Shown one piece after another: positions 1-64,000 of a stretch of DNA of 64,000 nt (the stretch's first letter is position 1; each line of letters begins with the position of its first letter). The notes beneath the pieces were generated by a model that saw only the letters and a program-made list of their open reading frames with translations, did no database searches and was not told the DNA's origin. Origin of the DNA: Bacteroidaceae bacterium (GTDB lineage: Bacteria; Bacteroidota; Bacteroidia; Bacteroidales; Bacteroidaceae); the NCBI GenBank assembly GCA_902362595.1, contig CABIXF010000016.1:1-64000 (forward strand), in the 5' to 3' direction. Position numbers and translations under genes: made by a program.

Positions 1-47
1 TTTTTTTGAGGAAAATCCAAACGACTTCAATCTGATATGAAACGACA

Positions 48-83
48 GAGGCCATCTCAATTCATTTTGAGACGGCCTCTTTT
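48..83 (+). terminator. Hairpin terminator at left edge
   Basis: Arms at 48-60 and 67-79 pair over 13 bp with one G-T wobble around a 6-base loop, and TTTT follows on the plus strand. It would end a plus-strand transcript coming from outside the window. It also lies just past the 3' end of the minus-strand OmpA-like remnant, although no clear T-run follows on that strand. Confidence 0.6.
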
Positions 84-106
84 GGTTAATAATAGATTCT
101 CTATGG

Positions 107-1523
107 CTAAAACAGTTCAACTTTCGTGTGTCTGTTGGCTTCGGTCGGCAGATGGTCGGCAATTCCACCTCTGCTGATTTTTGTGATCCTTTCTGCAGGA
201 ATGCCGCGCTGCTTCAGTTCCGAAACGATAAAGTTCGCTCTTGACTGGCTCAATGAATCATTGATGCCGGATGTCCCTGTAGAACTGTCCGCTGCCCCGG
301 TAACTCTTACATGCAAGTCATATTTCTTCGCGACCCTTGCCAATTCATCCAGATTGAGTTTCTGTGAAACATCTGTCAGGCGGGCCGTGTTAAGAGTGAA
401 AAAGAAATATACGGGAGCTCCGATACAGCTATCCGAGACATGATTCACAACCATGGGATTGTCTCCTTCAGCTTTCATGAATTTATTCGATGCAAGGGAA
501 TCCGGATTCTACTTGTTCTTATTGTTGTTATGAATGTCTGCCGTATCGAGAGGGGATATTCCGTCCCAATGTCTGTGTTTCAGTCTTGCCCGCAATGAGT
601 TCAACCCGCTATAATTATTTACAGGATATCCTTGTTGTCCATTCTTCTCATCTTCCAGCAAGTGTCCGTAGGTATCAAGCAGACCTTCGATTTCCAGAAT
701 CTTCTTCAGTTCAGCAAGCGTTCGTTTGTCGCGGTCATGTTGTCCGGCATAGCGGCTGTTCTTCTCAGACAACGCACGGGAATAATCGATGAGCTGTTCA
801 TTCCTGTGGATGTAATGCGTGACATCAGCAGCTCGTTTCCAACCTGTTTTCCCGAGGTGGAAGGTGAATCCGGCTGTCAGTGACACCATATGATCACCCA
901 GACGGTTTGTTCGGCCATAACCATCAAAATTCTGTGAGGTTGTTGTCCCCGAGAACTCCAGTACCGCACTTACCCATTTGGAAATCCGATATTGTCCCTG
1001 AATACCGTATGAGAAGGCGAAAGGAGAAGTCTTGTTGGAGGAATTGTGTATCAGTCCGACTCCGACAAATGGGGCAAGTCCCCAGCGTATCTGCTCCTGT
1101 CCGGAATACCGATAACCAAGCAGGTTCCATAACAGATCAGCATGGACGCTATGGTAATTTTTCGTGGATAACCCGGCATCCTTGAATTGCAAACCGCTGT
1201 AATGTATGCGGGCACCTACAGACGGTGTAAACCATTTTCCGACGGCAAGGTTGTACGAGGGTTTCACACGTCCGAACAGGTCTTCGCAGCCAAGAGGCGT
1301 TCCGAGAAAAGCGGTTGCACCTCCGGTGACACTGACAAACCAATTGCCACTCCCGGTCCTTGGCACTACCACACCGTCAAGATAGACCGGTTGGAGGGGT
1401 TGGAACAGTTCTGTGGCATCATGGAAGAATTCATGTTGTTACAGTATCTCTTTCTGTATATCGTGAATTTGCCTGTACCTGCACGGAGCAGAGAACGGCA
1501 AAGATAAGAATGATTTGTTTTGT
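107..1523 (-). pseudogene. OmpA-family outer-membrane protein, broken by frameshift and in-frame TAG
   Basis: The remnant of one gene of about 470 codons. Bases 1448-1523 encode a hydrophobic signal-like stretch (IILIFAVLCSVQVQA) with no ATG in its frame before an upstream TAG. Between about 1433 and 1442 the reading frame changes by one base. The next frame runs to 509 and encodes a beta-barrel with alternating aromatic and glycine strands. A TAG at 509-511 stops it. Ten codons later, in the same frame, 107-478 encodes a complete OmpA-like peptidoglycan-binding domain (VTGAADSSTG, LSQSRANFIVSELKQRGI). Intact relatives anchor the outer membrane to peptidoglycan. Here neither half should be exported and anchored normally. 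Sequencing error could explain one lesion but hardly all of them. Confidence 0.78.
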
Positions 1524-1809
1524 CTATTAGTCCTTTATATGCGGCAACGAATTTATTTTTATTCGGAGCACCCCTATTAAAGTACCAGCGTACAATGCCG
1601 CTTTCTGGTAAGGCTGCAGTGGCTGAATGTCTTTATTGCTTTCAGTTTAAGCATCGCATTAAAACTTCTTTATAATTGATTATTACAGCTTTGCCATTAA
1701 AGTTCTCATCCTACAATTATAAGCATCAATGGGACCAACAATCGAATCCGAAAACTGACATTAGCGATCTCTCAAAATCGAGTTCTTTTATTTCTTCCAT
1801 CCTATGATG
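1524..1809. other. Intergenic stretch with no supported gene
   Basis: AT-rich sequence between the OmpA-like remnant and the AAA/PD-(D/E)XK gene, both on the minus strand. Short open frames exist on the minus strand but are broken by stops and match no family I recognise. I see no clear promoter, hairpin or insertion-sequence end here. Confidence 0.5.
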
Positions 1810-3372
1810 CTACTCTGTTCGCCAATCTGCTATCGTACCTGTTTCAGATGAGAACACTGCTCCTATTTTATAGAGTTTACGCTGGTCTGCTTCGTACTCC
1901 CGCGCATAGCCTTTTTCCTTAATCTGACGCAGAGCTTCTTCGGCTGTTCCATCCAGTTTAAACTCGAATATATAAACAAAGTCTGGAGTTTCCACGATAC
2001 AGTCTACCCTGCCGTGACTCTGCACCTTTTCCGTATATACCGTATACACGCTGATAAGGCGCATCAACAGATAGAACGTATAGTGGAAATAACGCTCCCG
2101 TTCACGCTCATTTTCCTTACGGCGCATGGTGTACGGAATACTGGCTAAAAAGGAAGTAAGACTTGTACGGAAATCGTCCAACTCTCCTTTTTTTAGGCAT
2201 GTCACTGCGTTTCTTATCCATGAAGGAGTATCTCCATTCGAAAAATAGCTGGAAGCAACCATCGTAAGAAAGCCACGCTTCACCTCCTTATTCGGATAAT
2301 CCAAAAGGAAGGTGTTTTCTTCCAAATCGAAATCCTTTATCGTCAAGTAGCCGCTTTGGTAAATCATCGGCAACGGCTGTTCCACGTTGGCCTTGTAGTC
2401 GATGAACTCTTCCGCTGAATAGTACTTGCCCGTGATTTCGTTCATATTCTCGTCGGTGTGAGACAGTAGCCGGATAAGATAAGTCGGCGTACCACTCTTG
2501 AACCAGTAATCAGATATATCCATCGAAGCAAACGCATTAAGAAGACTGAACGGATTATATACATCAGACAATTTCTTACTGAAATGATAACCGTCATATT
2601 GTGCTTTAAGCATCGCCCGCATTTCATCATACGAACAACGGTACACTTCCGACATGGCCTCCATCGACTCCCGGAAAGTAGCATCCAGTTCTTCCTGAGA
2701 TATGCCGCATAGCGTCTCATACTTGCCGTGCATACTAATGTCGAAAGGCTGGTTGAAACCGCTGAACACACTCACCTGCGAAAACTTCGTCACACCGGTC
2801 AGGAATACAAACTGGAGATGCTCGTCGGCACTCTTGAAAGCGGAATAAAAGGCTTTCAATGTATTCCGGTTCCGCTCTTCCAAGGAAGCGTCTGTATCCA
2901 ACACGTCCAAGATGGGTTTGTCATATTCATCAATCAGGACAACGGCCCTCCTCCCGGTATGCTCATGGGCCGCACGAATGACCTCGGCAAAGAAATCGCC
3001 CAGCCCCAAATTACGGCTCTTTTCGGGAAAAGCGTACTGATCGGCCCACGAAGAAATGTAATAACCGAGCTTTCTTTCCAGTTCGCCGGGAAGCGTGAAA
3101 TCTGTTCCGTTGAAATCCAGATGAAATACGGGATAGACTTTCCAGTCCTTCTCCAGCGCGTCTATCTTCAATCCTTTGAACAGTTCTTTCCTTCCTAAGA
3201 AATAGTTCTTCAAGGTAGAGACAAGAAGACTCTTCCCGAAACGGCGCGGACGGCTGAGGAAGTAAATCTTGCCTTCCTTTACCAGACTGTAAACCAAATC
3301 TGTTTTATCCACATAAACATAGCCGTCTTCTATCAACTGGTCGAAACTCTGGATTCCTATTGGGTACTTCAT
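1810..3372 (-). CDS. AAA-ATPase-like protein with C-terminal PD-(D/E)XK nuclease domain
   Basis: A 520-residue protein of the AAA-ATPase-like plus PDDEXK type, often expanded in Bacteroides and of unknown cellular role. The N-terminus carries a P-loop variant RPRRFGKS (41-48) and a Walker B segment VVLIDEYDKP (144-153). The C-terminus has D457 followed by E470-F-K472, the PD-(D/E)XK signature, so the predicted catalytic residues are retained. Length is normal for the family. The TAnnTTTG element at 3415-3422 lies about 43 bases before the ATG. It stands alone between a pseudogene and the region holding a 22-bp repeat array. Suggested roles in mobile-element biology or defence are inference only. 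Confidence 0.85.
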   Translation of the reverse strand: MKYPIGIQSFDQLIEDGYVYVDKTDLVYSLVKEGKIYFLSRPRRFGKSLLVSTLKNYFLGRKELFKGLKIDALEKDWKVYPVFHLDFNGTDFTLPGELERKLGYYISSWADQYAFPEKSRNLGLGDFFAEVIRAAHEHTGRRAVVLIDEYDKPILDVLDTDASLEERNRNTLKAFYSAFKSADEHLQFVFLTGVTKFSQVSVFSGFNQPFDISMHGKYETLCGISQEELDATFRESMEAMSEVYRCSYDEMRAMLKAQYDGYHFSKKLSDVYNPFSLLNAFASMDISDYWFKSGTPTYLIRLLSHTDENMNEITGKYYSAEEFIDYKANVEQPLPMIYQSGYLTIKDFDLEENTFLLDYPNKEVKRGFLTMVASSYFSNGDTPSWIRNAVTCLKKGELDDFRTSLTSFLASIPYTMRRKENERERERYFHYTFYLLMRLISVYTVYTEKVQSHGRVDCIVETPDFVYIFEFKLDGTAEEALRQIKEKGYAREYEADQRKLYKIGAVFSSETGTIADWRTE

Positions 3373-3414
3373 CTTGATACAATCTTACAATTTGACTTTT
3401 TAGATGCACACATA

Positions 3415-3422
3415 CAAAAATA
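3415..3422 (-). promoter_or_regulatory. Bacteroides -7 promoter element for the AAA/PD-(D/E)XK gene
   Basis: On the minus strand the sequence reads TATTTTTG, matching TAnnTTTG, about 43 bases upstream of the ATG at 3372. No good TTTG -33 element is visible at the usual 19-21 base spacing. Confidence 0.5.
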
Positions 3423-3504
3423 ACTTTTTCTTTTGAAAGCAACTGTCATTTTGCTCATTTTTTCTTCTTCAGAAAAGGAAATTCAGCCCTCAGGTCAATC
3501 CTCA

Positions 3505-3519
3505 TGCACAAACTGTGCA
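3505..3519. repeat. Short perfect inverted repeat TGCACA-aac-TGTGCA
   Basis: A 6-3-6 palindrome in the 767-bp gap between pgm and the AAA/PD-(D/E)XK gene, with a partly matching CTC/GAG extension outside it. It could be a protein-binding site or a small hairpin. Apart from this, the array at 3723-3826 and the terminator at 4032-4094, I see nothing I can name in 3423-4031. Confidence 0.4.
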
Positions 3520-3722
3520 GGAGAAGAAGTTTCGAAAAATCAAGGAGAAACAGAAAACTTCCTAAAATAGGAGATGAAGAAAAACAAGAAAGCTGTTTCA
3601 GCAACAAAAAGAACACCATAAAGTGGAATAAACCTTCATTCAGTCATGCCAGGAAATTCCAAATTCACGCTTGAAATAGAAAATAATGTCCTCAAAAATC
3701 TTCATTTTAAGGCCTTCAAAAA

Positions 3723-3826
3723 AGACACAAGTGCGTTTGTCCGAAAACTCCTAAGCGTTTACCGAAAAACGCTTTGACGTTTGGAGTGAAACGCCTTTAC
3801 GTTTGCCTCCGAACGTCAAAGCGATT
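3723..3826. repeat. 22-bp-period palindromic array, 5 units, AAACG/CGTTT arms
   Basis: Units of 16 bp start at 3723, 3745, 3767, 3789 and 3811, exactly 22 bp apart, with 6-bp linkers that differ each time. The third and fourth are AAACGCTTTGACGTTT and AAACGCCTTTACGTTT. The second is AAACTCCTAAGCGTTT; the first and last are more diverged. Orientation is mixed, since the third is the reverse complement of AAACGTCAAAGCGTTT. The array lies beyond the pgm terminator. Its core matches the array at 39178-39303. The 22-bp period is not a multiple of three, so it is not coding. Confidence 0.85.
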
Positions 3827-4031
3827 TTTCCGGATTTTCATTTTTCATTCTCCCGGGACGACCGTTCCACTCTCCGTCTCCCCCTCTACAGATTATTGTG
3901 GAGCCGATGAGGTTTTCGGGTTCCAAAAGGCGGCTACACAGAAGAGGCTTTTTGCCGCCAGACACAGTTAGCAGAATCAGCCAATTCTATCCTTTTTGAC
4001 AGGGATTTCTCAAAACAGCAAACATTCTGAC

Positions 4032-4094
4032 AAAAAAAGAATGTCATTCCCGAAGCAAGAAAGACTCCTGAAAGCCTTTGCGGGAATGACATTC
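4032..4094 (-). terminator. Rho-independent terminator of the phosphohexomutase gene
   Basis: A perfect 14-bp inverted repeat pairs 4039-4052 with 4081-4094. On the minus strand it is followed by seven T residues. It sits about 45 bases past the stop codon at 4140. Confidence 0.85.
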
Positions 4095-4139
4095 CTTATT
4101 TTAAATCATCTCTGGCGGCGCACTCACACGCCCTGCATC

Positions 4140-5885
4140 TTAAATGCCCAAAGATTTCTTTACTGCATCTACTTTTTCTTTGGCGTCGGCCAATGCACCT
4201 GCATAGCACTTCGGACAATGCATTTCGCCCTTGATTTCCATGTAGAACTTAATCTTAGGTTCTGTTCCGGAAGGACGTACAGAAACTTTTGTACCGTCGG
4301 CTGTAAAGAACTGAAGCACGTTGGAAGGTTCCGGCATATCCAGGTCTGTGGACTTTCCGGTGTTGTCGGTAGCCTTCAAGGTCTTGTAGTCTTTTACCAA
4401 AACCACTTCCGAGCCACCCAGTTCTTTCGGCGGACATGCACGGAAGTTTTCCATCATGGCCTTGATTTCATCGGCACCCGTCTTACCCGGTTTCACTACG
4501 TTGACAGTCACTTCCAGTGAGAAGCCGTATTCTACGTAGATTTCCATCAGTATGTCATACAAGGTCTTGCCCTGGTCTTTGGCCCATGCGCAGATTTCAG
4601 CCAGCAGTGAGCAGGCAGAAACGGCATCTTTATCACGTACGAAGTCTTCAGCCAGGAATCCGTAGCTTTCCTCACCGCCACCGATGTATTGTTCCTTGCC
4701 TTCACGCAGACGGATTTCACGGGCAATCCATTTGAAACCAGTGTAGCAGTCAAGCATCTTGATGTGGTTCTTGTCGGCCACTTTCTTAATCAGCTCTGTG
4801 GTTACGATGGTCTTCACGATGAACTCGTTGCCTTTCATCTTACCCATAGCGATACGGTTCTTGATGATGTAGTACAGGAAAATCAAGCAGGTCTGGTTAC
4901 CGTTGATCAATACCCATTCGCCCTTGCTGTCCTTGCAAGCCATACCCACACGGTCGGCATCGGGGTCGGAAGCCATCACGATGTCGGCATCGATTTCCTT
5001 GGCCAGCTTGATGGCCAATGTCAGTGCTTCTGCATTTTCCGGGTTCGGAGATACCACTGTAGGGAAGTCGCCGCTCTTCACCATCTGTTCGGCTACGCAA
5101 TGTACGTTTTCAAAGCCCCACAATTTGAGTGACTGCGGAATCAGTTTCATACCGGTACCGTGAATCGGCGTGTAGACAATCTTCAGGTCTTTCTGACGCT
5201 TGATCACTTCCGGGTCGATAGACAAGGTGTGAACCTGACGCAGGTATTCGTCGTCAATTTCCTTGCCGATAATCTGAATCAGTTCCTTGTTACCCTGGAA
5301 CTTGATTTCGCTCACGCTGGAAATCTTGTTCACTTCGTCGATGATGCCCTTGTCGTGTGGAGCCAGCACCTGTGCACCGTCGTCCCAGTAAGCCTTGTAA
5401 CCGTTGTATTCTTTCGGGTTGTGAGAAGCCGTGATGTTGATACCGCTCTGGCAGCCCAGGTGACGGATGGCAAATGACATTTCCGGTGTAGGACGCATGT
5501 CATCGAACAGATAAACCTTGATGCCGTTGGCCGTGAAGATGTCGGCAGAAATTTCCGCAAACTTGCGGCTGTTGTTACGGCAGTCGTGACCTACCACTAC
5601 CGAGATGTCTTTCTTTCCGGCAAAGCATTTGTTCAGGTAGTTGGCCAAGCCCTGTGTGGCGGCACCTACCGTGTAGATATTCATTCTGTTGGAACCGGCT
5701 CCCATGATGCCGCGCAAACCACCTGTACCGAATTCAAGGTCTTTATAGAAGGCATCAATCAATTCCGACTTGTCGGGATTTTCAAGCATGCGTTTCACTT
5801 CAGCCTGTGTTTCGGCGTCGTAGGCAGCCGTCAGCCATGTCTGAGCTTTCTCAGTACACTGTTGAATCAATTCATTGTTTTCCAT
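4140..5885 (-). CDS. Phospho-sugar mutase (phosphoglucomutase/phosphomannomutase family)
   Basis: A cytoplasmic alpha-D-phosphohexomutase of 581 residues, interconverting hexose 1- and 6-phosphates and so linking glycolysis with glycogen and envelope sugar precursors. The phosphoserine loop is TASHNPKEYNGYK with Ser154. The metal-binding loop DPDADRVG and the C-terminal phosphate-binding motif RPSGTEPK are present, so all four domains appear complete. The length resembles the PgcA-like clade rather than the 450-residue phosphomannomutases. Substrate preference cannot be read from sequence. It is monocistronic, with its own terminator and a -7 element at 5930-5937, and is divergent from the M23 peptidase gene. 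Confidence 0.93.
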   Translation of the reverse strand: MENNELIQQCTEKAQTWLTAAYDAETQAEVKRMLENPDKSELIDAFYKDLEFGTGGLRGIMGAGSNRMNIYTVGAATQGLANYLNKCFAGKKDISVVVGHDCRNNSRKFAEISADIFTANGIKVYLFDDMRPTPEMSFAIRHLGCQSGINITASHNPKEYNGYKAYWDDGAQVLAPHDKGIIDEVNKISSVSEIKFQGNKELIQIIGKEIDDEYLRQVHTLSIDPEVIKRQKDLKIVYTPIHGTGMKLIPQSLKLWGFENVHCVAEQMVKSGDFPTVVSPNPENAEALTLAIKLAKEIDADIVMASDPDADRVGMACKDSKGEWVLINGNQTCLIFLYYIIKNRIAMGKMKGNEFIVKTIVTTELIKKVADKNHIKMLDCYTGFKWIAREIRLREGKEQYIGGGEESYGFLAEDFVRDKDAVSACSLLAEICAWAKDQGKTLYDILMEIYVEYGFSLEVTVNVVKPGKTGADEIKAMMENFRACPPKELGGSEVVLVKDYKTLKATDNTGKSTDLDMPEPSNVLQFFTADGTKVSVRPSGTEPKIKFYMEIKGEMHCPKCYAGALADAKEKVDAVKKSLGI

Positions 5886-5929
5886 GATTATACTATTTAA
5901 TAAATTAAATTACATATCAATAACACTGA

Positions 5930-5937
5930 CAAAAATA
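5930..5937 (-). promoter_or_regulatory. -7 promoter element for the phosphohexomutase gene
   Basis: The minus strand reads TATTTTTG, about 45 bases before the ATG at 5885. It shares a 167-bp divergent region with the M23 peptidase promoter. Confidence 0.5.
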
Positions 5938-5998
5938 GACCATTCGGATAAATTATCCTAATAAAAGACGACGTATTTTTTAGAGTCATTCCAAAAAG

Positions 5999-6029
5999 AT
6001 TGCAGCTTCGGGATTTCTTAATATCTTTG
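5999..6029 (+). promoter_or_regulatory. Promoter of the M23 peptidase gene
   Basis: TATCTTTG at 6022-6029 matches the -7 consensus. ATTG at 5999-6002, one mismatch from TTTG, lies 19 bases upstream as a -33 element. The ATG follows at 6053. Confidence 0.6.
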
Positions 6030-6052
6030 TAACCGCTTAACAAATACGAAAA

Positions 6053-7714
6053 ATGAGACAAAAAATGATACTGGCACTGGCCTTGGCGGGGGTACTCTCC
6101 GGACAGGCCCAGAATGTCACCGACAACTACTTCCGTTCTCCGTTCGACTTCCCGATTCTGCTCAGCGCCAACTTTGGCGAGCTGCGCCCCAATCATTTCC
6201 ACAACGGACTGGACATCAAGACACAAGGGGTAACCGGCAAACCCATTTACTGCATTGCCGACGGCTATGTATCGCGTGTGGCGGTATTGCACGGAGGATA
6301 CGGACAGGCTCTCTATATCACCCATCCCAACGGACTGACTTCGGTGTACGGACACGTGGTGTCATTTGCCAAGAACATACAGGCTTACGTGCGCCAGTAC
6401 CAGTATGCACACGAAACGTTTACCTGCGACCTGAAATTCCAACCCGGGCAGTTCCCGGTGAAAAAGGGGGATATCATTGCCCTGAGCGGCAACGAGGGGG
6501 CTTCGGCTGGACCTCACCTGCATCTGGAGCTGCGGCAGACGGAAACGGGGGAATACATTGACCCCATGCCTTATTTCAAGCGTTTCCTGAAAGACAGCAA
6601 GGCGCCCGTGGCCAGCCTCATCGGCATTTATCCGATTCAGGGAGAGGGTGTGGTGAACGGCAGCACGCAAAAGAAGCTGCTCAACGTAAATGCCCTGAGA
6701 CAGCCCATCCACGCATGGGGGAAAATCTATACGGGCATCAGCGCCAAGGATTACATGGACGGTACCTCGAACTTCTACGGCGTACACTCGGTCACGCTTT
6801 ATGTGGACTCGGTACAGGTGTTCAACAGCACGACCGACCGGGTGCTGCCCGACGAAAACCGCATGATTAACGGGTTTACGGACTACGACGAGCTGACCCG
6901 CACGCGGCGATTGATTATGCGTTCCTATAAGTTGCCCGGCAACCGGCTCCGGCTGCTCCGCACGGATGAGAACCGGGGTGCCGTAGACATCCACGAGGAA
7001 CGGGACTATCATTTCCGCTACGTGCTGGAAGACAATTTCGGCAACCGCAGAACGTATGCATTTACCATAAAGGGCAAACGGCAGGAAATTCCTGAATACA
7101 AGCCGGAGGCTGACGAGATGCTTTACTGGAACCGGACCAATGTCATCCAGCAACCGGGCATGGAGCTGGTGGTGCCCCGCTACTACGTATATGACAACGT
7201 GCCGCTCCACACCCGCGTCAAGGGGGACAGCTCGCACATCGCCTTCGACTATGTGCTGGATGCAGGACGGACACCTATCCACAGCTACTGCGACTTGTCC
7301 ATCGGCCTGCGCCACAAACCGGTGGCCGACACCACGAAATACTACATCGTACAGAAGGCCGGCAAATGGCGGAGCTCCATGGGCGGAAAATACGAGAACG
7401 GATGGGTCAAGACCCGGATACGTTCCCTCGGTACTTTCTCTGTCGATGTGGATACCGTGGCACCGAAAATTACTCCCGTCGGACAGGGCGGATGGCGCAG
7501 CAACCGGCAAATCCGGTTTCGCATCAGCGACGCCGAATCGGGTATCGGCACCTACAAGGTGTACATTGACGGGAAGTTTGTCCTCTTCGGCCTGAAGAAA
7601 GGCATTCTGGTGATACAAGACCCGGAAAAGGTGAAAAAAGGAGTTCCCCACAAGGCCGAGGTGACCGTGACCGACCAATGCGGAAACACGGCCCGCAAGG
7701 AATACAAGTTCTGA
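6053..7714 (+). CDS. M23-family metallopeptidase (LytM-type endopeptidase), exported
   Basis: An exported peptidoglycan endopeptidase or regulator of 553 residues. Residues 1-19 form a signal peptide ending in GQAQ. The LytM domain lies close to the N-terminus: zinc ligands H50 and D54 (HFHNGLD), and H155 and H157 in GPHLHLE, are all present, so it should be catalytically active. The remaining 370 residues look like beta-rich modules without a motif I recognise. Most M23 proteins put the peptidase at the C-terminus, so the N-terminal placement is notable, though this layout is familiar in Bacteroidetes. It is followed 37 bp later by a C69 dipeptidase on the same strand. Confidence 0.9.
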   Translation: MRQKMILALALAGVLSGQAQNVTDNYFRSPFDFPILLSANFGELRPNHFHNGLDIKTQGVTGKPIYCIADGYVSRVAVLHGGYGQALYITHPNGLTSVYGHVVSFAKNIQAYVRQYQYAHETFTCDLKFQPGQFPVKKGDIIALSGNEGASAGPHLHLELRQTETGEYIDPMPYFKRFLKDSKAPVASLIGIYPIQGEGVVNGSTQKKLLNVNALRQPIHAWGKIYTGISAKDYMDGTSNFYGVHSVTLYVDSVQVFNSTTDRVLPDENRMINGFTDYDELTRTRRLIMRSYKLPGNRLRLLRTDENRGAVDIHEERDYHFRYVLEDNFGNRRTYAFTIKGKRQEIPEYKPEADEMLYWNRTNVIQQPGMELVVPRYYVYDNVPLHTRVKGDSSHIAFDYVLDAGRTPIHSYCDLSIGLRHKPVADTTKYYIVQKAGKWRSSMGGKYENGWVKTRIRSLGTFSVDVDTVAPKITPVGQGGWRSNRQIRFRISDAESGIGTYKVYIDGKFVLFGLKKGILVIQDPEKVKKGVPHKAEVTVTDQCGNTARKEYKF

Positions 7715-7751
7715 AAGAATCAATAACTCAAATCATAAACAACCTACCTAC

Positions 7752-9401
7752 ATGAAAATGAAAAAAATAATGCTGGCTGTCTTTCTGCTGACAGCATGTA
7801 TTGCCAACGGATGGGCATGTACCAACTTCATTGTCGGAAAGAAGGCTTCGGCCGACGGTTCCGTCATCGTTTCTTACTCGGCCGACTCTTACGGCATGTT
7901 CGGCTACCTGTGCCACTACCCGGCTGCCCAGCATGCACCGGGCGAAATGCGCGACATCTACGACTGGGATTCGGGCAAATACCTGGGCAAAATCAAGGAA
8001 GCCAAACAGACCTACAACGTCATCGGCAACACGAACGAGTTTCAGGTGACCATCGGGGAAACCACTTTCGGCGGACGTCCGGAACTGGTGGACAGCACCG
8101 GCATCATGGACTACGGAAGCCTGATTTACGTGGCCCTGCAACGTTCGCGCACGGCTAAGGAAGCCATCAAAATCATGACCGACCTGGTGAAAGAATACGG
8201 TTACTACAGCAGCGGTGAATCGTTCTCGATTGCCGACCCGAACGAAGCCTGGATCATGGAAATGATTGGAAAAGGACCGGGCGTGAAAGGGGCTGTATGG
8301 GTGGCTGTCCGTATACCGGACGACTGCATTGCCGCTCATGCCAACCAAAGCCGCATCCACAAGTTCGACATGAACGACAAGGAAAACTGCCTGTATGCAC
8401 CCGACGTGATTTCCTTTGCCCGCGAAAAAGGCTATTTCAGCGGCAACAACAAGGACTTCAGCTTTGCCGATGCCTACTGCCCGCTCGATTTCAGCTGCCT
8501 GCGTTTCTGCGAGGCACGTGTGTGGAGCTTCTACAACATGTTCAGCAAGGCGACCGGTCAGTCTTACCTTTCTTATATCCAGGGCGAGAGCAAGGAGCCG
8601 ATGCCGCTTTACGTAAAACCGGACCAAAAGATTTCGGTACGCGACATCCAGCATGCCATGCGTGACCACTACGAAGGTACTCCGCTCGACATCACCAAGG
8701 ACATGGGTGCCGGCTGTTTCGAGATGCCTTACCGCCTGTCGCCGCTGACTTTCAAGGTGGACGGACAGGAATATTTCAACGAACGTCCCATCTCTACCCA
8801 GCAGAGCGGTTTCGTATTCGTTTCACAGATGCGTTCCAACCTGCCCGACGCCATCGGCGGTGTACTCTGGTTCGGTCTGGACGACGCCAACATGACGGTC
8901 TTCACTCCGGTGTACTGCAATACGGACAAGGTGCCTTATCCTTACCAGCAGGGACACGGTGACTGCGTAACCTTCTCATGGGATTCCGCGTTCTGGATTT
9001 ACAACTGGGTGGCCGACATGATCCGTCCGCGCTACAACCTGATGGTGGAAGACATGCGCACCGTGCAGAACAGCCTGGAAGATACTTATGCGCAGGCACA
9101 GGAAGGCATTGAAAGCACGGCCTTGAAACTGTATCAGCAAGACCCGGCCAAAGCCAAGGAATTCCTGACCAACTACACGCAGATGACGGCACAGACTGCC
9201 GTAGACAGCTGGAAGAAACTGGGCGAATTCCTCATCGTACGCTACAACGACGGTGCCGTGAAACGTATGCAGAACGGACAGTTACAACGCCCGGCTACCG
9301 GCAACACGGCTCCGCTGGACCGCCCGGGATACAGCAAGGAATTCTTGCAGGAACTGGTGAAATCAACCGGCGAACGCTACAAAATGAAAGAACTGAAGTA
9401 A
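7752..9401 (+). CDS. C69-family dipeptidase, secreted
   Basis: A dipeptidase of peptidase family C69 (formerly U34), 549 residues, an Ntn-hydrolase that matures by exposing an N-terminal cysteine. Residues 1-22 are a signal peptide, and Cys23 (WACTNFIVGKKASADGS) is the expected nucleophile at the processed N-terminus. The CTNFIVGK block is the family hallmark. It probably acts in the periplasm on dipeptides. Together with the M23 peptidase 37 bp upstream it may recycle wall peptides or digest dietary ones; this is inference. Length is typical for the family. Confidence 0.93.
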   Translation: MKMKKIMLAVFLLTACIANGWACTNFIVGKKASADGSVIVSYSADSYGMFGYLCHYPAAQHAPGEMRDIYDWDSGKYLGKIKEAKQTYNVIGNTNEFQVTIGETTFGGRPELVDSTGIMDYGSLIYVALQRSRTAKEAIKIMTDLVKEYGYYSSGESFSIADPNEAWIMEMIGKGPGVKGAVWVAVRIPDDCIAAHANQSRIHKFDMNDKENCLYAPDVISFAREKGYFSGNNKDFSFADAYCPLDFSCLRFCEARVWSFYNMFSKATGQSYLSYIQGESKEPMPLYVKPDQKISVRDIQHAMRDHYEGTPLDITKDMGAGCFEMPYRLSPLTFKVDGQEYFNERPISTQQSGFVFVSQMRSNLPDAIGGVLWFGLDDANMTVFTPVYCNTDKVPYPYQQGHGDCVTFSWDSAFWIYNWVADMIRPRYNLMVEDMRTVQNSLEDTYAQAQEGIESTALKLYQQDPAKAKEFLTNYTQMTAQTAVDSWKKLGEFLIVRYNDGAVKRMQNGQLQRPATGNTAPLDRPGYSKEFLQELVKSTGERYKMKELK

Positions 9402-9446
9402 GCAGATTTTCTTCTGCTTTCTCGTTCTACAATCAAAAGTTATGAT

Positions 9447-9454
9447 TATTTTTG
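9447..9454 (+). promoter_or_regulatory. -7 promoter element for phoH operon
   Basis: TATTTTTG matches TAnnTTTG, 35 bases before the ATG at 9490. The -33 region is weak (GTTC at 9424, 19 bases away). It probably starts the phoH-purC transcript. Confidence 0.5.
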
Positions 9455-9489
9455 CAAAAAATAAATACAAGCGAATCTGAAAAAACTCA

Positions 9490-10488
9490 ATGATAGAGAA
9501 ACATATCGTACTCGAAGATATTGACCCGGTGATCTTCTATGGCGTGAACAATGCCAACATGCAAATGATCAAGGCCCTGTTTCCCAAGCTGCGGATTGTG
9601 GCGCGCGGAAACGTCATCAAAATCATGGGAGACGAGGAGGAAATGTGCGCTTTCGAAGAGGCCGTCCTGGCTCTGGAGAAGCACTGCGTACAGTACAACT
9701 CGCTCAACGAAGAAGTGATTCTGGACATCGTGAAGGGCAATGCCCCGAAAATTGAAAAGACGGGTGATGCCATCGTGTTCAGTGTGACGGGCAAGCCGAT
9801 TACTCCGAGAAGTGAAAACCAGCTGAAGCTGGTGCGCGAATTCGAAAAGAATGACATGATTTTTGCCATCGGTCCGGCGGGTTCGGGAAAGACTTACACG
9901 GCCATCGCCCTGGCGGTACGGGCCCTGAAGAACAAGGAAATCAAGAAAATCATCCTCAGCCGTCCGGCCGTGGAAGCGGGCGAGAAACTGGGATTCCTGC
10001 CCGGCGACATGAAGGACAAGATTGACCCTTACCTGCAACCACTGTATGATGCGCTTCAGGACATGATTCCGGCGGCCAAGCTGAAGGAATACATGGAACT
10101 GAACGTCATCCAAATTGCACCGCTGGCCTTCATGCGCGGACGTACGCTGAACGACGCAGTGGTCATCCTGGACGAAGCGCAAAACACCACCACCCAGCAA
10201 ATCAAGATGTTTCTCACCCGAATGGGCATGAACACCAAGATGATTGTGACGGGCGACATGACGCAGATTGACCTTCCCGCCTCGCAGACTTCGGGACTCG
10301 TGCAGGCCATGAAAATCCTGAAAGACGTGAAAGGTATCAGCTTCATCGAACTGAATAAGAAAGACATTGTCCGCCACAAACTGGTGACCCGCATCGTGGA
10401 AGCCTACGAGAAATTCGAGGAAAAAGAGAAAGCGGAAAGAAAACAACTGCGTGCTGCCAGAGAAGCCGAAAAGACTCCACAGGCATGA
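9490..10488 (+). CDS. phoH: PhoH family ATPase
   Basis: A cytoplasmic PhoH-type P-loop ATPase of 332 residues, thought to act in RNA metabolism. An N-terminal KH-like region precedes the ATPase core. Walker A is GPAGSGKT (128-135) and Walker B is VVILDEAQN (224-232). The C-terminus is a charged, helical tail rich in E, K and R. It is first in a same-strand run phoH-purC-ubiE-aroE-hydrolase. Despite the name, no PHO-type box is visible upstream, and many bacterial PhoH proteins are not phosphate-regulated. Confidence 0.95.
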   Translation: MIEKHIVLEDIDPVIFYGVNNANMQMIKALFPKLRIVARGNVIKIMGDEEEMCAFEEAVLALEKHCVQYNSLNEEVILDIVKGNAPKIEKTGDAIVFSVTGKPITPRSENQLKLVREFEKNDMIFAIGPAGSGKTYTAIALAVRALKNKEIKKIILSRPAVEAGEKLGFLPGDMKDKIDPYLQPLYDALQDMIPAAKLKEYMELNVIQIAPLAFMRGRTLNDAVVILDEAQNTTTQQIKMFLTRMGMNTKMIVTGDMTQIDLPASQTSGLVQAMKILKDVKGISFIELNKKDIVRHKLVTRIVEAYEKFEEKEKAERKQLRAAREAEKTPQA

Positions 10489-10527
10489 ACATAACGAATC
10501 CTATTCATTACTAAACATAACAAGACA

Positions 10528-11475
10528 ATGAGCAAAGCATTAACAAAAACAGACTTCCACTTTCCTGGACAGAAAAGTGTGTATCACGGAAAAGTACGTG
10601 ATGTGTACAACATCAACGATGAAAAGTTAGTAATGGTTGCTACCGACCGTATCTCGGCATTCGATGTCGTGCTACCGGAAGGTATCCCTTATAAAGGACA
10701 GATGCTGAACCAGATTGCAGCTAAATTCCTGGACGCTACCACAGACATCTGCCCGAACTGGAAACTGGCTACTCCCGACCCGATGGTTACCGTGGGTGTG
10801 ATGTGCCAGGGATTCCCAGTAGAAATGATTGTACGCGGCTACCTTTGCGGAAGCGCATGGCGTGCCTACAAGGGCGGCGCGCGTGAAATCTGCGGTGTAC
10901 GTCTGCCGGAAGGCATGAGAGAAAACGAGAAATTCCCTCATCCGATTATCACTCCGACCACCAAGGCCGAAATGGGTATGCACGACGAAGATATCTCTAA
11001 AGAAGAAATTCTGGCCAGAGGGTTGGCTACTCCGGAAGAATATGCCATCCTGGAGAAATATACACTGGCTTTGTTCGAACGCGGTACGCAGATGGCGGCT
11101 GAACGTGGCCTGATTCTGGTAGACACGAAATATGAATTCGGAAAGCACAACGGCCAGATTTATCTGATGGACGAAATCCATACACCGGACTCCAGCCGTT
11201 ACTTCTACTCAGAAGGTTATCAGGAACGCTTCGAAAAGGAAGAACCGCAGAAGCAGCTTTCAAAGGAATTCGTACGCGAATGGCTGATGGCCAACGGCTT
11301 CCAAGGCAAGGAAGGCCAGCAGGTACCTGAAATGACTCCAGCCATCGTGGAATCTATCAGCGACCGCTACATCGAGTTGTTTGAGCACATCACAGGCGAA
11401 AGCTTCGTAAAAGGTGACACAGAAAACCTTGCCAAACGCATCGAAAAGAACGTAACAGACTATCTGATTCTTTAA
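10528..11475 (+). CDS. purC: Phosphoribosylaminoimidazole-succinocarboxamide synthase
   Basis: SAICAR synthase of purine biosynthesis, 315 residues, joining CAIR and aspartate with ATP. The family start [22 protein letters not shown] is clear, as is [14 protein letters not shown]. The protein is longer than the 240-residue E. coli enzyme and resembles the yeast-type form common in Bacteroidetes. It follows phoH by 39 bp. A strong hairpin at 11491-11533 just after the stop probably ends most transcription. Confidence 0.96.
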
Positions 11476-11490
11476 TCGAAGAACTGACTG

Positions 11491-11533
11491 ATCTCCCTTT
11501 GTAGAATGATTTCCTTCATTCACAAAGGGAGAT
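11491..11533 (+). terminator. Hairpin between purC and ubiE
   Basis: A perfect 12-bp stem (11491-11502 with 11522-11533) continues inward, past a bulged A, with GAATGA/TCATTC around a 6-base loop. It begins 15 bases after the purC stop. No long T-run follows, so it may be a partial terminator or an mRNA 3'-end stabiliser. Confidence 0.65.
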
Positions 11534-11552
11534 TAACTTATTTGTCCCAACT

Positions 11553-11560
11553 TAACTTTG
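11553..11560 (+). promoter_or_regulatory. -7 promoter element immediately before ubiE
   Basis: TAACTTTG matches TAnnTTTG and ends only 5 bases before the ATG at 11566. If used, transcription would begin at or near the start codon, giving a leaderless or nearly leaderless mRNA. No good -33 element is seen. Confidence 0.45.
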
Positions 11561-11565
11561 CAGAC

Positions 11566-12306
11566 ATGTCTCATTATCCACAAGAAAATATCAAACCATA
11601 CAACGAAAAAGAGGGCAAGGCTGCCCAGGTAGAAAAAATGTTCGACCACATCGCTCCGGCCTACGACAACCTGAACCACCTGATGTCGTGGGGCATCGAC
11701 AAAAGCTGGCGACGGAAGGCTATCCGCTTGCTAAAGCCTTATCACCCGCAACACATCATGGATGTGGCTACCGGTACAGGAGACTTTGCCATTCAAGCCT
11801 GCCGGATGCTGCAACCGGCCGAACTGATTGGAACGGATATTTCAGAGGGCATGATGAACGTGGGACGTGAGAAAGTGAAACAGCTGGGACTTGACAAGCA
11901 AATATCTTTCGCCAAAGAAGACTGTACGGCACTCTCTTTCCCGGAAAACCGCTTTGACGCCATTACAGTGGCCTTTGGCATACGTAATTTTGAACATCTT
12001 GACCTGGGCCTGAAAGAGATGTACAGAGTGCTGGTGCCCGGCGGACACCTCGTCATTCTGGAACTGTCAGAACCGGAACATTTTCCCATGAAGCAAGGAT
12101 ATGCGATTTATTCCAAAATCGTAATCCCGGCACTGGGAAAACTTCTCTCGAAAGACCGAAGCGCCTATACCTATCTACCGCAATCCATCAAGGCTTTCCC
12201 GCAAGGAGAAATCATGCAGGAAATCATCCGAAAAGCCGGATTCAGCCAAGTGAAATTCCAACGGCTGACACTGGGGACATGCACTCTTTATTTTGCTACC
12301 AAATAA
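11566..12306 (+). CDS. ubiE: Demethylmenaquinone methyltransferase
   Basis: A SAM-dependent methyltransferase of 246 residues of the UbiE/MenG type, making menaquinone from demethylmenaquinone for anaerobic respiration. The SAM loop is [11 protein letters not shown]. The family blocks [21 protein letters not shown] and [11 protein letters not shown] are present. The frame stays open upstream to 11506, but that extension reads through the purC hairpin and a promoter element, so the ATG at 11566 ([13 protein letters not shown]) is preferred. aroE follows 17 bp after the stop. Confidence 0.94.
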
Positions 12307-12323
12307 CTAAATTCTTTGAACCT

Positions 12324-13067
12324 ATGAGAAAATTTGGACTGATTGGTTATCCGCTTGGACATTCTTTCTCCAAGAACTTCTTCAATGAAAAATTCCATTC
12401 CGAAAATATTGATGCCGAATATGTAAACTTCGAAATTCCAAGCATCGAAGAACTGCCGCAAATTATCAAAACCAACCCTAACCTGGCAGGACTGAACGTG
12501 ACGATTCCTTACAAGGAAAAAGTGATTTCGTATCTGGACGAACTGGATAAGGACGCACAGGCAATCGGGGCTGTCAATGTCATCAAAATAGAGCATACCA
12601 AGGGGGGCCCAAAACTGATTGGCTATAATTCCGACATTATCGGGTTTGTCCGTTCTATCGAGGCCTTGCTGGAACCTTATCACAAAAAAGCGCTGATTCT
12701 GGGCACAGGCGGGGCTTCAAAAGCCATTCATCAGGGGTTGAAACAGCTGGGACTGGAAACGCTGTTCGTATCGCGCAGCAAACACAATGATGAAGTTATT
12801 ACGTACGAAGAAATTACACCTGAAATCATGCAGGACTACAAGGTCATCGTGAACTGTACGCCGGTGGGCATGTATCCGAAGGCCGACGAATGTCCGAATA
12901 TCCCTTACGAACTGCTGACTCCGCAACACCTGTTGTACGACCTGCTCTACAATCCGAACACCACGCTTTTCATGAAGAAGGGAAGTGACCAGGGAGCCAT
13001 CGTCAAAAACGGGCTGGAAATGCTCTTGTTGCAGGCTTTCGGGGCATGGGATATCTGGAACAGCTAA
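12324..13067 (+). CDS. aroE: Shikimate dehydrogenase
   Basis: NADP-dependent reduction of 3-dehydroshikimate to shikimate in the chorismate pathway, 247 residues. The N-terminal substrate domain has FGLIGYPLGHSFS, catalytic Lys64 in NVTIPYKEK, and Asp104 in GYNSD. The nucleotide domain has GTGGASKA. I chose the ATG at 12324 because the family starts at RKFGLIGYPLGHS; the open frame upstream overlaps the end of ubiE. Chorismate feeds menaquinone as well as aromatic amino acids, which fits the ubiE neighbour. Confidence 0.95.
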   Translation: MRKFGLIGYPLGHSFSKNFFNEKFHSENIDAEYVNFEIPSIEELPQIIKTNPNLAGLNVTIPYKEKVISYLDELDKDAQAIGAVNVIKIEHTKGGPKLIGYNSDIIGFVRSIEALLEPYHKKALILGTGGASKAIHQGLKQLGLETLFVSRSKHNDEVITYEEITPEIMQDYKVIVNCTPVGMYPKADECPNIPYELLTPQHLLYDLLYNPNTTLFMKKGSDQGAIVKNGLEMLLLQAFGAWDIWNS

Positions 13068-13091
13068 CCACAGACTCAATACCCATTTTCA

Positions 13092-14045
13092 ATGACCACA
13101 AAAAAGAAAATCCTCTGGTCGGCAGGCATCGTGATACTGCTGGTCGTGGGAATCGTCGTCGGGGGAGGTCTCTACCTGATTGACTTTGCGCTCCGCCCGG
13201 AAAACCGGGGGAAAAACATGGTGGAATCTGAAACTTTCATGCGAAAGGAATATCCTCAGATTGTCCAATGGCTGGACAGTCTGGAGGAACATCATGCGCT
13301 CCGGGATACGTTTATCCTCGCGCCCGACGGCATCCAGATGCATGCCTTTTATGCACACGCCTCCCGCCCTACTGCCCGCACGGCAATTATCGTACACGGT
13401 TATACGGACAATGCCATCCGCATGTTTCACATCGGGTATCTCTACAACCATTCGCTGGACTGTAATATCTTGTTGCCGGACTTGCGCTATGCGGGACTGA
13501 CGGAAGGGGATGCCATTCAGATGGGGTGGCTGGACCGGAAGGACGTGATGCAATGGATAGACGTAGCACCGGCTTTGTTCGGCGATTCCTTACAGGCGGT
13601 GGTGCATGGCATCTCTATGGGGGCGGCCACTAGCATGATGCTGTCGGGGGAAGCGACGCCCGACTACGTGACTTGCTTCGTGGAGGACTGCGGCTATACC
13701 AGTGTGTGGGACCAGTTCAGCAAGGAACTGAAAGGATTGTTCGGCTTGCCTCCTTTCCCGTTGCTCTACACGGCCAGCTGGATTTGCCAGCTACAGAACG
13801 GATGGAACTTTCAGGAGGCATCGGCTTTGTCGCAAGTGGCGAAATGCCGCAAGCCGATGCTGTTCATCCACGGTGACAACGATGACTTTGTACCGACGTG
13901 GATGGTGTATAAGCTTTATGAGGCCAAACCGGCTCCCAAAGAACTGTGGATTACGGAGGGTGTGGACCATGCCCATTCCTACAAGCTGTACCCGGACGAA
14001 TACACGGAACGGGTAAAGGCTTTTACGGAAAAATACTTACACTGA
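13092..14045 (+). CDS. Alpha/beta hydrolase, membrane-anchored
   Basis: A 317-residue alpha/beta hydrolase with one N-terminal membrane helix (about 8-30), so the catalytic domain probably sits in the periplasm. The nucleophile elbow is GISMGA with Ser175. HGDNDDFVP supplies the acid and GVDHAHSY the histidine, completing the triad. The layout resembles the YqkD/FrsA-like esterase group. The substrate is unknown. It is the last gene of the phoH-purC-ubiE-aroE run, 24 bp after aroE, and is followed by a strong bidirectional terminator. Confidence 0.88.
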   Translation: MTTKKKILWSAGIVILLVVGIVVGGGLYLIDFALRPENRGKNMVESETFMRKEYPQIVQWLDSLEEHHALRDTFILAPDGIQMHAFYAHASRPTARTAIIVHGYTDNAIRMFHIGYLYNHSLDCNILLPDLRYAGLTEGDAIQMGWLDRKDVMQWIDVAPALFGDSLQAVVHGISMGAATSMMLSGEATPDYVTCFVEDCGYTSVWDQFSKELKGLFGLPPFPLLYTASWICQLQNGWNFQEASALSQVAKCRKPMLFIHGDNDDFVPTWMVYKLYEAKPAPKELWITEGVDHAHSYKLYPDEYTERVKAFTEKYLH

Positions 14046-14117
14046 CTCTCAGAAGAAGGCGGTCTTGAAACAGAAGCTCTGAACAGGCCGACTTACAATT
14101 CCTAAATAATACCCTAA

Positions 14118-14178
14118 AAAAATCTCCTGCTTCAGTCCTCATTTATCTTCAATGAAAGGACGAAAGCAGGAGATTTTT
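14118..14178. terminator. Bidirectional terminator between hydrolase and nadE
   Basis: A perfect 15-bp inverted repeat (14118-14132 with 14164-14178) has A-rich and T-rich ends on both sides. It serves two convergent genes, 13092-14045 and 14271-16208. The rest of this 225-bp gap holds nothing I recognise. Confidence 0.85.
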
Positions 14179-14270
14179 ACGTTGGAATTCCAATTAATCA
14201 ATTATTGACTTTCACGATTTTATTTCTTTGAGAGGGATGCTTTCTGTGTATCTGTTTGCCTCTCTCCGAA

Positions 14271-16208
14271 TCAAGCCTGAAGTTCCTCACATTCTTTCAG
14301 CCACAACGCTGCACTGGCATCACTCGGCATACGCCAGTCGCCCCGTGGACTCAAGGAAACGGAACCGACTTTCGGACCGTCGGGCAAGCAAGAACGCTTG
14401 AACTGCTGGGCAAAGAAACGACGGTAGAAATTTGTCAGCCATTTCTTGATGGTCGTACTGTCGTACGTGCCGCGGAAAGCAATCTCAGCCAGATAGAAGA
14501 TTTTGGCCGGACGGAAGCCGAAACGCAGGAAATGGAACAGGAAGAAGTCGTGCAGCTCGTAAGGGCCCACCAAATCTTCGGTCTTCTGCTTGATGTTGCC
14601 GTTCTCGTCGGCTGGAATCAGTTCCGGACTGATTGGGGTATCAATGATGTCGAGCAGGGTATTGCGGGACAAAGTATCCACTCCCGTCTGTGCCACCCAA
14701 TTGACCAGATAACGAACCAAGGTCTTGGGGATGCTGGCATTCACGCCGTACATCGACATGTGGTCGCCGTTGTAGGTAGCCCATCCCAGGGCAAGCTCCG
14801 ACAGGTCGCCAGTACCGATGACCAGTCCGCCCAGCTTGTTGGCGTAATCCATCAGAATCTGCGTCCGCTCGCGAGCCTGTCCGTTTTCATAAGTCACATC
14901 GTGTACCGACATGTCCTGGCCAATATCTTGGAAATGCTGGATGCAGGCATCCTTGATGCTGATTTCCTTCGTTGTCACCTGCAGGGAACCCATCAGGGAA
15001 AGGGCATTGTGATACGTACGGTCGGTGGTTCCGAACCCCGGCATGGTCACACCCACGATTCCCTTCCGCGGCAAACCCAGCTTGTCGAAAGTCTTGACAC
15101 AGACCAACAAGGCCAGCGTGGAGTCCAGTCCCCCTGAAATACCCAATACGACGGTCTTGCAATGGGTATGCACCAGACGTTTGGCCAATCCGGCCACCTG
15201 AATGGAGAAGATTTCCTCGCAGCGCTCATCCAGCTGACGGCTGCCTGAAGGCACGAAAGGATGAGGTTCTATCGGACGGGTCAGACTCAGTTCACGCGAA
15301 GAAACCAGTTCCGTACTGACATGCTGTACGGGTATCTCCTGATGAGTCCGTACGCTGGCCGCAAACGTAGTGTTCACCAAGCGTTCCCCTCTCAGGCGTT
15401 CCACATCAATCTCACTGATGACCAGCTGTTCTTCGAAAGAGAAACGTTCGGAAGCGGCAAGCAGACTGCCGTTTTCGTAAATCAGGGCATTCCCCGCGAA
15501 AACCACGTCGGTAGTCGATTCACCAAAACCACAGGAAGAGAATACATATCCTGCCAGACACCGTGCCGACTGCTGTGCCAGCAAAGAACGGAGGTACTGG
15601 TGCTTGCAGATATTTTCCGTATCGGCCGACAGGTTGAAGATAATCTCGGCTCCTTTCAGCACCAGGGTAGAACTAGGGGGTACGGGCGCCCATACATCTT
15701 CGCAGATTTCTACGCCAAAGCAGACCTCCGGCGTATCGAAAAGCAAACGGGCACTCATGGGAACTACCTGTCCGCAGAGACGGACGGTGGTAGAATCGGG
15801 ATGAGCCACCGACGGAGTGAACCAACGCTGCTCATAAAATTCTTTATAGTTAGGAAGGTAAGTCTTAGGCACGAGTCCCAGAATCTTTCCCTTCTGAAAA
15901 ATCACCGCACAATTCATCAAAGTGGAATTCACCATGACTGGCATGCCGACAATGGAAATAATATCCAGCTGACGTGTGTTGTTGACTATCTGCATCAGGG
16001 CGAACTCTGCCTGCTCCAGCAACAAACTCTGGGCAAACAAATCCCCACAGGAATATCCGGTCAAATTTAACTCCGGAAAAACAATAATCTGCACACCTTT
16101 TCCATCGGCTATGACAATCTGTTTCTCTGTCTGCTGCGCATTAAACTTGCAGTCGGCCACCTTCACCGCCGGAATGGCTGAAGCCACTTTTACAAAACCA
16201 AATCTCAT
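14271..16208 (-). CDS. nadE: Glutamine-dependent NAD+ synthetase
   Basis: Final step of NAD synthesis, amidating deamido-NAD with ammonia from glutamine. The 645-residue protein has an N-terminal nitrilase-type glutaminase domain (FPELNLTGYSCGD, CFGVEICEDVW with the catalytic Cys) and a C-terminal synthetase domain with the P-loop SGGLDST. The frame is open upstream to 16301, but a -7 promoter at 16237-16244 lies inside that extension, and MRFGFVKVASA at 16208 is the natural start. It is monocistronic and convergent with the hydrolase gene. Confidence 0.95.
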   Translation of the reverse strand: MRFGFVKVASAIPAVKVADCKFNAQQTEKQIVIADGKGVQIIVFPELNLTGYSCGDLFAQSLLLEQAEFALMQIVNNTRQLDIISIVGMPVMVNSTLMNCAVIFQKGKILGLVPKTYLPNYKEFYEQRWFTPSVAHPDSTTVRLCGQVVPMSARLLFDTPEVCFGVEICEDVWAPVPPSSTLVLKGAEIIFNLSADTENICKHQYLRSLLAQQSARCLAGYVFSSCGFGESTTDVVFAGNALIYENGSLLAASERFSFEEQLVISEIDVERLRGERLVNTTFAASVRTHQEIPVQHVSTELVSSRELSLTRPIEPHPFVPSGSRQLDERCEEIFSIQVAGLAKRLVHTHCKTVVLGISGGLDSTLALLVCVKTFDKLGLPRKGIVGVTMPGFGTTDRTYHNALSLMGSLQVTTKEISIKDACIQHFQDIGQDMSVHDVTYENGQARERTQILMDYANKLGGLVIGTGDLSELALGWATYNGDHMSMYGVNASIPKTLVRYLVNWVAQTGVDTLSRNTLLDIIDTPISPELIPADENGNIKQKTEDLVGPYELHDFFLFHFLRFGFRPAKIFYLAEIAFRGTYDSTTIKKWLTNFYRRFFAQQFKRSCLPDGPKVGSVSLSPRGDWRMPSDASAALWLKECEELQA

Positions 16209-16236
16209 ATAATTTGTTATATATAAATAGACAGTG

Positions 16237-16244
16237 CAAAAATA
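16237..16244 (-). promoter_or_regulatory. -7 promoter element for nadE
   Basis: The minus strand reads TATTTTTG about 29 bases before the ATG at 16208. It decides the start codon, since longer alternatives would begin upstream of the promoter. Confidence 0.55.
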
Positions 16245-16331
16245 AACAATATTTACACATGCACCTACCTCGAAAGCGGAGATTTTAATAATCAAATACA
16301 AAGTAAAAAAAACAAAAAAGTAAAGATTCTA

Positions 16332-16362
16332 TTTGCAAACAGAAAAAATCTTTGTATATTTG
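16332..16362 (+). promoter_or_regulatory. Consensus promoter of perR-rubrerythrin
   Basis: TTTG at 16332-16335 and TATATTTG at 16355-16362 are separated by 19 bases, a near-perfect Bacteroides -33/-7 pair. The PerR-type box lies just downstream. Confidence 0.75.
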
Positions 16363-16376
16363 CCTTCGAATTAGAA

Positions 16377-16391
16377 TTGTAATAATTACAT
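16377..16391. promoter_or_regulatory. PerR/Fur-type operator
   Basis: TTGTAATAATTACAT is a 7-1-7 inverted repeat with one mismatch (perfect over the inner 6-1-6) and resembles the PerR box TTATAATNATTATAA. It lies 15 bases downstream of the -7 element and 16 bases before the perR ATG, a good position for autorepression. Confidence 0.65.
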
Positions 16392-16406
16392 AATTGAAAA
16401 ATAGAT

Positions 16407-16829
16407 ATGACAGCATACGAATACCTGCTCAACCACCACATCAAGCCATCTGTGCAGCGCATTGCCATCATGGATTATCTACTGAAACACAAAACTCATC
16501 CATGCATTGATGAAATCTATACGGCACTGTGCAAGGAAATTCCTACACTTTCAAAAACAACAGTGTACAATACACTGAAATTGTTTGTGGAACAGGGGGC
16601 GGCAAAAATGCTGACCATAGACGAAAAAAATGCCTGTTTCGACGGTGACATGCAACCGCACGCACATTTCCAGTGCAAGGTTTGCAATAAAATATACGAT
16701 ATGCCTGTCAAAGTACATCTTGAAGAAACAGAAGCATTCCTGAAAGACGGATTTATCGTAGAAGAAGTACATCAGTATTACAAAGGTATCTGTCCGGATT
16801 GCACAGAAAAAAACATAATCAATAACTAA
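16407..16829 (+). CDS. Fur-family regulator, PerR-like
   Basis: A 140-residue Fur-superfamily repressor. An N-terminal winged helix (about 8-65) precedes the dimer domain. The structural zinc site is C90/C93 (FQCKVC) and C129/C132 (CPDC), and HAH at 85-87 supplies metal ligands. Its place upstream of a rubrerythrin and the operator at 16377-16391 suggest a peroxide-sensing PerR rather than an iron-sensing Fur, but sequence alone cannot decide. The next gene starts 48 bp later with no promoter motif between, so the two are probably co-transcribed. Confidence 0.88.
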   Translation: MTAYEYLLNHHIKPSVQRIAIMDYLLKHKTHPCIDEIYTALCKEIPTLSKTTVYNTLKLFVEQGAAKMLTIDEKNACFDGDMQPHAHFQCKVCNKIYDMPVKVHLEETEAFLKDGFIVEEVHQYYKGICPDCTEKNIINN

Positions 16830-16877
16830 AAAACATAACTTATTAATATATAACTAACTACTTAAAATTTTAAACGT

Positions 16878-17429
16878 ATGAAAAAATTTATCTGTACTGT
16901 TTGTGGTTACATCTATGAAGGTGAAGCAGCTCCTGAAAAATGTCCGATGTGTAAAGCTCCTGCTTCTAAGTTCAAAGAACTGGAAGAAGCTGAAGGTGGC
17001 TTGCAGTTTGTAGACGAACACGTTATCGGCGTAGCTAAAGGTTGCGACGACGAAATGATTAAGGACCTGAACAACCACTTCATGGGTGAATGTACTGAAG
17101 TTGGTATGTACTTGGCCATGAGCCGTCAGGCTGACCGCGAAGGTTATCCGGAAGTTGCAGAAGCTTTCAAGCGCTATGCTTGGGAAGAAGCTGAACACGC
17201 TGCTAAATTCGCAGAATTGCTGGGTGACTGCGTATGGGATACTAAGACAAACCTTGAAAAGCGTATGAACGCTGAATGCGGCGCTTGCGAAGACAAGAAA
17301 CGTATCGCTACTCGCGCTAAACAGCTGAACCTGGATGCTATCCATGACACAGTTCATGAAATGGCTAAAGACGAAGCTCGTCACGGAAAAGGTTTCGAAG
17401 GTCTGTACAACAGATATTTCAAGAAATAA
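16878..17429 (+). CDS. Reverse rubrerythrin (NADH peroxidase)
   Basis: A cytoplasmic non-haem iron peroxidase of 183 residues that detoxifies hydrogen peroxide in anaerobes. The rubredoxin-like centre is at the N-terminus (C6, C9, C22, C25), the reverse of classical rubrerythrin. The ferritin-like diiron domain follows, with EEAEHAAKF and DEARHGKGF. Codon use is strongly biased (GCT, GAA, AAA), which suggests high expression. It follows the PerR-like gene by 48 bp and ends at a strong terminator. Confidence 0.93.
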
Positions 17430-17453
17430 TTGAAAGCACTGACTTTCATTACA

Positions 17454-17499
17454 AAAGAGAGAGACCACCTCGACCCACGAGGATGGTCTCTCTTTTTTT
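17454..17499 (+). terminator. Rho-independent terminator after rubrerythrin
   Basis: AAAGAGAGAGACCA (17454-17467) pairs with TGGTCTCTCTTT (17484-17495), with an inner CCTCG/CGAGG stem, and a run of T residues ends at 17499. It begins 25 bases after the stop codon. Confidence 0.9.
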
Positions 17500-17518
17500 C
17501 ATATCCACTCCGCTTCAG

Positions 17519-17623
17519 TTCTTTCAGGAGAATACCAGAGTACTTTAAAGAAAGTACCCGCAGTAGTTCTTTGGCTGTACTGGAGTGCTTCTTTGAAAGT
17601 TCTGGAATATTTCTTTAAAAGTA
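17519..17623. repeat. 22-bp-period palindromic array, 5 units, TACTT/AAGTA arms
   Basis: Sixteen-base units start at 17519, 17541, 17564, 17586 and 17608 (steps 22, 23, 22, 22). The second is TACTT-TAAAGA-AAGTA, a perfect 5-bp-arm palindrome. The others are diverged, for example TGCTT-CTTTGA-AAGTT and TATTT-CTTTAA-AAGTA. Linkers are 6 bp (7 once). It lies between the rubrerythrin terminator and the convergent 3' end of the DUF418 gene. The 5-6-5 plus 6 layout is that of the AAACG arrays at 3723 and 39178, with different arms. Confidence 0.7.
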
Positions 17624-17642
17624 GGAGAAAAATATAACTTGA

Positions 17643-18827
17643 TTAACGGACTGTTCTTCCCAACCATGTCAACTTGTGCCAAAGGGTTTCCAGCGGACCG
17701 CGTTTGAAATGCCGGAACCACCAATGGGAAAAAGCCAACTGCAACAGGAAGAAAACGATTCCCACCAACAAGCTGACAGTGGTACCACAATACTGATGCA
17801 AGGCCAATCCATAGCCGAAATACAGGAAACTTCCAATGACCGACTGCATAATGTAATCGGTAAGGCTCATTCTTCCGTAGGGCACCAGAATCTTCTGTAT
17901 CTTGCCCTTCCCCATCCAATAGAGCAACAAAAACGCAGAGACCATGGTCAGCATAAAACAGAAATTATACCAGGAATTCAGGATGGTCTTCAGGCTGTCC
18001 AGCATCAAAGGCTGAGACACTAACGCAAAGACAAAGGCCTTGACAAAATAAAAGGCCACTGCCAGCGGAAGAGAAAAGCACAACACGTAGGTCCAGAAGC
18101 TGCGGGAACGTCCCAGGGCCGTTTCTGAAGATGAATCGAAATACCCCATCCGGCCAATCCACAGGCCGAGCACAAACAAGGCACAAGTCTGGAATACTCT
18201 GCCGTAGCACCATGCCCAGTTCAGACTGGCCAGCTGTCCGATAGTAAAATTCATCTTCACCATCTCCCACCAGGAATCTCCTCCCAGCTGCGGATACACG
18301 TCTCCTAACGAGAAAATCATCTGACGGGGTGCATAGTCCGGACTGAGCCATCCACACACCACTTTTATCCATTCCACCGGCTGAAGCATCAGTATGAAGG
18401 AAAGTATCAGCAAGGACCGGTTCTTCCAATGACGAACGGGCACCAGAATGAAACCCAGAATGGCGTAAAGCACCAATATCTCACCGGGAAAAAACAGGGA
18501 ATTCACAAAACCGAATCCCAACAGCAGTACCAGTCTCCACATGTAGCGTCCTTTGAAATCTTCTCCACGTTTTGCGGCACTACGGCTCTGCAAATAGAAA
18601 GTAAAACCAAACAGCAAGGCAAAAATAGCATAAGCCTTTCCCGAAAACAGGAAGAACAACATATCCCACAACGTCTCATCCAAATGCGCCAATACCGGAG
18701 AAGAAGGTTCGGGAAAAGAATAAAAATTGAAATGTTCGATGTTATGGAGCAGAATAATCCCCATTACGGCAAATCCCCTCAGCGCATCAATGGCCAGGAT
18801 TCGCTCTTTTTTCTGTATGTTTTCCAT
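17643..18827 (-). CDS. DUF418 multi-pass membrane protein
   Basis: A 394-residue inner-membrane protein of the DUF418/YeiB type. The N-terminus RILAIDALRGFAVMGIILLHNI is the family start. Around ten hydrophobic segments follow, and the C-terminal DUF418 block (RMSLTDYIMQSVIG, FSHWWFRHFKRGPLETLWH) is intact. The function is not established; some relatives are linked to acyl transfer or transport. It is monocistronic and convergent with rubrerythrin, with a 22-bp array at its 3' side. Confidence 0.88.
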   Translation of the reverse strand: MENIQKKERILAIDALRGFAVMGIILLHNIEHFNFYSFPEPSSPVLAHLDETLWDMLFFLFSGKAYAIFALLFGFTFYLQSRSAAKRGEDFKGRYMWRLVLLLGFGFVNSLFFPGEILVLYAILGFILVPVRHWKNRSLLILSFILMLQPVEWIKVVCGWLSPDYAPRQMIFSLGDVYPQLGGDSWWEMVKMNFTIGQLASLNWAWCYGRVFQTCALFVLGLWIGRMGYFDSSSETALGRSRSFWTYVLCFSLPLAVAFYFVKAFVFALVSQPLMLDSLKTILNSWYNFCFMLTMVSAFLLLYWMGKGKIQKILVPYGRMSLTDYIMQSVIGSFLYFGYGLALHQYCGTTVSLLVGIVFFLLQLAFSHWWFRHFKRGPLETLWHKLTWLGRTVR

Positions 18828-18850
18828 GAAAGATTCATATTAACAAAAAA

Positions 18851-18894
18851 GAAAACGGAAAACCGTTTCATTCATCATCCGGATTTCCGTTTTC
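18851..18894 (-). terminator. Terminator of the secG operon
   Basis: GAAAACGGAAA (18851-18861) pairs perfectly with TTTCCGTTTTC (18884-18894). On the minus strand a run of six T residues follows. It lies 56 bases beyond the secG stop. Confidence 0.8.
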
Positions 18895-18949
18895 GCGCCC
18901 AAAATGAAACACCTGTCAGCGATTCATTCTGTCTACTATTTCTTTATTC

Positions 18950-19321
18950 TCAATCCTTGGTAGAATCAGTTGCAGCAGCTGGAGTAGTTGTAGCAGCCGC
19001 ATCCTTCTGAGGAGCAGCAAAACCTGCAGGAGCATTCAACGGATTAGTCTTCTGTTCTTTCACTGCCTGTTCCATGATAACTGAAGAACCTTCAGTCTGA
19101 GACGGAACTACGTATGCAGTAGCCACACTGACAATCACCATAAATGCAGCCAGTCCCCAAGTCAATTTCTCAATAAAATCGGTTGTCTTACGAACTCCCA
19201 TAATCTGATTGGAAGATGCAAAACTGGAAGAAAGGCCTCCTCCTTTTGAGTTCTGTATCAATACGACAAAGCACATCAATACAGCTGCAAGTACCATTAA
19301 TACGACAAATAATAAATACAT
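18950..19321 (-). CDS. secG: Preprotein translocase subunit SecG
   Basis: The small SecYEG subunit that aids export, 123 residues. Two membrane helices (about 1-22 and 52-73) flank the conserved QNSKGGGLSSSF loop. The C-terminal tail, about 45 residues rich in Ala, Thr and Pro, is longer than in E. coli SecG but usual in Bacteroidetes. It lies 6 bp after the TPR-like gene and is last in the operon sigma-54 activator-lptE-TPR protein-secG. Confidence 0.93.
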   Translation of the reverse strand: MYLLFVVLMVLAAVLMCFVVLIQNSKGGGLSSSFASSNQIMGVRKTTDFIEKLTWGLAAFMVIVSVATAYVVPSQTEGSSVIMEQAVKEQKTNPLNAPAGFAAPQKDAAATTTPAAATDSTKD

Positions 19322-19327
19322 TTTCTT

Positions 19328-20122
19328 TTATTTTGATTTAGCGTTAATAATCAACTTCTCTAAAAATCTAATTTGGTCTGCAAAGTAAGTATTTTTTTTC
19401 GGATATTTCAAATTTAATTTTTTAATAATTTCCAGTGCTTTATCATATCGTTGTTGTTTAACATAAATTTTAGCCAAGGTTTCTGTGAAATAATTTTCTT
19501 CCTCTTCTACTTCAGGAACTTCGTTCACAATCTCAGAAGGAGGCACTCCTTCTTTTTCTTCTTTTGAGGGAAGACAGGGCTCCTCCACACCTGCTTCTTC
19601 CGGCACCTGCTTTTCTTCCGGATGTTCTTCCTCTTTCGCGTTCTTTTCAATGAAACTGTCAATCAGTTCCTGCCCTCTGAGAGGAGCTACAGCCACGGTA
19701 TCCCCGGCCTGGACTTCTTCCTCCAACACAGAAGTATAATCCACCGCTTCCGCAGGCAACGGCAACAGAGTCTCGGCTGAAGGCTCACTGGCATCGGCCA
19801 GGAAACGGTCTATCAAATCCAGCGTTCTGTCGTCCGAACCCGGATGAGAAGATTCTTTTGGCCCTGCATGCTGTTTGATTACGAAATGTTCCCCTTCAAT
19901 TGCATAAAACAGCACACTCAAATCGGCCACAAACAACGCCCCTTTGCGCAATTCTTCCTGAAAAGAAGGATCGTGCAACAGAAACAGATTCTTCAAATAT
20001 AAAATACGGGCTGTTTGAAAATAAGGATAACGTTCCAAAAGCTGACGCAATTCATAAAGACTCTCTGTCCCCAACGACTCTGGATGCTCAATCCATTGCT
20101 GCAAATGCTGTTGTATCATCAT
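19328..20122 (-). CDS. Hypothetical protein with C-terminal TPR-like repeat
   Basis: A 264-residue cytoplasmic protein with no signal peptide. The first 90 residues are helical (ELRQLLERYPYFQTARILYL). The middle (about 95-195) is acidic, Glu- and Pro-rich and probably disordered. The C-terminus has one TPR-like hairpin (LAKIYVKQQRYDKALEIIKKL). It is placed between lptE (1 bp) and secG (6 bp), so it is translationally coupled to envelope-export genes. I do not recognise a specific function. Confidence 0.75.
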   Translation of the reverse strand: MMIQQHLQQWIEHPESLGTESLYELRQLLERYPYFQTARILYLKNLFLLHDPSFQEELRKGALFVADLSVLFYAIEGEHFVIKQHAGPKESSHPGSDDRTLDLIDRFLADASEPSAETLLPLPAEAVDYTSVLEEEVQAGDTVAVAPLRGQELIDSFIEKNAKEEEHPEEKQVPEEAGVEEPCLPSKEEKEGVPPSEIVNEVPEVEEEENYFTETLAKIYVKQQRYDKALEIIKKLNLKYPKKNTYFADQIRFLEKLIINAKSK

Positions 20123-20123
20123 T

Positions 20124-20657
20124 TTACCAGTTGGCTACCGTCGCATTAAAAATTTGCTCTACAATTTCGTCGATCATCTGCTGTACGAGTTCCTCTTGCA
20201 CGGAAGAAAGCTGCTGGCTGGCATTGTATTCACGACTGGCTGTAAACTGCTGGTCAGAGAAGTCTTCCGCATGATTTGAGTTGTTCACAAACCTCACGTT
20301 AACCGTCATTCGCAACTCAGCCATTGTAGAATATCCGTCGGAACCTACTCCCTTATTATAGGCATCATAGTTCGTGATTTCACCCGAAAGCTCCAGGTCC
20401 CCTCCCTGACGTACTTGCTTCAGACGCGTCTGCTGCATGTATTTATCCTGCAACGACGTGTTGAACATAGACTCCATCGGTCCCCATACAAATGCAGCCG
20501 AACGGTTCGGGAAGTTCTGGAAACTGATGGTCTTCACTTTATCATAATTAATGGAAGAACCGTTAAATTTATAAGACACCGTACATGCCGTAAGAATGCA
20601 CAGCACTACCGGCAATACATATTTTGTCAGTCTGACATATTTTTTATTCAAGGCCAT
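20124..20657 (-). CDS. lptE: LptE-like LPS-assembly lipoprotein
   Basis: A 177-residue outer-membrane lipoprotein. The lipobox ILTAC puts the lipidated Cys at 25. The body matches the Bacteroidetes LptE family (VSYKFNGSSINYDKVKTISFQNFPN), which plugs the LptD barrel and places LPS at the cell surface. Its start lies inside the 3' end of the sigma-54 activator gene (14-bp overlap), which implies translational coupling. Confidence 0.85.
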   Translation of the reverse strand: MALNKKYVRLTKYVLPVVLCILTACTVSYKFNGSSINYDKVKTISFQNFPNRSAAFVWGPMESMFNTSLQDKYMQQTRLKQVRQGGDLELSGEITNYDAYNKGVGSDGYSTMAELRMTVNVRFVNNSNHAEDFSDQQFTASREYNASQQLSSVQEELVQQMIDEIVEQIFNATVANW

Positions 20658-21963
20658 ATTCTTTTATCTTTCTATAAAGTGTTCGTTCTGAAATTCTCAA
20701 ATCACTGGCGGCATTTTTTCTTTTTCCATGATGACGCTCAAGTGCTTTACGAATCATTTCTTTCTCCACCTCATCCAATGACAAGTTTTCCTCCACATAC
20801 TCTTCCGTATCCTGCACGTCCGACACATCGGCTGGTGTCACTTTCACATTGGAATCAACCGGTGAAACATTGCTTACTGAAGTCACATTGGATACTTTTC
20901 CAACTTCGGGCACCGGATTCAATACTACAGATGGGGGCTGCATCAGGCTGACCGGCGTTTCCGGAATGTAATGCATCGGTGCTGGAGAAGGCGGTGTCAC
21001 AGTATTTCCTCCTGCCCGTTCCGCCATAATGTCATGTACCAGTTTTTTCAAATCCGTCACATCCCTCCGCATATCAAACAATACCTGATAAAGGAGCTCC
21101 CTCTCACTTTGAAAACCTTTCTCACTCCCTGGCTTTACTCCTCCCAGGAATGCAGGAAACTTCGACACAGCAGGCTGTGCGGGCAGATATCCTTGCAGAA
21201 TCTCTGCCGTGATATCCCGATTAGGTTCAATAATCGAAATCTGTTCCGTGATGTTCTTCAACTGACGAATGTTACCCGGCCACGAGTAAGAAACCAGCAT
21301 ACGTCGCGCATCGTCCGTCAATTGGATAGACGGCATACGGTATTTCTCTGCAAAATCAGCTGCAAACTTCCGGAATAAAAGCGGTATATCATCCGGACGT
21401 TCACGCAAGGCAGGCACCTTAATCGGTACTGTATTCAAACGATAATACAAATCTTCCCGAAAGCGTCCCTCTGCAATGGCTTCAGAAAAGTTCACGTTCG
21501 TAGCTGCTACAATCCGCACATCCGTCTTCTGTACTTTAGAAGAACCTACCTTTATATATTCTCCGGTTTCCAGCACACGCAGCAGACGAGCCTGCGTAGA
21601 AAGAGGCAATTCTCCCACCTCATCCAGAAAAATCGTTCCACCGTTTGCTTCGGCAAAGTATCCGTTACGGTCACTGATGGCTCCTGTAAAGGCTCCTTTT
21701 TCATGTCCGAACAGCTCTGAATCAATCGTACCTTCCGGAATAGCTCCGCAATTGACAGCAATATACGGACCGTGCTTCCGTCGGCTAAATTGGTGAATAA
21801 TCTGAGGGAAACTTTCTTTTCCGACTCCACTTTCTCCCGTAACCAGTACAGACAAATCAGTGGGAGCCACCTGCATTGCCACATCGATGGCCCGGTTCAA
21901 TCCCTCACAATTTCCAATAATGCCGAACCGAAGTTTCACATTTTGTATTTCTGATTTTACCAT
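20644..21963 (-). CDS. Sigma-54-dependent transcriptional activator without receiver domain
   Basis: A bacterial enhancer-binding protein of 439 residues. The AAA+ domain begins near residue 15. It has Walker A GESGVGKE (43-50), the sigma-54 contact loop GAFTGA (90-95) and GGTIFLDEVGELPL. A Fis-type helix-turn-helix lies at the C-terminus (about 405-435). A 120-residue linker rich in Pro, Val and Ser separates them. No receiver, PAS or GAF domain precedes the AAA+ core, so activity is probably controlled by abundance or a partner. A TAATTTTG element lies at 21983-21990. It overlaps lptE. Confidence 0.9.
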   Translation of the reverse strand: MVKSEIQNVKLRFGIIGNCEGLNRAIDVAMQVAPTDLSVLVTGESGVGKESFPQIIHQFSRRKHGPYIAVNCGAIPEGTIDSELFGHEKGAFTGAISDRNGYFAEANGGTIFLDEVGELPLSTQARLLRVLETGEYIKVGSSKVQKTDVRIVAATNVNFSEAIAEGRFREDLYYRLNTVPIKVPALRERPDDIPLLFRKFAADFAEKYRMPSIQLTDDARRMLVSYSWPGNIRQLKNITEQISIIEPNRDITAEILQGYLPAQPAVSKFPAFLGGVKPGSEKGFQSERELLYQVLFDMRRDVTDLKKLVHDIMAERAGGNTVTPPSPAPMHYIPETPVSLMQPPSVVLNPVPEVGKVSNVTSVSNVSPVDSNVKVTPADVSDVQDTEEYVEENLSLDEVEKEMIRKALERHHGKRKNAASDLRISERTLYRKIKEYGLE

Positions 21964-21982
21964 ATACTCCTCGATTATATGA

Positions 21983-21990
21983 CAAAATTA
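21983..21990 (-). promoter_or_regulatory. -7 element for the sigma-54 activator/lptE/secG operon
   Basis: The minus strand reads TAATTTTG about 20 bases before the ATG at 21963. The -33 element is not evident. Confidence 0.4.
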
Positions 21991-22027
21991 CAAAAAGTTT
22001 GAGACCCGTCCATGCATTTAGTAAAAA

Positions 22028-24667
22028 TTAGAAGACTGTACGAATCATAAAGCGAATTCCCCATTTGCTGGCAGTAGGCAGTTCATTGTAGTTCAAGCGG
22101 CGTACATACTCCACATGCAACAACTTGAAAATGTTATGGATTCCCGCACTTACCTCTACATAAGGCTTTTTCGGATCCATCACATAACTTGAAGTATGGA
22201 AGTTTCCAGCTGCATCATAATGTCCCGGGAACAGCATCAGTTCCGAATCATTGGCATTCTGAGGAAGCAACGGGTTGTTTTTGTCTGTCAACGTCCCCCA
22301 CAAGCATTTGATGCCGATAAACTCACGCCATTTCAGTTTTTTCAGCAAAGGAATGCGATTGAATATCTTTCCCTGCAAATTCCATGACACATCCAAAGAA
22401 GCATAACGGTCGTTCAGGAACTCCATGTTATTGATCAGATTGAATGTCTCATTCTGAATGATATACGACAAGTTTGCGGCAGGCATAATCAACAATGGGA
22501 AAGGTACTTTATTCCATTGTATGCCTCCCTTTATGCTTGTATCAATGTTACCCCACGAACTGAGCCACCAGCGTTTGTAGAGACTGATTTCCGTCATATT
22601 ATAGGTATAATCACTTCCCAGTATACCCTTCAACCCCAGCGTATGCTGCAAAGTAAAGACCGGTGCATCCAAGTTAATCGGCAAACGACGCTGCTTGGTA
22701 TTGACAAAAGTCTCACCCGGTGCATAGCGGAATGCCAAAGTAGCCTCAGCAAGAGAGAAATCTCTTGTATTATATGGAGAACGCACCCAGTCTGTACCGG
22801 TCAATTCTCCTGTAGCCAGTGCCTGCTGCAACTGATTCTCCTGTGCCATGGTCCGATAAAAAAGCTTTCCACAAGCTTCCAAGTTGGTATGCTTCAACAT
22901 CAACGTAGTTTTCAAACCACTTTCCTTCTCCAGTTCATACTTCACGCTAGCTGTCCGTTCATAATTATATTGGTCGACGGTGGTCACCTTAAACGAGGTA
23001 AACACGTTATCCTTATCCGTCCCCATAAACTTGTCAGACGGCAACATGTTGTCGTATGAATACGAAACCGTCAACGAATTAATCGGATATTCCCTGGGCA
23101 AATATTCTTTTTTATTGAAAGAATATTCCACTTCAGCCTTATACTTCGACTTTTCGTCCTTGAAACCATACGCATAATATCCCCTCAAGAAGAGATGAGG
23201 ATTCAGATTCGCCGTAGTTTGTGCAGAAGCTCTCAAGCGAAGCCCGTCAATATAATTACTGGATATCATTGTATTGATAGGACCGATATCCACTTTACTG
23301 GGCTTTCCTTTCACTCCAGTTTCTACAAAGTTCTCAATGAAAGCCTTTGCCACGAACATGATGTACTTAAACCCTTTTATCTTCGAGAGGTTATCCACAA
23401 ACGAATCCATATTGTCTTCCGACTTGGTCAGCTCCGTCGGCCGATATTCCTTCCAGAATGAATCATCCCGCATCATGGCATTGACATCCTTTATTTCAGC
23501 TCCTTTTTTCTTAAAAATCTTTGCCGGAATCTCATCAAATCCAAAATCGGAATAACGGGTCTGTCTCCTCACCTGAAATGAGCCTAAAAGTTTCTTCAGG
23601 TAAGACATTTCACACAACATATCATCTTCCATCAAAACCCATTCCCCTGTAGACAACTGACCGAATTTCTGCTCAATAATCATATTATCTACAAAGTTGA
23701 TATCTGTCTTCTTCGGAAGATTCATCACACATTTATTTACCCGATAAGTGGAATCGGCCAAAATATACAAATGCCCTGTAAATCCAAAATCCTGAGAATT
23801 ATTAGGCACAAAAGTCAGGTGGAAACACTTTTCGCGTTCCACCATCACCGTATCCATGATGTAATACTTATAAAAGTTGATTCCCGCATTTGAAATCGGA
23901 CTGTCGAAAGGATACTGAAGGAAACGAAAACGATCCTGATAGATATTGATATCCTGAAATACATCCTTCAACACCGTCGACAACATATCTCCCGTATTGA
24001 ACAGTTCATTCACTCCGGTAGAGTTAATCCCCTTCACAATCGTCTTTTCATCGTGAGGCTCTTTCCGATAGAGTTTTTCTGTTACCGTTTCATCTACAGA
24101 TATAGGCAGAATGTTCTTCCCCGTCACTTCGCACACCTCCACCTGGTCGCGAAAAAACGGATATTTTTTAAACAAATTAGATTCACGAAGCGAATCCGTT
24201 GTTATATTATTCAGTGAAAAAGTAATCTTCTGATATTTATTGTAATGATAAAAGTCATTCACTCCCAAGTCATTCAACTTTTTAGCAGCAATAACTTTCT
24301 TCATCATTTCTACCGCCGGATTGTTCTTCCGGGAATATTTTTCTTTTTTAGGTTTTACGATTACTTCATCCAACACCAAATCCGGCTTCATCTTCACATC
24401 CAGTTTCTTTGTGTTGACCGACACATTACGCACCTCCGTGCCATATCCTACCATAGAAAATGTCAGCTTCGTCCATCCCGGATGAACAGATATTGTGTAT
24501 TGTCCATCTATATCAGTAATGGTACCCACTCCTTTTCCATCATAATATACGTTCAAATAAGGAATAGGATCACCTGTTTCGGAATCTGTTACTACACCTT
24601 TAATCTGTGCTGAAAGTTTCACAACTCCCAGACACAAAACAAATAAAAAAAACAATCTTTTTATCAT
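22028..24667 (-). CDS. DUF5686 outer-membrane protein with carboxypeptidase-like regulatory domain
   Basis: An exported 879-residue protein. A signal peptide (1-20, ending LSAQ) is followed by a CarboxypepD-regulatory-like beta-sandwich (about 22-105: GVVTDSETGDPIPYLNVYYDG), as in TonB-dependent receptors. The long DUF5686 region comes next. Its C-terminal half has alternating strands and ends in Phe (RTVF), typical of an outer-membrane barrel. There is no TonB box or plug, so it is not a SusC-type transporter. The function of the family is unknown. It has no tight operon partner; the inositol-phosphate synthase lies 216 bp upstream on the same strand. Confidence 0.87.
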   Translation of the reverse strand: MIKRLFFLFVLCLGVVKLSAQIKGVVTDSETGDPIPYLNVYYDGKGVGTITDIDGQYTISVHPGWTKLTFSMVGYGTEVRNVSVNTKKLDVKMKPDLVLDEVIVKPKKEKYSRKNNPAVEMMKKVIAAKKLNDLGVNDFYHYNKYQKITFSLNNITTDSLRESNLFKKYPFFRDQVEVCEVTGKNILPISVDETVTEKLYRKEPHDEKTIVKGINSTGVNELFNTGDMLSTVLKDVFQDINIYQDRFRFLQYPFDSPISNAGINFYKYYIMDTVMVEREKCFHLTFVPNNSQDFGFTGHLYILADSTYRVNKCVMNLPKKTDINFVDNMIIEQKFGQLSTGEWVLMEDDMLCEMSYLKKLLGSFQVRRQTRYSDFGFDEIPAKIFKKKGAEIKDVNAMMRDDSFWKEYRPTELTKSEDNMDSFVDNLSKIKGFKYIMFVAKAFIENFVETGVKGKPSKVDIGPINTMISSNYIDGLRLRASAQTTANLNPHLFLRGYYAYGFKDEKSKYKAEVEYSFNKKEYLPREYPINSLTVSYSYDNMLPSDKFMGTDKDNVFTSFKVTTVDQYNYERTASVKYELEKESGLKTTLMLKHTNLEACGKLFYRTMAQENQLQQALATGELTGTDWVRSPYNTRDFSLAEATLAFRYAPGETFVNTKQRRLPINLDAPVFTLQHTLGLKGILGSDYTYNMTEISLYKRWWLSSWGNIDTSIKGGIQWNKVPFPLLIMPAANLSYIIQNETFNLINNMEFLNDRYASLDVSWNLQGKIFNRIPLLKKLKWREFIGIKCLWGTLTDKNNPLLPQNANDSELMLFPGHYDAAGNFHTSSYVMDPKKPYVEVSAGIHNIFKLLHVEYVRRLNYNELPTASKWGIRFMIRTVF

Positions 24668-24883
24668 ACCTGAATTTAATACTTAAGTAATATACACTTA
24701 ACCATTTTGTAAAAGTACATAGTGTAAAGGTCTCCTACAAATTTCACTCCCTGAAAAATGACATTCTTACCTTTTTTTATGAATAATGGAATATATTTTT
24801 TTTCGTTCAACAAGAAAAACCGGTAATGAAATCATCTTCCACTACCGGTCCCCAAAAATATCTGTCAAAGATATAATCTCTCG

Positions 24884-26191
24884 TCAATCAATCTCTTCAT
24901 CGGCCTCGTATCCTCCCATCTCACGCAAGGCATTTTTCAACATCACATATTGCTGGAACAAATGGTTCACAGGAATTTCTCCCTCTGTATAATTGTGCAT
25001 CGGACTCTTCAAGAAGAAGCTTAAAAAACGCTGGATACCATAACGTCCTGCACGAGCCGCCAAGTCGCTCAGTAAGACAAGGTCCAAGCATAATGGAGCC
25101 GCCAGAATGGAGTCACGACACAAGAAATTAATCTTAATCTGCATCGGATAGCCCATCCAGCCGAAAATATCAATATTGTCCCATCCTTCCTTATTGTCAT
25201 TACGGGGAGGATAATAATTAATACGTACCTTATGATAATAATCGGAATACAAATCCGGCTGATTTTCAGGAGCCAGTATAGATTCCAGCGTAGACAGCTT
25301 GCTCACCTCCTTGGTGTGGAAATTAGCCGGTTCATCCAATACCAGTCCGTCACGATTCCCCAGGATATTGGTAGAGAACCATCCGGAAAGGCCCAGGCAA
25401 CGCGTACCGATAATCGGCGCAAAGCCCGATTTCACCAATGTCTGCCCGGTTTTGAAGTCCTTGCCAGCAATCGGCATCTTAGCCTTTTCAGCCAGTTCCC
25501 ACATAGCCGGAATGTCAACCGTAGTATTCGGTGCCCCCATGATGAACGGTGCTCCTTCCGCCAAAGCCGCATACGCATAACACATGGAAGGAGCCACATG
25601 TTCCCGGTCATCCTGCTTCATGGCGTTTTCCAAAGCAGACAATGTGCCATGCACTTCTTCACAAACCGGTACATAAATTTCAGTAGAAGCCGCCCACAAC
25701 ACCACCACACGTGAACAATTATTTTCCGCCTTAAACTTGCGAATATCTTCCCGCAATTGTTCCACCATCTCCCAGCGGGTGGCACAATCCTTCACATTGT
25801 TTCCGTCCAAACGTTTGGCATAATTATGGTCGAAAGCGGCTTTCATCGGTACAATCTTTTCCAATTCCTCCTTCACCGGGCGAATGTCCTTTTCACGCAA
25901 CACCTCACAATTCATAGCCGATTCATAGGCATTGGCCGGATACACATCCCAGGCGCCGAACACCATATCATCCAGTTTGGCCATCGAAACAATTTCGCCA
26001 TAATGCAGGTATTTCTTTTTCTCTCCGCGTCCGACACGAATCTTATCATACTGTGTCATAGCACCTACCGGCTTGGCCAGCCCCTTACGCACCATTAAAA
26101 CTCCGGTCATAAATGTGGTAGCTACAGCTCCCAGACCCACACACAAAACACCCAGCTTACCTTCAGCGGGTTTCACATTCATTTTTTCCAT
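24884..26191 (-). CDS. ino1: Inositol-3-phosphate synthase
   Basis: Converts glucose 6-phosphate to 1D-myo-inositol 3-phosphate in an NAD-dependent isomerisation, 435 residues, cytoplasmic. The Rossmann start LCVGLGAVATTFMTG and the blocks FGAWDVYPANAYESA, GAPNTTVDIP and GKDFKTGQTLVK are family hallmarks. It is shorter than eukaryotic forms, as usual for bacteria. In B. thetaiotaomicron the homologue BT_1526 feeds inositol lipid synthesis from a gene cluster; here no CDP-alcohol phosphotransferase or phosphatase is adjacent. It is divergent from a PfkB-family kinase. Confidence 0.93.
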   Translation of the reverse strand: MEKMNVKPAEGKLGVLCVGLGAVATTFMTGVLMVRKGLAKPVGAMTQYDKIRVGRGEKKKYLHYGEIVSMAKLDDMVFGAWDVYPANAYESAMNCEVLREKDIRPVKEELEKIVPMKAAFDHNYAKRLDGNNVKDCATRWEMVEQLREDIRKFKAENNCSRVVVLWAASTEIYVPVCEEVHGTLSALENAMKQDDREHVAPSMCYAYAALAEGAPFIMGAPNTTVDIPAMWELAEKAKMPIAGKDFKTGQTLVKSGFAPIIGTRCLGLSGWFSTNILGNRDGLVLDEPANFHTKEVSKLSTLESILAPENQPDLYSDYYHKVRINYYPPRNDNKEGWDNIDIFGWMGYPMQIKINFLCRDSILAAPLCLDLVLLSDLAARAGRYGIQRFLSFFLKSPMHNYTEGEIPVNHLFQQYVMLKNALREMGGYEADEEID

Positions 26192-26271
26192 TTCTAAATT
26201 TCTTTTTTTCTTTCACTTTCTGTCCTTTCCGAGAGTTCATCACTTTGAACATTCCAAAAGGACAAACTGCT

Positions 26272-26279
26272 CAAAGTTA
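26272..26279 (-). promoter_or_regulatory. -7 promoter element for ino1
   Basis: The minus strand reads TAACTTTG about 80 bases before the ATG at 26191. It overlaps one arm of a short inverted repeat (ACTTTGA at 26242-26248, TCAAAGT at 26271-26277). Confidence 0.5.
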
Positions 26280-26398
26280 AACTTTTGTTTGATTAAACCA
26301 GCATTTTACTTCCTCTTTTATTGGAATATACGTAGAAATAAGACACAAATTCAGAAGAAAAAGCCATCAACAGTTTCCACAGACAGTAAAATTATCCG

Positions 26399-26406
26399 TA
26401 TCTTTG
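26399..26406 (+). promoter_or_regulatory. -7 promoter element for the PfkB kinase
   Basis: TATCTTTG lies 32 bases before the ATG at 26439. TTTC at 26374, 21 bases upstream, may be the -33. It rules out the longer open frame beginning at 26073. Confidence 0.6.
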
Positions 26407-26438
26407 CAAGCGCATATAAAAAAAGAAATACCCAATCC

Positions 26439-27344
26439 ATGAATGATATTTGTTGCATCGGACACATTACATTAGATAAAATTGTGACTCCAAAACAAAC
26501 TACTTACATGCCGGGAGGCACTTCGTATTATTTTTCTCACGGAATCCGCCGGTTGAATGACTTCAAAAACTACAAACTGGTCACAGCGGTTGCACCCAGT
26601 GAATACGGCATTGTGGAAGAAATGAGAAAGGAAGGTCTCCAAGTGGAAGTCCTCCCAAGCCGTCATACGGTGTACTTCGAAAATACATACGAAGAAAACC
26701 AGGACAACCGCTCCCAGCGTGTACTGGCAAAGGCCGACCCTTTTACGGCAGATGCCCTCAAGGACGAAAATGCACGCATCTTCCATTTGGGAAGTTTGTT
26801 GGCGGATGATTTTCCATTGGAAGTAGTCAAAGAACTGGCGCAAAAAGGTACCTTGGCCGTAGATGCACAAGGATATTTGCGGGAAGTGAAAGGCGAACAG
26901 GTATATCCTGTAGACTGGCATGAAAAGAAAAAAGCATTGAAATACATTGACATTCTGAAAGTCAACGAACACGAAGCAGAAGTGCTGACAGGATTCAAGG
27001 ACCCGCAGCAAGCCGCCCGCCAGTTGGCCCAATGGGGAGTAAAAGAAGTTCTGCTGACCTTGGGCAGTTTGGGAAGCATTATCTATGCCGAAGGTAAATT
27101 CTACAAGATACCAGCCTACGCCCCGAAAGAAGTGGTGGATGCCACAGGATGTGGAGATACCTATGTACTCGGTTATCTGTACATGCGCAACAAAGGTGCA
27201 TCCTATGCAGAAGCCGGATGTTTTGCTGCCGCCATGTCGACCATCAAACTGGAAAAATCAGGTCCTTTTTCCGGAACGGAAGAAGAGGTGTGGCATATCC
27301 TGCAAACCGACAAGGCTAAGCCGGAAGTGCTGGCTGCCAAATAA
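26439..27344 (+). CDS. PfkB-family carbohydrate kinase
   Basis: A ribokinase-superfamily sugar kinase of 301 residues. It has the N-terminal GG region (YMPGGTSYYFSHGIRRL) and the C-terminal signature DATGCGDTYVLGYL, with the catalytic Asp in GCGD (GAGD in most relatives). The start at 26439 follows the promoter at 26399; the frame upstream is open only by chance. The substrate cannot be told from sequence. The gene is head-to-head with inositol-3-phosphate synthase, and PfkB-family myo-inositol kinases are known, so an inositol substrate is possible. A hairpin terminator follows. Confidence 0.85.
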   Translation: MNDICCIGHITLDKIVTPKQTTYMPGGTSYYFSHGIRRLNDFKNYKLVTAVAPSEYGIVEEMRKEGLQVEVLPSRHTVYFENTYEENQDNRSQRVLAKADPFTADALKDENARIFHLGSLLADDFPLEVVKELAQKGTLAVDAQGYLREVKGEQVYPVDWHEKKKALKYIDILKVNEHEAEVLTGFKDPQQAARQLAQWGVKEVLLTLGSLGSIIYAEGKFYKIPAYAPKEVVDATGCGDTYVLGYLYMRNKGASYAEAGCFAAAMSTIKLEKSGPFSGTEEEVWHILQTDKAKPEVLAAK

Positions 27345-27371
27345 GCAAAACAAAATATTACATTATAAAGA

Positions 27372-27416
27372 AAGGGTTTGCACACTGAATCACTCAGCTG
27401 CAAACCCTTGTTTTTT
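27372..27416 (+). terminator. Terminator after the PfkB kinase
   Basis: AAGGGTTTGCA (27372-27382) pairs perfectly with TGCAAACCCTT (27399-27409), followed by G and six T residues. It is positioned between convergent pfkB and pstB genes. Confidence 0.85.
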
Positions 27417-27436
27417 ACCTGTCATCGGTTCTCGGA

Positions 27437-28207
27437 TTATCCCATCTTACCCGTCAGATAAGCACGGGTACGTTCGTCAACCGGATTCTTAAACATTTTT
27501 TCCGTATCATCGTATTCAATCAGTTCTCCCATATACATGAACATGGAGCGGTCGGAGATACGCATTGCCTGCGACATGTTGTGTGTCACAATCAAGATGG
27601 TCACCTCCTTCTTCAGCTGATCCATCAGGCCCTCAATGTGCTTGGTGGCAATCGGGTCCAAGGCAGAAGTCGGTTCGTCCATCAACAGTACATCCGGCTG
27701 AAGTGCCAGTGAGCGGGCAATGCACAAACGCTGCTGCTGTCCTCCGGACAGGAAGGTACCCCGCTTGGTCAAGGCATCCTTCACCTCGTCCCACAGGCAC
27801 ACGTTTCGCAGGTTGCGTTCCACGATTTCATCCTTCTGCGACTTGGACAGATGGATACCGTTCAGAATATATCCGGCCAACACATTGTCGTAAATATTCA
27901 TGGTTGGGAAAGGGTTCGGGCGCTGGAACACCATACCGATGCGGCGACGTTCTTCCATCGGGTGCATCTGCAACACGTTCTCCCCGTTCAGCAAAATCTC
28001 ACCCGTCACACGGATATTTTTATATAGCTCGTGCATACGGTTCACTGCACGCAGCAAGGTACTCTTTCCACATCCGGAAGGCCCCATGATGGCCGTAATC
28101 GTATTTTTTTCAATATCGGCCGATACGTGTTTCACGGCCATCACACTGCTGGTGTACGAGATGCACACATCTTTTATCTGGAGAATCGGATTCTTTATAT
28201 TTTCCAT
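27437..28207 (-). CDS. pstB: Phosphate ABC transporter ATP-binding protein
   Basis: The ATPase of the high-affinity phosphate importer, 256 residues, on the cytoplasmic face. Walker A GPSGCGKST, the signature LSGGQQQRLCIARS and Walker B VLLMDEPTSALDP are complete, and the PstB-specific Q-loop region FQRPNPFP is present. It overlaps pstA by 13 bp, so translation is coupled. It is the last gene of the operon; phoU, which commonly follows pstB, is absent here. Confidence 0.96.
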   Translation of the reverse strand: MENIKNPILQIKDVCISYTSSVMAVKHVSADIEKNTITAIMGPSGCGKSTLLRAVNRMHELYKNIRVTGEILLNGENVLQMHPMEERRRIGMVFQRPNPFPTMNIYDNVLAGYILNGIHLSKSQKDEIVERNLRNVCLWDEVKDALTKRGTFLSGGQQQRLCIARSLALQPDVLLMDEPTSALDPIATKHIEGLMDQLKKEVTILIVTHNMSQAMRISDRSMFMYMGELIEYDDTEKMFKNPVDERTRAYLTGKMG

Positions 28208-29064
28208 TTCTTTGCAATTCGTTTAGCTAATAAATTCAGACATAACACAAAAGTCAACAGGAACAGGGAAGCTCCCCATATCAGGCTCTGCAGGTTCGGA
28301 TCGTTGAAGAATTCCCAAATCAGCAACGGCACGGCCGACATCGGCTTAGTCATGTTCCAGCTGATAGCCGCACCTCCTAAAGCCGTAAACATCAACGGGG
28401 CTGTTTCACCTACCACACGCGAGATGGCCAGCAAGATACCGGTAAAGATACTGCCCAAAGCGGAAGGTAACATCACCTTCAACATCACCCGCCAATAGCT
28501 TCCTCCCAAAGCCAGTCCGGCTTCTTTCAACGTTTCCGGAAGCACCTTCATGGTTTCCTCCGTAGAACGGATAATCAACGGCAGCATCATGATGAACAGG
28601 GCCACACTTCCGGCAATGGCCGAATATCCTTTCATCGGCACCACCACCCAGATGTAAGTGATAATACCAATAATGATGGACGGAGTTCCCTGCAGCAAGT
28701 CGGTCAGGTAACTGACAATCACCGCAAACCAACTTTTTCTGTATTCCGAAAGACAAATACCACAAAGTATCCCTACCGGAATGGCTACTACAGCCGCCAG
28801 AATCAGCATCAGGAAGGTTCCGATAATTCCGTTGGCAATTCCTCCCGGAATGGCTTCTCCGGCAGAAGCGGCCATCATTGCCTTATAGGCATTTGGCGTG
28901 GCTTCCGTGATGAACGACCAGCCCAACTGTCTCCATCCTTTCACCAATACTTCTCCCAGTATGGCCAGCAACGGAATTGCAGTCACTCCCGACAGTACAC
29001 ATACCAAGATGTAAAGCAACCGGCTCTTCAGGATACGCAATTTTATATTATTTCCATACAACAT
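28195..29064 (-). CDS. pstA: Phosphate ABC transporter permease PstA
   Basis: An inner-membrane permease of 289 residues with about six membrane segments and the binding-protein-dependent transport (EAA) loop ETLKEAGLALGGSYWRVMLKVMLPSA that docks PstB. It pairs with PstC. It lies 20 bp after pstC and overlaps pstB by 13 bp. Confidence 0.95.
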   Translation of the reverse strand: MLYGNNIKLRILKSRLLYILVCVLSGVTAIPLLAILGEVLVKGWRQLGWSFITEATPNAYKAMMAASAGEAIPGGIANGIIGTFLMLILAAVVAIPVGILCGICLSEYRKSWFAVIVSYLTDLLQGTPSIIIGIITYIWVVVPMKGYSAIAGSVALFIMMLPLIIRSTEETMKVLPETLKEAGLALGGSYWRVMLKVMLPSALGSIFTGILLAISRVVGETAPLMFTALGGAAISWNMTKPMSAVPLLIWEFFNDPNLQSLIWGASLFLLTFVLCLNLLAKRIAKKWKI

Positions 29065-29084
29065 AAATTCTTCTTTTTAGAGAG

Positions 29085-29942
29085 TTAGACATGACGGGCA
29101 CGGCGAATCAAAATCTTACCGATAATATTGATAATGGCTGTAATCAAGAACAACAGCAATCCGATGGCTATCAGTGAAGACAGTTTCAAGCCATCCGCTT
29201 CTCCAAACTGGTTGGCAATGATACTCGCCATGGTGTTTCCCGTGGTACGCAACGTGTCGGGCATCTGGTTGGTATTACCAATCAACATGGTTACCGTCAT
29301 GGTTTCTCCCAATGCACGGCCAATGGCCAAAATGTAAGAAGAGAAGATACCGGAACCCGCCATTGGGAAAATCACTCGCCGGATGACTTCTGCCCGTGTC
29401 GCTCCCATGGCATAAGCCCCTTCCTTCAAATCAGAAGGAACCATCTTGATGAACTCCGAACTCAGTGAAGCTGCATAAGGCACAATCATGATGGCCAGCA
29501 CAAACGAAGCGGTCAGGATACCCGAGCCTTGCGGTGACAAATTCAAATGCATGAACACCGTACGAAGTACGTAAAATCCCCACAGACCATAGATAATAGA
29601 AGGAATACCTGCCAGCAAATCAATCACAGTTCCCAGTATGGCGGCAATTTTCTTTCCGCGGAAATATTCACCGGTAAACAATGCGACAGGAAGAGAGAAA
29701 GGAATACACATCAGCAAGGCCAATATAGTGGTCAGCAGTGTACCTGTAATAAAAGGAAGAGCGCCATAACTTTCTTTGCCGGCGGTGGTCACCCAGTCGT
29801 CCGAGAAAATGAAGTTCCAGAAGCCGAATGTTTCAAAAGCTCCAGAAGCGTCAACGGTGAGGGAGTAAATAATTCCCCCACCAATGACTGGTATCACAAT
29901 CGCCGATAAGATAAGTAAGACTTTAAAAATTTTGTCTTGCAT
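29085..29942 (-). CDS. pstC: Phosphate ABC transporter permease PstC
   Basis: The second inner-membrane permease of the phosphate importer, 285 residues. Six hydrophobic segments are visible, with the EAA loop DLKEGAYAMGATRAEVIRRVIFPMA. It is shorter than many PstC proteins because no extended N-terminal region is present. The gene lies 15 bp after pstS and 20 bp before pstA. Confidence 0.95.
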   Translation of the reverse strand: MQDKIFKVLLILSAIVIPVIGGGIIYSLTVDASGAFETFGFWNFIFSDDWVTTAGKESYGALPFITGTLLTTILALLMCIPFSLPVALFTGEYFRGKKIAAILGTVIDLLAGIPSIIYGLWGFYVLRTVFMHLNLSPQGSGILTASFVLAIMIVPYAASLSSEFIKMVPSDLKEGAYAMGATRAEVIRRVIFPMAGSGIFSSYILAIGRALGETMTVTMLIGNTNQMPDTLRTTGNTMASIIANQFGEADGLKLSSLIAIGLLLFLITAIINIIGKILIRRARHV

Positions 29943-29957
29943 AATCTTTCGTCTTAA

Positions 29958-31016
29958 TTATTTAAGAATCGGCTGTCCATCGTAAGTTACAGCTTTCAGA
30001 TTCTGAAGGCTGAGTTCTACGGCCTTCTTAGGCAGCGGAGCATAGTGTACGGTAGCCGTAGTCTGCTGTACGCTGTCGCTCAGCATATACTGCATCAATT
30101 CCAAAGTAGCTTTTGCCTGATTCAAAGAACGTTCTGCGTAATGCTGTTCCTTGTAAATCAACAGCCAGGTGAAGCAGCTGATAGGATAAGCGCCGGCTGC
30201 ATCGGCATCTGTAATAGAGCAGCGTGTATCCTGAGGAATGTCACCGGCAGCAGCCGAGATACTTTCAGTAGAAGGCGTTACCAGTTCACCGCGCTTGTTG
30301 TACACACTGGCATACGCAATTTTCTGTGCGAAAGCATATTCAGAACCGATATATCCCAATGAGTAAGGAGTCTGTGCGATGATTCCAGCCACACCCGGAT
30401 TACCTTTTGCAGCCTGTCCTACCGGGAAGTCGACCGTCTTTCCTGCTCCATAAGTGTTCTTCCAGTTTTCACTGACTTTTGACAGATAATCGGTAAAGAT
30501 GAAAGTTGTACCACTACCGTCTGAACGGTAAGCCAGGATAATTTTCTTGGCCGGCAGTGTCACATCCGGATTCAGTTTCTGCAAACGGGCATCGTTCCAG
30601 TCAGTAATCTTGCCGGCATAGATATCGGCAATCACGTCACCCGACAGGTTCAGTTTCACTACATCCGGCAAGTTGTAAGCCATCACTACAGCTCCCATAC
30701 AGGTCGGGATGTGTACCACCGGCTGCATTTCCTTCATTTCATCGTCGCTCAAGAACGCATCACTACCGGCAAAGTCTACGATGCCATCCTTCAGGTTACG
30801 GACACCACCGCCACTACCGATACCTCCGTAAGATACCTTGTCGCCGGAAGTAGCATTGTAGTTCTCGAATGACATATTGTAAAATGGCAAGGGGAAAGTG
30901 GCCCCTGCACCAGTCAGTTCCACGGATTCACGTCCATTAGCAGATTTCTGTCCACCACAAGCTGCGAGTGACAAAGCCATCGCTCCAGCAATTAAAGGCA
31001 AATAAAACTTTTTCAT
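29958..31016 (-). CDS. pstS: Phosphate-binding protein PstS, lipoprotein
   Basis: The periplasmic phosphate receptor of the Pst importer, 352 residues. The start MKKFYLPLIAGAMALSLAAC gives a lipobox, so it is probably membrane-tethered. The phosphate-binding loops GAGATFPLPFY, GGIGSGGG and RSDGSGTTF are intact. A slightly longer start at 31028 is possible but lacks a benefit. It follows the porin gene by 54 bp and probably shares its PHO-type control. Confidence 0.95.
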   Translation of the reverse strand: MKKFYLPLIAGAMALSLAACGGQKSANGRESVELTGAGATFPLPFYNMSFENYNATSGDKVSYGGIGSGGGVRNLKDGIVDFAGSDAFLSDDEMKEMQPVVHIPTCMGAVVMAYNLPDVVKLNLSGDVIADIYAGKITDWNDARLQKLNPDVTLPAKKIILAYRSDGSGTTFIFTDYLSKVSENWKNTYGAGKTVDFPVGQAAKGNPGVAGIIAQTPYSLGYIGSEYAFAQKIAYASVYNKRGELVTPSTESISAAAGDIPQDTRCSITDADAAGAYPISCFTWLLIYKEQHYAERSLNQAKATLELMQYMLSDSVQQTTATVHYAPLPKKAVELSLQNLKAVTYDGQPILK

Positions 31017-31070
31017 TGTGTTATACATTTATATAAGTTATGAATCTATTTGTTTTTCTCGTCTCACATC

Positions 31071-32066
31071 TCAAATGGCAAAGGAAGCGTTCAGATACAC
31101 ATAGCTCGACAGCTTTCCTCCCTCTGCTTTCGGCGACCAAAGGCGAACGTTCGGCGCCAGCTTCACGTACTTGCCCAGTTTGAACTCCGCTCCCAGCATA
31201 CCGGCCATTCCGTCGGCATCCTTGTTCCAGTCATTCTTGGAAGAAAGCATGTCCCAACGCCCGAAAAGACCGATTTTCTTGTTCAGCTGAGCCGAAGCGT
31301 ACACTGACACACCATCCTGGTCACAACCATCCACATATTTAGCATTGGTTTGGTAGTTATATTCAGCTGCCACCGAAAAGGCATCATTTTTATACCCCAC
31401 AAAGGCCGCCAGATTGGTAATCCCTTTTTCACCTTCTTCCACCGCCTCATTATAAGAACCATACGCGCGAACCACAAGCCCTTTTACCGGAGTCAGCGTG
31501 ACGCCAGCCCCATATTGCAAACCGTCTTTCACCTGCACCTTCTTATAACCTTCTCCGTTGGCCACAATCACATCAGCCGAAACCACCTTATTGAACTTAT
31601 AGGCTACAGAGAATGCCAGGTCGGCACTGCTTCCGAACTTGTATTCATCCTGAAAAGACTTCATCACATAACGCTTGCCCCAGAAATCTTCCTGTAGCTT
31701 GAACTGTGTGGTACTGATTAATCCGGCGTTCAGCGTCCATCCTTTCTGCTTCCACGTAATCTGTGCGTTCTTGATATAACCGATACGATGGTAATCACCT
31801 ACATCCTGCGACTGACCGAAGTCCACCACTGCCTTCATCTGCAAACCGTGAGGCAAGTTGTATTGATAACCCAGATACGCGCGGTCCAATCCAAATCCCC
31901 TGTCATCATTCACATGGCCGAAACCGGAATGCACATCAGAATAGATGGTAATAATAGCCGCACCTTTTTTTTCGGCGGGTTCCGACTTGTCGGGATTACT
32001 CTCAGCAAAAGTTGGCACCGCAACACAGGCACATGCCATCAAAAACCATGAAATTCTTTTCTTCAT
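31071..32066 (-). CDS. Outer-membrane porin leading the pst operon
   Basis: A 331-residue beta-barrel protein with a signal peptide (1-21, ending TFAES). Alternating strands and a terminal Phe region (YVYLNASFAI) support an outer-membrane channel like the phosphate-selective OprP/OprO group, though the identity is weak by eye. It is first in a minus-strand run porin-pstS-pstC-pstA-pstB, so it probably admits phosphate across the outer membrane. A PHO-box-like repeat lies at 32152-32181, upstream of the likely promoter. Confidence 0.8.
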   Translation of the reverse strand: MKKRISWFLMACACVAVPTFAESNPDKSEPAEKKGAAIITIYSDVHSGFGHVNDDRGFGLDRAYLGYQYNLPHGLQMKAVVDFGQSQDVGDYHRIGYIKNAQITWKQKGWTLNAGLISTTQFKLQEDFWGKRYVMKSFQDEYKFGSSADLAFSVAYKFNKVVSADVIVANGEGYKKVQVKDGLQYGAGVTLTPVKGLVVRAYGSYNEAVEEGEKGITNLAAFVGYKNDAFSVAAEYNYQTNAKYVDGCDQDGVSVYASAQLNKKIGLFGRWDMLSSKNDWNKDADGMAGMLGAEFKLGKYVKLAPNVRLWSPKAEGGKLSSYVYLNASFAI

Positions 32067-32120
32067 CTTTATCTTTTTGGAGATTTATATTTTTGACACT
32101 GCAAAGGTCTTGAATTGGTA

Positions 32121-32181
32121 TTACAAATAGATGTCATCCACTTAAAGAAAATGTAACACCCTGTTACAAATGTATTACAAA
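32121..32181 (-). promoter_or_regulatory. PHO-box-like direct repeats upstream of the porin-pst operon
   Basis: TTACAAA occurs at 32164-32170 and again at 32175-32181, two 7-bp direct repeats with a 4-bp spacer and an 11-bp period, the layout of PhoB boxes. A third copy lies at 32121-32127. A perfect 7-3-7 palindrome TGTAACA-ccc-TGTTACA (32152-32168) overlaps the second copy. The operon start at 32066 lies about 85-115 bases downstream on the minus strand. Confidence 0.6.
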
Positions 32182-32185
32182 AGCA

Positions 32186-32246
32186 GAATATCGCCTTCCG
32201 AAGTCTCTATTGCAAAAGAAAACGATCGATTCAGAAGACGATATTC
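32186..32246 (-). terminator. Hairpin after the GH51 gene
   Basis: Arms 32186-32198 and 32234-32246 pair over 13 bp with one G-T wobble. On the minus strand TTTTG follows a few bases later. It lies 62 bases past the GH51 stop and separates it from the pst promoter region. Confidence 0.55.
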
Positions 32247-32307
32247 AGCTTATTCCCAACAATTTATCTTCCTTCAGTTTCACTAACCAAAGGATAAATG
32301 AATCTGG

Positions 32308-33846
32308 TTACTTAATTTCCAGTGTTACGATAGATTTGGCCGGTAATTTGATTTCCAACCCGTTTTTGGTCAGTTTGGCACCTTTGAAATCAGCCAGTTT
32401 CACCTTGTCAGGCTGTTCAAACGTATTATAATCGTCTATATTGTCGGAGGTCAGAATACGGCCGGTCACCGATTTGGCTTTCACGTCACCCAACGTCAGC
32501 GTGATGTCCTGTGATTCTTTCAGGTCAATGTTCGACAAGGATACATGGATGGCTCCGGCTTTATCGCGGGAAGCGGTGGCACTGACCATCGGCACAATGC
32601 GGTCGTCGCGTACGATTTTCCGTTCACACTGTAAATCCAAAGGCAGATAGGTGGCATCCTGATGCACATTATACATCTGGAACACATAATAGGTCGGAGT
32701 CAGCACCATCTTGTCGTCCTTTGTCAAAATCATGGACTGAAGCACATTGACCACCTGTGCGATGTTGGTCATCTTCACACGGTCAGTGTACTTATGGAAA
32801 ATGTCCAGACTCAAGGAAGCCACAAACGCATCACGCAGCGTGTTCTGCTGGTAAAGATGCCCGCTAACGGTGCCCGGTTCTTCATCCCACCAGGTTCCCC
32901 ATTCGTCGACCATCAATCCAATCTGCTTCTTCGGGTCGTATTTGTCCATGATAGCAATGTGGCGTTTCAGCACGTCTTCAATTTCACGGCACTTACCTAC
33001 CGTCCAGTAATAATCCTCGTCGTTGAACTTGGTAGCCGAACCTTTGCTGCCATCCCAACCCAATACCGTATAATAATGCAAGGAAATACCATCCATGCGA
33101 TGTCCGATGTTCTTCATCAGCACCTCGGTCCAGTTGTAGTCATAATCGCTGGCTCCACTGGCAATCTTAAACAGACGGTTGCCGTCGTAATTGCGGCAAT
33201 AAGTGGAATAACGGCGATACAAATCGGAATAGTATTCCGGACGCATGCTGCCACCGCATCCCCAACTTTCATTTCCGACGCCGAAATATTTCACCTTCCA
33301 CGGTTTTTCACGTCCGTTTTCCTTTCTCAGTTTTGCCATCGGGCTTCCCTGTTCAGAGGTCATGTATTCCACCCACTTGGCCATTTCTTCCACACTTCCG
33401 CTACCTACGTTTCCGCTGATGTAAGGTTCACATCCCAGCATTTCGCACAGGTTCAGAAATTCGTGCGTACCGAAACTGTTGTCTTCCACGGTACCTCCCC
33501 AGTTGTTGTTGACCATGCGCGGACGTTTTTCACGCGGACCGATGCCGTCCATCCAGTGATATTCATCGGCAAAGCATCCTCCCGGCCAACGAAGTACAGG
33601 CACTTTCAAAGCCTTCAACGCCTCGAATACGTCTTTACGATACCCGTTGATGTTCGGTATCGGCGAATCTTCTCCCACCCAGAGACCACCATAAATACAG
33701 GTACCCAGATGTTCGGCAAACTGACCATAAATTTCTTTGTTGATGATTTGTTTTCCCTGTTCCGGATGAACAGTCACTGTAGCCTTTTGTTGGGCAAACA
33801 AAGGCATCGCGGCAAAAAAAGCCAACCCTAGAATTGCATTTTTCAT
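32308..33846 (-). CDS. Alpha-L-arabinofuranosidase, GH51
   Basis: An exported glycoside hydrolase of 512 residues that removes arabinofuranosyl side groups from arabinan or arabinoxylan. A signal peptide (1-19, ending LFAQQ) directs it to the periplasm. The TIM barrel has acid/base Glu193 in GVGNESWG and nucleophile Glu315 in [11 protein letters not shown]-terminal beta-domain follows ([13 protein letters not shown]). No SusC/SusD pair or regulator is adjacent, so it is not in an evident polysaccharide locus. A -7 element lies at 33883-33890. Confidence 0.93.
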
Positions 33847-33882
33847 AACTTTATTGATTTTATTTTGTCGTTTTTCACCCTA

Positions 33883-33890
33883 CAAAAATA
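33883..33890 (-). promoter_or_regulatory. -7 promoter element for the GH51 gene
   Basis: The minus strand reads TATTTTTG about 37 bases before the ATG at 33846. Confidence 0.5.
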
Positions 33891-34028
33891 AATAATTTTC
33901 CTACGCATAAGGTGTACAACAACACACTTTCAGGAGGAGAATTGAACATTCCCTTAAAAATACTTGAAAAATAAACTCCAAAGCACATATTCCTTCCCGT
34001 CTTCGCAACAGGATACCAAGTTTTCTAC

Positions 34029-34036
34029 TACTTTTG
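34029..34036 (+). promoter_or_regulatory. -7 promoter element for mltG
   Basis: TACTTTTG lies 18 bases before the ATG at 34055. A TTG codon at 34034 falls inside this element and so is not the start. Confidence 0.5.
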
Positions 34037-34054
34037 CATCCAAAATTATTTCAC

Positions 34055-35080
34055 ATGCATTCTAAGAAACGAATTATTCTTTGGTCTGTCATAGCGACCG
34101 TCCTTCTAGCAGGAATCATCAGCATCTTCTGTCTGCTGTTCAACCGTCCGCTTCAGCTCACGCAGCCCACCTTTATTTACATTGACGGCGACGACACCGC
34201 TGATTCGGTTTATGTCAAGATACAGCACGACCTGCATGGAAAGCACCTGGCAGGTTTCCGCATGCTTTCACGCTTCAAATCTTATGACAAGCATATTCAC
34301 ACTGGAGCTTACCGCTTTGACGCGCAGACCAACACCCTGACCTTGTTCCGTCGTCTGAGCAGCGGACACCAGACACCGGTAAAAGTAACCATCCCCAGCG
34401 TCCGTACACTGGACCGCCTGGCACATTCACTGGACCGCCAACTCATGGCCGATTCCACGGAAATTTTCACGCTGATGTGCGACAGCAGTTTCTGTGATTC
34501 TTTGGGATTCACCTACGAAACGCTTCCGGCACTCTTTATTCCGAATACCTACGAGGTGTACTGGAACATGCAGGCGAAAGATTTCTTCCAACGTATGAAA
34601 AAGGAATACAACCGTTTTTGGAACGAAGAGCGGAAAGCGAAGGCAAAGGCTGCCGGACTGACTCCGGTGGAGGTGAGCACACTCGCCTCCATCGTGGAAG
34701 AAGAAACTGCCAACCGGGGAGAGATGCCCATGGTGGCCGAACTCTATCTGAACCGTCTGCAAGCCGATATGCCGCTGCAAGCCGACCCTACCGTGAAATT
34801 CAGCTTACAGGAATTCGGCCTGCGTCGCATCCTCCACAAGCATTTGGAGGCAGACAGCCCCTACAACACCTACAAGCATACCGGACTTCCTCCCGGACCT
34901 ATCCGCATTGCTTCTATTCAGGGCATAGAAAGCGTGTTGAATCATGCACAACATGACTATCTTTATATGTGTGCCAAGGAAGATTTCTCGGGCACGCATA
35001 ATTTTGCCGTCACCTTTGCCGAACACCAGGCCAATGCGCGCCGTTACCAGCAGGCGTTGAACAAGAGAAACATCCGTTAG
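34055..35080 (+). CDS. mltG: Endolytic murein transglycosylase MltG
   Basis: An inner-membrane lytic transglycosylase of 341 residues that cleaves nascent glycan strands and sets their length. One membrane helix lies at about 5-26. The catalytic block LASIVEEETANRGEMPMVA carries the expected Glu, and LQADPTVKF, HTGLPPGPI and NFAVTFAEH complete the YceG fold. The start at 34055 fits the promoter position. The gene ends 6 bp from the stop of the convergent ktrA gene with no room for a separate terminator. Confidence 0.95.
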   Translation: MHSKKRIILWSVIATVLLAGIISIFCLLFNRPLQLTQPTFIYIDGDDTADSVYVKIQHDLHGKHLAGFRMLSRFKSYDKHIHTGAYRFDAQTNTLTLFRRLSSGHQTPVKVTIPSVRTLDRLAHSLDRQLMADSTEIFTLMCDSSFCDSLGFTYETLPALFIPNTYEVYWNMQAKDFFQRMKKEYNRFWNEERKAKAKAAGLTPVEVSTLASIVEEETANRGEMPMVAELYLNRLQADMPLQADPTVKFSLQEFGLRRILHKHLEADSPYNTYKHTGLPPGPIRIASIQGIESVLNHAQHDYLYMCAKEDFSGTHNFAVTFAEHQANARRYQQALNKRNIR

Positions 35081-35086
35081 GCTTAC

Positions 35087-35776
35087 CTAACGGACGGATT
35101 TCCAAAACTGCATGAAACGGGAATAAGGACCGTAGCACACCAGGCCGTCGCCTTGCTGCAATGCATAGTCCTCGGGGAATGCATTGGAAACTTCGCGTTC
35201 AAAGACGGAGATTCCCAGAAAATTCTGAACCTGCTTTCCCTTTATTAGCGAAATCAGCTTGATGCCGAACTCCTGCTCCAGATTCAGTTCGTTCAGGTGA
35301 TAACCTACCAGTTTGGAAGGTACCACAAACTTGAACACATACGTATTTTCGTCAATCTGAAACAACTCGGCTCCTCCGTCCAATTCCAGCTGCTGCGCCA
35401 GCAAACGGGCAGCATCCTGCTCGGGAGTCAGGATACGGTCGATGGAAAAAGCTTCCAGCACCGCCTTATGCACCTCATCGACAGCCCGGGCATAGATACG
35501 TTTCACCTTCAGTTTCTTCAGCAGCGACACAATGCGGACCGAGGCCCCGAAATTGTCGCCTATCGCCACAATGGCCGCATCCACGCTTTTTAAAGGCAGC
35601 ACGGAAAGAGCCGTCTCATCCGTAGCATCGAGCACAAACGACGCCGCCATGCGGTCTTTCACACTGTCCACATGCAGGCTATTGCTGTCGACCCCTGCCA
35701 CTTCATGCCCCATGGCAGTCAGTTCCATTGCCAGCATACTGCCATAATGGCCCAAACCAATAATCAGATATTTCAT
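35087..35776 (-). CDS. Potassium uptake regulatory subunit, KtrA/TrkA type
   Basis: A cytoplasmic gating subunit of 229 residues for the K+ channel encoded just upstream. The N-terminal RCK Rossmann domain starts LIIGLGHYGSMLAMEL, with a nucleotide-binding acidic residue in GVD. A TrkA-C domain lies after residue 140. It is a single-RCK protein, unlike E. coli TrkA with two. It lies 3 bp after the membrane subunit gene and converges on mltG. Confidence 0.92.
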   Translation of the reverse strand: MKYLIIGLGHYGSMLAMELTAMGHEVAGVDSNSLHVDSVKDRMAASFVLDATDETALSVLPLKSVDAAIVAIGDNFGASVRIVSLLKKLKVKRIYARAVDEVHKAVLEAFSIDRILTPEQDAARLLAQQLELDGGAELFQIDENTYVFKFVVPSKLVGYHLNELNLEQEFGIKLISLIKGKQVQNFLGISVFEREVSNAFPEDYALQQGDGLVCYGPYSRFMQFWKSVR

Positions 35777-35779
35777 ACG

Positions 35780-37609
35780 TCAGTTGATGATAATGTTGTC
35801 ACTTGGATATTTGTAATTTCGTTTTCTCTCCTGCCGTACCAGTCCGGTGAGTAGGGTAAACGCTCCTACACGTCCTACGTACATCAGCAGGATAACCAGC
35901 AGCTTGCTGGCATCACCCAGCGTGGGCGTCAGGTTCAGGCTGGACCCCACAGTGCTCAATGCCGACACACATTCAAAGGTCACCGCCAGCAGTCCGGCCT
36001 GCGGCTCTAACATACTCAACGCAAAAATAGCTACGAAAGCCAGAAACAGATAGAGCATCATGGCCGCATTGGAACGCCGAATGGAATCGTGCGAAAGTTC
36101 CCTCCGCAAAATGGTCACCCGGTCGGCTCCACGTATCACAGCCCACAGGTTGATCAGCACCACAGCACACACATTCACCTTCACACCGCCAGCCGTAGAC
36201 TGTGTGCCCCCTCCTATCACCATCAGTACAATCATGAGCAGCAGGGTCTGTAAGGAGAGCGACGTGAGACTCACACTGGCAAAGCCTGCCGTACGCGGAC
36301 AGGAAGAATTAAAGAAAGCATGCACCCACTTATCCAACACCGGCATCCCGGCAAACGAATGGTTCCATTCCAAAGCTGCTATGACCAACGTACCTCCTAC
36401 CAGGAGTATACCTGTGGCCACCAGCACAATCTTGGTGTTCAAGTTATACAGATGCACTTTCTGACGGAACCGACCGGCACGATGCAACACCCGCCATTTC
36501 AGATAACCCAGGTAGTAAGCTACGGTTTCATAGAGGTTGACCAATATCGGGAAACCGATTCCTCCCAACGCAATCAGAAGTCCCAAGGTGACATACAGCA
36601 GATTATGTTCCTGCATAACCGCCGGATTGCTCATTCCGCCGGGCAAGGTGGAAAAACCGGCATTACAGAAGGCCGATACCGAATGAAAAGCCGAAAAAAA
36701 GAGTTCTTCCCGCAAATTCATCCCCAGCGTATCATGGATGCTGAACCAAATAACGGCCATTCCGACCCCTTCGATGGCCAGCGTGAATCCTAATATATAT
36801 AATAAGGTAGATAAAAGGGAGTTCAACGAATTGGAACTGATCATGTCGCCCACCATCAACTGGTTGTAGAGCGAAGTGTTTCCCATGAAGAACATGGCGA
36901 AAAAGCTAGTCAGCGTCATCACACCCAAACCACCGATTTGAATCAGCAGAATAATCAGTACCTGTCCCTCCAGCGTAAAAGTGGAAGGCACATCCACACT
37001 GACTAGTCCTGTCACACAGGTGGCACTGGTCGCGGTGAACAAGGCATCAATGAAGGATATTCCCTGATAAGTGGCGCGAGGCAGCATCAGCAACCCCGTT
37101 CCCACCAGAATGAATACCAGGAAACTGCCGGCCAGAATCAACGACGGATTGGTGCGCTTGCCCAACAGCCGGACCAGAATACCCGAAAGCTGAGAGAACG
37201 AAAGCAACAACAACACCGCTCCCTTGTAAAATGTATGATGGAAGAAAACCCACACCCAATATACGCCTGTAGTCTCCTCCGGTTTCTTGAAAATGACGGG
37301 CAACAACGTGAGATAGAGTAGTATGGTAAGAATCCAAGTCCAAGGTGTGAACTTGAACGGAGAATCTTCCTGCCGGAACAGAATCTGCAAAGTGGTGGTC
37401 AGCAGGTAAACAATCCAAACGGCATGATACACCCCATGCACCACCGTCTGTTCTCCAGCCGAAATCCGGAAACCATATTCATACACGATAGTGAGCAGGA
37501 AAACCATTCCACACAGAAAATTCACCCCCATTACCCAATTGAGCAACCGGTTGATGCGCGGCACCAGCAGTTTCTTCTTATATAAGTAAAGTCGTTCCCA
37601 ATAATCCAT
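35780..37609 (-). CDS. K+ transporter membrane subunit, KtrB/TrkH type
   Basis: A 609-residue inner-membrane K+ translocating subunit. Four pore-loop repeats are visible (TCVTGL, FCNAGFST, CPRTAGFAS, LSTVGSSL), each with the filter glycine. About 130 extra N-terminal residues form further hydrophobic helices ahead of the channel core, longer than standard KtrB. It is translated with the RCK subunit 3 bp downstream. A -7 element lies at 37637-37644. Confidence 0.93.
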   Translation of the reverse strand: MDYWERLYLYKKKLLVPRINRLLNWVMGVNFLCGMVFLLTIVYEYGFRISAGEQTVVHGVYHAVWIVYLLTTTLQILFRQEDSPFKFTPWTWILTILLYLTLLPVIFKKPEETTGVYWVWVFFHHTFYKGAVLLLLSFSQLSGILVRLLGKRTNPSLILAGSFLVFILVGTGLLMLPRATYQGISFIDALFTATSATCVTGLVSVDVPSTFTLEGQVLIILLIQIGGLGVMTLTSFFAMFFMGNTSLYNQLMVGDMISSNSLNSLLSTLLYILGFTLAIEGVGMAVIWFSIHDTLGMNLREELFFSAFHSVSAFCNAGFSTLPGGMSNPAVMQEHNLLYVTLGLLIALGGIGFPILVNLYETVAYYLGYLKWRVLHRAGRFRQKVHLYNLNTKIVLVATGILLVGGTLVIAALEWNHSFAGMPVLDKWVHAFFNSSCPRTAGFASVSLTSLSLQTLLLMIVLMVIGGGTQSTAGGVKVNVCAVVLINLWAVIRGADRVTILRRELSHDSIRRSNAAMMLYLFLAFVAIFALSMLEPQAGLLAVTFECVSALSTVGSSLNLTPTLGDASKLLVILLMYVGRVGAFTLLTGLVRQERKRNYKYPSDNIIIN

Positions 37610-37636
37610 CTCTCATCTCGTTTTGAGGTACGGTTG

Positions 37637-37644
37637 CAAATGTA
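37637..37644 (-). promoter_or_regulatory. -7 promoter element for the Ktr operon
   Basis: The minus strand reads TACATTTG about 28 bases before the ATG at 37609. Confidence 0.5.
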
Positions 37645-37760
37645 TGGAAAAATCCATATACTTACACATCTGATGCCGGAAATCTGCCTGAATCCGAAAC
37701 CGGAGATAAAAAGGTGATAAGAAAAAAGCAAAATGAGTTGTTTGTTATCATTTATTTCCA

Positions 37761-37768
37761 TATTTTTG
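37761..37768 (+). promoter_or_regulatory. -7 promoter element for trpB2
   Basis: TATTTTTG lies 27 bases before the ATG at 37796. GTTG at 37737-37740, 20 bases upstream, may act as the -33. Confidence 0.5.
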
Positions 37769-37795
37769 GCAAAACCTTAAAAAAAGTAAGCAATT

Positions 37796-39166
37796 ATGAG
37801 TAACAGACAGAAAAGATTCATCTTGCCTGAAGATGAAATACCAAAATATTGGTATAACATTCAAGCCGACATGGTCAACAAACCCATGCCGCCGCTGAAC
37901 CCGGCCACCAAAGAACCTTTGAAGCCGGAAGACCTTTATCCGATTTTTGCCAAAGAGCTCTGCCATCAGGAACTGAACCAGACAGACACCTGGATTGAGA
38001 TTCCGGAAGAAGTGAGAGAGATGTACAAATACTACCGCAGCACCCCGCTGGTACGTGCTTACGGACTGGAAAAGGCACTGGGAACACCTGCCCACATTTA
38101 TTTCAAGAACGAAAGCGTCAGCCCCATTGGTTCACACAAGCTGAACTCGGCACTGGCACAGGCCTACTACTGCAAGAAGGAAGGGGTGACAAACATCACG
38201 ACCGAAACGGGAGCCGGACAATGGGGAGCCGCCTTGGCATACGCAGCCAAAGTATTCGGCCTGGAAGCTGCCGTCTATCAGGTAAAAATCAGCTACGAAC
38301 AGAAACCGTACCGCCGCAGCATCATGCAGACCTTCGGAGCACAGGTCACTCCTTCTCCCTCCATGTCTACCCGTGCCGGAAAAAATATCCTGACCAAATA
38401 TCCGAACCATCAAGGTTCACTGGGTACCGCCATTTCAGAAGCCATCGAACTGGCACGTACCACCCCGAACTGTAAATATACTCTTGGGTCGGTATTGAGT
38501 CACGTAACCTTGCACCAGACGATTATCGGACTGGAAGCAGAAAAACAGATGGCCATGGCCGGAGAATACCCCGACATGATTATCGGATGCTTCGGAGGAG
38601 GTTCCAACTTTGGAGGCATCAGCTTCCCGTTCATGCGCCACACCATTCTGGAAGGAAAGAAAACACGTTATATTGCTGCCGAACCGGCTTCCTGCCCGAA
38701 ACTGACACGTGGAAAATTTGAATATGACTTCGGCGACGAGGCTGGCTACACACCGCTGCTACCGATGTTCACCTTGGGACATAACTTTACCCCGGCCAAC
38801 ATTCACGCCGGAGGTCTCCGCTACCACGGGGCAGGTGTCATCGTTTCCCAACTGATGAAAGACCACCTGATGGAAGCTGTCGATATCGAACAGCTCGACA
38901 CCTTCAAGGCCGGATGCCTATTTGCCCGTGCTGAAGGCATCATACCGGCTCCGGAATCTTGCCACGCCATTGCCGCCACCATTCAGGAGGCTGAGAAGTG
39001 CAAAAAAACAGGCGAAGAAAAAGTCATCCTCTTCAATCTATCAGGTCACGGACTGATTGACATGAGTGCTTACGACCAGTATCTGTCGGGCAACCTGACC
39101 AACTATTCCCTGACGGAAGAAGACATCGAAAAGAGTCTGGAAGATGTGCCTAAAGTAGACTTTTGA
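37796..39166 (+). CDS. trpB: TrpB-like PLP enzyme (TrpB2 type tryptophan synthase beta)
   Basis: A PLP-dependent beta-subunit homologue of 456 residues, condensing indole and serine to tryptophan in characterised relatives. The PLP lysine lies in SPIGSHKLNSA, and the phosphate loop is CFGGGSNFGG. The N-terminal extension and length mark the TrpB2 class, longer than the 400-residue TrpB1 that pairs with TrpA. No trpA or other trp gene is near. It may salvage indole, which is plausible in an indole-rich gut; this is inference. A 22-bp array starts 12 bp after the stop. Confidence 0.92.
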   Translation: MSNRQKRFILPEDEIPKYWYNIQADMVNKPMPPLNPATKEPLKPEDLYPIFAKELCHQELNQTDTWIEIPEEVREMYKYYRSTPLVRAYGLEKALGTPAHIYFKNESVSPIGSHKLNSALAQAYYCKKEGVTNITTETGAGQWGAALAYAAKVFGLEAAVYQVKISYEQKPYRRSIMQTFGAQVTPSPSMSTRAGKNILTKYPNHQGSLGTAISEAIELARTTPNCKYTLGSVLSHVTLHQTIIGLEAEKQMAMAGEYPDMIIGCFGGGSNFGGISFPFMRHTILEGKKTRYIAAEPASCPKLTRGKFEYDFGDEAGYTPLLPMFTLGHNFTPANIHAGGLRYHGAGVIVSQLMKDHLMEAVDIEQLDTFKAGCLFARAEGIIPAPESCHAIAATIQEAEKCKKTGEEKVILFNLSGHGLIDMSAYDQYLSGNLTNYSLTEEDIEKSLEDVPKVDF

Positions 39167-39177
39167 CACTCCCCTCA

Positions 39178-39303
39178 AAACGCCTAAGCGTTTCTGGTAA
39201 AACGTCGAAGAGTTTTCCTTCAAACGCCTAAGCGTTTTAAATCAAACGTCGAAGCGTTTTGTGCTAAACGTCGAAGCGTTTCCAATAAAACGTAAAAGCG
39301 TTT
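39178..39303. repeat. 22-bp-period palindromic array, 6 units, AAACG/CGTTT arms
   Basis: Six 16-bp units start at 39178, 39200, 39222, 39244, 39266 and 39288, exactly 22 bp apart. They read AAACGCCTAAGCGTTT twice, AAACGTCGAAGCGTTT twice, AAACGTCGAAGAGTTT once and AAACGTAAAAGCGTTT once. Each 6-bp linker is different. The units are imperfect palindromes with 5-bp arms and a 6-bp centre. The array starts 12 bp after trpB and ends 18 bp before a bidirectional terminator, in a convergent gene pair. It would be transcribed as the 3' UTR of trpB. Confidence 0.95.
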
Positions 39304-39320
39304 TTAATACCTATAAAAAA

Positions 39321-39356
39321 GCGGTGCCGGAAAGAGAACTTCTCCTCCGGCACCGC
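39321..39356. terminator. Bidirectional terminator between trpB2 and panD
   Basis: GCGGTGCCGGA (39321-39331) pairs perfectly with TCCGGCACCGC (39346-39356). It has TCTTTT downstream on the plus strand and six T residues downstream on the minus strand. Confidence 0.85.
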
Positions 39357-39381
39357 TCTTTTATATCATCTAAAACAGAGT

Positions 39382-39735
39382 CTACAAAAGACGATTAGTC
39401 GCCGTATCCGGGAAAACCACCGTCGGTTTAAATCCCTTCGCTTCCTCAAAATCCATCAAGGCATACGACATGATAATCACCACATCTCCTACCTGTACCT
39501 TACGGGCCGCAGCCCCATTCAGACAAATACACCCGGATCCGCGTTCGCCCTTGATAATATAAGTCTCAAAACGCTCTCCATTGTTATTGTCTACAATCTG
39601 CACCTTCTCTCCGGCAATCAGGTTGGCCGCATCCATCAAATCTTCATCAATCGTAATGCTGCCCATATAATTCAGGTTCGCTTCCGTCACCGTTACGCAG
39701 TGAAGCTTTGATTTCAACACTTCAATCATCATCAT
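39382..39735 (-). CDS. panD: Aspartate 1-decarboxylase
   Basis: Makes beta-alanine from aspartate for pantothenate and CoA, 117 residues, cytoplasmic. The proenzyme cleaves itself between Gly and Ser in YMGSITID to form the pyruvoyl group. Three consecutive Met codons make the start uncertain; starting at the second (39732) places the cleavage Ser at residue 25, as in E. coli. It lies 3 bp downstream of panC in the same operon. Confidence 0.95.
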
Positions 39736-39738
39736 CCG

Positions 39739-40584
39739 TTATCCTTTGTATTTAATGTTATCAATCAAACGTACATCGCCACAATATACTGTGATACAAC
39801 CCACAATATAATTGCTTTCATCCCATGCTCTTACAGGCTGAAGTGTATTGCCATCCACAATTTCAAAATATTCCAGCTCCAAACCTGGCGCACGGCGAAT
39901 ACAATCCTCCACAAATTGCTTGGTCTCCATCAGGATACGCGACTTGCTGAAATCCACACTGGCAAACAAAGCTCTTGATATCTGCACGGCTTCCTTCCGT
40001 TGCTCCGGAGTGAGACGTGCATTCCGGCTACTTAGAGCCAGTCCGTCCTCCTCTCGCACAATCGGACATCCCACAATCTGGATATCAAAAGGATACTTGC
40101 GTACCATTTCACGGATAATAGCCAGCTGCTGGAAATCTTTCTCACCAAAGTAAGCCCGGTCAGGCGCTACTATCAAGAACAACTTGCTCACTACCTGACA
40201 AACTCCATTGAAATGTCCCGGACGATATTTTCCTTCCATTACCGTATCGAGCGGTGCATAGCTGAACTGACGGGTATCAGGCTCCGGATACATTTCCTCT
40301 ACCGAAGGAGCAAATACCAGCGTGGCCCCACAAGATTCCAGCAACGCACAATCCGCCTCCAGCGTACGCGGATATTTCAAAAGGTCATTCTGATCGTTAA
40401 ACTGTGTAGGGTTCACGAAGTCACTCACTACCACTACATCATTTTCAGCCACGGCACGTTTCACTAACGAAGCGTGTCCTGCATGCAGAGCTCCCATCGT
40501 CGGAACCAATCCGATTGTCTTTCCTTCTTTACGGAAAGCATCCAGTTCGGCGCGAAGCTCACTGATTGTTTGAATTAGCTTCAT
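39739..40584 (-). CDS. panC: Pantothenate synthetase
   Basis: Joins pantoate and beta-alanine using ATP, 281 residues. The nucleotide loop [14 protein letters not shown] and the [12 protein letters not shown] and KMSKS-like (LSSRNARL) motifs are present. The frame is open to 40626, but [15 protein letters not shown] at 40584 matches the family start, and a promoter-like element (TTACTTTG on the minus strand, 40624-40631) overlaps the longer version. It is followed directly by panD; panB is not in the window. Confidence 0.95.
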
Positions 40585-40804
40585 CTTATTCCTGTTTTTA
40601 ATCATAAATTCAGAAAACGGCTGCAAAGTAACTATTTATTTGCCACAAAAAGAAACGGAAACCGAAAATTCTTTCTACATTCACAGATTTTGCATTACCT
40701 ATAACGTAGAACAAACACTATTATACCATATTGTCTATCAACACATTAACATACTATAAGGATTTATAAACGGCTGCCAATTCGCTTCATTGCCGTATTT
40801 TTTG

Positions 40805-40812
40805 TATCTTTG
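40805..40812 (+). promoter_or_regulatory. -7 promoter element for the GT5 gene
   Basis: TATCTTTG lies 27 bases before the ATG at 40840, with TTCG at 40781-40784 (20 bases upstream) as a possible -33. It rules out the slightly longer frame start at 40810. Confidence 0.6.
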
Positions 40813-40839
40813 CAAACTGTTAAGAGCAACTATAATACA

Positions 40840-41658
40840 ATGAGCGCGAAAAAAGTTTTATTCATTACACAAGAAATTACTCCCTACGTACCTGAAAGCA
40901 ACTTGGCACTAATCGGCCAGAATTTACCGCAAGCCATACAAGACAAAGGACGCGAAATCAGGACATTCATGCCGAAATGGGGCATCGTAAACGAACGCAG
41001 AAACCAGCTGCACGAAGTAATCCGCCTGTCTGGAATGAACTTAATTATCGACGATACAGACCACCCGCTGATTATTAAGGTGGCCTCCATCCAGGCTGCG
41101 CGCCGACAAGTATACTTCATTGACAATGACGACTATTTCCAACATCGGCAGATGACATGTGACGAAAATGGAAATGATTACGAAGACAACGGTGAACGGG
41201 CCATTTTTTATGCACGTGGCGTATTGGAGACTGTAAAGAAATTACGCTGGTGTCCGGATGTCATTCATTGCCATGGATGGATGAGCGCCATGGTTCCTCT
41301 TTACATCAAAAAAGCCTACTACGACGAACCTTCTTTCCGCGACTCAAAAGTCATCTTTTCTCTTTATGAAGAAGGATTCAAGTCGAACTTGGCTCCTAAC
41401 TTCCCGGAACAACTTCTCTTCAAAGAAATTACCTCCGAAGACGTCAGCATGATGACATCGCCGGTAAACTACGAAGAACTTTGTAAACTGGCTGTAGCTT
41501 ACTCCGACGGAGTAATCCAGAATGATAAAACTGTCAACCAAAATGTACTGGACTACGCTCGAAGCCTGAACGTTCCGGTACTTGAATACTCATCGGCCGA
41601 CACCTATGCAGATGCATGTGATGCATTCTACGACAAGGTGTTCGATGCAGCCGAATAA
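40840..41658 (+). CDS. Glycogen/starch synthase-type protein, GT5 N-terminal domain only
   Basis: A 272-residue protein matching the N-terminal (acceptor) Rossmann domain of GT5 glycogen synthases: KKVLFITQEITPYVPESNLA, DVIHCHGWMSAMVPLYI. The full enzyme is about 470 residues; the C-terminal nucleotide-sugar-binding half, with its usual KTGGL and E-x7-E motifs, is absent. No frameshifted remainder follows; a DUF4270 gene begins 24 bp later. Single-domain forms appear to be fixed in Bacteroides, so this is probably not decay. It may need a partner, such as the GT4 protein at 44616-45887. Confidence 0.8.
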   Translation: MSAKKVLFITQEITPYVPESNLALIGQNLPQAIQDKGREIRTFMPKWGIVNERRNQLHEVIRLSGMNLIIDDTDHPLIIKVASIQAARRQVYFIDNDDYFQHRQMTCDENGNDYEDNGERAIFYARGVLETVKKLRWCPDVIHCHGWMSAMVPLYIKKAYYDEPSFRDSKVIFSLYEEGFKSNLAPNFPEQLLFKEITSEDVSMMTSPVNYEELCKLAVAYSDGVIQNDKTVNQNVLDYARSLNVPVLEYSSADTYADACDAFYDKVFDAAE

Positions 41659-41682
41659 TATAAATACAAAAAAAGGACGAAA

Positions 41683-43137
41683 ATGAAACTTAAGTTCTTG
41701 GCCGCATTCGGACTTGCAGCCACACTCTACAGTTGTGATGACACCACTACAGGTGTTGGTGAATTCGTGGCTGATGCAGATGAAATTACCGCATCGGCTC
41801 AAACATTCGAGGCCACTACACGTACATTAAAATATACGGACTTGAATGAAGAAGGTGTATTTTCTCGTACAAGTAATGCCTATCTGGGAAAATTTACCGA
41901 TCCCGACTTCGGTACTTACACCACGGACTTCATCACACAGATAAACTGTACGGAACAGTTTGAATTTCCGGAAACGATGCAAGATATTGTAGCCACCACG
42001 CTGGAACTATCATACTCCAGTTTCTTTGGCGACTCACTGGCACCTATGCGAGTGAGAGTGGATATGCTGAACCGGGAAATTGATGACAACGGCGAAGACT
42101 TGGGTTTATATTACACCTCGTACAATCCGGAAGATTTTTATGACAAAAATGGAGAAGCTTTGGCTGAACAGGATTATGCCGTACGTAACAATTCATGGAC
42201 CGATGAGCAAATTGATTCCATCAAAAGTGCCAATGGATATTATCCTCCTCTGATTATCGACTTGGACAAATCAAGCAAAGAAAAAGGAAAAGAAACATTC
42301 AGCGAATTCTTGAAAAGGAAATATATCGAGGATAAAAACAACTTCAAGGATTCTTACTCATTTATCCACAATGTACTACCTGGATTTTATGTGCATAACA
42401 CAAGTGGAGAAGGTTCCATTCTATATATTGGAGCTATCTGGCTGCGTATGAAAGTCAGCTATCTGGTAGAAAGTTCCTCTGGAAAAGTAGACTCTCTGGC
42501 ATATACTTCCATTCCTTTTGCGGCAACCAATGAAGTATATATGTCAACTCGATTGAGCAATTCAGCAGATGCACTGAACAGATTGAAAGCAGAAACTCAC
42601 AATACCTACTTAAAGACTCCAGCCGGACTTTGTACAGAAGTAAAACTCCCGCTGAAAGAAATGTATGAAGCTTTAGGAAATGATACACTGAATTCAGTAT
42701 CTATGTCATTCACCAAATACAAGAATATCAGTGAAACATCTCAAAACAGCCTTTATAAAATGGGTACCCCACAGAACTTACTGCTGATTCGAAAAAATGA
42801 AGTAAAAGACTTTTTTGAACAAAAGCAGAATTATGACAGTAAAACAACATTCCTAGGGACATACAACAGCACCACCAATTCTTATTCGTTCTCACAGGTG
42901 AACCGCTTAATCAGCCAAATATTCAGTGATATGAGAACAAAAGAAGAGCCGGCAGAAGGATGGGATACATACAATGCCATGGTATTAATTCCAGTAAAAA
43001 CTGAAACCGATTCACAAGGGAATACAATCGGACTTTCACACGACTTGGAAGTAAATTCAGCACGCTTGGTAGGAGGTGAAGAAGGTGAAAAAATCAGCAT
43101 GGAAGTGATTTACACAAGACCGAAATTCAACAAATAA
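41683..43137 (+). CDS. DUF4270 lipoprotein
   Basis: A 484-residue exported protein. The lipobox LYSC puts the lipid-modified Cys at 18, so it is anchored in a membrane and perhaps surface-exposed. The body is the Bacteroidetes-specific DUF4270 family, of unknown function, beta-rich without recognised catalytic motifs. It follows the GT5 gene by 24 bp, a likely operon, and ends at a strong bidirectional hairpin. Compared with neighbours its codon use is more AT-rich. Confidence 0.87.
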   Translation: MKLKFLAAFGLAATLYSCDDTTTGVGEFVADADEITASAQTFEATTRTLKYTDLNEEGVFSRTSNAYLGKFTDPDFGTYTTDFITQINCTEQFEFPETMQDIVATTLELSYSSFFGDSLAPMRVRVDMLNREIDDNGEDLGLYYTSYNPEDFYDKNGEALAEQDYAVRNNSWTDEQIDSIKSANGYYPPLIIDLDKSSKEKGKETFSEFLKRKYIEDKNNFKDSYSFIHNVLPGFYVHNTSGEGSILYIGAIWLRMKVSYLVESSSGKVDSLAYTSIPFAATNEVYMSTRLSNSADALNRLKAETHNTYLKTPAGLCTEVKLPLKEMYEALGNDTLNSVSMSFTKYKNISETSQNSLYKMGTPQNLLLIRKNEVKDFFEQKQNYDSKTTFLGTYNSTTNSYSFSQVNRLISQIFSDMRTKEEPAEGWDTYNAMVLIPVKTETDSQGNTIGLSHDLEVNSARLVGGEEGEKISMEVIYTRPKFNK

Positions 43138-43153
43138 ATTCATTTAAAACTAT

Positions 43154-43196
43154 AAATAAAAAATCCTGGAATGATTGATTCCAGGATTTTTTATTT
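43154..43196. terminator. Bidirectional terminator between DUF4270 and GH57 genes
   Basis: A perfect 18-bp stem (43154-43171 with 43179-43196) surrounds a 7-base loop and has A/T-rich flanks, so it works on both strands for the convergent genes. Confidence 0.92.
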
Positions 43197-43226
43197 TTCT
43201 ATCAGACTACAACTAACTACAATCTC

Positions 43227-44600
43227 TTATTTCTTTACGGTACTTTTCTTAGCTGTTGCCTTTTTAGCCGGAGCTTTCTTTGCAGCCGGAGCCTTTTCTG
43301 TCTGCTCCTTATCCGCCAACTCCGCTTTCAAATGCTTTACCTCGTCATTCAACTGTACCAGTTCTTCTTCCTGATTACGTATGGTAGTCAATAATGAATT
43401 CAATTCCTCATCTTCCATATCCACTGGATACAAAGAATTGACGCGAGCAATAAAGTCACCCAAAATATTCATGTAATTGGTGAACGCATCATACGGAGAA
43501 TCACAAATACCACGATCCAAAGCCACTCCCATCTGCTTGGTGGTCATGAAACGGAAATTATTGCTTGCCTGCAGGTAATCCCAGTCTTGCTTGATTCGAC
43601 GGTCTGAGCACAAGTGTACACGTTCTGCCACGCTGTAAAGCTTATCAAAAGCTTCACGCTGCATCACGTTACCCAACCATGGGCTAATATCACGCTCTTC
43701 GTCTACCCATGACATCGGATAAGGCACATCAATCATATCTACCGATTTCAGCTTAGTCACAATTTCTGAAGGAGTAGAGAACGTGATACCCTTCTGACGG
43801 GCACATTCAGGCAACGCTTTCAGGAATTCCAAAATATTGGAAGACAAGGGCTGGAAAATACCCAATGCAGAGAGTTCCATAAAAATATTGATGACCTGTT
43901 CGTTTTCCGGCAAAGAAGCAATCCAACCAATGTATTTATCGGCAAATAACGGATATTCGCTCCACTCACTGTTGGAGAAACGCAAGCTGATATCGTCAGA
44001 CAACTTAAAGTCACGAAGCAACAGTTTCAGATTCGGATTCTCAGCGCAATGATACAAGTAGTGAGGACTCTTCCAGCCCAATACATGTTTCGCACCTTCA
44101 GCCAACATTCCTTTGAAACCCATATCGGCTACAATGCCTCCAATTTCGTTATCGTAAATCAAACTGGAATTACGGAATACCTTAGGTTCCTGACCGAAAT
44201 AATCCTTAATTTTCACACGCATACGTTCTACTTCTTCCCGGAAGCAGGTTTCATTCTTCAAAGAAGACAAGCCGTGTGAATAAGGCTCGCAAAGGAACTC
44301 GCAGCAACCGGTTGCATTCAACTCATGCAATAGTTCAATGACTGCAGGCGCATGAATCTCCAACTGTTCCAAAGCAACTCCTGAAATAGACAATGCGACC
44401 TTAAATGCTCCATTTGACGCTTTTGCCATTTCAATCAGGGTTTTCAAAGCAGGAATATAAGAGCGTTCAGCCACTTCATTCATACCCTGCTCATTGGCAT
44501 AATCATCGTAATAATAATGTTCCGAACCGATTTCAAAGAAACGATAACGTTTCAGATGAATAATCTGGTGTATTTCAAAGTAAAGACAAATTGTTTTCAT
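43227..44600 (-). CDS. GH57 alpha-glucan hydrolase/transferase-like protein with Lys/Ala tail
   Basis: A cytoplasmic GH57-family protein of 457 residues acting on alpha-1,4-glucans, no signal peptide. The start ICLYFEIHQIIHLKRYRF resembles region 1, and MLAEGAKHVLGWKSPHYLYHC the nucleophile region. The later acid/base region reads NIFMELSALG where many relatives have MDYETFG, so activity needs checking. Residues from about 410 form a coiled coil (NQEEELVQLNDEVKHLKAEL). The last 25 residues are a histone-H1-like Lys/Ala/Pro tail (KKAPAKKATAKK). It is the third gene after GH133 and GT4. Confidence 0.88.
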   Translation of the reverse strand: MKTICLYFEIHQIIHLKRYRFFEIGSEHYYYDDYANEQGMNEVAERSYIPALKTLIEMAKASNGAFKVALSISGVALEQLEIHAPAVIELLHELNATGCCEFLCEPYSHGLSSLKNETCFREEVERMRVKIKDYFGQEPKVFRNSSLIYDNEIGGIVADMGFKGMLAEGAKHVLGWKSPHYLYHCAENPNLKLLLRDFKLSDDISLRFSNSEWSEYPLFADKYIGWIASLPENEQVINIFMELSALGIFQPLSSNILEFLKALPECARQKGITFSTPSEIVTKLKSVDMIDVPYPMSWVDEERDISPWLGNVMQREAFDKLYSVAERVHLCSDRRIKQDWDYLQASNNFRFMTTKQMGVALDRGICDSPYDAFTNYMNILGDFIARVNSLYPVDMEDEELNSLLTTIRNQEEELVQLNDEVKHLKAELADKEQTEKAPAAKKAPAKKATAKKSTVKK

Positions 44601-44615
44601 ATCGTATTGCTGTTT

Positions 44616-45887
44616 TTATTTACCATAATTTTTTAAGACTTGCTCGTAAAGTCCACGAATCTTCACGCCGACCTTCTCCCATACAATACCATCCACTTCT
44701 TTCTTTCCTTCATCGCGGAGATATTCATACAATGAATCATTGGTACAAATAGAATGGATGGCATCTGCCATGGCATGTATATCCCAATAATCGGTTTTTA
44801 TGCACTTGGAAAGGATTTCTGCACAACCAGACTGTTTGGAAATAATCGTCGGTACACAACACTGCATAGCTTCCAACGGCGAAATACCAAACGGCTCGGA
44901 TACCGAAGGCATGATATATACATCGCTCAACTTCAAAACCTCATACACCTGTTTTCCTTTCATGAATCCCGGGAAATGGAATCGGTCGGCAATACCTCTT
45001 TCCGCCGCCAGGCGAATCATGGCATTCATCATGTCACCGCTTCCAGCCATCACAAAACGTACATTACGGGCGCGTTTCAAAACCATAGCGGCAGCTTCCA
45101 CAAAATATTCCGGTCCCTTTTGCATAGTGATACGCCCCAAGAAGGTCACAATCTTCTCTTTGGGGTTCTTCTTTACCTGGATATCCTGAATCTCCTTAGA
45201 AAGCGGAGATACGGCATTGTGTACGGTAAATACCTTGCGAGGATCCTGATAATATTTATTGATTACGGTCTGACGGGTAAGCTCGCTCACACACATGATG
45301 CAATCTGCATGATCCATACCGTTCTTCTCTATAGAATAGACTGTAGGATTTACATTGCCTCTACTACGGTCAAAGTCTGTAGCATGTACATGAATAACCA
45401 GCGGCTTTCCTGATACCTGCTTTGCATGGATACCTGCTGGATAAGTCAGCCAATCATGTGAATGAATGATATCAAACTGTTGCTGACGGGCCACTACCCC
45501 GGCCACGATAGAATAGTTATTAATTTCTTCATGCAAATTATCCGGGTATCTTCCTGAAAATTCCAAACAGCCCAAATCATTCGTGTGCATGTAATTGAAA
45601 TCCGCATAAATATGATCACGCAAATCATAGTAAAGCTGTGGGTCCATATAACTCCCCACTCTGTCTTTTACGTAATCCCATTGTACGTCACGCCACACAA
45701 TGGGCACGCTGTTCATTCCTATGATACGTAAAAAACTCTGATCTTCATCTCCCCAAGGTTTCGGAATACAGAAAGTAATTTCCATATCCTGCTGCTGGGC
45801 AAGTCCATGAGTCAATCCATAACTGGCTGTGCCTAATCCTCCTAAAATATGAGGAGGAAATTCCCAACCAAACATCAAAACTTTCAT
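44616..45887 (-). CDS. GT4 glycosyltransferase, glycogen-synthase-like
   Basis: A GT-B fold glycosyltransferase of 423 residues, cytoplasmic. MFGWEFPPHILGGLGTASYGL is the N-terminal acceptor loop. The C-terminal donor site has FLGRITMQKGPEYFVEAA and the E-x7-E signature SEPFGISPLEAMQC. Placement between a glycogen debranching enzyme (14 bp upstream) and GH57 (15 bp downstream) suggests it builds or extends glycogen. The donor (UDP- or ADP-glucose) cannot be told from sequence. Confidence 0.92.
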   Translation of the reverse strand: MKVLMFGWEFPPHILGGLGTASYGLTHGLAQQQDMEITFCIPKPWGDEDQSFLRIIGMNSVPIVWRDVQWDYVKDRVGSYMDPQLYYDLRDHIYADFNYMHTNDLGCLEFSGRYPDNLHEEINNYSIVAGVVARQQQFDIIHSHDWLTYPAGIHAKQVSGKPLVIHVHATDFDRSRGNVNPTVYSIEKNGMDHADCIMCVSELTRQTVINKYYQDPRKVFTVHNAVSPLSKEIQDIQVKKNPKEKIVTFLGRITMQKGPEYFVEAAAMVLKRARNVRFVMAGSGDMMNAMIRLAAERGIADRFHFPGFMKGKQVYEVLKLSDVYIMPSVSEPFGISPLEAMQCCVPTIISKQSGCAEILSKCIKTDYWDIHAMADAIHSICTNDSLYEYLRDEGKKEVDGIVWEKVGVKIRGLYEQVLKNYGK

Positions 45888-45901
45888 ACAAACTCCTCCT
45901 C

Positions 45902-47839
45902 TTATTGATTGTTATATTTCTCCAACAAATTCAATGTACGTAAAATCTCAGCTACATTCATCGCAAACGAAATGGCACCTCTTCCCTGGAAAGGTGGATT
46001 GCCATCAAACAATTCTGGTATGGAACCTATACAATGACAAGTCATCTGGTCCTCGTAACTAATCAACTGACGCTCTGCAAAAGAAATTGCACTCCGCTTA
46101 TAAATACGCAAGTAAGCTTCCAGATAGAAACCCTCCAACCAAGGCCATGCAGTCCCCTGGTGATATGCATAATCGCGCTGAAGTTGAGGACCTACATAAT
46201 TCGGATTATAACCGCCACTCTTCGGACTCAGAGAACGAAGACCCTTCGGAGTAAGCAATTCTTTGGTTACAATATCAATCACCCCTTTCTTCTGTTTGGA
46301 GTCGAGCGGAGAGTAATCGAATGCTGCCGCGAAAATCATATTCGGACGTACACTCCAATCCATCATATCTCCGTCTACATAATCCAACAAATAGCCATAT
46401 TCATTCAAAAAAGTATGTATAAAAGAAGGAGCGGCTTTCTCCGAGAACTGGTGTAAATATGCAGCAAAGCCCTCGTCCCCAGCAAGTAAATCAGCTACGA
46501 AACAGAGGGCATTATACCATAACGCATTAAATTCTACTACATATCCCGTTCGGGCCACCACCGGACGTCCATTGACTGTAGAATTCATCCACGTGACCAC
46601 TTTTTCTTTTCCATTTGTATAAACCAAACCATTATCGTGTACCGCCAAATTTGGATGTTTGCTACCGGCAAGATATTCCATCACGTCTTTCAACAATTTC
46701 CCATACTTCATTCTTGCCTCATCCCATGACACCATCTTGGCATATTGCTGTATGGCCCATACCATCCATAAAAGTACATCCGGATGTTCAATTTCCGTCA
46801 CCTTAAGATGAATGTCTTTTCCTTCCATAAATGAATAAACAGCTTTTATGGCAGTATCCATTATCATTTCAAACTTACCCACCTCTCCAATAGAAAGAGT
46901 CAGTCCTGGCAAAGAGATAAACATGTCGCGTGCACGACATTTAAACCAAGGATATCCAGCCAAAATGTAGGATTCACCTTCCTGTTTATTTAGGAACTGA
47001 TGAGCAGAGTTAATCAAACAGTTCTTAAAATTATTACGTGGAGTACGCTGCTCCACTTCGGCCACGAACAAAGCATTTAAAGAAAGTGTTTCTATCGGAG
47101 AAACCCCACCAGAAAATGTGACAGATTCACCCTTTTTGATACTAACTTCAAAATAGCCCGGAACATATAAATCTTCATTGAAATCATATCCCCGTTCACG
47201 CTCCTTGGGATATTCAATACCTCTATACCAGTCCGGATGGAAACAGAATTCATTTTCTTTACTCAACTGCATGTAAAGCTCCGGATATCCGGGATACATA
47301 CAAGTCTTGATTCCATTCTCCACAAGATCATAATGACGGCTGGCTTGTGCATTTTCATGAGTATACTGACGCACACTCCGAAATGCCAAATAAGGACGAA
47401 GGCGAAGAGTCGTTTCAGAATGTGCATCCATCAATGTATACCGAATCAATATACGGTTTTCATGATGTACAAAAACCTTCTCCTTCTTCAATACTACTCC
47501 TCCGACACGATAAATTGTAGTCGGAACTTTCTCACATTCAAATTCTCGGATGTACTTATGACCTCTTGGACTGAAATTATCACCTCCATACTTGTGCAAA
47601 CCCAAATTAAATTCTGCACCATGCTGAATGACCGTTTCATCCAAAGAAGAAAGCAATACATGATTTTCATCGTCCAACTCAGGCACCGGTATTACCAGCA
47701 AACCATGATACTTGCGGGTATTACAGTCAACGATAGTCGAACAATGATATGCCCCCGAGCGATTCGTACGAAGAATTTCTCTAGTCAGAGTTTCTTCCAG
47801 ATTTGTCATTATAGTTTTGTCAAATCGTAAATAACTCAT
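45902..47839 (-). CDS. Glycogen debranching enzyme, GH133
   Basis: An amylo-alpha-1,6-glucosidase-like enzyme of 645 residues that removes branch stubs from glycogen. An N-terminal beta-domain (about 1-270; NRSGAYHCSTIVDCNTRKYHGLLV) precedes the alpha/alpha barrel (AGYPWFKCRARDMFISLPGL; YHQGTAWPWLEGFYLEAYL). There is no signal peptide. It is first in a three-gene operon with GT4 and GH57. No obvious -7 element precedes it. It represents the glucosidase half of the eukaryotic-type bifunctional debrancher. Confidence 0.93.
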   Translation of the reverse strand: MSYLRFDKTIMTNLEETLTREILRTNRSGAYHCSTIVDCNTRKYHGLLVIPVPELDDENHVLLSSLDETVIQHGAEFNLGLHKYGGDNFSPRGHKYIREFECEKVPTTIYRVGGVVLKKEKVFVHHENRILIRYTLMDAHSETTLRLRPYLAFRSVRQYTHENAQASRHYDLVENGIKTCMYPGYPELYMQLSKENEFCFHPDWYRGIEYPKERERGYDFNEDLYVPGYFEVSIKKGESVTFSGGVSPIETLSLNALFVAEVEQRTPRNNFKNCLINSAHQFLNKQEGESYILAGYPWFKCRARDMFISLPGLTLSIGEVGKFEMIMDTAIKAVYSFMEGKDIHLKVTEIEHPDVLLWMVWAIQQYAKMVSWDEARMKYGKLLKDVMEYLAGSKHPNLAVHDNGLVYTNGKEKVVTWMNSTVNGRPVVARTGYVVEFNALWYNALCFVADLLAGDEGFAAYLHQFSEKAAPSFIHTFLNEYGYLLDYVDGDMMDWSVRPNMIFAAAFDYSPLDSKQKKGVIDIVTKELLTPKGLRSLSPKSGGYNPNYVGPQLQRDYAYHQGTAWPWLEGFYLEAYLRIYKRSAISFAERQLISYEDQMTCHCIGSIPELFDGNPPFQGRGAISFAMNVAEILRTLNLLEKYNNQ

Positions 47840-48057
47840 AGTTGTATATTAAGGTTATAAATTAATATTCGTTCTAAAAAGATGTTATATTTATTTCACC
47901 TCAAAATTAATGATTAAAAACTAATAGCAAAACCAAATTGCCTTTTTTTTGCCGTTAAATCCTCTTTTTTCTACAAAAAACATCTTTAAGCCAAATATAA
48001 GCCTACAAATGCCTCACACGCATATATAAAGCATTTCAATCAGTCCCATAAAGCATA

Positions 48058-48101
48058 AAAAATCGTCTGACACCCCCTCCCGAAGATAAGGGTGTCAGAC
48101 G
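48058..48101 (-). terminator. Terminator of serS
   Basis: A perfect 12-bp stem (48064-48075 with 48090-48101) is followed on the minus strand by six T residues. It lies 37 bases beyond the serS stop. The rest of the 298-bp gap back to the GH133 start is AT-rich and holds nothing I recognise. Confidence 0.9.
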
Positions 48102-48137
48102 ACATCACTCAAATATTAAAAGACTTACTTATTCTTA

Positions 48138-49412
48138 TCAATCTATTATGTCAAAGCCACAATACGGAACGAGTGCCTTCGGAATGCGAATACCTTCCGG
48201 AGTCTGATTATTTTCAAGCAATGCAGCTACAATACGCGGCAAAGCCAAAGCAGAACCATTCAACGTATGACAGAGTTCAGTTTTCTTATCGGCTGTACGA
48301 TAACGGCATTTCAAACGATTAGCTTGATAAGTATCAAAATTAGAAACAGAGCTTACTTCCAACCAACGTTTCTGTGCTTCAGAATATACTTCAAAATCAA
48401 AGCAAAGTGCTGCCGTAAAACTCATATCCCCTCCACAAAGGCGAAGAATTCTATAAGGAAGTTCTAGTTTTTTCAACAAGCCTTCCACATGGTCCAACAT
48501 TTCTTGATGAGATTGTTTTGAATGTTCCGGCTTATCAATTCGTACCAATTCCACTTTAGAAAACTCATGCAGACGATTCAAACCACGCACATCCTTTCCA
48601 TAAGAACCGGCCTCACGACGGAAACATTGCGTATATGCACAGTTCTTAATTGGAAGCTGTTTCTCGTCCAAAATCACATCACGATAAATATTGGTGACCG
48701 GGACTTCAGCTGTCGGAATCAGATACAAATCATCCAAATCACAATGATACATCTGTGCCTCTTTATCTGGCAATTGCCCCGTACCATAACCAGAAGCCGC
48801 ATTGACTACTGTAGGAGGCATTATTTCTTCATATCCTGCTGCACGAGCCTCATCCAAGAAGAAATTAATCAAAGCACGTTGCAAACGCGCTCCTTTTCCT
48901 TTATATACAGGAAAACCAGCTCCTGTAATCTTTACACCAAGATCAAAATCTATCAAATCATATTTTTTTGCAAGTTCCCAATGAGGCAGTGCATCTTTTG
49001 GAAGTTCAGTCTCCATCCCTCCCATCTTTTCTACTACATTGTCTTCTGCACCAAAACCTTCTGGTACGCTCTCATAAGGAACATTCGGAATAGTATAAAG
49101 CAAATTCTGCATATCTTCTGCCGCCTTATCCATTTCTGCCTGCAGATTCTTGCTAACTTCCTTAATCTCAGCTACACGAGCCTTGGCAGCTTCAGCTTCC
49201 TCCTTCTTTCCTTCTTTCATCAACGCACCAATAGCTTTCGATGTAGAATTCACTTCTGAAAGATTTTTATCTAATTGATTCTGTGCACTACGTCTCTGAT
49301 CATTCAATTCAAGCACTTTGGCAATTGTTTCTTTTGCATTAGCAAAATGCTTTTTTTCCAATCCACGAATAACCTTGTCGGTATCTTCTGTAATCTGTTT
49401 AATGGTAAGCAT
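48138..49412 (-). CDS. serS: Seryl-tRNA synthetase
   Basis: Charges tRNA-Ser, 424 residues, class II. The N-terminal coiled-coil arm (about 25-110) that grips the tRNA is clear. Motif 2 is FRREAGSYGKDVRGLNRLHEF, and motif 3 lies near ALALPRIVAALLENNQ. Length is normal. It is monocistronic, with a -7 element at 49454-49461 and a strong terminator. Confidence 0.97.
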   Translation of the reverse strand: MLTIKQITEDTDKVIRGLEKKHFANAKETIAKVLELNDQRRSAQNQLDKNLSEVNSTSKAIGALMKEGKKEEAEAAKARVAEIKEVSKNLQAEMDKAAEDMQNLLYTIPNVPYESVPEGFGAEDNVVEKMGGMETELPKDALPHWELAKKYDLIDFDLGVKITGAGFPVYKGKGARLQRALINFFLDEARAAGYEEIMPPTVVNAASGYGTGQLPDKEAQMYHCDLDDLYLIPTAEVPVTNIYRDVILDEKQLPIKNCAYTQCFRREAGSYGKDVRGLNRLHEFSKVELVRIDKPEHSKQSHQEMLDHVEGLLKKLELPYRILRLCGGDMSFTAALCFDFEVYSEAQKRWLEVSSVSNFDTYQANRLKCRYRTADKKTELCHTLNGSALALPRIVAALLENNQTPEGIRIPKALVPYCGFDIID

Positions 49413-49453
49413 ATCTTTTTACTTTTTAGTATAATCCTCACTCTTTTGTGTTG

Positions 49454-49461
49454 CAAAGATA
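49454..49461 (-). promoter_or_regulatory. -7 promoter element for serS
   Basis: The minus strand reads TATCTTTG about 42 bases before the ATG at 49412. Confidence 0.55.
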
Positions 49462-49513
49462 TAGTTTTTTATTTGAATACGTAAACAGATGTCTCGTATA
49501 AAATCAGTTCCTT

Positions 49514-50710
49514 CTAGAAAACAGGAAGAGTGTAAACCAATCCCAATGAGATTCGCTGATGATTGTAACTTTCTGCTCCCCATCGACGAGCTCTCTCCGT
49601 CAAATGTACATTTTTATATAATAGGTGCAAATAACAAAGCAGTTCACTGTTTTTCAATGGATAATACTCAGCACAAAGCTGTGCATTCCAAACCCGACGA
49701 TAAGTACCCGCCGAGATATTGCCGGATGATTTAAACACATTGCCCTGTTCATAGACTCCCTTCACGTATACATTCCAATGAGAAGCTACCCGATAATCTA
49801 AATTAAAAATGGTCGTGAAGTAATCCACATCCGACAAAGTCTGCCCTGCTCCATCCTGTACGGTCACTCCACTAATCAATCCTTTCGAATCAATTCCTTC
49901 ACGGGAATACATAAAATCAATATACCCCAAAAAAGGCTTCTTGTCCCATACATTACCGCAGGTAAAATAAAAGACATTTTTATTTTTGGCCAACTGCCCA
50001 TACGAAAGAGAATAACGAAGCTGCATGGCATGATTTACAAAATATCCGTCCCAGTTTACTGTAGCCAGCAAAGGTATTTTGGTCGGCTCCACCCCTTCAG
50101 GCAAACCGTACATGAACTGATCATTGCTGTCACCATTCCGATTATTAGTTAACTGAAAATTGAATTCATGACTGTCGTTCATTTTATAAGCCACATTCAA
50201 ACCTGCCTGATAACAAGGTATCGTATTGTTAAAATCAGAATAATGTCGCACTTTAATGGCATTCACCCAGCACTCATACCCACTGAACTGTACAGGCTGC
50301 TTTCCTGCAGTCAACTTCCACTTATCATTCAACTGCCAACCTACCATGGCCAGTTCCACCGACCCGGAAAGATTGTCCAAAGGAATATTTGGCGTTGTGT
50401 ACTGATTCAAGGACTGGCGGAAATGATACGTAAATTTCTCATGGAATCCTCCCAGCACTTCCAAACGAATACGCTGCACCTTGAAAGCTGCCTCATCCAG
50501 TTCTCCATTCTGAAAAGACGCATCCACTGCCGAGCAGAACTGGATATTCATATCTGCCCAATCGACTTTTCGCTGACCGTCGGTCAACCGTTCCAACAAG
50601 GATTCTTCCCCAAAAGATATCATCGGTTCACTCTGTGCGGCTGCCATTGTCACTCCTCCCAACCACAGACCTAAGATGATACCACTCCGTTTCATGTATT
50701 TTTTTACCAT
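49514..50710 (-). CDS. OprP/OprO-like porin
   Basis: An outer-membrane beta-barrel of 398 residues. The signal peptide ends near TMAAAQ. Phosphate-selective-porin-like segments (VQRIRLEVLGGFHEKFTYHFRQ; LTAGKQPVQFSGYE) and a terminal Phe (YTLPVF) support a porin. Starts at 50710 or 50695 are both possible; 50710 gives a better basic n-region. It is the last gene of the miaA-lipid kinase-kdsA run, 23 bp after kdsA. The solute is unknown. Confidence 0.82.
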   Translation of the reverse strand: MVKKYMKRSGIILGLWLGGVTMAAAQSEPMISFGEESLLERLTDGQRKVDWADMNIQFCSAVDASFQNGELDEAAFKVQRIRLEVLGGFHEKFTYHFRQSLNQYTTPNIPLDNLSGSVELAMVGWQLNDKWKLTAGKQPVQFSGYECWVNAIKVRHYSDFNNTIPCYQAGLNVAYKMNDSHEFNFQLTNNRNGDSNDQFMYGLPEGVEPTKIPLLATVNWDGYFVNHAMQLRYSLSYGQLAKNKNVFYFTCGNVWDKKPFLGYIDFMYSREGIDSKGLISGVTVQDGAGQTLSDVDYFTTIFNLDYRVASHWNVYVKGVYEQGNVFKSSGNISAGTYRRVWNAQLCAEYYPLKNSELLCYLHLLYKNVHLTERARRWGAESYNHQRISLGLVYTLPVF

Positions 50711-50733
50711 GTTCCTGAACCGCCACATAAAGA

Positions 50734-51537
50734 TTACAGACTTTGGCGAATACGAACCAATTTTACAAGCAAGTCTTCCAGCAAATCCAACTTCAACATG
50801 TTGGCTCCATCACTTTTTGCCTTCGAGGGATCCTCATGCGTCTCCATAAACAAGCCATCCACTCCCACAGCCACTCCTGCTTTTGCCATCGTTTCGATGA
50901 GCTGCGGCATTCCTCCAGTCACACCTGAAGTTTGATTGGGCTGCTGCAAAGAATGAGTTACATCCAATATCACCGGATGGCCGAACGACTGCATCTCAGG
51001 TATACCTCTGTAATCCACAATCAAATCCTGATACCCAAATGTCGTTCCACGTTCTGTCAACATCACCTGGTCGTTTCCTGCCTCTACCACCTTATCTGCC
51101 GCAAACCGCATGGCTGCCGGTGAAAGAAACTGCCCCTTCTTGATATTGACTATCTTTCCCGTACGGGCAGCCGCTACCAGCAAATCAGTCTGTCGACAAA
51201 GGAAAGCGGGAATCTGCAAAACATCCACATATTCAGCAGCCATTTCTGCTTCCGGTTCCGTATGAATATCCGTCACGACAGGTACATCAAACGTATTCCG
51301 CACTTTTGCCAGAATCTTCAGTGCCTTTTCATCTCCAATGCCCGTAAAAGAATCCAGTCGCGACCGATTCGCTTTCCGATAGGACCCTTTAAATACATAA
51401 GGAATATGCAACTTATCCGTAATCTTCACAATCCGTTCCGCAATACGAAGAGCCATATCCTCTCCTTCTATTACACACGGTCCTGCCAGCAGGAAAAACA
51501 TATCTTTTCGCTTTAAATCAGAAATATTCTTTATCAT
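50734..51537 (-). CDS. kdsA: 3-deoxy-8-phosphooctulonate synthase
   Basis: Makes KDO 8-phosphate from PEP and arabinose 5-phosphate for the LPS inner core, 267 residues. LLAGPCVIEGEDMAL, KGSYRKANRSRLDSF and DVTHSLQQPNQTSG are family motifs. It has a 1-bp gap from the lipid kinase gene and is followed by a porin, so the run makes or serves the outer membrane. Confidence 0.96.
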   Translation of the reverse strand: MIKNISDLKRKDMFFLLAGPCVIEGEDMALRIAERIVKITDKLHIPYVFKGSYRKANRSRLDSFTGIGDEKALKILAKVRNTFDVPVVTDIHTEPEAEMAAEYVDVLQIPAFLCRQTDLLVAAARTGKIVNIKKGQFLSPAAMRFAADKVVEAGNDQVMLTERGTTFGYQDLIVDYRGIPEMQSFGHPVILDVTHSLQQPNQTSGVTGGMPQLIETMAKAGVAVGVDGLFMETHEDPSKAKSDGANMLKLDLLEDLLVKLVRIRQSL

Positions 51538-51538
51538 A

Positions 51539-52471
51539 TTAATTAGGTATTATCAAAGTTATCGCTTCTGGAGAAATAGTTATTTCAATCGGGAAATGAC
51601 GGTCTAACCACAGACGCCCATCCAAACTGACTTCCGCATTTTGCGCACGCAATACCTTGACACATCGCGTACGATAAGGTTTCACGATTTTGTGATTCAG
51701 CAATCGCCCTTGCTGTAGCATCCACAATCCTGAAACCAATTCACGAAGTTCAGGACGATATACAACAGACACATCAAGCCATCCATTATAAGGCACTGCA
51801 CTTGGAGTCAACCCATACCCATAGGCACTCCCCACAGCCACAGCCATGATACGTCCACGAATATGTTCATCATTTACCCTCAAATGCATCCGATATAATT
51901 TCCGTTCAAATGCCACCAAAAACAAAGAAGCAAGATAAGATATCAATGGAATTCCCCAAAATCTACGGGTTTCATTCGTAATCCGTACAATTCGGGCTCC
52001 CAATCCCATATAAACCGCATTCAAGAAATAACGGGTCTGGTGCTGCTCCCCATCAAAATAACAAAAGACTCCAATGTCAATTTTCCGCAAGCGACGGTTA
52101 ATCAAGACATCTACTGCCATTTTATAATCGTCCGAACTCAATCCCCAATATTTGGCAAAATCATTTCCGATTCCATTCGGAATGATTCCCAATGCAATTT
52201 TCTGTTTGTCTTCCACCTCGGAATTCATGATTCCATTCAACGCATCATTCATGGCTCCGTCACCTCCTACCACCACAATGGTAAGATATCCGTTATTCGC
52301 CATCGTTTTTGCCAGACGTTCCACAGACCCAAATCCTTCCGACTGCACATAGTCATACTTCACTTTACACTCGTCCATGTAAGCACGAATATTCCGCCAG
52401 CGCTTTTGCGCTTTACGACTTCCGGCCTTAGGGTTATATATCACCCCCCATCTGTCTGGTTCTACTGCCAT
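51539..52471 (-). CDS. Diacylglycerol/sphingosine kinase-family lipid kinase
   Basis: A 310-residue lipid kinase of the DAGK catalytic family (YegS/BmrU type). The N-terminal block is WGVIYNPKAGSRKAQKRW, and the ATP loop is VVVGGDGAMNDALNG (GGDGT in most relatives). I chose the ATG at 52471 because it lies 5 bp after miaA; the open frame continues upstream inside miaA. Bacteroides make sphingolipids, so a long-chain base or ceramide substrate is possible as well as diacylglycerol. Confidence 0.88.
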   Translation of the reverse strand: MAVEPDRWGVIYNPKAGSRKAQKRWRNIRAYMDECKVKYDYVQSEGFGSVERLAKTMANNGYLTIVVVGGDGAMNDALNGIMNSEVEDKQKIALGIIPNGIGNDFAKYWGLSSDDYKMAVDVLINRRLRKIDIGVFCYFDGEQHQTRYFLNAVYMGLGARIVRITNETRRFWGIPLISYLASLFLVAFERKLYRMHLRVNDEHIRGRIMAVAVGSAYGYGLTPSAVPYNGWLDVSVVYRPELRELVSGLWMLQQGRLLNHKIVKPYRTRCVKVLRAQNAEVSLDGRLWLDRHFPIEITISPEAITLIIPN

Positions 52472-52476
52472 ATCCG

Positions 52477-53388
52477 TTAATTTATCAAATCCATAATTCG
52501 TTTTACATTCTCCTCGGTCGAAGCCTCCGCATTCATCCAATGAATGTGGAATCCTCTTCTTTCCATACCCCTGAACCATGTCATCTGCCGTTTGGCAAAC
52601 TGATGTATGGCTATTTCAAGCTGGGTGAACATCTCCTCATACGAAAGCTTTCCAACCACATACAAGGTAAGATACTTATACTCCAATCCATAATAAATCA
52701 AATCATCCGGATGGATACCCTCAGCCAACAAGGATTTCACCTCATCCACCATCCCTTCCTCCAAACGCTTCTCCAACCGCCGGGTAATTTTTTCTCTCCG
52801 CAATTCACGGTTAATATCTACTCCGACAATCAAACTGTTTATTTCCGGGAAGGAACGCGCATTGACATCCTGCTTTAAATAGTATTCTTCTATTTCAATG
52901 GCGCGGATAGCCCGCTTCACGGTATCCACATCTGTGGAATTATGCAACTTCTTATAGTGACTCAATATCTCAGTCAACTCATCCAAAGACTTGGCAGACA
53001 GACGTGCACGCAACTCCTTATTTTCCGGCACAGGAAGAAGACGGTAGCCTTTCAATATTGACTCCAAATACATGCCTGTTCCCCCACATAAAATCGGCAT
53101 AAGTCCTCTGGCCTTCATGTCTTCATACGCCGCTAAAAAATCCCGCTGGTATTCGAATACATTGTATTTATATCCCGGATCCACAATATCAATCAAATGA
53201 TAAGGAATCCGATATCCGTCTACTACATAATCCGATAGGTCTTTCCCTGTACCCAAATCCATCCTACGATACACCTGCCGACTATCTCCGCTAATAATTT
53301 CCGTTTTCAAACGCGCTGCCAGTGCCGCAGCCAAAGAAGTTTTTCCTGAGGCTGTAGGACCAAGTATCGTAATCAAATCATAATTCAT
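52477..53388 (-). CDS. miaA: tRNA dimethylallyltransferase
   Basis: Adds the isopentenyl group to A37 of tRNAs reading UNN codons, 303 residues. The P-loop is GPTASGKTS (10-18), followed by SGDSRQVYRRMDLGTGK and LCGGTGMYLESIL. The start at 53388 fits a -7 element at 53415-53422; a longer open frame begins upstream of it. It is first in a four-gene run with the lipid kinase, kdsA and a porin. Confidence 0.96.
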   Translation of the reverse strand: MNYDLITILGPTASGKTSLAAALAARLKTEIISGDSRQVYRRMDLGTGKDLSDYVVDGYRIPYHLIDIVDPGYKYNVFEYQRDFLAAYEDMKARGLMPILCGGTGMYLESILKGYRLLPVPENKELRARLSAKSLDELTEILSHYKKLHNSTDVDTVKRAIRAIEIEEYYLKQDVNARSFPEINSLIVGVDINRELRREKITRRLEKRLEEGMVDEVKSLLAEGIHPDDLIYYGLEYKYLTLYVVGKLSYEEMFTQLEIAIHQFAKRQMTWFRGMERRGFHIHWMNAEASTEENVKRIMDLIN

Positions 53389-53414
53389 AAGAACAAAATT
53401 GAGGAGTTCGGCAG

Positions 53415-53422
53415 CAAAGATA
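53415..53422 (-). promoter_or_regulatory. -7 promoter element for the miaA-kdsA operon
   Basis: The minus strand reads TATCTTTG about 27 bases before the ATG at 53388. Confidence 0.55.
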
Positions 53423-53454
53423 ACCTTTTTCTGCACAACAAGCACGATTATGAG

Positions 53455-53491
53455 CAAAAAAAAGGCCGCCAGGAAAATCCTGACGGCCTTT
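53455..53491 (-). terminator. Terminator of gapA
   Basis: A 14-bp stem with one G-T wobble pairs AAAGGCCGCCAGGA with TCCTGACGGCCTTT around a short loop. A run of T residues follows on the minus strand. It lies 20 bases past the gapA stop. Confidence 0.9.
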
Positions 53492-53511
53492 GCTATATGG
53501 TTTTAAACTAA

Positions 53512-54534
<1,023 letters not shown>

Positions 54535-54626
54535 TTAAAGGTTTTATAATTGCTTTATAAACACTCACTCTTATTTGTAATCAAAGAGAAGTATTAAAAT
54601 GTCATCTATTCCCCTTGACTGCGATG

Positions 54627-54634
54627 CAAAAATA
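54627..54634 (-). promoter_or_regulatory. -7 promoter element for gapA
   Basis: The minus strand reads TATTTTTG. TTGA at 54656-54659 lies 21 bases further upstream as a possible -33. The leader of about 100 bases to the ATG at 54522 shows no obvious riboswitch fold. Confidence 0.55.
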
Positions 54635-54763
54635 AGTATTTCTTTTTAAAGTCAATCAAGAAAGAGAAAAAAAATAATCAAAAAAAGTCGAGTTTTACAC
54701 CTTATTTATATATATAGGCAGATTTTATTTCATTTTTACTTCAAAAAATGTCTATTTGCAATC

Positions 54764-55717
54764 TCAATATACCAAATTGACATTATCAATCCATAATTTA
54801 TTGCCCGGTGATCCGATAAAAGCTCCTCCCATACTGGAAGTAAATTGCAGAATCAAGTGCGTAGGATGCTCATTTTCTCCAGCCCACCCCACTTCTTTGA
54901 TCAACTTACTTTCTCCCTTACTATTACGGGCATAGTAGCCTCCCGCCCCCAGTTTCATCAAATCGGGCACATAACGCTTATCTTGTGTGATGTCTCCGTA
55001 CATGATTTCATAAGTTGCTCCATTGTGCCAGTCCTGTGTCTGGCTATACTTTACGGCTACTGTACCCACACGTTTAGCAATAATATTTCCCTCAGCATCT
55101 TCCGTACGTTTCTGCAACAAGCATACCATAATGGCACAATCCTTTCCTGGAATAGTAGCCTTCTTACTGAAGCCCGTTTGACGAATCCGGTTGGGTTCCC
55201 CCGACATCTGTACTTTATAATCATACCGGACAGCTTTCGGACGAGATGTAAAGGGAAGTCCTGAATTCAAGGCCTTTTCTCCATCTTTGGTCCCAGTAAT
55301 CGGTTCCTTCATATCACCTAAAAACATAGAACCTGATGCCAGCACCGTAATATTAACCATTCCCAGCACTTTTACACTTTCTATGTGGGTTTCAAGGCGG
55401 GCGCAATACCCATCCCCTCTTTTTTCCGGATATACACTAGTATTGGTCTTTACAATTCCCATTACTTTCGCCATCACATTTGAATTACCCCACGGAGAGC
55501 CTCCTTGATTTACATAAGCGACATTCCCGTCAATTTCTTTTGTGGGCCCCAGTTCATATAATAGTTTGGTATTTCCCCCAATGATACCAGATTCATGAAT
55601 GCGCCGAGTCACCCATTCATCCATATCACCATATTTAATCGGTACAACCTTCTCCTGCGCTTGCATAGCTAATGGCAATACAGCCAAAGCCCCACCTAAA
55701 ATCCAATTCCACTTCAT
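54764..55717 (-). CDS. PCMD-domain exported protein
   Basis: A 317-residue exported protein with a signal peptide (1-20, ending AMQAQ). The body resembles the Bacteroidetes PCMD (putative carbohydrate metabolism) domain: WGNSNVMAKVMGI, GSMFLGDMK, FTSRPKAVRYDYK, and a C-terminal WIDNVNLVY strand. The function is unknown; a glycan-binding beta-sandwich is suspected. The ATG at 55717 follows a -7 element at 55746-55753. It is monocistronic. Confidence 0.8.
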   Translation of the reverse strand: MKWNWILGGALAVLPLAMQAQEKVVPIKYGDMDEWVTRRIHESGIIGGNTKLLYELGPTKEIDGNVAYVNQGGSPWGNSNVMAKVMGIVKTNTSVYPEKRGDGYCARLETHIESVKVLGMVNITVLASGSMFLGDMKEPITGTKDGEKALNSGLPFTSRPKAVRYDYKVQMSGEPNRIRQTGFSKKATIPGKDCAIMVCLLQKRTEDAEGNIIAKRVGTVAVKYSQTQDWHNGATYEIMYGDITQDKRYVPDLMKLGAGGYYARNSKGESKLIKEVGWAGENEHPTHLILQFTSSMGGAFIGSPGNKLWIDNVNLVY

Positions 55718-55745
55718 AGATATAATCCAAAATATTTTCAGTCGG

Positions 55746-55753
55746 CAAATATA
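55746..55753 (-). promoter_or_regulatory. -7 promoter element for the PCMD gene
   Basis: The minus strand reads TATATTTG about 29 bases before the ATG at 55717, immediately after the terminator of the SPOR gene. Confidence 0.5.
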
Positions 55754-55786
55754 CAAAAAAAAGCGACCGTTATTATACGGTCGCTT
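55754..55786 (-). terminator. Terminator of the SPOR lipoprotein gene
   Basis: AAGCGACCGT (55761-55770) pairs perfectly with ACGGTCGCTT (55777-55786) around a 6-base loop. A long T-run follows on the minus strand. Confidence 0.88.
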
Positions 55787-55828
55787 TCAATCCTAATATA
55801 TGGGATAATAAATCTTACCTATATCACA

Positions 55829-56317
55829 TTAATATACCCGATACAACAGCCAAGATCCCTGGAAATCCTCACGATTCGGATATTTTGCCTTGAATGCATC
55901 TTTTGCACGAACTGCTTCTTCTCTTGTATCGAAAGACTCAACAATTACACGATACATATTACGTTCTGCATTATACACCACCTTAGCATTGTATCCATCT
56001 CTGTCGAGCATGGTTTTCAAGCCATCTGCATTTGCTTTTACACCAAAACTTCCACAAACCACACTGTAAGCCTTCAATCCGTCACCTGAAACGAGTTCTA
56101 CTTTTTCCTCGCGTACAGGAGCTGTAGAAACGACCGGAGCTGGAGCTGTTTCTACTGCAGGAGCTTCTGCCGGTGTCTCTGTAGCAGCTGATGCCTCAGC
56201 CAATTCTTGCTGTTTAGCCTTTTCATAAGCTTTCTTGTAAGCACTTTCACTTGATTTACAAGAAGAGAACGCTAGTGCAGTGCACAATGCCATTCCCATT
56301 ACAACTACTTTCTTCAT
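55829..56317 (-). CDS. SPOR-domain lipoprotein
   Basis: A 162-residue lipoprotein with lipobox AFSSC (Cys20). A helical, Lys/Glu-rich stretch and an Ala/Pro/Glu linker (about 40-75) lead to a C-terminal SPOR domain (about 83-160: YSVVCGSFGVKANADGLKTML), which binds denuded septal peptidoglycan. A role in division or wall attachment is likely. The start at 56317 fits a -7 element at 56359-56366. Confidence 0.88.
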   Translation of the reverse strand: MKKVVVMGMALCTALAFSSCKSSESAYKKAYEKAKQQELAEASAATETPAEAPAVETAPAPVVSTAPVREEKVELVSGDGLKAYSVVCGSFGVKANADGLKTMLDRDGYNAKVVYNAERNMYRVIVESFDTREEAVRAKDAFKAKYPNREDFQGSWLLYRVY

Positions 56318-56358
56318 GTTATCTATACCAATTAGATGAATATTCAAATTATTTGTTG

Positions 56359-56366
56359 CAAAGGTA
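56359..56366 (-). promoter_or_regulatory. -7 promoter element for the SPOR lipoprotein gene
   Basis: The minus strand reads TACCTTTG about 42 bases before the ATG at 56317. Confidence 0.5.
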
Positions 56367-56471
56367 ACAATATAAAATCTGCCTGACTATTAAAATCAGT
56401 TAATTATACATTCCAAGCAACCCTGATGTGCATTTTTCAATAAAAAAAGAACAACTTATCAGGATTATTAT

Positions 56472-56479
56472 TAGATTTG
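56472..56479 (+). promoter_or_regulatory. -7 promoter element for the YtxH operon
   Basis: TAGATTTG lies 29 bases before the ATG at 56509. The -33 region is not a clear match. Confidence 0.45.
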
Positions 56480-56508
56480 TAAAGTAATAACTTTTAAAAA
56501 GTAGATTT

Positions 56509-56712
56509 ATGAAAGCATTAAGTATTGTAGCAGCATTCTTGGGCGGTGTTACTTTAGGAGCTGCAGCAGGCATTTTATTTGCCCCGGAAAAAGGTGAAGA
56601 CACCCGTAGAAAAATTGCGGAAGTCCTTCGCAAAAAAGGAATTCGCTTGAATCGTGCTGAAATGGACGATTTAGTCGATCAAATAGCAGCCGAAGTAAAA
56701 GACGCTGAATAA
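56509..56712 (+). CDS. YtxH-domain small membrane protein
   Basis: A 67-residue protein with one N-terminal glycine-rich membrane helix (AAFLGGVTLGAAAGILFAPEKGEDTRRKI), the YtxH hallmark, and a charged amphipathic tail. YtxH proteins are linked to general stress in other bacteria; here the role is unknown. It leads a same-strand run with a holin-like protein (72 bp on) and a small coiled-coil protein. Confidence 0.85.
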   Translation: MKALSIVAAFLGGVTLGAAAGILFAPEKGEDTRRKIAEVLRKKGIRLNRAEMDDLVDQIAAEVKDAE

Positions 56713-56784
56713 TTTGTCATAAGTATAAAGCAGGCTTTGGAGGAAAAGTCTGCTTTATATTTTTCCCACTTATAATAATTGCTT

Positions 56785-57153
56785 ATGTTTGCAAACGATA
56801 AGAGCATTGACAATCTGGAATCTCTGTTTAAAGAAGTCCGGAAATATCTCGAACTGCAAGGCCAATATATAAAACTTGACTTAGTCGAAAAACTGACCAT
56901 TTTGCTGTCTACCTTAATCCTCATATTAATTATTATTATTTTAAGCATGATGGCCCTTTTCTATTTTTCATTCATGCTTGTCTATGCTTTGGCTCCGCTT
57001 GTTGGAAGCCTAATTGGAGGATATGCCATCATCGGAGGTGTAGTACTACTTATGGCCATACTAATTTACCGCATGCGCAAACAATGGATATTCCAGCCGA
57101 TGGTGCATTTCCTGGCACGGCTATTCCTTGATGAACCTACTTCAAAAGAATAA
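56785..57153 (+). CDS. Phage-holin-superfamily III-like membrane protein
   Basis: A 122-residue protein with an N-terminal amphipathic helix (FANDKSIDNLESLFKEVRKYLELQG), two strong membrane segments (about 42-70 and 73-98) and a basic C-terminus. This matches the DUF1469 / holin-superfamily-III-like group often found beside YtxH in Bacteroidetes. It is not part of a prophage here. The ATG at 56785 is preferred to a TTG two codons earlier. The next gene starts 4 bp later. Confidence 0.8.
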   Translation: MFANDKSIDNLESLFKEVRKYLELQGQYIKLDLVEKLTILLSTLILILIIIILSMMALFYFSFMLVYALAPLVGSLIGGYAIIGGVVLLMAILIYRMRKQWIFQPMVHFLARLFLDEPTSKE

Positions 57154-57157
57154 AATA

Positions 57158-57418
57158 ATGAATGAAATAAAACCTTCTCCAAATTATAGTGTAGAAATAA
57201 TCTCTCAACTGAGAGCCGAAAAGAAAAAAGAGTTGAGAGAGTCAAAAGAACGTATCCAGTTTCTGACACAAAGTTTATTTTCTCCTCAAAGAAGCAAAAA
57301 TAAGATGGAGAACATGATGCAGCACATCAACGCCGGAATAGCTGCTTACGACGGACTGCGAACCGGTATCATGATATTCCAACGCATTCACCATTTTTTT
57401 AACCGAAAGAAAAGATAA
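57158..57418 (+). CDS. Small hypothetical protein of the YtxH operon
   Basis: An 86-residue basic protein, helical and without a signal peptide or clear membrane helix. A coiled-coil-like stretch (QLRAEKKKELRESKERIQ) is followed by INAGIAAYDGLRTGIMIFQRI. It starts 4 bp after the holin-like gene and ends 10 bp before the protease gene, so it is coupled to both. I do not recognise the family. Confidence 0.75.
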   Translation: MNEIKPSPNYSVEIISQLRAEKKKELRESKERIQFLTQSLFSPQRSKNKMENMMQHINAGIAAYDGLRTGIMIFQRIHHFFNRKKR

Positions 57419-57428
57419 AAAATCACAC

Positions 57429-60400
57429 ATGAAAACAAAGTTACTTTTTGCTGCTCTTGCCGCATTTAGTGCTGCAGGAGCAGCAGAGAATCCGTTATGG
57501 ATGCGCCATTGTGCCATTTCACCAGACGGAAATACCATTGCTTTTTGTTATAAAGGAGACATCTACACTGTGCCCTCAACTGGTGGAAATGCCCGACAAC
57601 TAACGACCAATCAGTCCTATGACACAAATCCAATATGGAGTCCAGACGGACAACAAATTGCCTTTGCCTCTGCCCGACAAGGAAGTTTAGACATTTACTT
57701 AATCTCCAAAGAGGGAGGAACCCCCAAAAGACTTACCACCCACTCCGGGAATGAATTGCCCGTTACTTTCACTGACAATGGGCATCTTTTGTTCAGAGCA
57801 AGTGTGATGCCGGATGCGATAGACCTGTCCTTCCCGAGTTCCCAGTTTCCGCAAGTATATGAAGTCAACACCCAAGGAGGACGCCCCGTCCTGTATTCCT
57901 CTTTTCCCATGGAAGACATCAGCGTGGCTAAAGATGGGACTACCCTGCTCTATCACGACCAAAAAGGCTACGAAGACCCTTGGCGCAAACATCATACTTC
58001 TTCCATTACACGCGACATCTGGCTCAGCAAGGAAGACGTCAACCACCAGCGCACTTACCAGAAACTGACCTCCTTCAACGGAGAAGACCGCAACCCAGTA
58101 TGGAGTGGCGACAACCAGTCGTTCTACTACCTGAGTGAAAAAGAAGGTTCGTTCAATGTATTCAAGCGCAACTTGGATGGGAGCAACGAAGTACAGCTGA
58201 CCCACCATACCCAACACCCGGTACGTTTCCTGTCTGCCGCCCAGAACGGTTTGTTATGCTACGGCTACGACGGCGAAATCTATACGGTTAAAGAAGGGCA
58301 GTCTCCACAGAAAGTCAACATCCGCATCGTGACAGACCAGACTGAAACGGAACTGGCTCACCAGATAAGAACCTCAGGGGCTACGGAAATCGCTGTTTCT
58401 CCCAATGGAAAAGAAGTGGCTTTCGTACTCCACGGAGATGTATTCGTCACTTCTACCGACTACAAAACCACCAAGCAAATCACAGATACCCCCGAACAGG
58501 AACGTAGCATAGATTTTTCTCCAGACGGACGGAGCATCGTATATGCCTCTGAACGGAATGGTATCTGGCAAGTTTATCAGTCTACCCTTACCGAAAAGGA
58601 AGAAAAATTATTCACTTATGCGACCGGCATTAAGGAAGAACGGCTTACGCAAACGCAAATCGCCTCTTTCCAGCCCCAATATAGCCCAGACGGTAAGAAA
58701 GTAGCCTTCCTTGAAAATCGTACGACTTTGCGCGTGCTCAACCTGAAAGACAAATCCGTATGCACCGCAATGGACGGGAAGTACGAATATTCTTACAGCG
58801 ATGGGGACCAGTGGTTCCAATGGAGTCCCGACAGCCGCTGGCTGCTTTGCGGCTATATCGGTACAGGTGGATGGAATAACAGCGACGTGGCGTTAGTCAA
58901 TGCTTCCGGCAATGGCGAAATCCACAACCTGACAGAAAGCGGATACAATGATTCCAACGCAAAATGGGTGCTGGACGGAAAAGCCATGATTTGGGAAAGC
59001 GATCGGGCAGGCTACAGAAGTCATGGAAGCTGGGGAGCGGAAAGTGATATCTATATCATGTTTTTTGACCTAGAAGCATACGAACGATTCCGCCTCAACA
59101 AGGAAGAACTTGCTTTGATGGAAGAAAAAGAGCAACAAGATGATAAGAAGAAAGAGAAAAAGGAAAAATCAGAAAAAGAAAAAGCCATAAAACCACTTAC
59201 CTTCGATTTGGAAAACTGTCGTGACCGTATTATTCGGTTAACTGTAAATTCTTCCCACTTGGGAGATGCTGTGCTCAGTCCGAAAGGTGACAAGCTCTAC
59301 TACCAGGCTTCCTTTGAAGGTGGAGCCGATTTATGGGTACATGATTTAAAAGAACAAAAGACCGAACTATTGTTAAAAGGTATCGGATATGGCTCACTGA
59401 CATGCGACAAAGAAAACAAACATATTTTTCTTTGCAGCAACGGGGGAATCAAAAAGATCAACCCAGACAAGCACCAGATTGAAAACGTCAACTTTGAAGC
59501 CTTATTCAATTATCGTCCATTCAAAGAACGCGAATACATCTTCAATCATGTATGGCAACAAGTTCTCGATAAATTCTATGTTCCCGATCTACACGGCACA
59601 GACTGGAAATTTTATCGGGAAAGCTATGCGCGCTTCCTTCCACATATCAACAACAACTATGATTTTCAGGAAATGTTGAGTGAATTGTTGGGCGAACTGA
59701 ACGGTTCACACACAGGAGCTCGATATGCCGCACCGGGAGCCACGCTATCTACCGCATGTTTAGGAGTCTTCTTTGACAATAAATATGAGGGAGATGGACT
59801 TAAAATTCAGGAAATCATAGCTAAAGGACCGTTCGCTGTCAAGAAAACGGATGTTACCCCAGGATGCATCATTGAAAAAATTGATGGGCAACCAGTCTTG
59901 AAGGATATTGATTATTATCCGATGCTGGAGGGAAAAGCAGGCAAAAATGTACAATTGACCATTTATAATCCGCAAAATGGCAAACGTTTCCAAACAACCA
60001 TAAAAGCTATCACTACAGGACAACAAAACGAACTGCTTTACAAACGCTGGGTAAAGAGAAACGAAAAAATAGTTGAGAAACTGTCGGGAGGACGAATAGC
60101 CTACGTACATGTCAAAGGAATGGATAGTCCTAGTTTCCGTGAAGTATATAGCGAATTGTTAAGCGATCGCAACCGTAACAAAGAAGCTGTCATTGTAGAT
60201 ACCCGCCACAACGGAGGCGGATGGCTTCATGATGACTTGGCAACTTTATTGAGTGGAAAAGAATACCAACGGTTTGTCCCACGCGGGCAATACATCGGCA
60301 GCGACCCGTTCAATAAATGGCTAAAACCTTCTTGTGTGATGGTTTGCGAAGACAACTACAGCAACGCCCACGGCTTCCCTTGGGTCTACAAGGAACTGAA

Positions 60401-60665
60401 AATTGGCAAACTGATTGGAACCCCCGTTCCAGGTACAATGACCGCCGTATGGTGGGAACGCCAAATTGACCCAACTATTGTGTTCGGCATTCCGCAGGTA
60501 GGCTGCATGGATATGCGTGGCCAATATATGGAAAACAAGCAATTGGAACCGGATATCAAAGTGTATAACACCCCTGAAAAATCTCTGAAGGGAGAAGACG
60601 AGCAACTGGAAGCTGCTATCAAAGAAATGCTCAAAGAAGCAGATGCTTTAAAAAGCAAACAATAA
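57429..60665 (+). CDS. Tricorn-like S41 protease with beta-propeller and PDZ domain, exported
   Basis: A 1078-residue exported protease. A signal peptide (1-20) is followed by WD40/TolB-like propeller repeats (about 25-560: SPDGNTIAF, WSPDGQQIAF, YSPDGKKVAF), a charged Lys/Glu insertion (about 562-585), a C1-like helical region (ELNGSHTGARY), a PDZ domain (about 780-865) and an S41 catalytic core. Ser978 in NYSNAHGFPW is the probable nucleophile, and the SHTGA histidine matches tricorn. It probably trims peptides in the periplasm. It follows the YtxH operon by 10 bp. The middle third looks more GC-rich than the rest. Confidence 0.9.
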   Translation: MKTKLLFAALAAFSAAGAAENPLWMRHCAISPDGNTIAFCYKGDIYTVPSTGGNARQLTTNQSYDTNPIWSPDGQQIAFASARQGSLDIYLISKEGGTPKRLTTHSGNELPVTFTDNGHLLFRASVMPDAIDLSFPSSQFPQVYEVNTQGGRPVLYSSFPMEDISVAKDGTTLLYHDQKGYEDPWRKHHTSSITRDIWLSKEDVNHQRTYQKLTSFNGEDRNPVWSGDNQSFYYLSEKEGSFNVFKRNLDGSNEVQLTHHTQHPVRFLSAAQNGLLCYGYDGEIYTVKEGQSPQKVNIRIVTDQTETELAHQIRTSGATEIAVSPNGKEVAFVLHGDVFVTSTDYKTTKQITDTPEQERSIDFSPDGRSIVYASERNGIWQVYQSTLTEKEEKLFTYATGIKEERLTQTQIASFQPQYSPDGKKVAFLENRTTLRVLNLKDKSVCTAMDGKYEYSYSDGDQWFQWSPDSRWLLCGYIGTGGWNNSDVALVNASGNGEIHNLTESGYNDSNAKWVLDGKAMIWESDRAGYRSHGSWGAESDIYIMFFDLEAYERFRLNKEELALMEEKEQQDDKKKEKKEKSEKEKAIKPLTFDLENCRDRIIRLTVNSSHLGDAVLSPKGDKLYYQASFEGGADLWVHDLKEQKTELLLKGIGYGSLTCDKENKHIFLCSNGGIKKINPDKHQIENVNFEALFNYRPFKEREYIFNHVWQQVLDKFYVPDLHGTDWKFYRESYARFLPHINNNYDFQEMLSELLGELNGSHTGARYAAPGATLSTACLGVFFDNKYEGDGLKIQEIIAKGPFAVKKTDVTPGCIIEKIDGQPVLKDIDYYPMLEGKAGKNVQLTIYNPQNGKRFQTTIKAITTGQQNELLYKRWVKRNEKIVEKLSGGRIAYVHVKGMDSPSFREVYSELLSDRNRNKEAVIVDTRHNGGGWLHDDLATLLSGKEYQRFVPRGQYIGSDPFNKWLKPSCVMVCEDNYSNAHGFPWVYKELKIGKLIGTPVPGTMTAVWWERQIDPTIVFGIPQVGCMDMRGQYMENKQLEPDIKVYNTPEKSLKGEDEQLEAAIKEMLKEADALKSKQ

Positions 60666-60684
60666 TCTGATGTTCCCAATCTAC

Positions 60685-60726
60685 AAAAACGGAGAAAGAC
60701 GCATCTCGTATCTTTCCCCGTTTTTT
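60685..60726 (+). terminator. Terminator after the tricorn-like protease
   Basis: AAAAACGGAGAAAGA pairs with TCTTTCCCCGTTTTT with one mismatch, followed by a T-run. It begins 20 bases past the stop, between convergent genes. Confidence 0.85.
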
Positions 60727-60738
60727 CTGAATAACCTG

Positions 60739-61959
60739 TCACTCCACAGCTTTTTTCCCTTCATTCAATCGTTTCAACCTCATTAGAGCCTCAATATAAT
60801 AGTAATCAGCGTAAATGATAGAAGCATCTACTTCCGACTTTGCGGGCCAATGTCCGGTGGAATGCAATAAAAAAGCTACATTTTTCTCACGCGACTGATA
60901 TTTCTCAGAACTCAAGCTACACAACATCTTTTCCGCAACTTTTTTGTATTTCTCCCCTTTCCCATTACCATAAAAGTCTGACAATTCTAATAAAGCTGAA
61001 GCTACCACACAGGCCGCAGAAGCATCTCTTGGCGCATCTGGTATATCCGGAGCATTAAAATCCCAGTAGGGAACATAGTCTTCCGGCAAGTTCTTCAGAT
61101 ATACGTCCACTACTTTTTCTACAAAATCCAAGTATTTAGGATTACCTGTCTCACGGAATACAACCGTATAACCGTAGATAGCCCACGCTTGTCCACGTGC
61201 CCACATCGATCCATCGGTATATCCCTGATGCGTACATTTCTTAATGCAATTCCCACTTACCGTATCATAAACAGCCACATGATAGGAAGAATAATCTGAT
61301 CGAAACTGATTCTCCATGGTCTTATCTGCATGAGAGACCGCCATATCAAACAGGCGCCTGTCTCCACCGTTACGTGCAGCCCAAAAAAGCATTTCCAAGT
61401 TAATCATATTATCCATAATAGTATTATGTCCACCTAGCATTTTCACGTTGCGGGGCCAGGACAGAATCGTACCCACTTTCGGATTGAACAAAGTAGCTAA
61501 CGAATCGGCCGTCGCAATAATCACATCCCGATATACGGGATTGTGTGTCAGACGATAACCATTCCCATAACTACAAAACACCAGGAAACCCAAATCATGA
61601 TCGTATGCAGGAATCCTTGAAAAAAGTTCCAGCGACTCCGTATATTTCTCAGCCAGCATCCGAATCGTATCATTCTGAGTTGCTTCGTAATCATACCACA
61701 AAATTCCCGGCCAAAATCCACCCGTCCATTCTTCCCGAGACACCTTTTTGCAGTTCCAGAACCGCTCCCCAGCCAAAATATTACGTGGTTCCATGGTATA
61801 ATCAGGTTCCCCATCTTTTTCCAACTCACTCAACGCACGATGTATCTGCATGTCACAATAAGTCAATTCCTTATCTACATCCAACTTCTTAGTCTTATCC
61901 ACGGCACAGGAAGCAAATACCATAACTCCTATACCCAAAAACAGATGTTTAATCTTCAT
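60739..61959 (-). CDS. Unsaturated glucuronyl hydrolase-type enzyme, GH88
   Basis: An alpha/alpha-barrel hydrolase of 406 residues that removes unsaturated uronic acids left by polysaccharide lyases. A lipobox FASC (Cys18) marks a lipoprotein. The two key acids are Asp122 (HDLGF) and Asp183 (IMDNMINL), spaced 61 residues apart as in Bacillus UGL (Asp88 and Asp149). It is last in the run GH97-GH43-GH88, 14 bp after GH43. This points to a lyase-degraded, uronic-acid-bearing glycan such as pectin or a glycosaminoglycan. Confidence 0.92.
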   Translation of the reverse strand: MKIKHLFLGIGVMVFASCAVDKTKKLDVDKELTYCDMQIHRALSELEKDGEPDYTMEPRNILAGERFWNCKKVSREEWTGGFWPGILWYDYEATQNDTIRMLAEKYTESLELFSRIPAYDHDLGFLVFCSYGNGYRLTHNPVYRDVIIATADSLATLFNPKVGTILSWPRNVKMLGGHNTIMDNMINLEMLFWAARNGGDRRLFDMAVSHADKTMENQFRSDYSSYHVAVYDTVSGNCIKKCTHQGYTDGSMWARGQAWAIYGYTVVFRETGNPKYLDFVEKVVDVYLKNLPEDYVPYWDFNAPDIPDAPRDASAACVVASALLELSDFYGNGKGEKYKKVAEKMLCSLSSEKYQSREKNVAFLLHSTGHWPAKSEVDASIIYADYYYIEALMRLKRLNEGKKAVE

Positions 61960-61973
61960 ATTTCATAATATTT

Positions 61974-63626
61974 TTATTTCTCCACATGAAACCAGTCAAT
62001 ATCTACCCATCCACGTTCTTCTCCATAAGGAGTCACACTGAACATCCCCATTTTAGCACCAATCCATTTTCCTTGGCGAGCCTTGAATACAGATCCAATT
62101 TCCACAAAACGCTTCCCATCCAAGCTATAACTAAAACGACATAATGCATCCTTCCCAACATGTAGCCTGATATAAATTTCACGTTCATAATTCGGATATA
62201 TTCCTGCATCAAATTTACGGCTCGGAGATAATTGTGCCAGCATAAGAACTTGTTCTGGACTTCCTTGTTCCGCGTCCTTGCATATTCCTTGTTTCAGAAC
62301 AAAATTCTCACCCTGTTTTTCTAGTCCCAACCATGTATAATCCCATCCCATCACAATCATACCTGAAAGTTGCCCATCCATCTTGGCTGAAATTTTTAAC
62401 TTGGCAGTTGCTGTAAATTCTTCTGCCGGAAACTTCTGCAACAACAGATTAGGAACTTCCCAGAAATTCTTAAAATCTTTCGACAATTCATGACCATAAA
62501 TACGCATGTAGCCCATATTAGTCGTAAAACCAAATATGTCTTGATAGTTGGCATGCCATTCCCACTGTAGTCCCAGTTTGCGAGAATCAAATTCATCACT
62601 TTCAACCGGCGTTTCTATAGGATACACCCTCTCGGTTGCAGGTTTATGATATCGACTGACAGGTTCGCCACATCCATCACCATCTTTATCCAAGCCAATG
62701 ACAGGCCAGTCTTCTTTCCACACCATCGGATTCAGATGCAGCACACGGCCATAAGCTCCTTTATCCTGAAAATGCAAAAACCAGGATTCCCCATACGGGG
62801 TATCTACCCAGCCTCCCTGATGCGGTCCGTTTATATCAGTCTTACCCTGCGCCATCACAATCCTCGTTTCATAAGGACCATACACATTTTTTGAACGCAT
62901 CACCAATTGCCATCCAGAGACCACGCCGCCAGCCGGAGCAAAAATGTAATAATACCCGTTCCGCTTATAAAATTTGGCTCCCTCTACCGTATGATTCACT
63001 CCGTCATTTCCATCAAACACCAATACCGGCTCTGAGATAACGGCTGTACCTTCTTTGTTCAACTCACAGACCGTCAGAATACTGTTAAATTTAGCCCGGC
63101 TTCCAGCCCATGCATGCGCCAAATAAACTTTGCCATCATCATCCCACAACGGACAAGGATCAATCATCCCTTTTCCAGCTTTTACCAGTATCGGTTTCTC
63201 CCATTCCCCATACGGGTCACGAGTCTTTACCATGAAAATTCCAAAATCCGGATCTCCCCAATAAATATAATATACACCTTCATGAAAACGAATGGAAGGA
63301 GCCCACACGCCTTTTCCGTGACGAACTTCATTAAAGTACGCTACCGGCTCCAGCTGTTTCAATGCATAATTAACAATTTTCCAATTCACCAGGTCTTTGG
63401 AATGTAGAATAGGCAACCCTGGTGTACAGTTAAAGCTAGAAGCTGTAAGAAAATACTCCCCATCTACCGCACAGACATCAGGATCTGAATAATCAGCATG
63501 CAACACAGGATTATGATACATTCCATTTCCTTCATCTGCCACCCATACTTGTGAACGATATTGCGCCATTCCGGATTGCAACATTCCAGCCCACCACAAA
63601 CCAACTATAAGAAACAATTTTTTCAT
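61974..63626 (-). CDS. Glycoside hydrolase GH43 with C-terminal beta-sandwich
   Basis: An exported enzyme of 550 residues with a signal peptide (1-21, ending GMAQ). A five-bladed propeller (about 30-330) has the general base Asp in HADYSDPDVCAVDGEY, the pKa-modulating Asp in GMIDPCPLWDDDG and the acid Glu in HTVEGAKFYKRNGYYY. A C-terminal concanavalin-like beta-sandwich (about 345-548) follows, as in beta-xylosidase-type GH43. The family acts on arabinose-, xylose- or galactose-bearing chains. It is 14 bp upstream of GH88. Confidence 0.92.
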   Translation of the reverse strand: MKKLFLIVGLWWAGMLQSGMAQYRSQVWVADEGNGMYHNPVLHADYSDPDVCAVDGEYFLTASSFNCTPGLPILHSKDLVNWKIVNYALKQLEPVAYFNEVRHGKGVWAPSIRFHEGVYYIYWGDPDFGIFMVKTRDPYGEWEKPILVKAGKGMIDPCPLWDDDGKVYLAHAWAGSRAKFNSILTVCELNKEGTAVISEPVLVFDGNDGVNHTVEGAKFYKRNGYYYIFAPAGGVVSGWQLVMRSKNVYGPYETRIVMAQGKTDINGPHQGGWVDTPYGESWFLHFQDKGAYGRVLHLNPMVWKEDWPVIGLDKDGDGCGEPVSRYHKPATERVYPIETPVESDEFDSRKLGLQWEWHANYQDIFGFTTNMGYMRIYGHELSKDFKNFWEVPNLLLQKFPAEEFTATAKLKISAKMDGQLSGMIVMGWDYTWLGLEKQGENFVLKQGICKDAEQGSPEQVLMLAQLSPSRKFDAGIYPNYEREIYIRLHVGKDALCRFSYSLDGKRFVEIGSVFKARQGKWIGAKMGMFSVTPYGEERGWVDIDWFHVEK

Positions 63627-63754
63627 TCACCTTCCTCTTTTAATAAAAAATAGAAAACAATCTTTACCAAGAAAAATTCCAATACTCAAAAATCCATTTA
63701 CCTAAACTAATACGAATCATTTCTTCATTCTACCTAAAAAGACAAGATAAATAT

Positions 63755-64000
63755 TTAAAATTGTTCGCCCTTATATTCTACATAAGAGCTAACTTCCTTC
63801 TTATTCACCGGAACCAAACGCAAAGCCGCCCCTCCTCTAGGAAGCAGACGAAATGTAATCACATCTTTACACGGCACAAGCACATACGAACATTTTACAT
63901 GGGTTTTCGTTTTTACCTCATCACCTCCATCTGTGTAAATCGATGCCAAGTAGTTTTGATCCTTATCCAAAAATGAGCAGTCCAACTTTTCCAAAGACCC
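63755..64000 (-). CDS. GH97 glycoside hydrolase, C-terminal end only (runs off window)
   Basis: The last 81 codons of a gene continuing past the right edge. The beta-rich segment LDCSFLDKDQNYLASIYTDG followed by RGGAALRLVP matches the C-terminal domain of GH97 alpha-glucosidase/galactosidase proteins. The catalytic part is outside the window. It lies 128 bp upstream of GH43 on the same strand and probably belongs to the same polysaccharide locus. Confidence 0.72.
   Translation of the reverse strand, partial: GSLEKLDCSFLDKDQNYLASIYTDGGDEVKTKTHVKCSYVLVPCKDVITFRLLPRGGAALRLVPVNKKEVSSYVEYKGEQF

Follow-up and report, generated by a model that had tools for sequence, protein, structure and literature searches.

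Tandem palindromes at an exact 22-bp step at gene ends of Bacteroidaceae: a candidate double-stranded DNA element with helically phased flanks

Rows of short palindromes of the type AAACG-N6-CGTTT, set 22 bp apart, constitute a genome-wide family in Bacteroidaceae that is patchy between close relatives. The arms of these palindromes are conserved against freely varying linkers, the arrays lie mostly at gene ends, A/T tracts in the adjoining DNA are helically phased with the array edge, and the transcribed strand carries no signal of its own. The explanation we favor, at roughly even confidence, is that the array works as double-stranded DNA: it would probably bind a protein cooperatively and form the center of a domain, curved or wrapped, where transcription units end.

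In this scenario each array would act as double-stranded DNA. A putative dimeric DNA-binding protein would recognize the 5-bp half-sites AAACG and CGTTT, whose centers are 11 bp apart, and dimers would line up at 22-bp intervals along one face of the helix in a short cooperative row. The row would be the core of a longer domain with about 70 bp on each side curved or wrapped; in these flanks, A/T tracts take turns with G/C blocks at one cycle per turn of the helix, keeping phase with the array edge. Located at the ends of transcription units, the domain could serve as a topological element that takes up or fixes transcription-driven supercoils or stops read-through, an action comparable to the possible role of BIME-2/gyrase sites in E. 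coli. We infer the protein binding, the wrapping, and the topological role from sequence patterns.

Arrays in the window

The window, i.e., the whole analyzed stretch of 64,000 nucleotides, contains two arrays, A and B. The relevant features are as follows.

3723..3826, no strand: array B, five palindromic units of the AAACG-N6-CGTTT family spaced by 22 bp, flanked by two minus-strand genes
37796..39166, plus strand: trpB2, putative tryptophan synthase beta-like gene, 456 aa (name taken from the preliminary description)
39150..39177: left phased flank of array A, containing A/T tracts (39152-39154 and 39161-39164); it shares bases with the end of trpB2 and with a TGTCAAAAGTCTAC motif
39178..39303, no strand: array A, six units of 16 bp, palindromes of the type AAACG-N6-CGTTT that recur every 22 bp exactly
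39304..39320: right phased flank of array A, whose A6 tract (39315-39320) lies at offsets 11-16 from the edge of the array
39320..39363, plus strand: GC-rich hairpin resembling an intrinsic terminator, 3' of array A and separate from it
39382..39735, minus strand: putative panD-like gene, 117 aa, identified by reading; convergent neighbor of array A

Rereading of the unit starts in array A (39178, 39200, 39222, 39244, 39266, and 39288) bears out the preliminary description of six units behind trpB2 at a step of exactly 22 bp throughout, and Tandem Repeats Finder detects the array at periods 22, 44, and 66. The array begins 11 bp from the trpB2 stop. Its arms are perfect in five of the six units, the second one (39200) having AGTTT, and its five linkers (CTGGTA, TCCTTC, TAAATC, TGTGCT, and CCAATA) are indeed all different. 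Array B, absent from the preliminary description, is recognized as five units only at a looser limit of two mismatches, the outer two units having two arm mismatches each and the second unit one. An array is found at the corresponding place in genome P2644 (locus L159). With at most one mismatch allowed, the window contains 11 unit matches, six of them in array A and three in array B, compared with a mean of 2.81 and a maximum of 7 in 100 dinucleotide shuffles. No Rfam family matched above its gathering score anywhere in the window.

At the very start of the window, bases 2-83 are 96-99% identical to stretches near contig ends of B. mediterraneensis An793 (L103 and L117), longer matches of the window to the fetched loci having identities of 67-83% only; positions 1-83 may mark the border of a repeated or mobile element.

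Distribution of arrays

A scan of GTDB species genomes with three exact units yielded at least 120 stretches. The records listed come mostly from Bacteroides mediterraneensis, Phocaeicola (plebeius, barnesiae, excrementigallinarum), and uncultured Bacteroidaceae, with a few from Prevotella-type genomes, B. caecigallinarum, Kaistella chaponensis, and one unplaced Bacteroidetes MAG. K. chaponensis belongs to a distant branch of the phylum; its two four-unit arrays (L045 749-830 and L082 6624-6705) have the same arms and step, and their center word TCCTTA/TAAGGA occurs also in Bacteroidaceae. In eight whole genomes, two-unit matches with at most one mismatch numbered 203, 203, 117, 42, 196, 5, 14, and 6, and the reversed control gave 0 in each. 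The search of relatives proposed in the preliminary description returns many intergenic matches at the 3' ends of genes. With 203 matches, P2644 has palindromic units in many copies, and 34 of the 42 arrays assessed there are clearly intergenic; extragenic palindromes in many copies are characteristic of REP/BIME elements.

At least one match was found in 29 of the 61 genomes of the P2644 genus, seven of which have 117-242 two-unit matches each, again with a reversed control of 0. In the family sample, 27 of 399 genomes have arrays; the reversed control matched in three (13 matches in G199, 2 in G361, and 1 in G295). By eye, the G199 matches are single 38-bp inverted repeats of a different REP-like element; this unrelated repeat (TTTGCCGTGCAGCA...) is present on 12 contigs (L182-L184). 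The usual number of units per array is 5-6 in An793 and SRR122, 4-5 in P2644, mostly 4 in P. excrementigallinarum, and mostly 3 in SI.B36. All loci were chosen by the array pattern, so their frequencies are not those of a random sample. Two stretches with arrays came from a viral collection. One contig (L121, 11525-11782) carries a degenerate 12-unit array, including a unit with both arms changed together (AAAGG...CCTTT), and the other (L122, 9290-10187) a five-unit array beside a pair of genes that look, by eye, like a putative HigB/HigA-type toxin-antitoxin system.

Structure of units

Units keep strictly to the 22-bp step. The 40 stretches of P2644 contain 230 units with no more than one arm mismatch, and pairs of these within 70 bp occur only at 22 (150 pairs), 44 (109), and 66 bp (68). 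In the first 122 loci, which were found with a 22-bp pattern that fixes two steps per locus, 442 of 450 steps are 22 bp, seven are 21, and one is 20. The claim that the spacing places the units on about the same face of the helix holds.

The center hexamers form a small genome-specific vocabulary, which recognition of the arms alone leaves unexplained, a point that counts against the protein-site interpretation. The center words occur in both orientations. These are balanced in An793 (CACTTG 13, CAAGTG 11), and lean one way in smaller sets (CAAGTG 13:7 in P2644, CAAGTA 7:2 in SRR122, and CCTTGA 7:2 in P. excrementigallinarum); the lean is a further point against a protein site. Inner arm positions within a unit vary nearly independently. 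Symmetric changes were observed in 4 of 13 units with one change in the left and one in the right arm, against 17% expected, although this sample is small and two of the four are the same Prevotella sequence. We found no additional half-sites above background outside the arrays.

Conservation between relatives

At the 3' end of trpB2, an array of five or six units is present in all five clade members examined (the window, P2644, An793, SRR122, and P. plebeius), starting 14-21 bases past the stop codon, counted from its first base. Among 15 other genomes with a close ortholog, none of the 14 readable ones has an array directly at this place (the landmark was not found in G010); in P. excrementigallinarum, an array lies 286 bp further on, behind a putative tRNA gene. 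The window and SRR122 share the position of the array, the number of units, and the period, with identities of only 31% in the centers and 27% in the linkers.

In 15 non-redundant colinear orthologous pairs, identity is 97.7% in arms, 75.2% in centers, and 59.8% in linkers. These figures come from rounded values for 17 rows, of which one self-comparison and one duplicate were dropped, and the arm value owes something to the selection of loci, because arrays were recognized by their arms in both genomes. Pairs from the trpB2 site were reached via the protein and have arm identities of 0.92-1.0 and linker identities of 0.27-0.71; they share species and are non-independent. With this reservation for the arms, the proposed selection on arms and freedom of linkers are both upheld. 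Pairs with unequal numbers of units, left out of the identity figures, differ by whole 22-bp units gained or lost. At counterpart sites of array loci, 8 are array-free and 68 bear arrays, a comparison that is uninformative because nearly all loci were selected for having arrays. A separate three-unit array occurs in an uncultured Phocaeicola (L084, 1071-1130), and the syntenic gap of the window has none.

Position relative to genes

Gene context was assigned on the fetched DNA by a simple, heuristic ORF-based caller. Of 126 arrays of at least three units, it placed 29 in convergent, 48 in tandem, and 13 in divergent gaps; the others either overlap a predicted ORF (19) or lie at an edge (17). 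For the closed genome P2644, sampled as 40 stretches chosen around arrays, the automatic calls put 12 of 42 arrays in convergent, 20 in tandem, and 2 in divergent gaps, so 34 are clearly intergenic, and the remaining 8 overlap an ORF. The eight overlaps fall mostly at over-long ORF starts and were read by hand as five tandem (one, L162, doubtful) and three divergent, giving 12 convergent, 25 tandem, and 5 divergent, i.e., 37 of 42 convergent or tandem. By comparison, 176 array-free gaps of at least 100 bp comprise 28 convergent, 91 tandem, and 57 divergent ones. Arrays avoid divergent gaps (5/42 vs. 57/176, p 0.008), while their excess in convergent gaps is weak (12/42 vs. 28/176, p 0.07). In tandem gaps they often lie tens of bases 3' of the upstream stop codon. 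With most arrays following a stop codon and few in divergent gaps, the element would act at the ends of transcription units, and this placement suggests a role in transcription-coupled topology or insulation.

Array sites in P2644 may also be enriched towards the terminus, an observation we treat as a lead only. Among the matches listed, 33 of 48 sites with exact unit pairs fall in the half of the chromosome around the terminus (p 0.013; KS p 0.002), which was placed at about 2.13 Mb by the GC skew of the fetched stretches.

Helically phased flanks

Outside the arrays, AA/TT dinucleotides recur with a period of 11.25 bp, phase-locked to the array edge. The amplitude over 288 edges is 0.050, compared with at most 0.0135 in 200 random shifts. 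The peaks lie near +1, +13, +25, +35, +46, and +57 from the edge. In P2644 the amplitude is 0.068 (84 edges), vs. 0.0022 at 949 array-free intergenic T-tracts (at most 0.0193 in 84-row resamples of these anchors); T-tracts in coding sequence (3629) give 0.0010, and single units standing alone (72) give 0.0038. The T-tract anchors rule out generic intergenic phasing as the source of the signal; array-free gaps have a weak autocorrelation at 10-11 bp. Within the mediterraneensis/plebeius clade, G/C is in antiphase to A/T, and the phase is nearly equal for arrays of 4, 5, and 6 units (1.1, 1.4, and 1.8 bp) and for the left and right sides. The signal there extends to about 74 bp, with none in the intervals 62-96 and 80-114 bp. 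The peaks are off the positions expected from the A/T letters of decayed further units (6-8, 19-21, and 28-30). The possibility that the flanks are copies of one element was also considered and rejected, with 5 short cross-locus matches among 72 flanks and 3 among 209 control segments.

The signal is not uniform. It is borderline at the 27 edges with coding sequence within 25 bp (0.0449 vs. a null maximum of 0.0447) and barely above the null maximum in P. excrementigallinarum (0.0460 vs. 0.0407) and RGIG7480 (0.0468 vs. 0.0463), and it is absent from SI.B36 (0.0056, 28 edges). The absence in SI.B36 and the marginal values in the two other genomes count against a wrapped domain. Single edges follow the average only in part, as the window illustrates. 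The left-flank A/T tracts of array A, at outward offsets 23-25 and 13-16, coincide with the genome-wide peaks. Its AAA/TTT starts are on the peaks at left offsets 13-14, 23, and 45-46, and those on the right are at 11-14, 27, 55-56, and 68-69. For array B the starts are at 0-2, 14-15, 24-26, 39-40, 46, 59, and 66 on the left, and at 0, 8-9, and 14-16 on the right.

Some arrays are adjoined by a motif of the type TCAAAAGTCTTC, which partly repeats at 11 bp, as at 39150-39168 in the window and at L145, L146, L153, L170, and L175 in P2644; in the window, a relative of this motif overlaps the trpB2 stop codon. The word AAAAGTCTTC occurs 5 times in 14,293 bp near arrays vs. 3 times in 785,707 bp elsewhere.

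DNA or RNA

The preliminary description left open whether the units are DNA half-sites or small RNA hairpins in the 3' UTR. The former option is favored by our results and the latter is not. If the element acted as RNA, its tandem hairpins would be bidirectional intrinsic terminators or 3' UTR stabilizers. Many arrays begin 10-60 bp 3' of a stop codon, and predicted folds are very stable (mean -42 kcal/mol). Outer T/A runs flank the arrays, with T after the last unit in 141 of 147 and A before the first in 132 of 147. These runs are longer than at the inner linkers and resemble the U-tract of a terminator, which counts against the protein-site interpretation; in 62 tandem arrays they are somewhat longer on the 3' side of the transcript (mean 2.37 vs. 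1.76, p 0.056, from base counts). However, selection for a hairpin on the transcribed strand was not observed over 146 arrays, the sense strand folding better in 71 and the antisense strand in 75. RNA hairpins should tolerate G-U and avoid C-A on the transcribed strand, but in 344 units of 77 oriented arrays the inner arm pair is C/G in 125, C/A in 87, T/G in 68, and T/A in 36. A hairpin within the unit was rejected on this missing G-U excess and on the near-independence of inner arm positions.

Pairing between units was likewise rejected. Inverted pairs number 40 in the 42 P2644 arrays vs. 40.0 ± 4.0 in shuffles, adjacent complementary units are depleted (z -4.4), and folding is unchanged overall by permuting the order of units (p 0.8), flipping them (p 0.46), or swapping them between arrays of the same genome (p 0.14); in SRR122 the real order folds worse than the permuted one (p 0.013). 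Shuffling the letters of the centers weakens folding by about 10 kcal/mol, which we attribute to the small vocabulary of center words. The exceptions are SI.B36, where unit order affects folding (p 0.009, 16 arrays) and 9 of 17 arrays begin and end with exactly complementary units (z 4.1 at spacing two), and three-unit arrays generally (p 0.008 for order in all 33). Over all arrays, complementarity of the first and last units to the others slightly exceeds chance (z 2.3-2.8). The short SI.B36 arrays (e.g., L085 5808), with complementary ends and flanks lacking the 11-bp phasing, are unlike the longer ones of its relatives.

Other data also speak against a terminator. No complementarity between array flanks was found. 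Other intrinsic terminators accompany 20 of 89 array ends vs. 75 of 245 control ends (p 0.17), standing before the array in 13 cases and after it in 7, so arrays are found on either side of ordinary terminators. By eye, a similar terminator-like hairpin follows the trpB2 array in the window, P2644, SRR122, and P. plebeius. Finally, RNA hairpins do not need a linker of exactly 6 nt; such a linker, free in sequence, looks like a ruler for the double helix. On this balance we consider an RNA-level element improbable, and the arrays look more like a built-in site of chromosome bending or wrapping than like an RNA signal.

Protein row, gyrase site, or mobile repeat

Half-sites 11 bp apart, the rigid 22-bp step, free linkers, the absence of a clear strand preference, and phased flanks are what would be expected of a cooperative row of dimers on one helix face within curved or wrapped DNA. 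In a more specific version of this explanation, the arrays would constitute a dedicated Bacteroidota element: the sequence-specific dimer row would seed a positioned, nucleosome-like domain with roughly 220-270 bp of wrapped DNA where transcription units end, perhaps enriched towards the replication terminus, and the phased flanks would evolve together with it. We put it forward as tentative and lean against it in this full form. Periodicity of dinucleotides in a genome need not reflect bending, as far as the available text of one study goes (PMC7537859), and this counts against wrapping.

A competing interpretation is that the arrays are specifically strong DNA gyrase sites, cleaved within the palindromes and with the phased flanks wrapped, i.e., a Bacteroidota counterpart of BIME-2 that removes positive supercoils beyond transcription units. 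The location at gene ends and the phased flanks of about 70 bp with G/C in antiphase agree with it. So do the E. coli data, as far as the available text describes them: the gyrase motif there has phased 10-bp variation of G/C, and gyrase cuts are over-represented in BIME-2 palindromes (PMC6379681). However, the flank period here is 11.25 bp rather than 10, and the same source suggests that the enrichment of gyrase downstream of genes in E. coli is seemingly not hard-wired in the sequence (PMC6379681). The described motif spans about 130 bp, with a 36-bp center between two periodic 47-bp arms (PMC12393610), and a single such motif centered on the array fits poorly, since the phase and reach of the flanks are nearly equal for cores of 82, 104, and 126 bp. 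The patchy occurrence of arrays, in 27 of 399 family genomes, is also at odds with it. Gyrase is general in bacteria. Overall, we regard the gyrase interpretation as unlikely, while giving it some weight.

A selfish REP-like or MITE-like palindrome family, spread by RAYT (Y1_Tnp) or another transposase, would account for the high copy number, the extragenic sites, the genome-specific center words in both orientations, and the gain and loss of whole units between relatives; tandem-repeat MITEs do exist in Bacteroidales, as the available description of BrickBuilt indicates (PMC4596501). Yet Y1_Tnp (PF01797) was found in 0 of 9 array-bearing genomes vs. 5 of 11 array-free ones (p 0.04), and spread by RAYT was rejected on this evidence, which covers the Y1_Tnp family. 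Moreover, flanks are not common between loci, linkers differ, positions of arrays recur between species, and arrays contain fewer exact direct duplicates than would be expected (12 vs. 19.9 ± 4.1). Such a family is quite improbable in our view. Neutral slippage of a 22-bp unit followed by drift would likewise change arrays in 22-bp steps, but it is hardly credible given the phased flanks and the contrast of arms and linkers in colinear orthologs, seen also at the protein-reached trpB2 site; the preliminary description had rejected simple slippage of a 22-mer too.

Sequence features that fix where bacterial DNA bends or where transcription-driven supercoils are handled are known mainly from enterobacteria. 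The array family is abundant and easily recognized by its pattern; it is retained at the ends of orthologous genes, yet close relatives differ in having it. Deletion, pull-down, and topology mapping would therefore be feasible in an ordinary gut commensal and could reveal a new DNA-binding protein.

Comparison with known systems

No description of arrays of the AAACG-N6-CGTTT type was found in the open-license literature, in agreement with the earlier impression that this is not a named element. The nearest element found there is BrickBuilt of Porphyromonas gingivalis, also a member of the Bacteroidales, whose tandem repeats are likewise intergenic and about two turns of the helix long. As far as its available description goes, it is a MITE with 23-nt repeats without spacers, a common leader and tail with inverted ends, and 19 forms in one genome (PMC4596501). 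Compared with that description, the arrays have 22-bp steps, free 6-bp linkers, palindromic arms, and unrelated flanks.

CRISPR arrays consist of identical repeats of about 21 nt or more and unique spacers of similar size, whereas here ten conserved bases are divided between two arms and the linkers are 6 bp. Iterons and multi-site operators of cooperative dimers have conserved sites at a spacing near two helical turns and freer spacers; unlike them, the arrays are dispersed over the chromosome at gene ends rather than confined to one origin or promoter.

A/T tracts about 11 bp apart are well known in bacterial genomes, as the available parts of several reports describe (PMC516772, PMC4132750, PMC3940949, PMC7537859). 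The tracts considered here differ in being locked to a sequence-specific array and in being far stronger than at intergenic T-tracts of the same genome. The E. coli gyrase motif and the strong gyrase site of Mu, so far as they are described, also have a core bordered on either side by arms whose composition alternates periodically. Periodic arms are present here as well, but the core is the row of palindromes, 82 to 126 bp long, the period is 11.25 bp, and the phase is tied to the array edge and nearly unchanged for 4, 5, and 6 units.

Clustered extragenic palindromes in many copies are shared with REP/BIME-2 elements of enterobacteria. REP elements have a longer conserved consensus and related internal spacers, whereas here the units are of 16 bp with 5-bp arms, an exact 22-bp step, and free, differing linkers, with a small center vocabulary, phased A/T flanks, and no RAYT gene in the nine array genomes tested. 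BIME-2 of E. coli are intergenic, and the available text associates their palindromes with gyrase cleavage (PMC6379681). In action the arrays would come nearest to BIME-2/gyrase sites, but by the tests made they are not REP elements.
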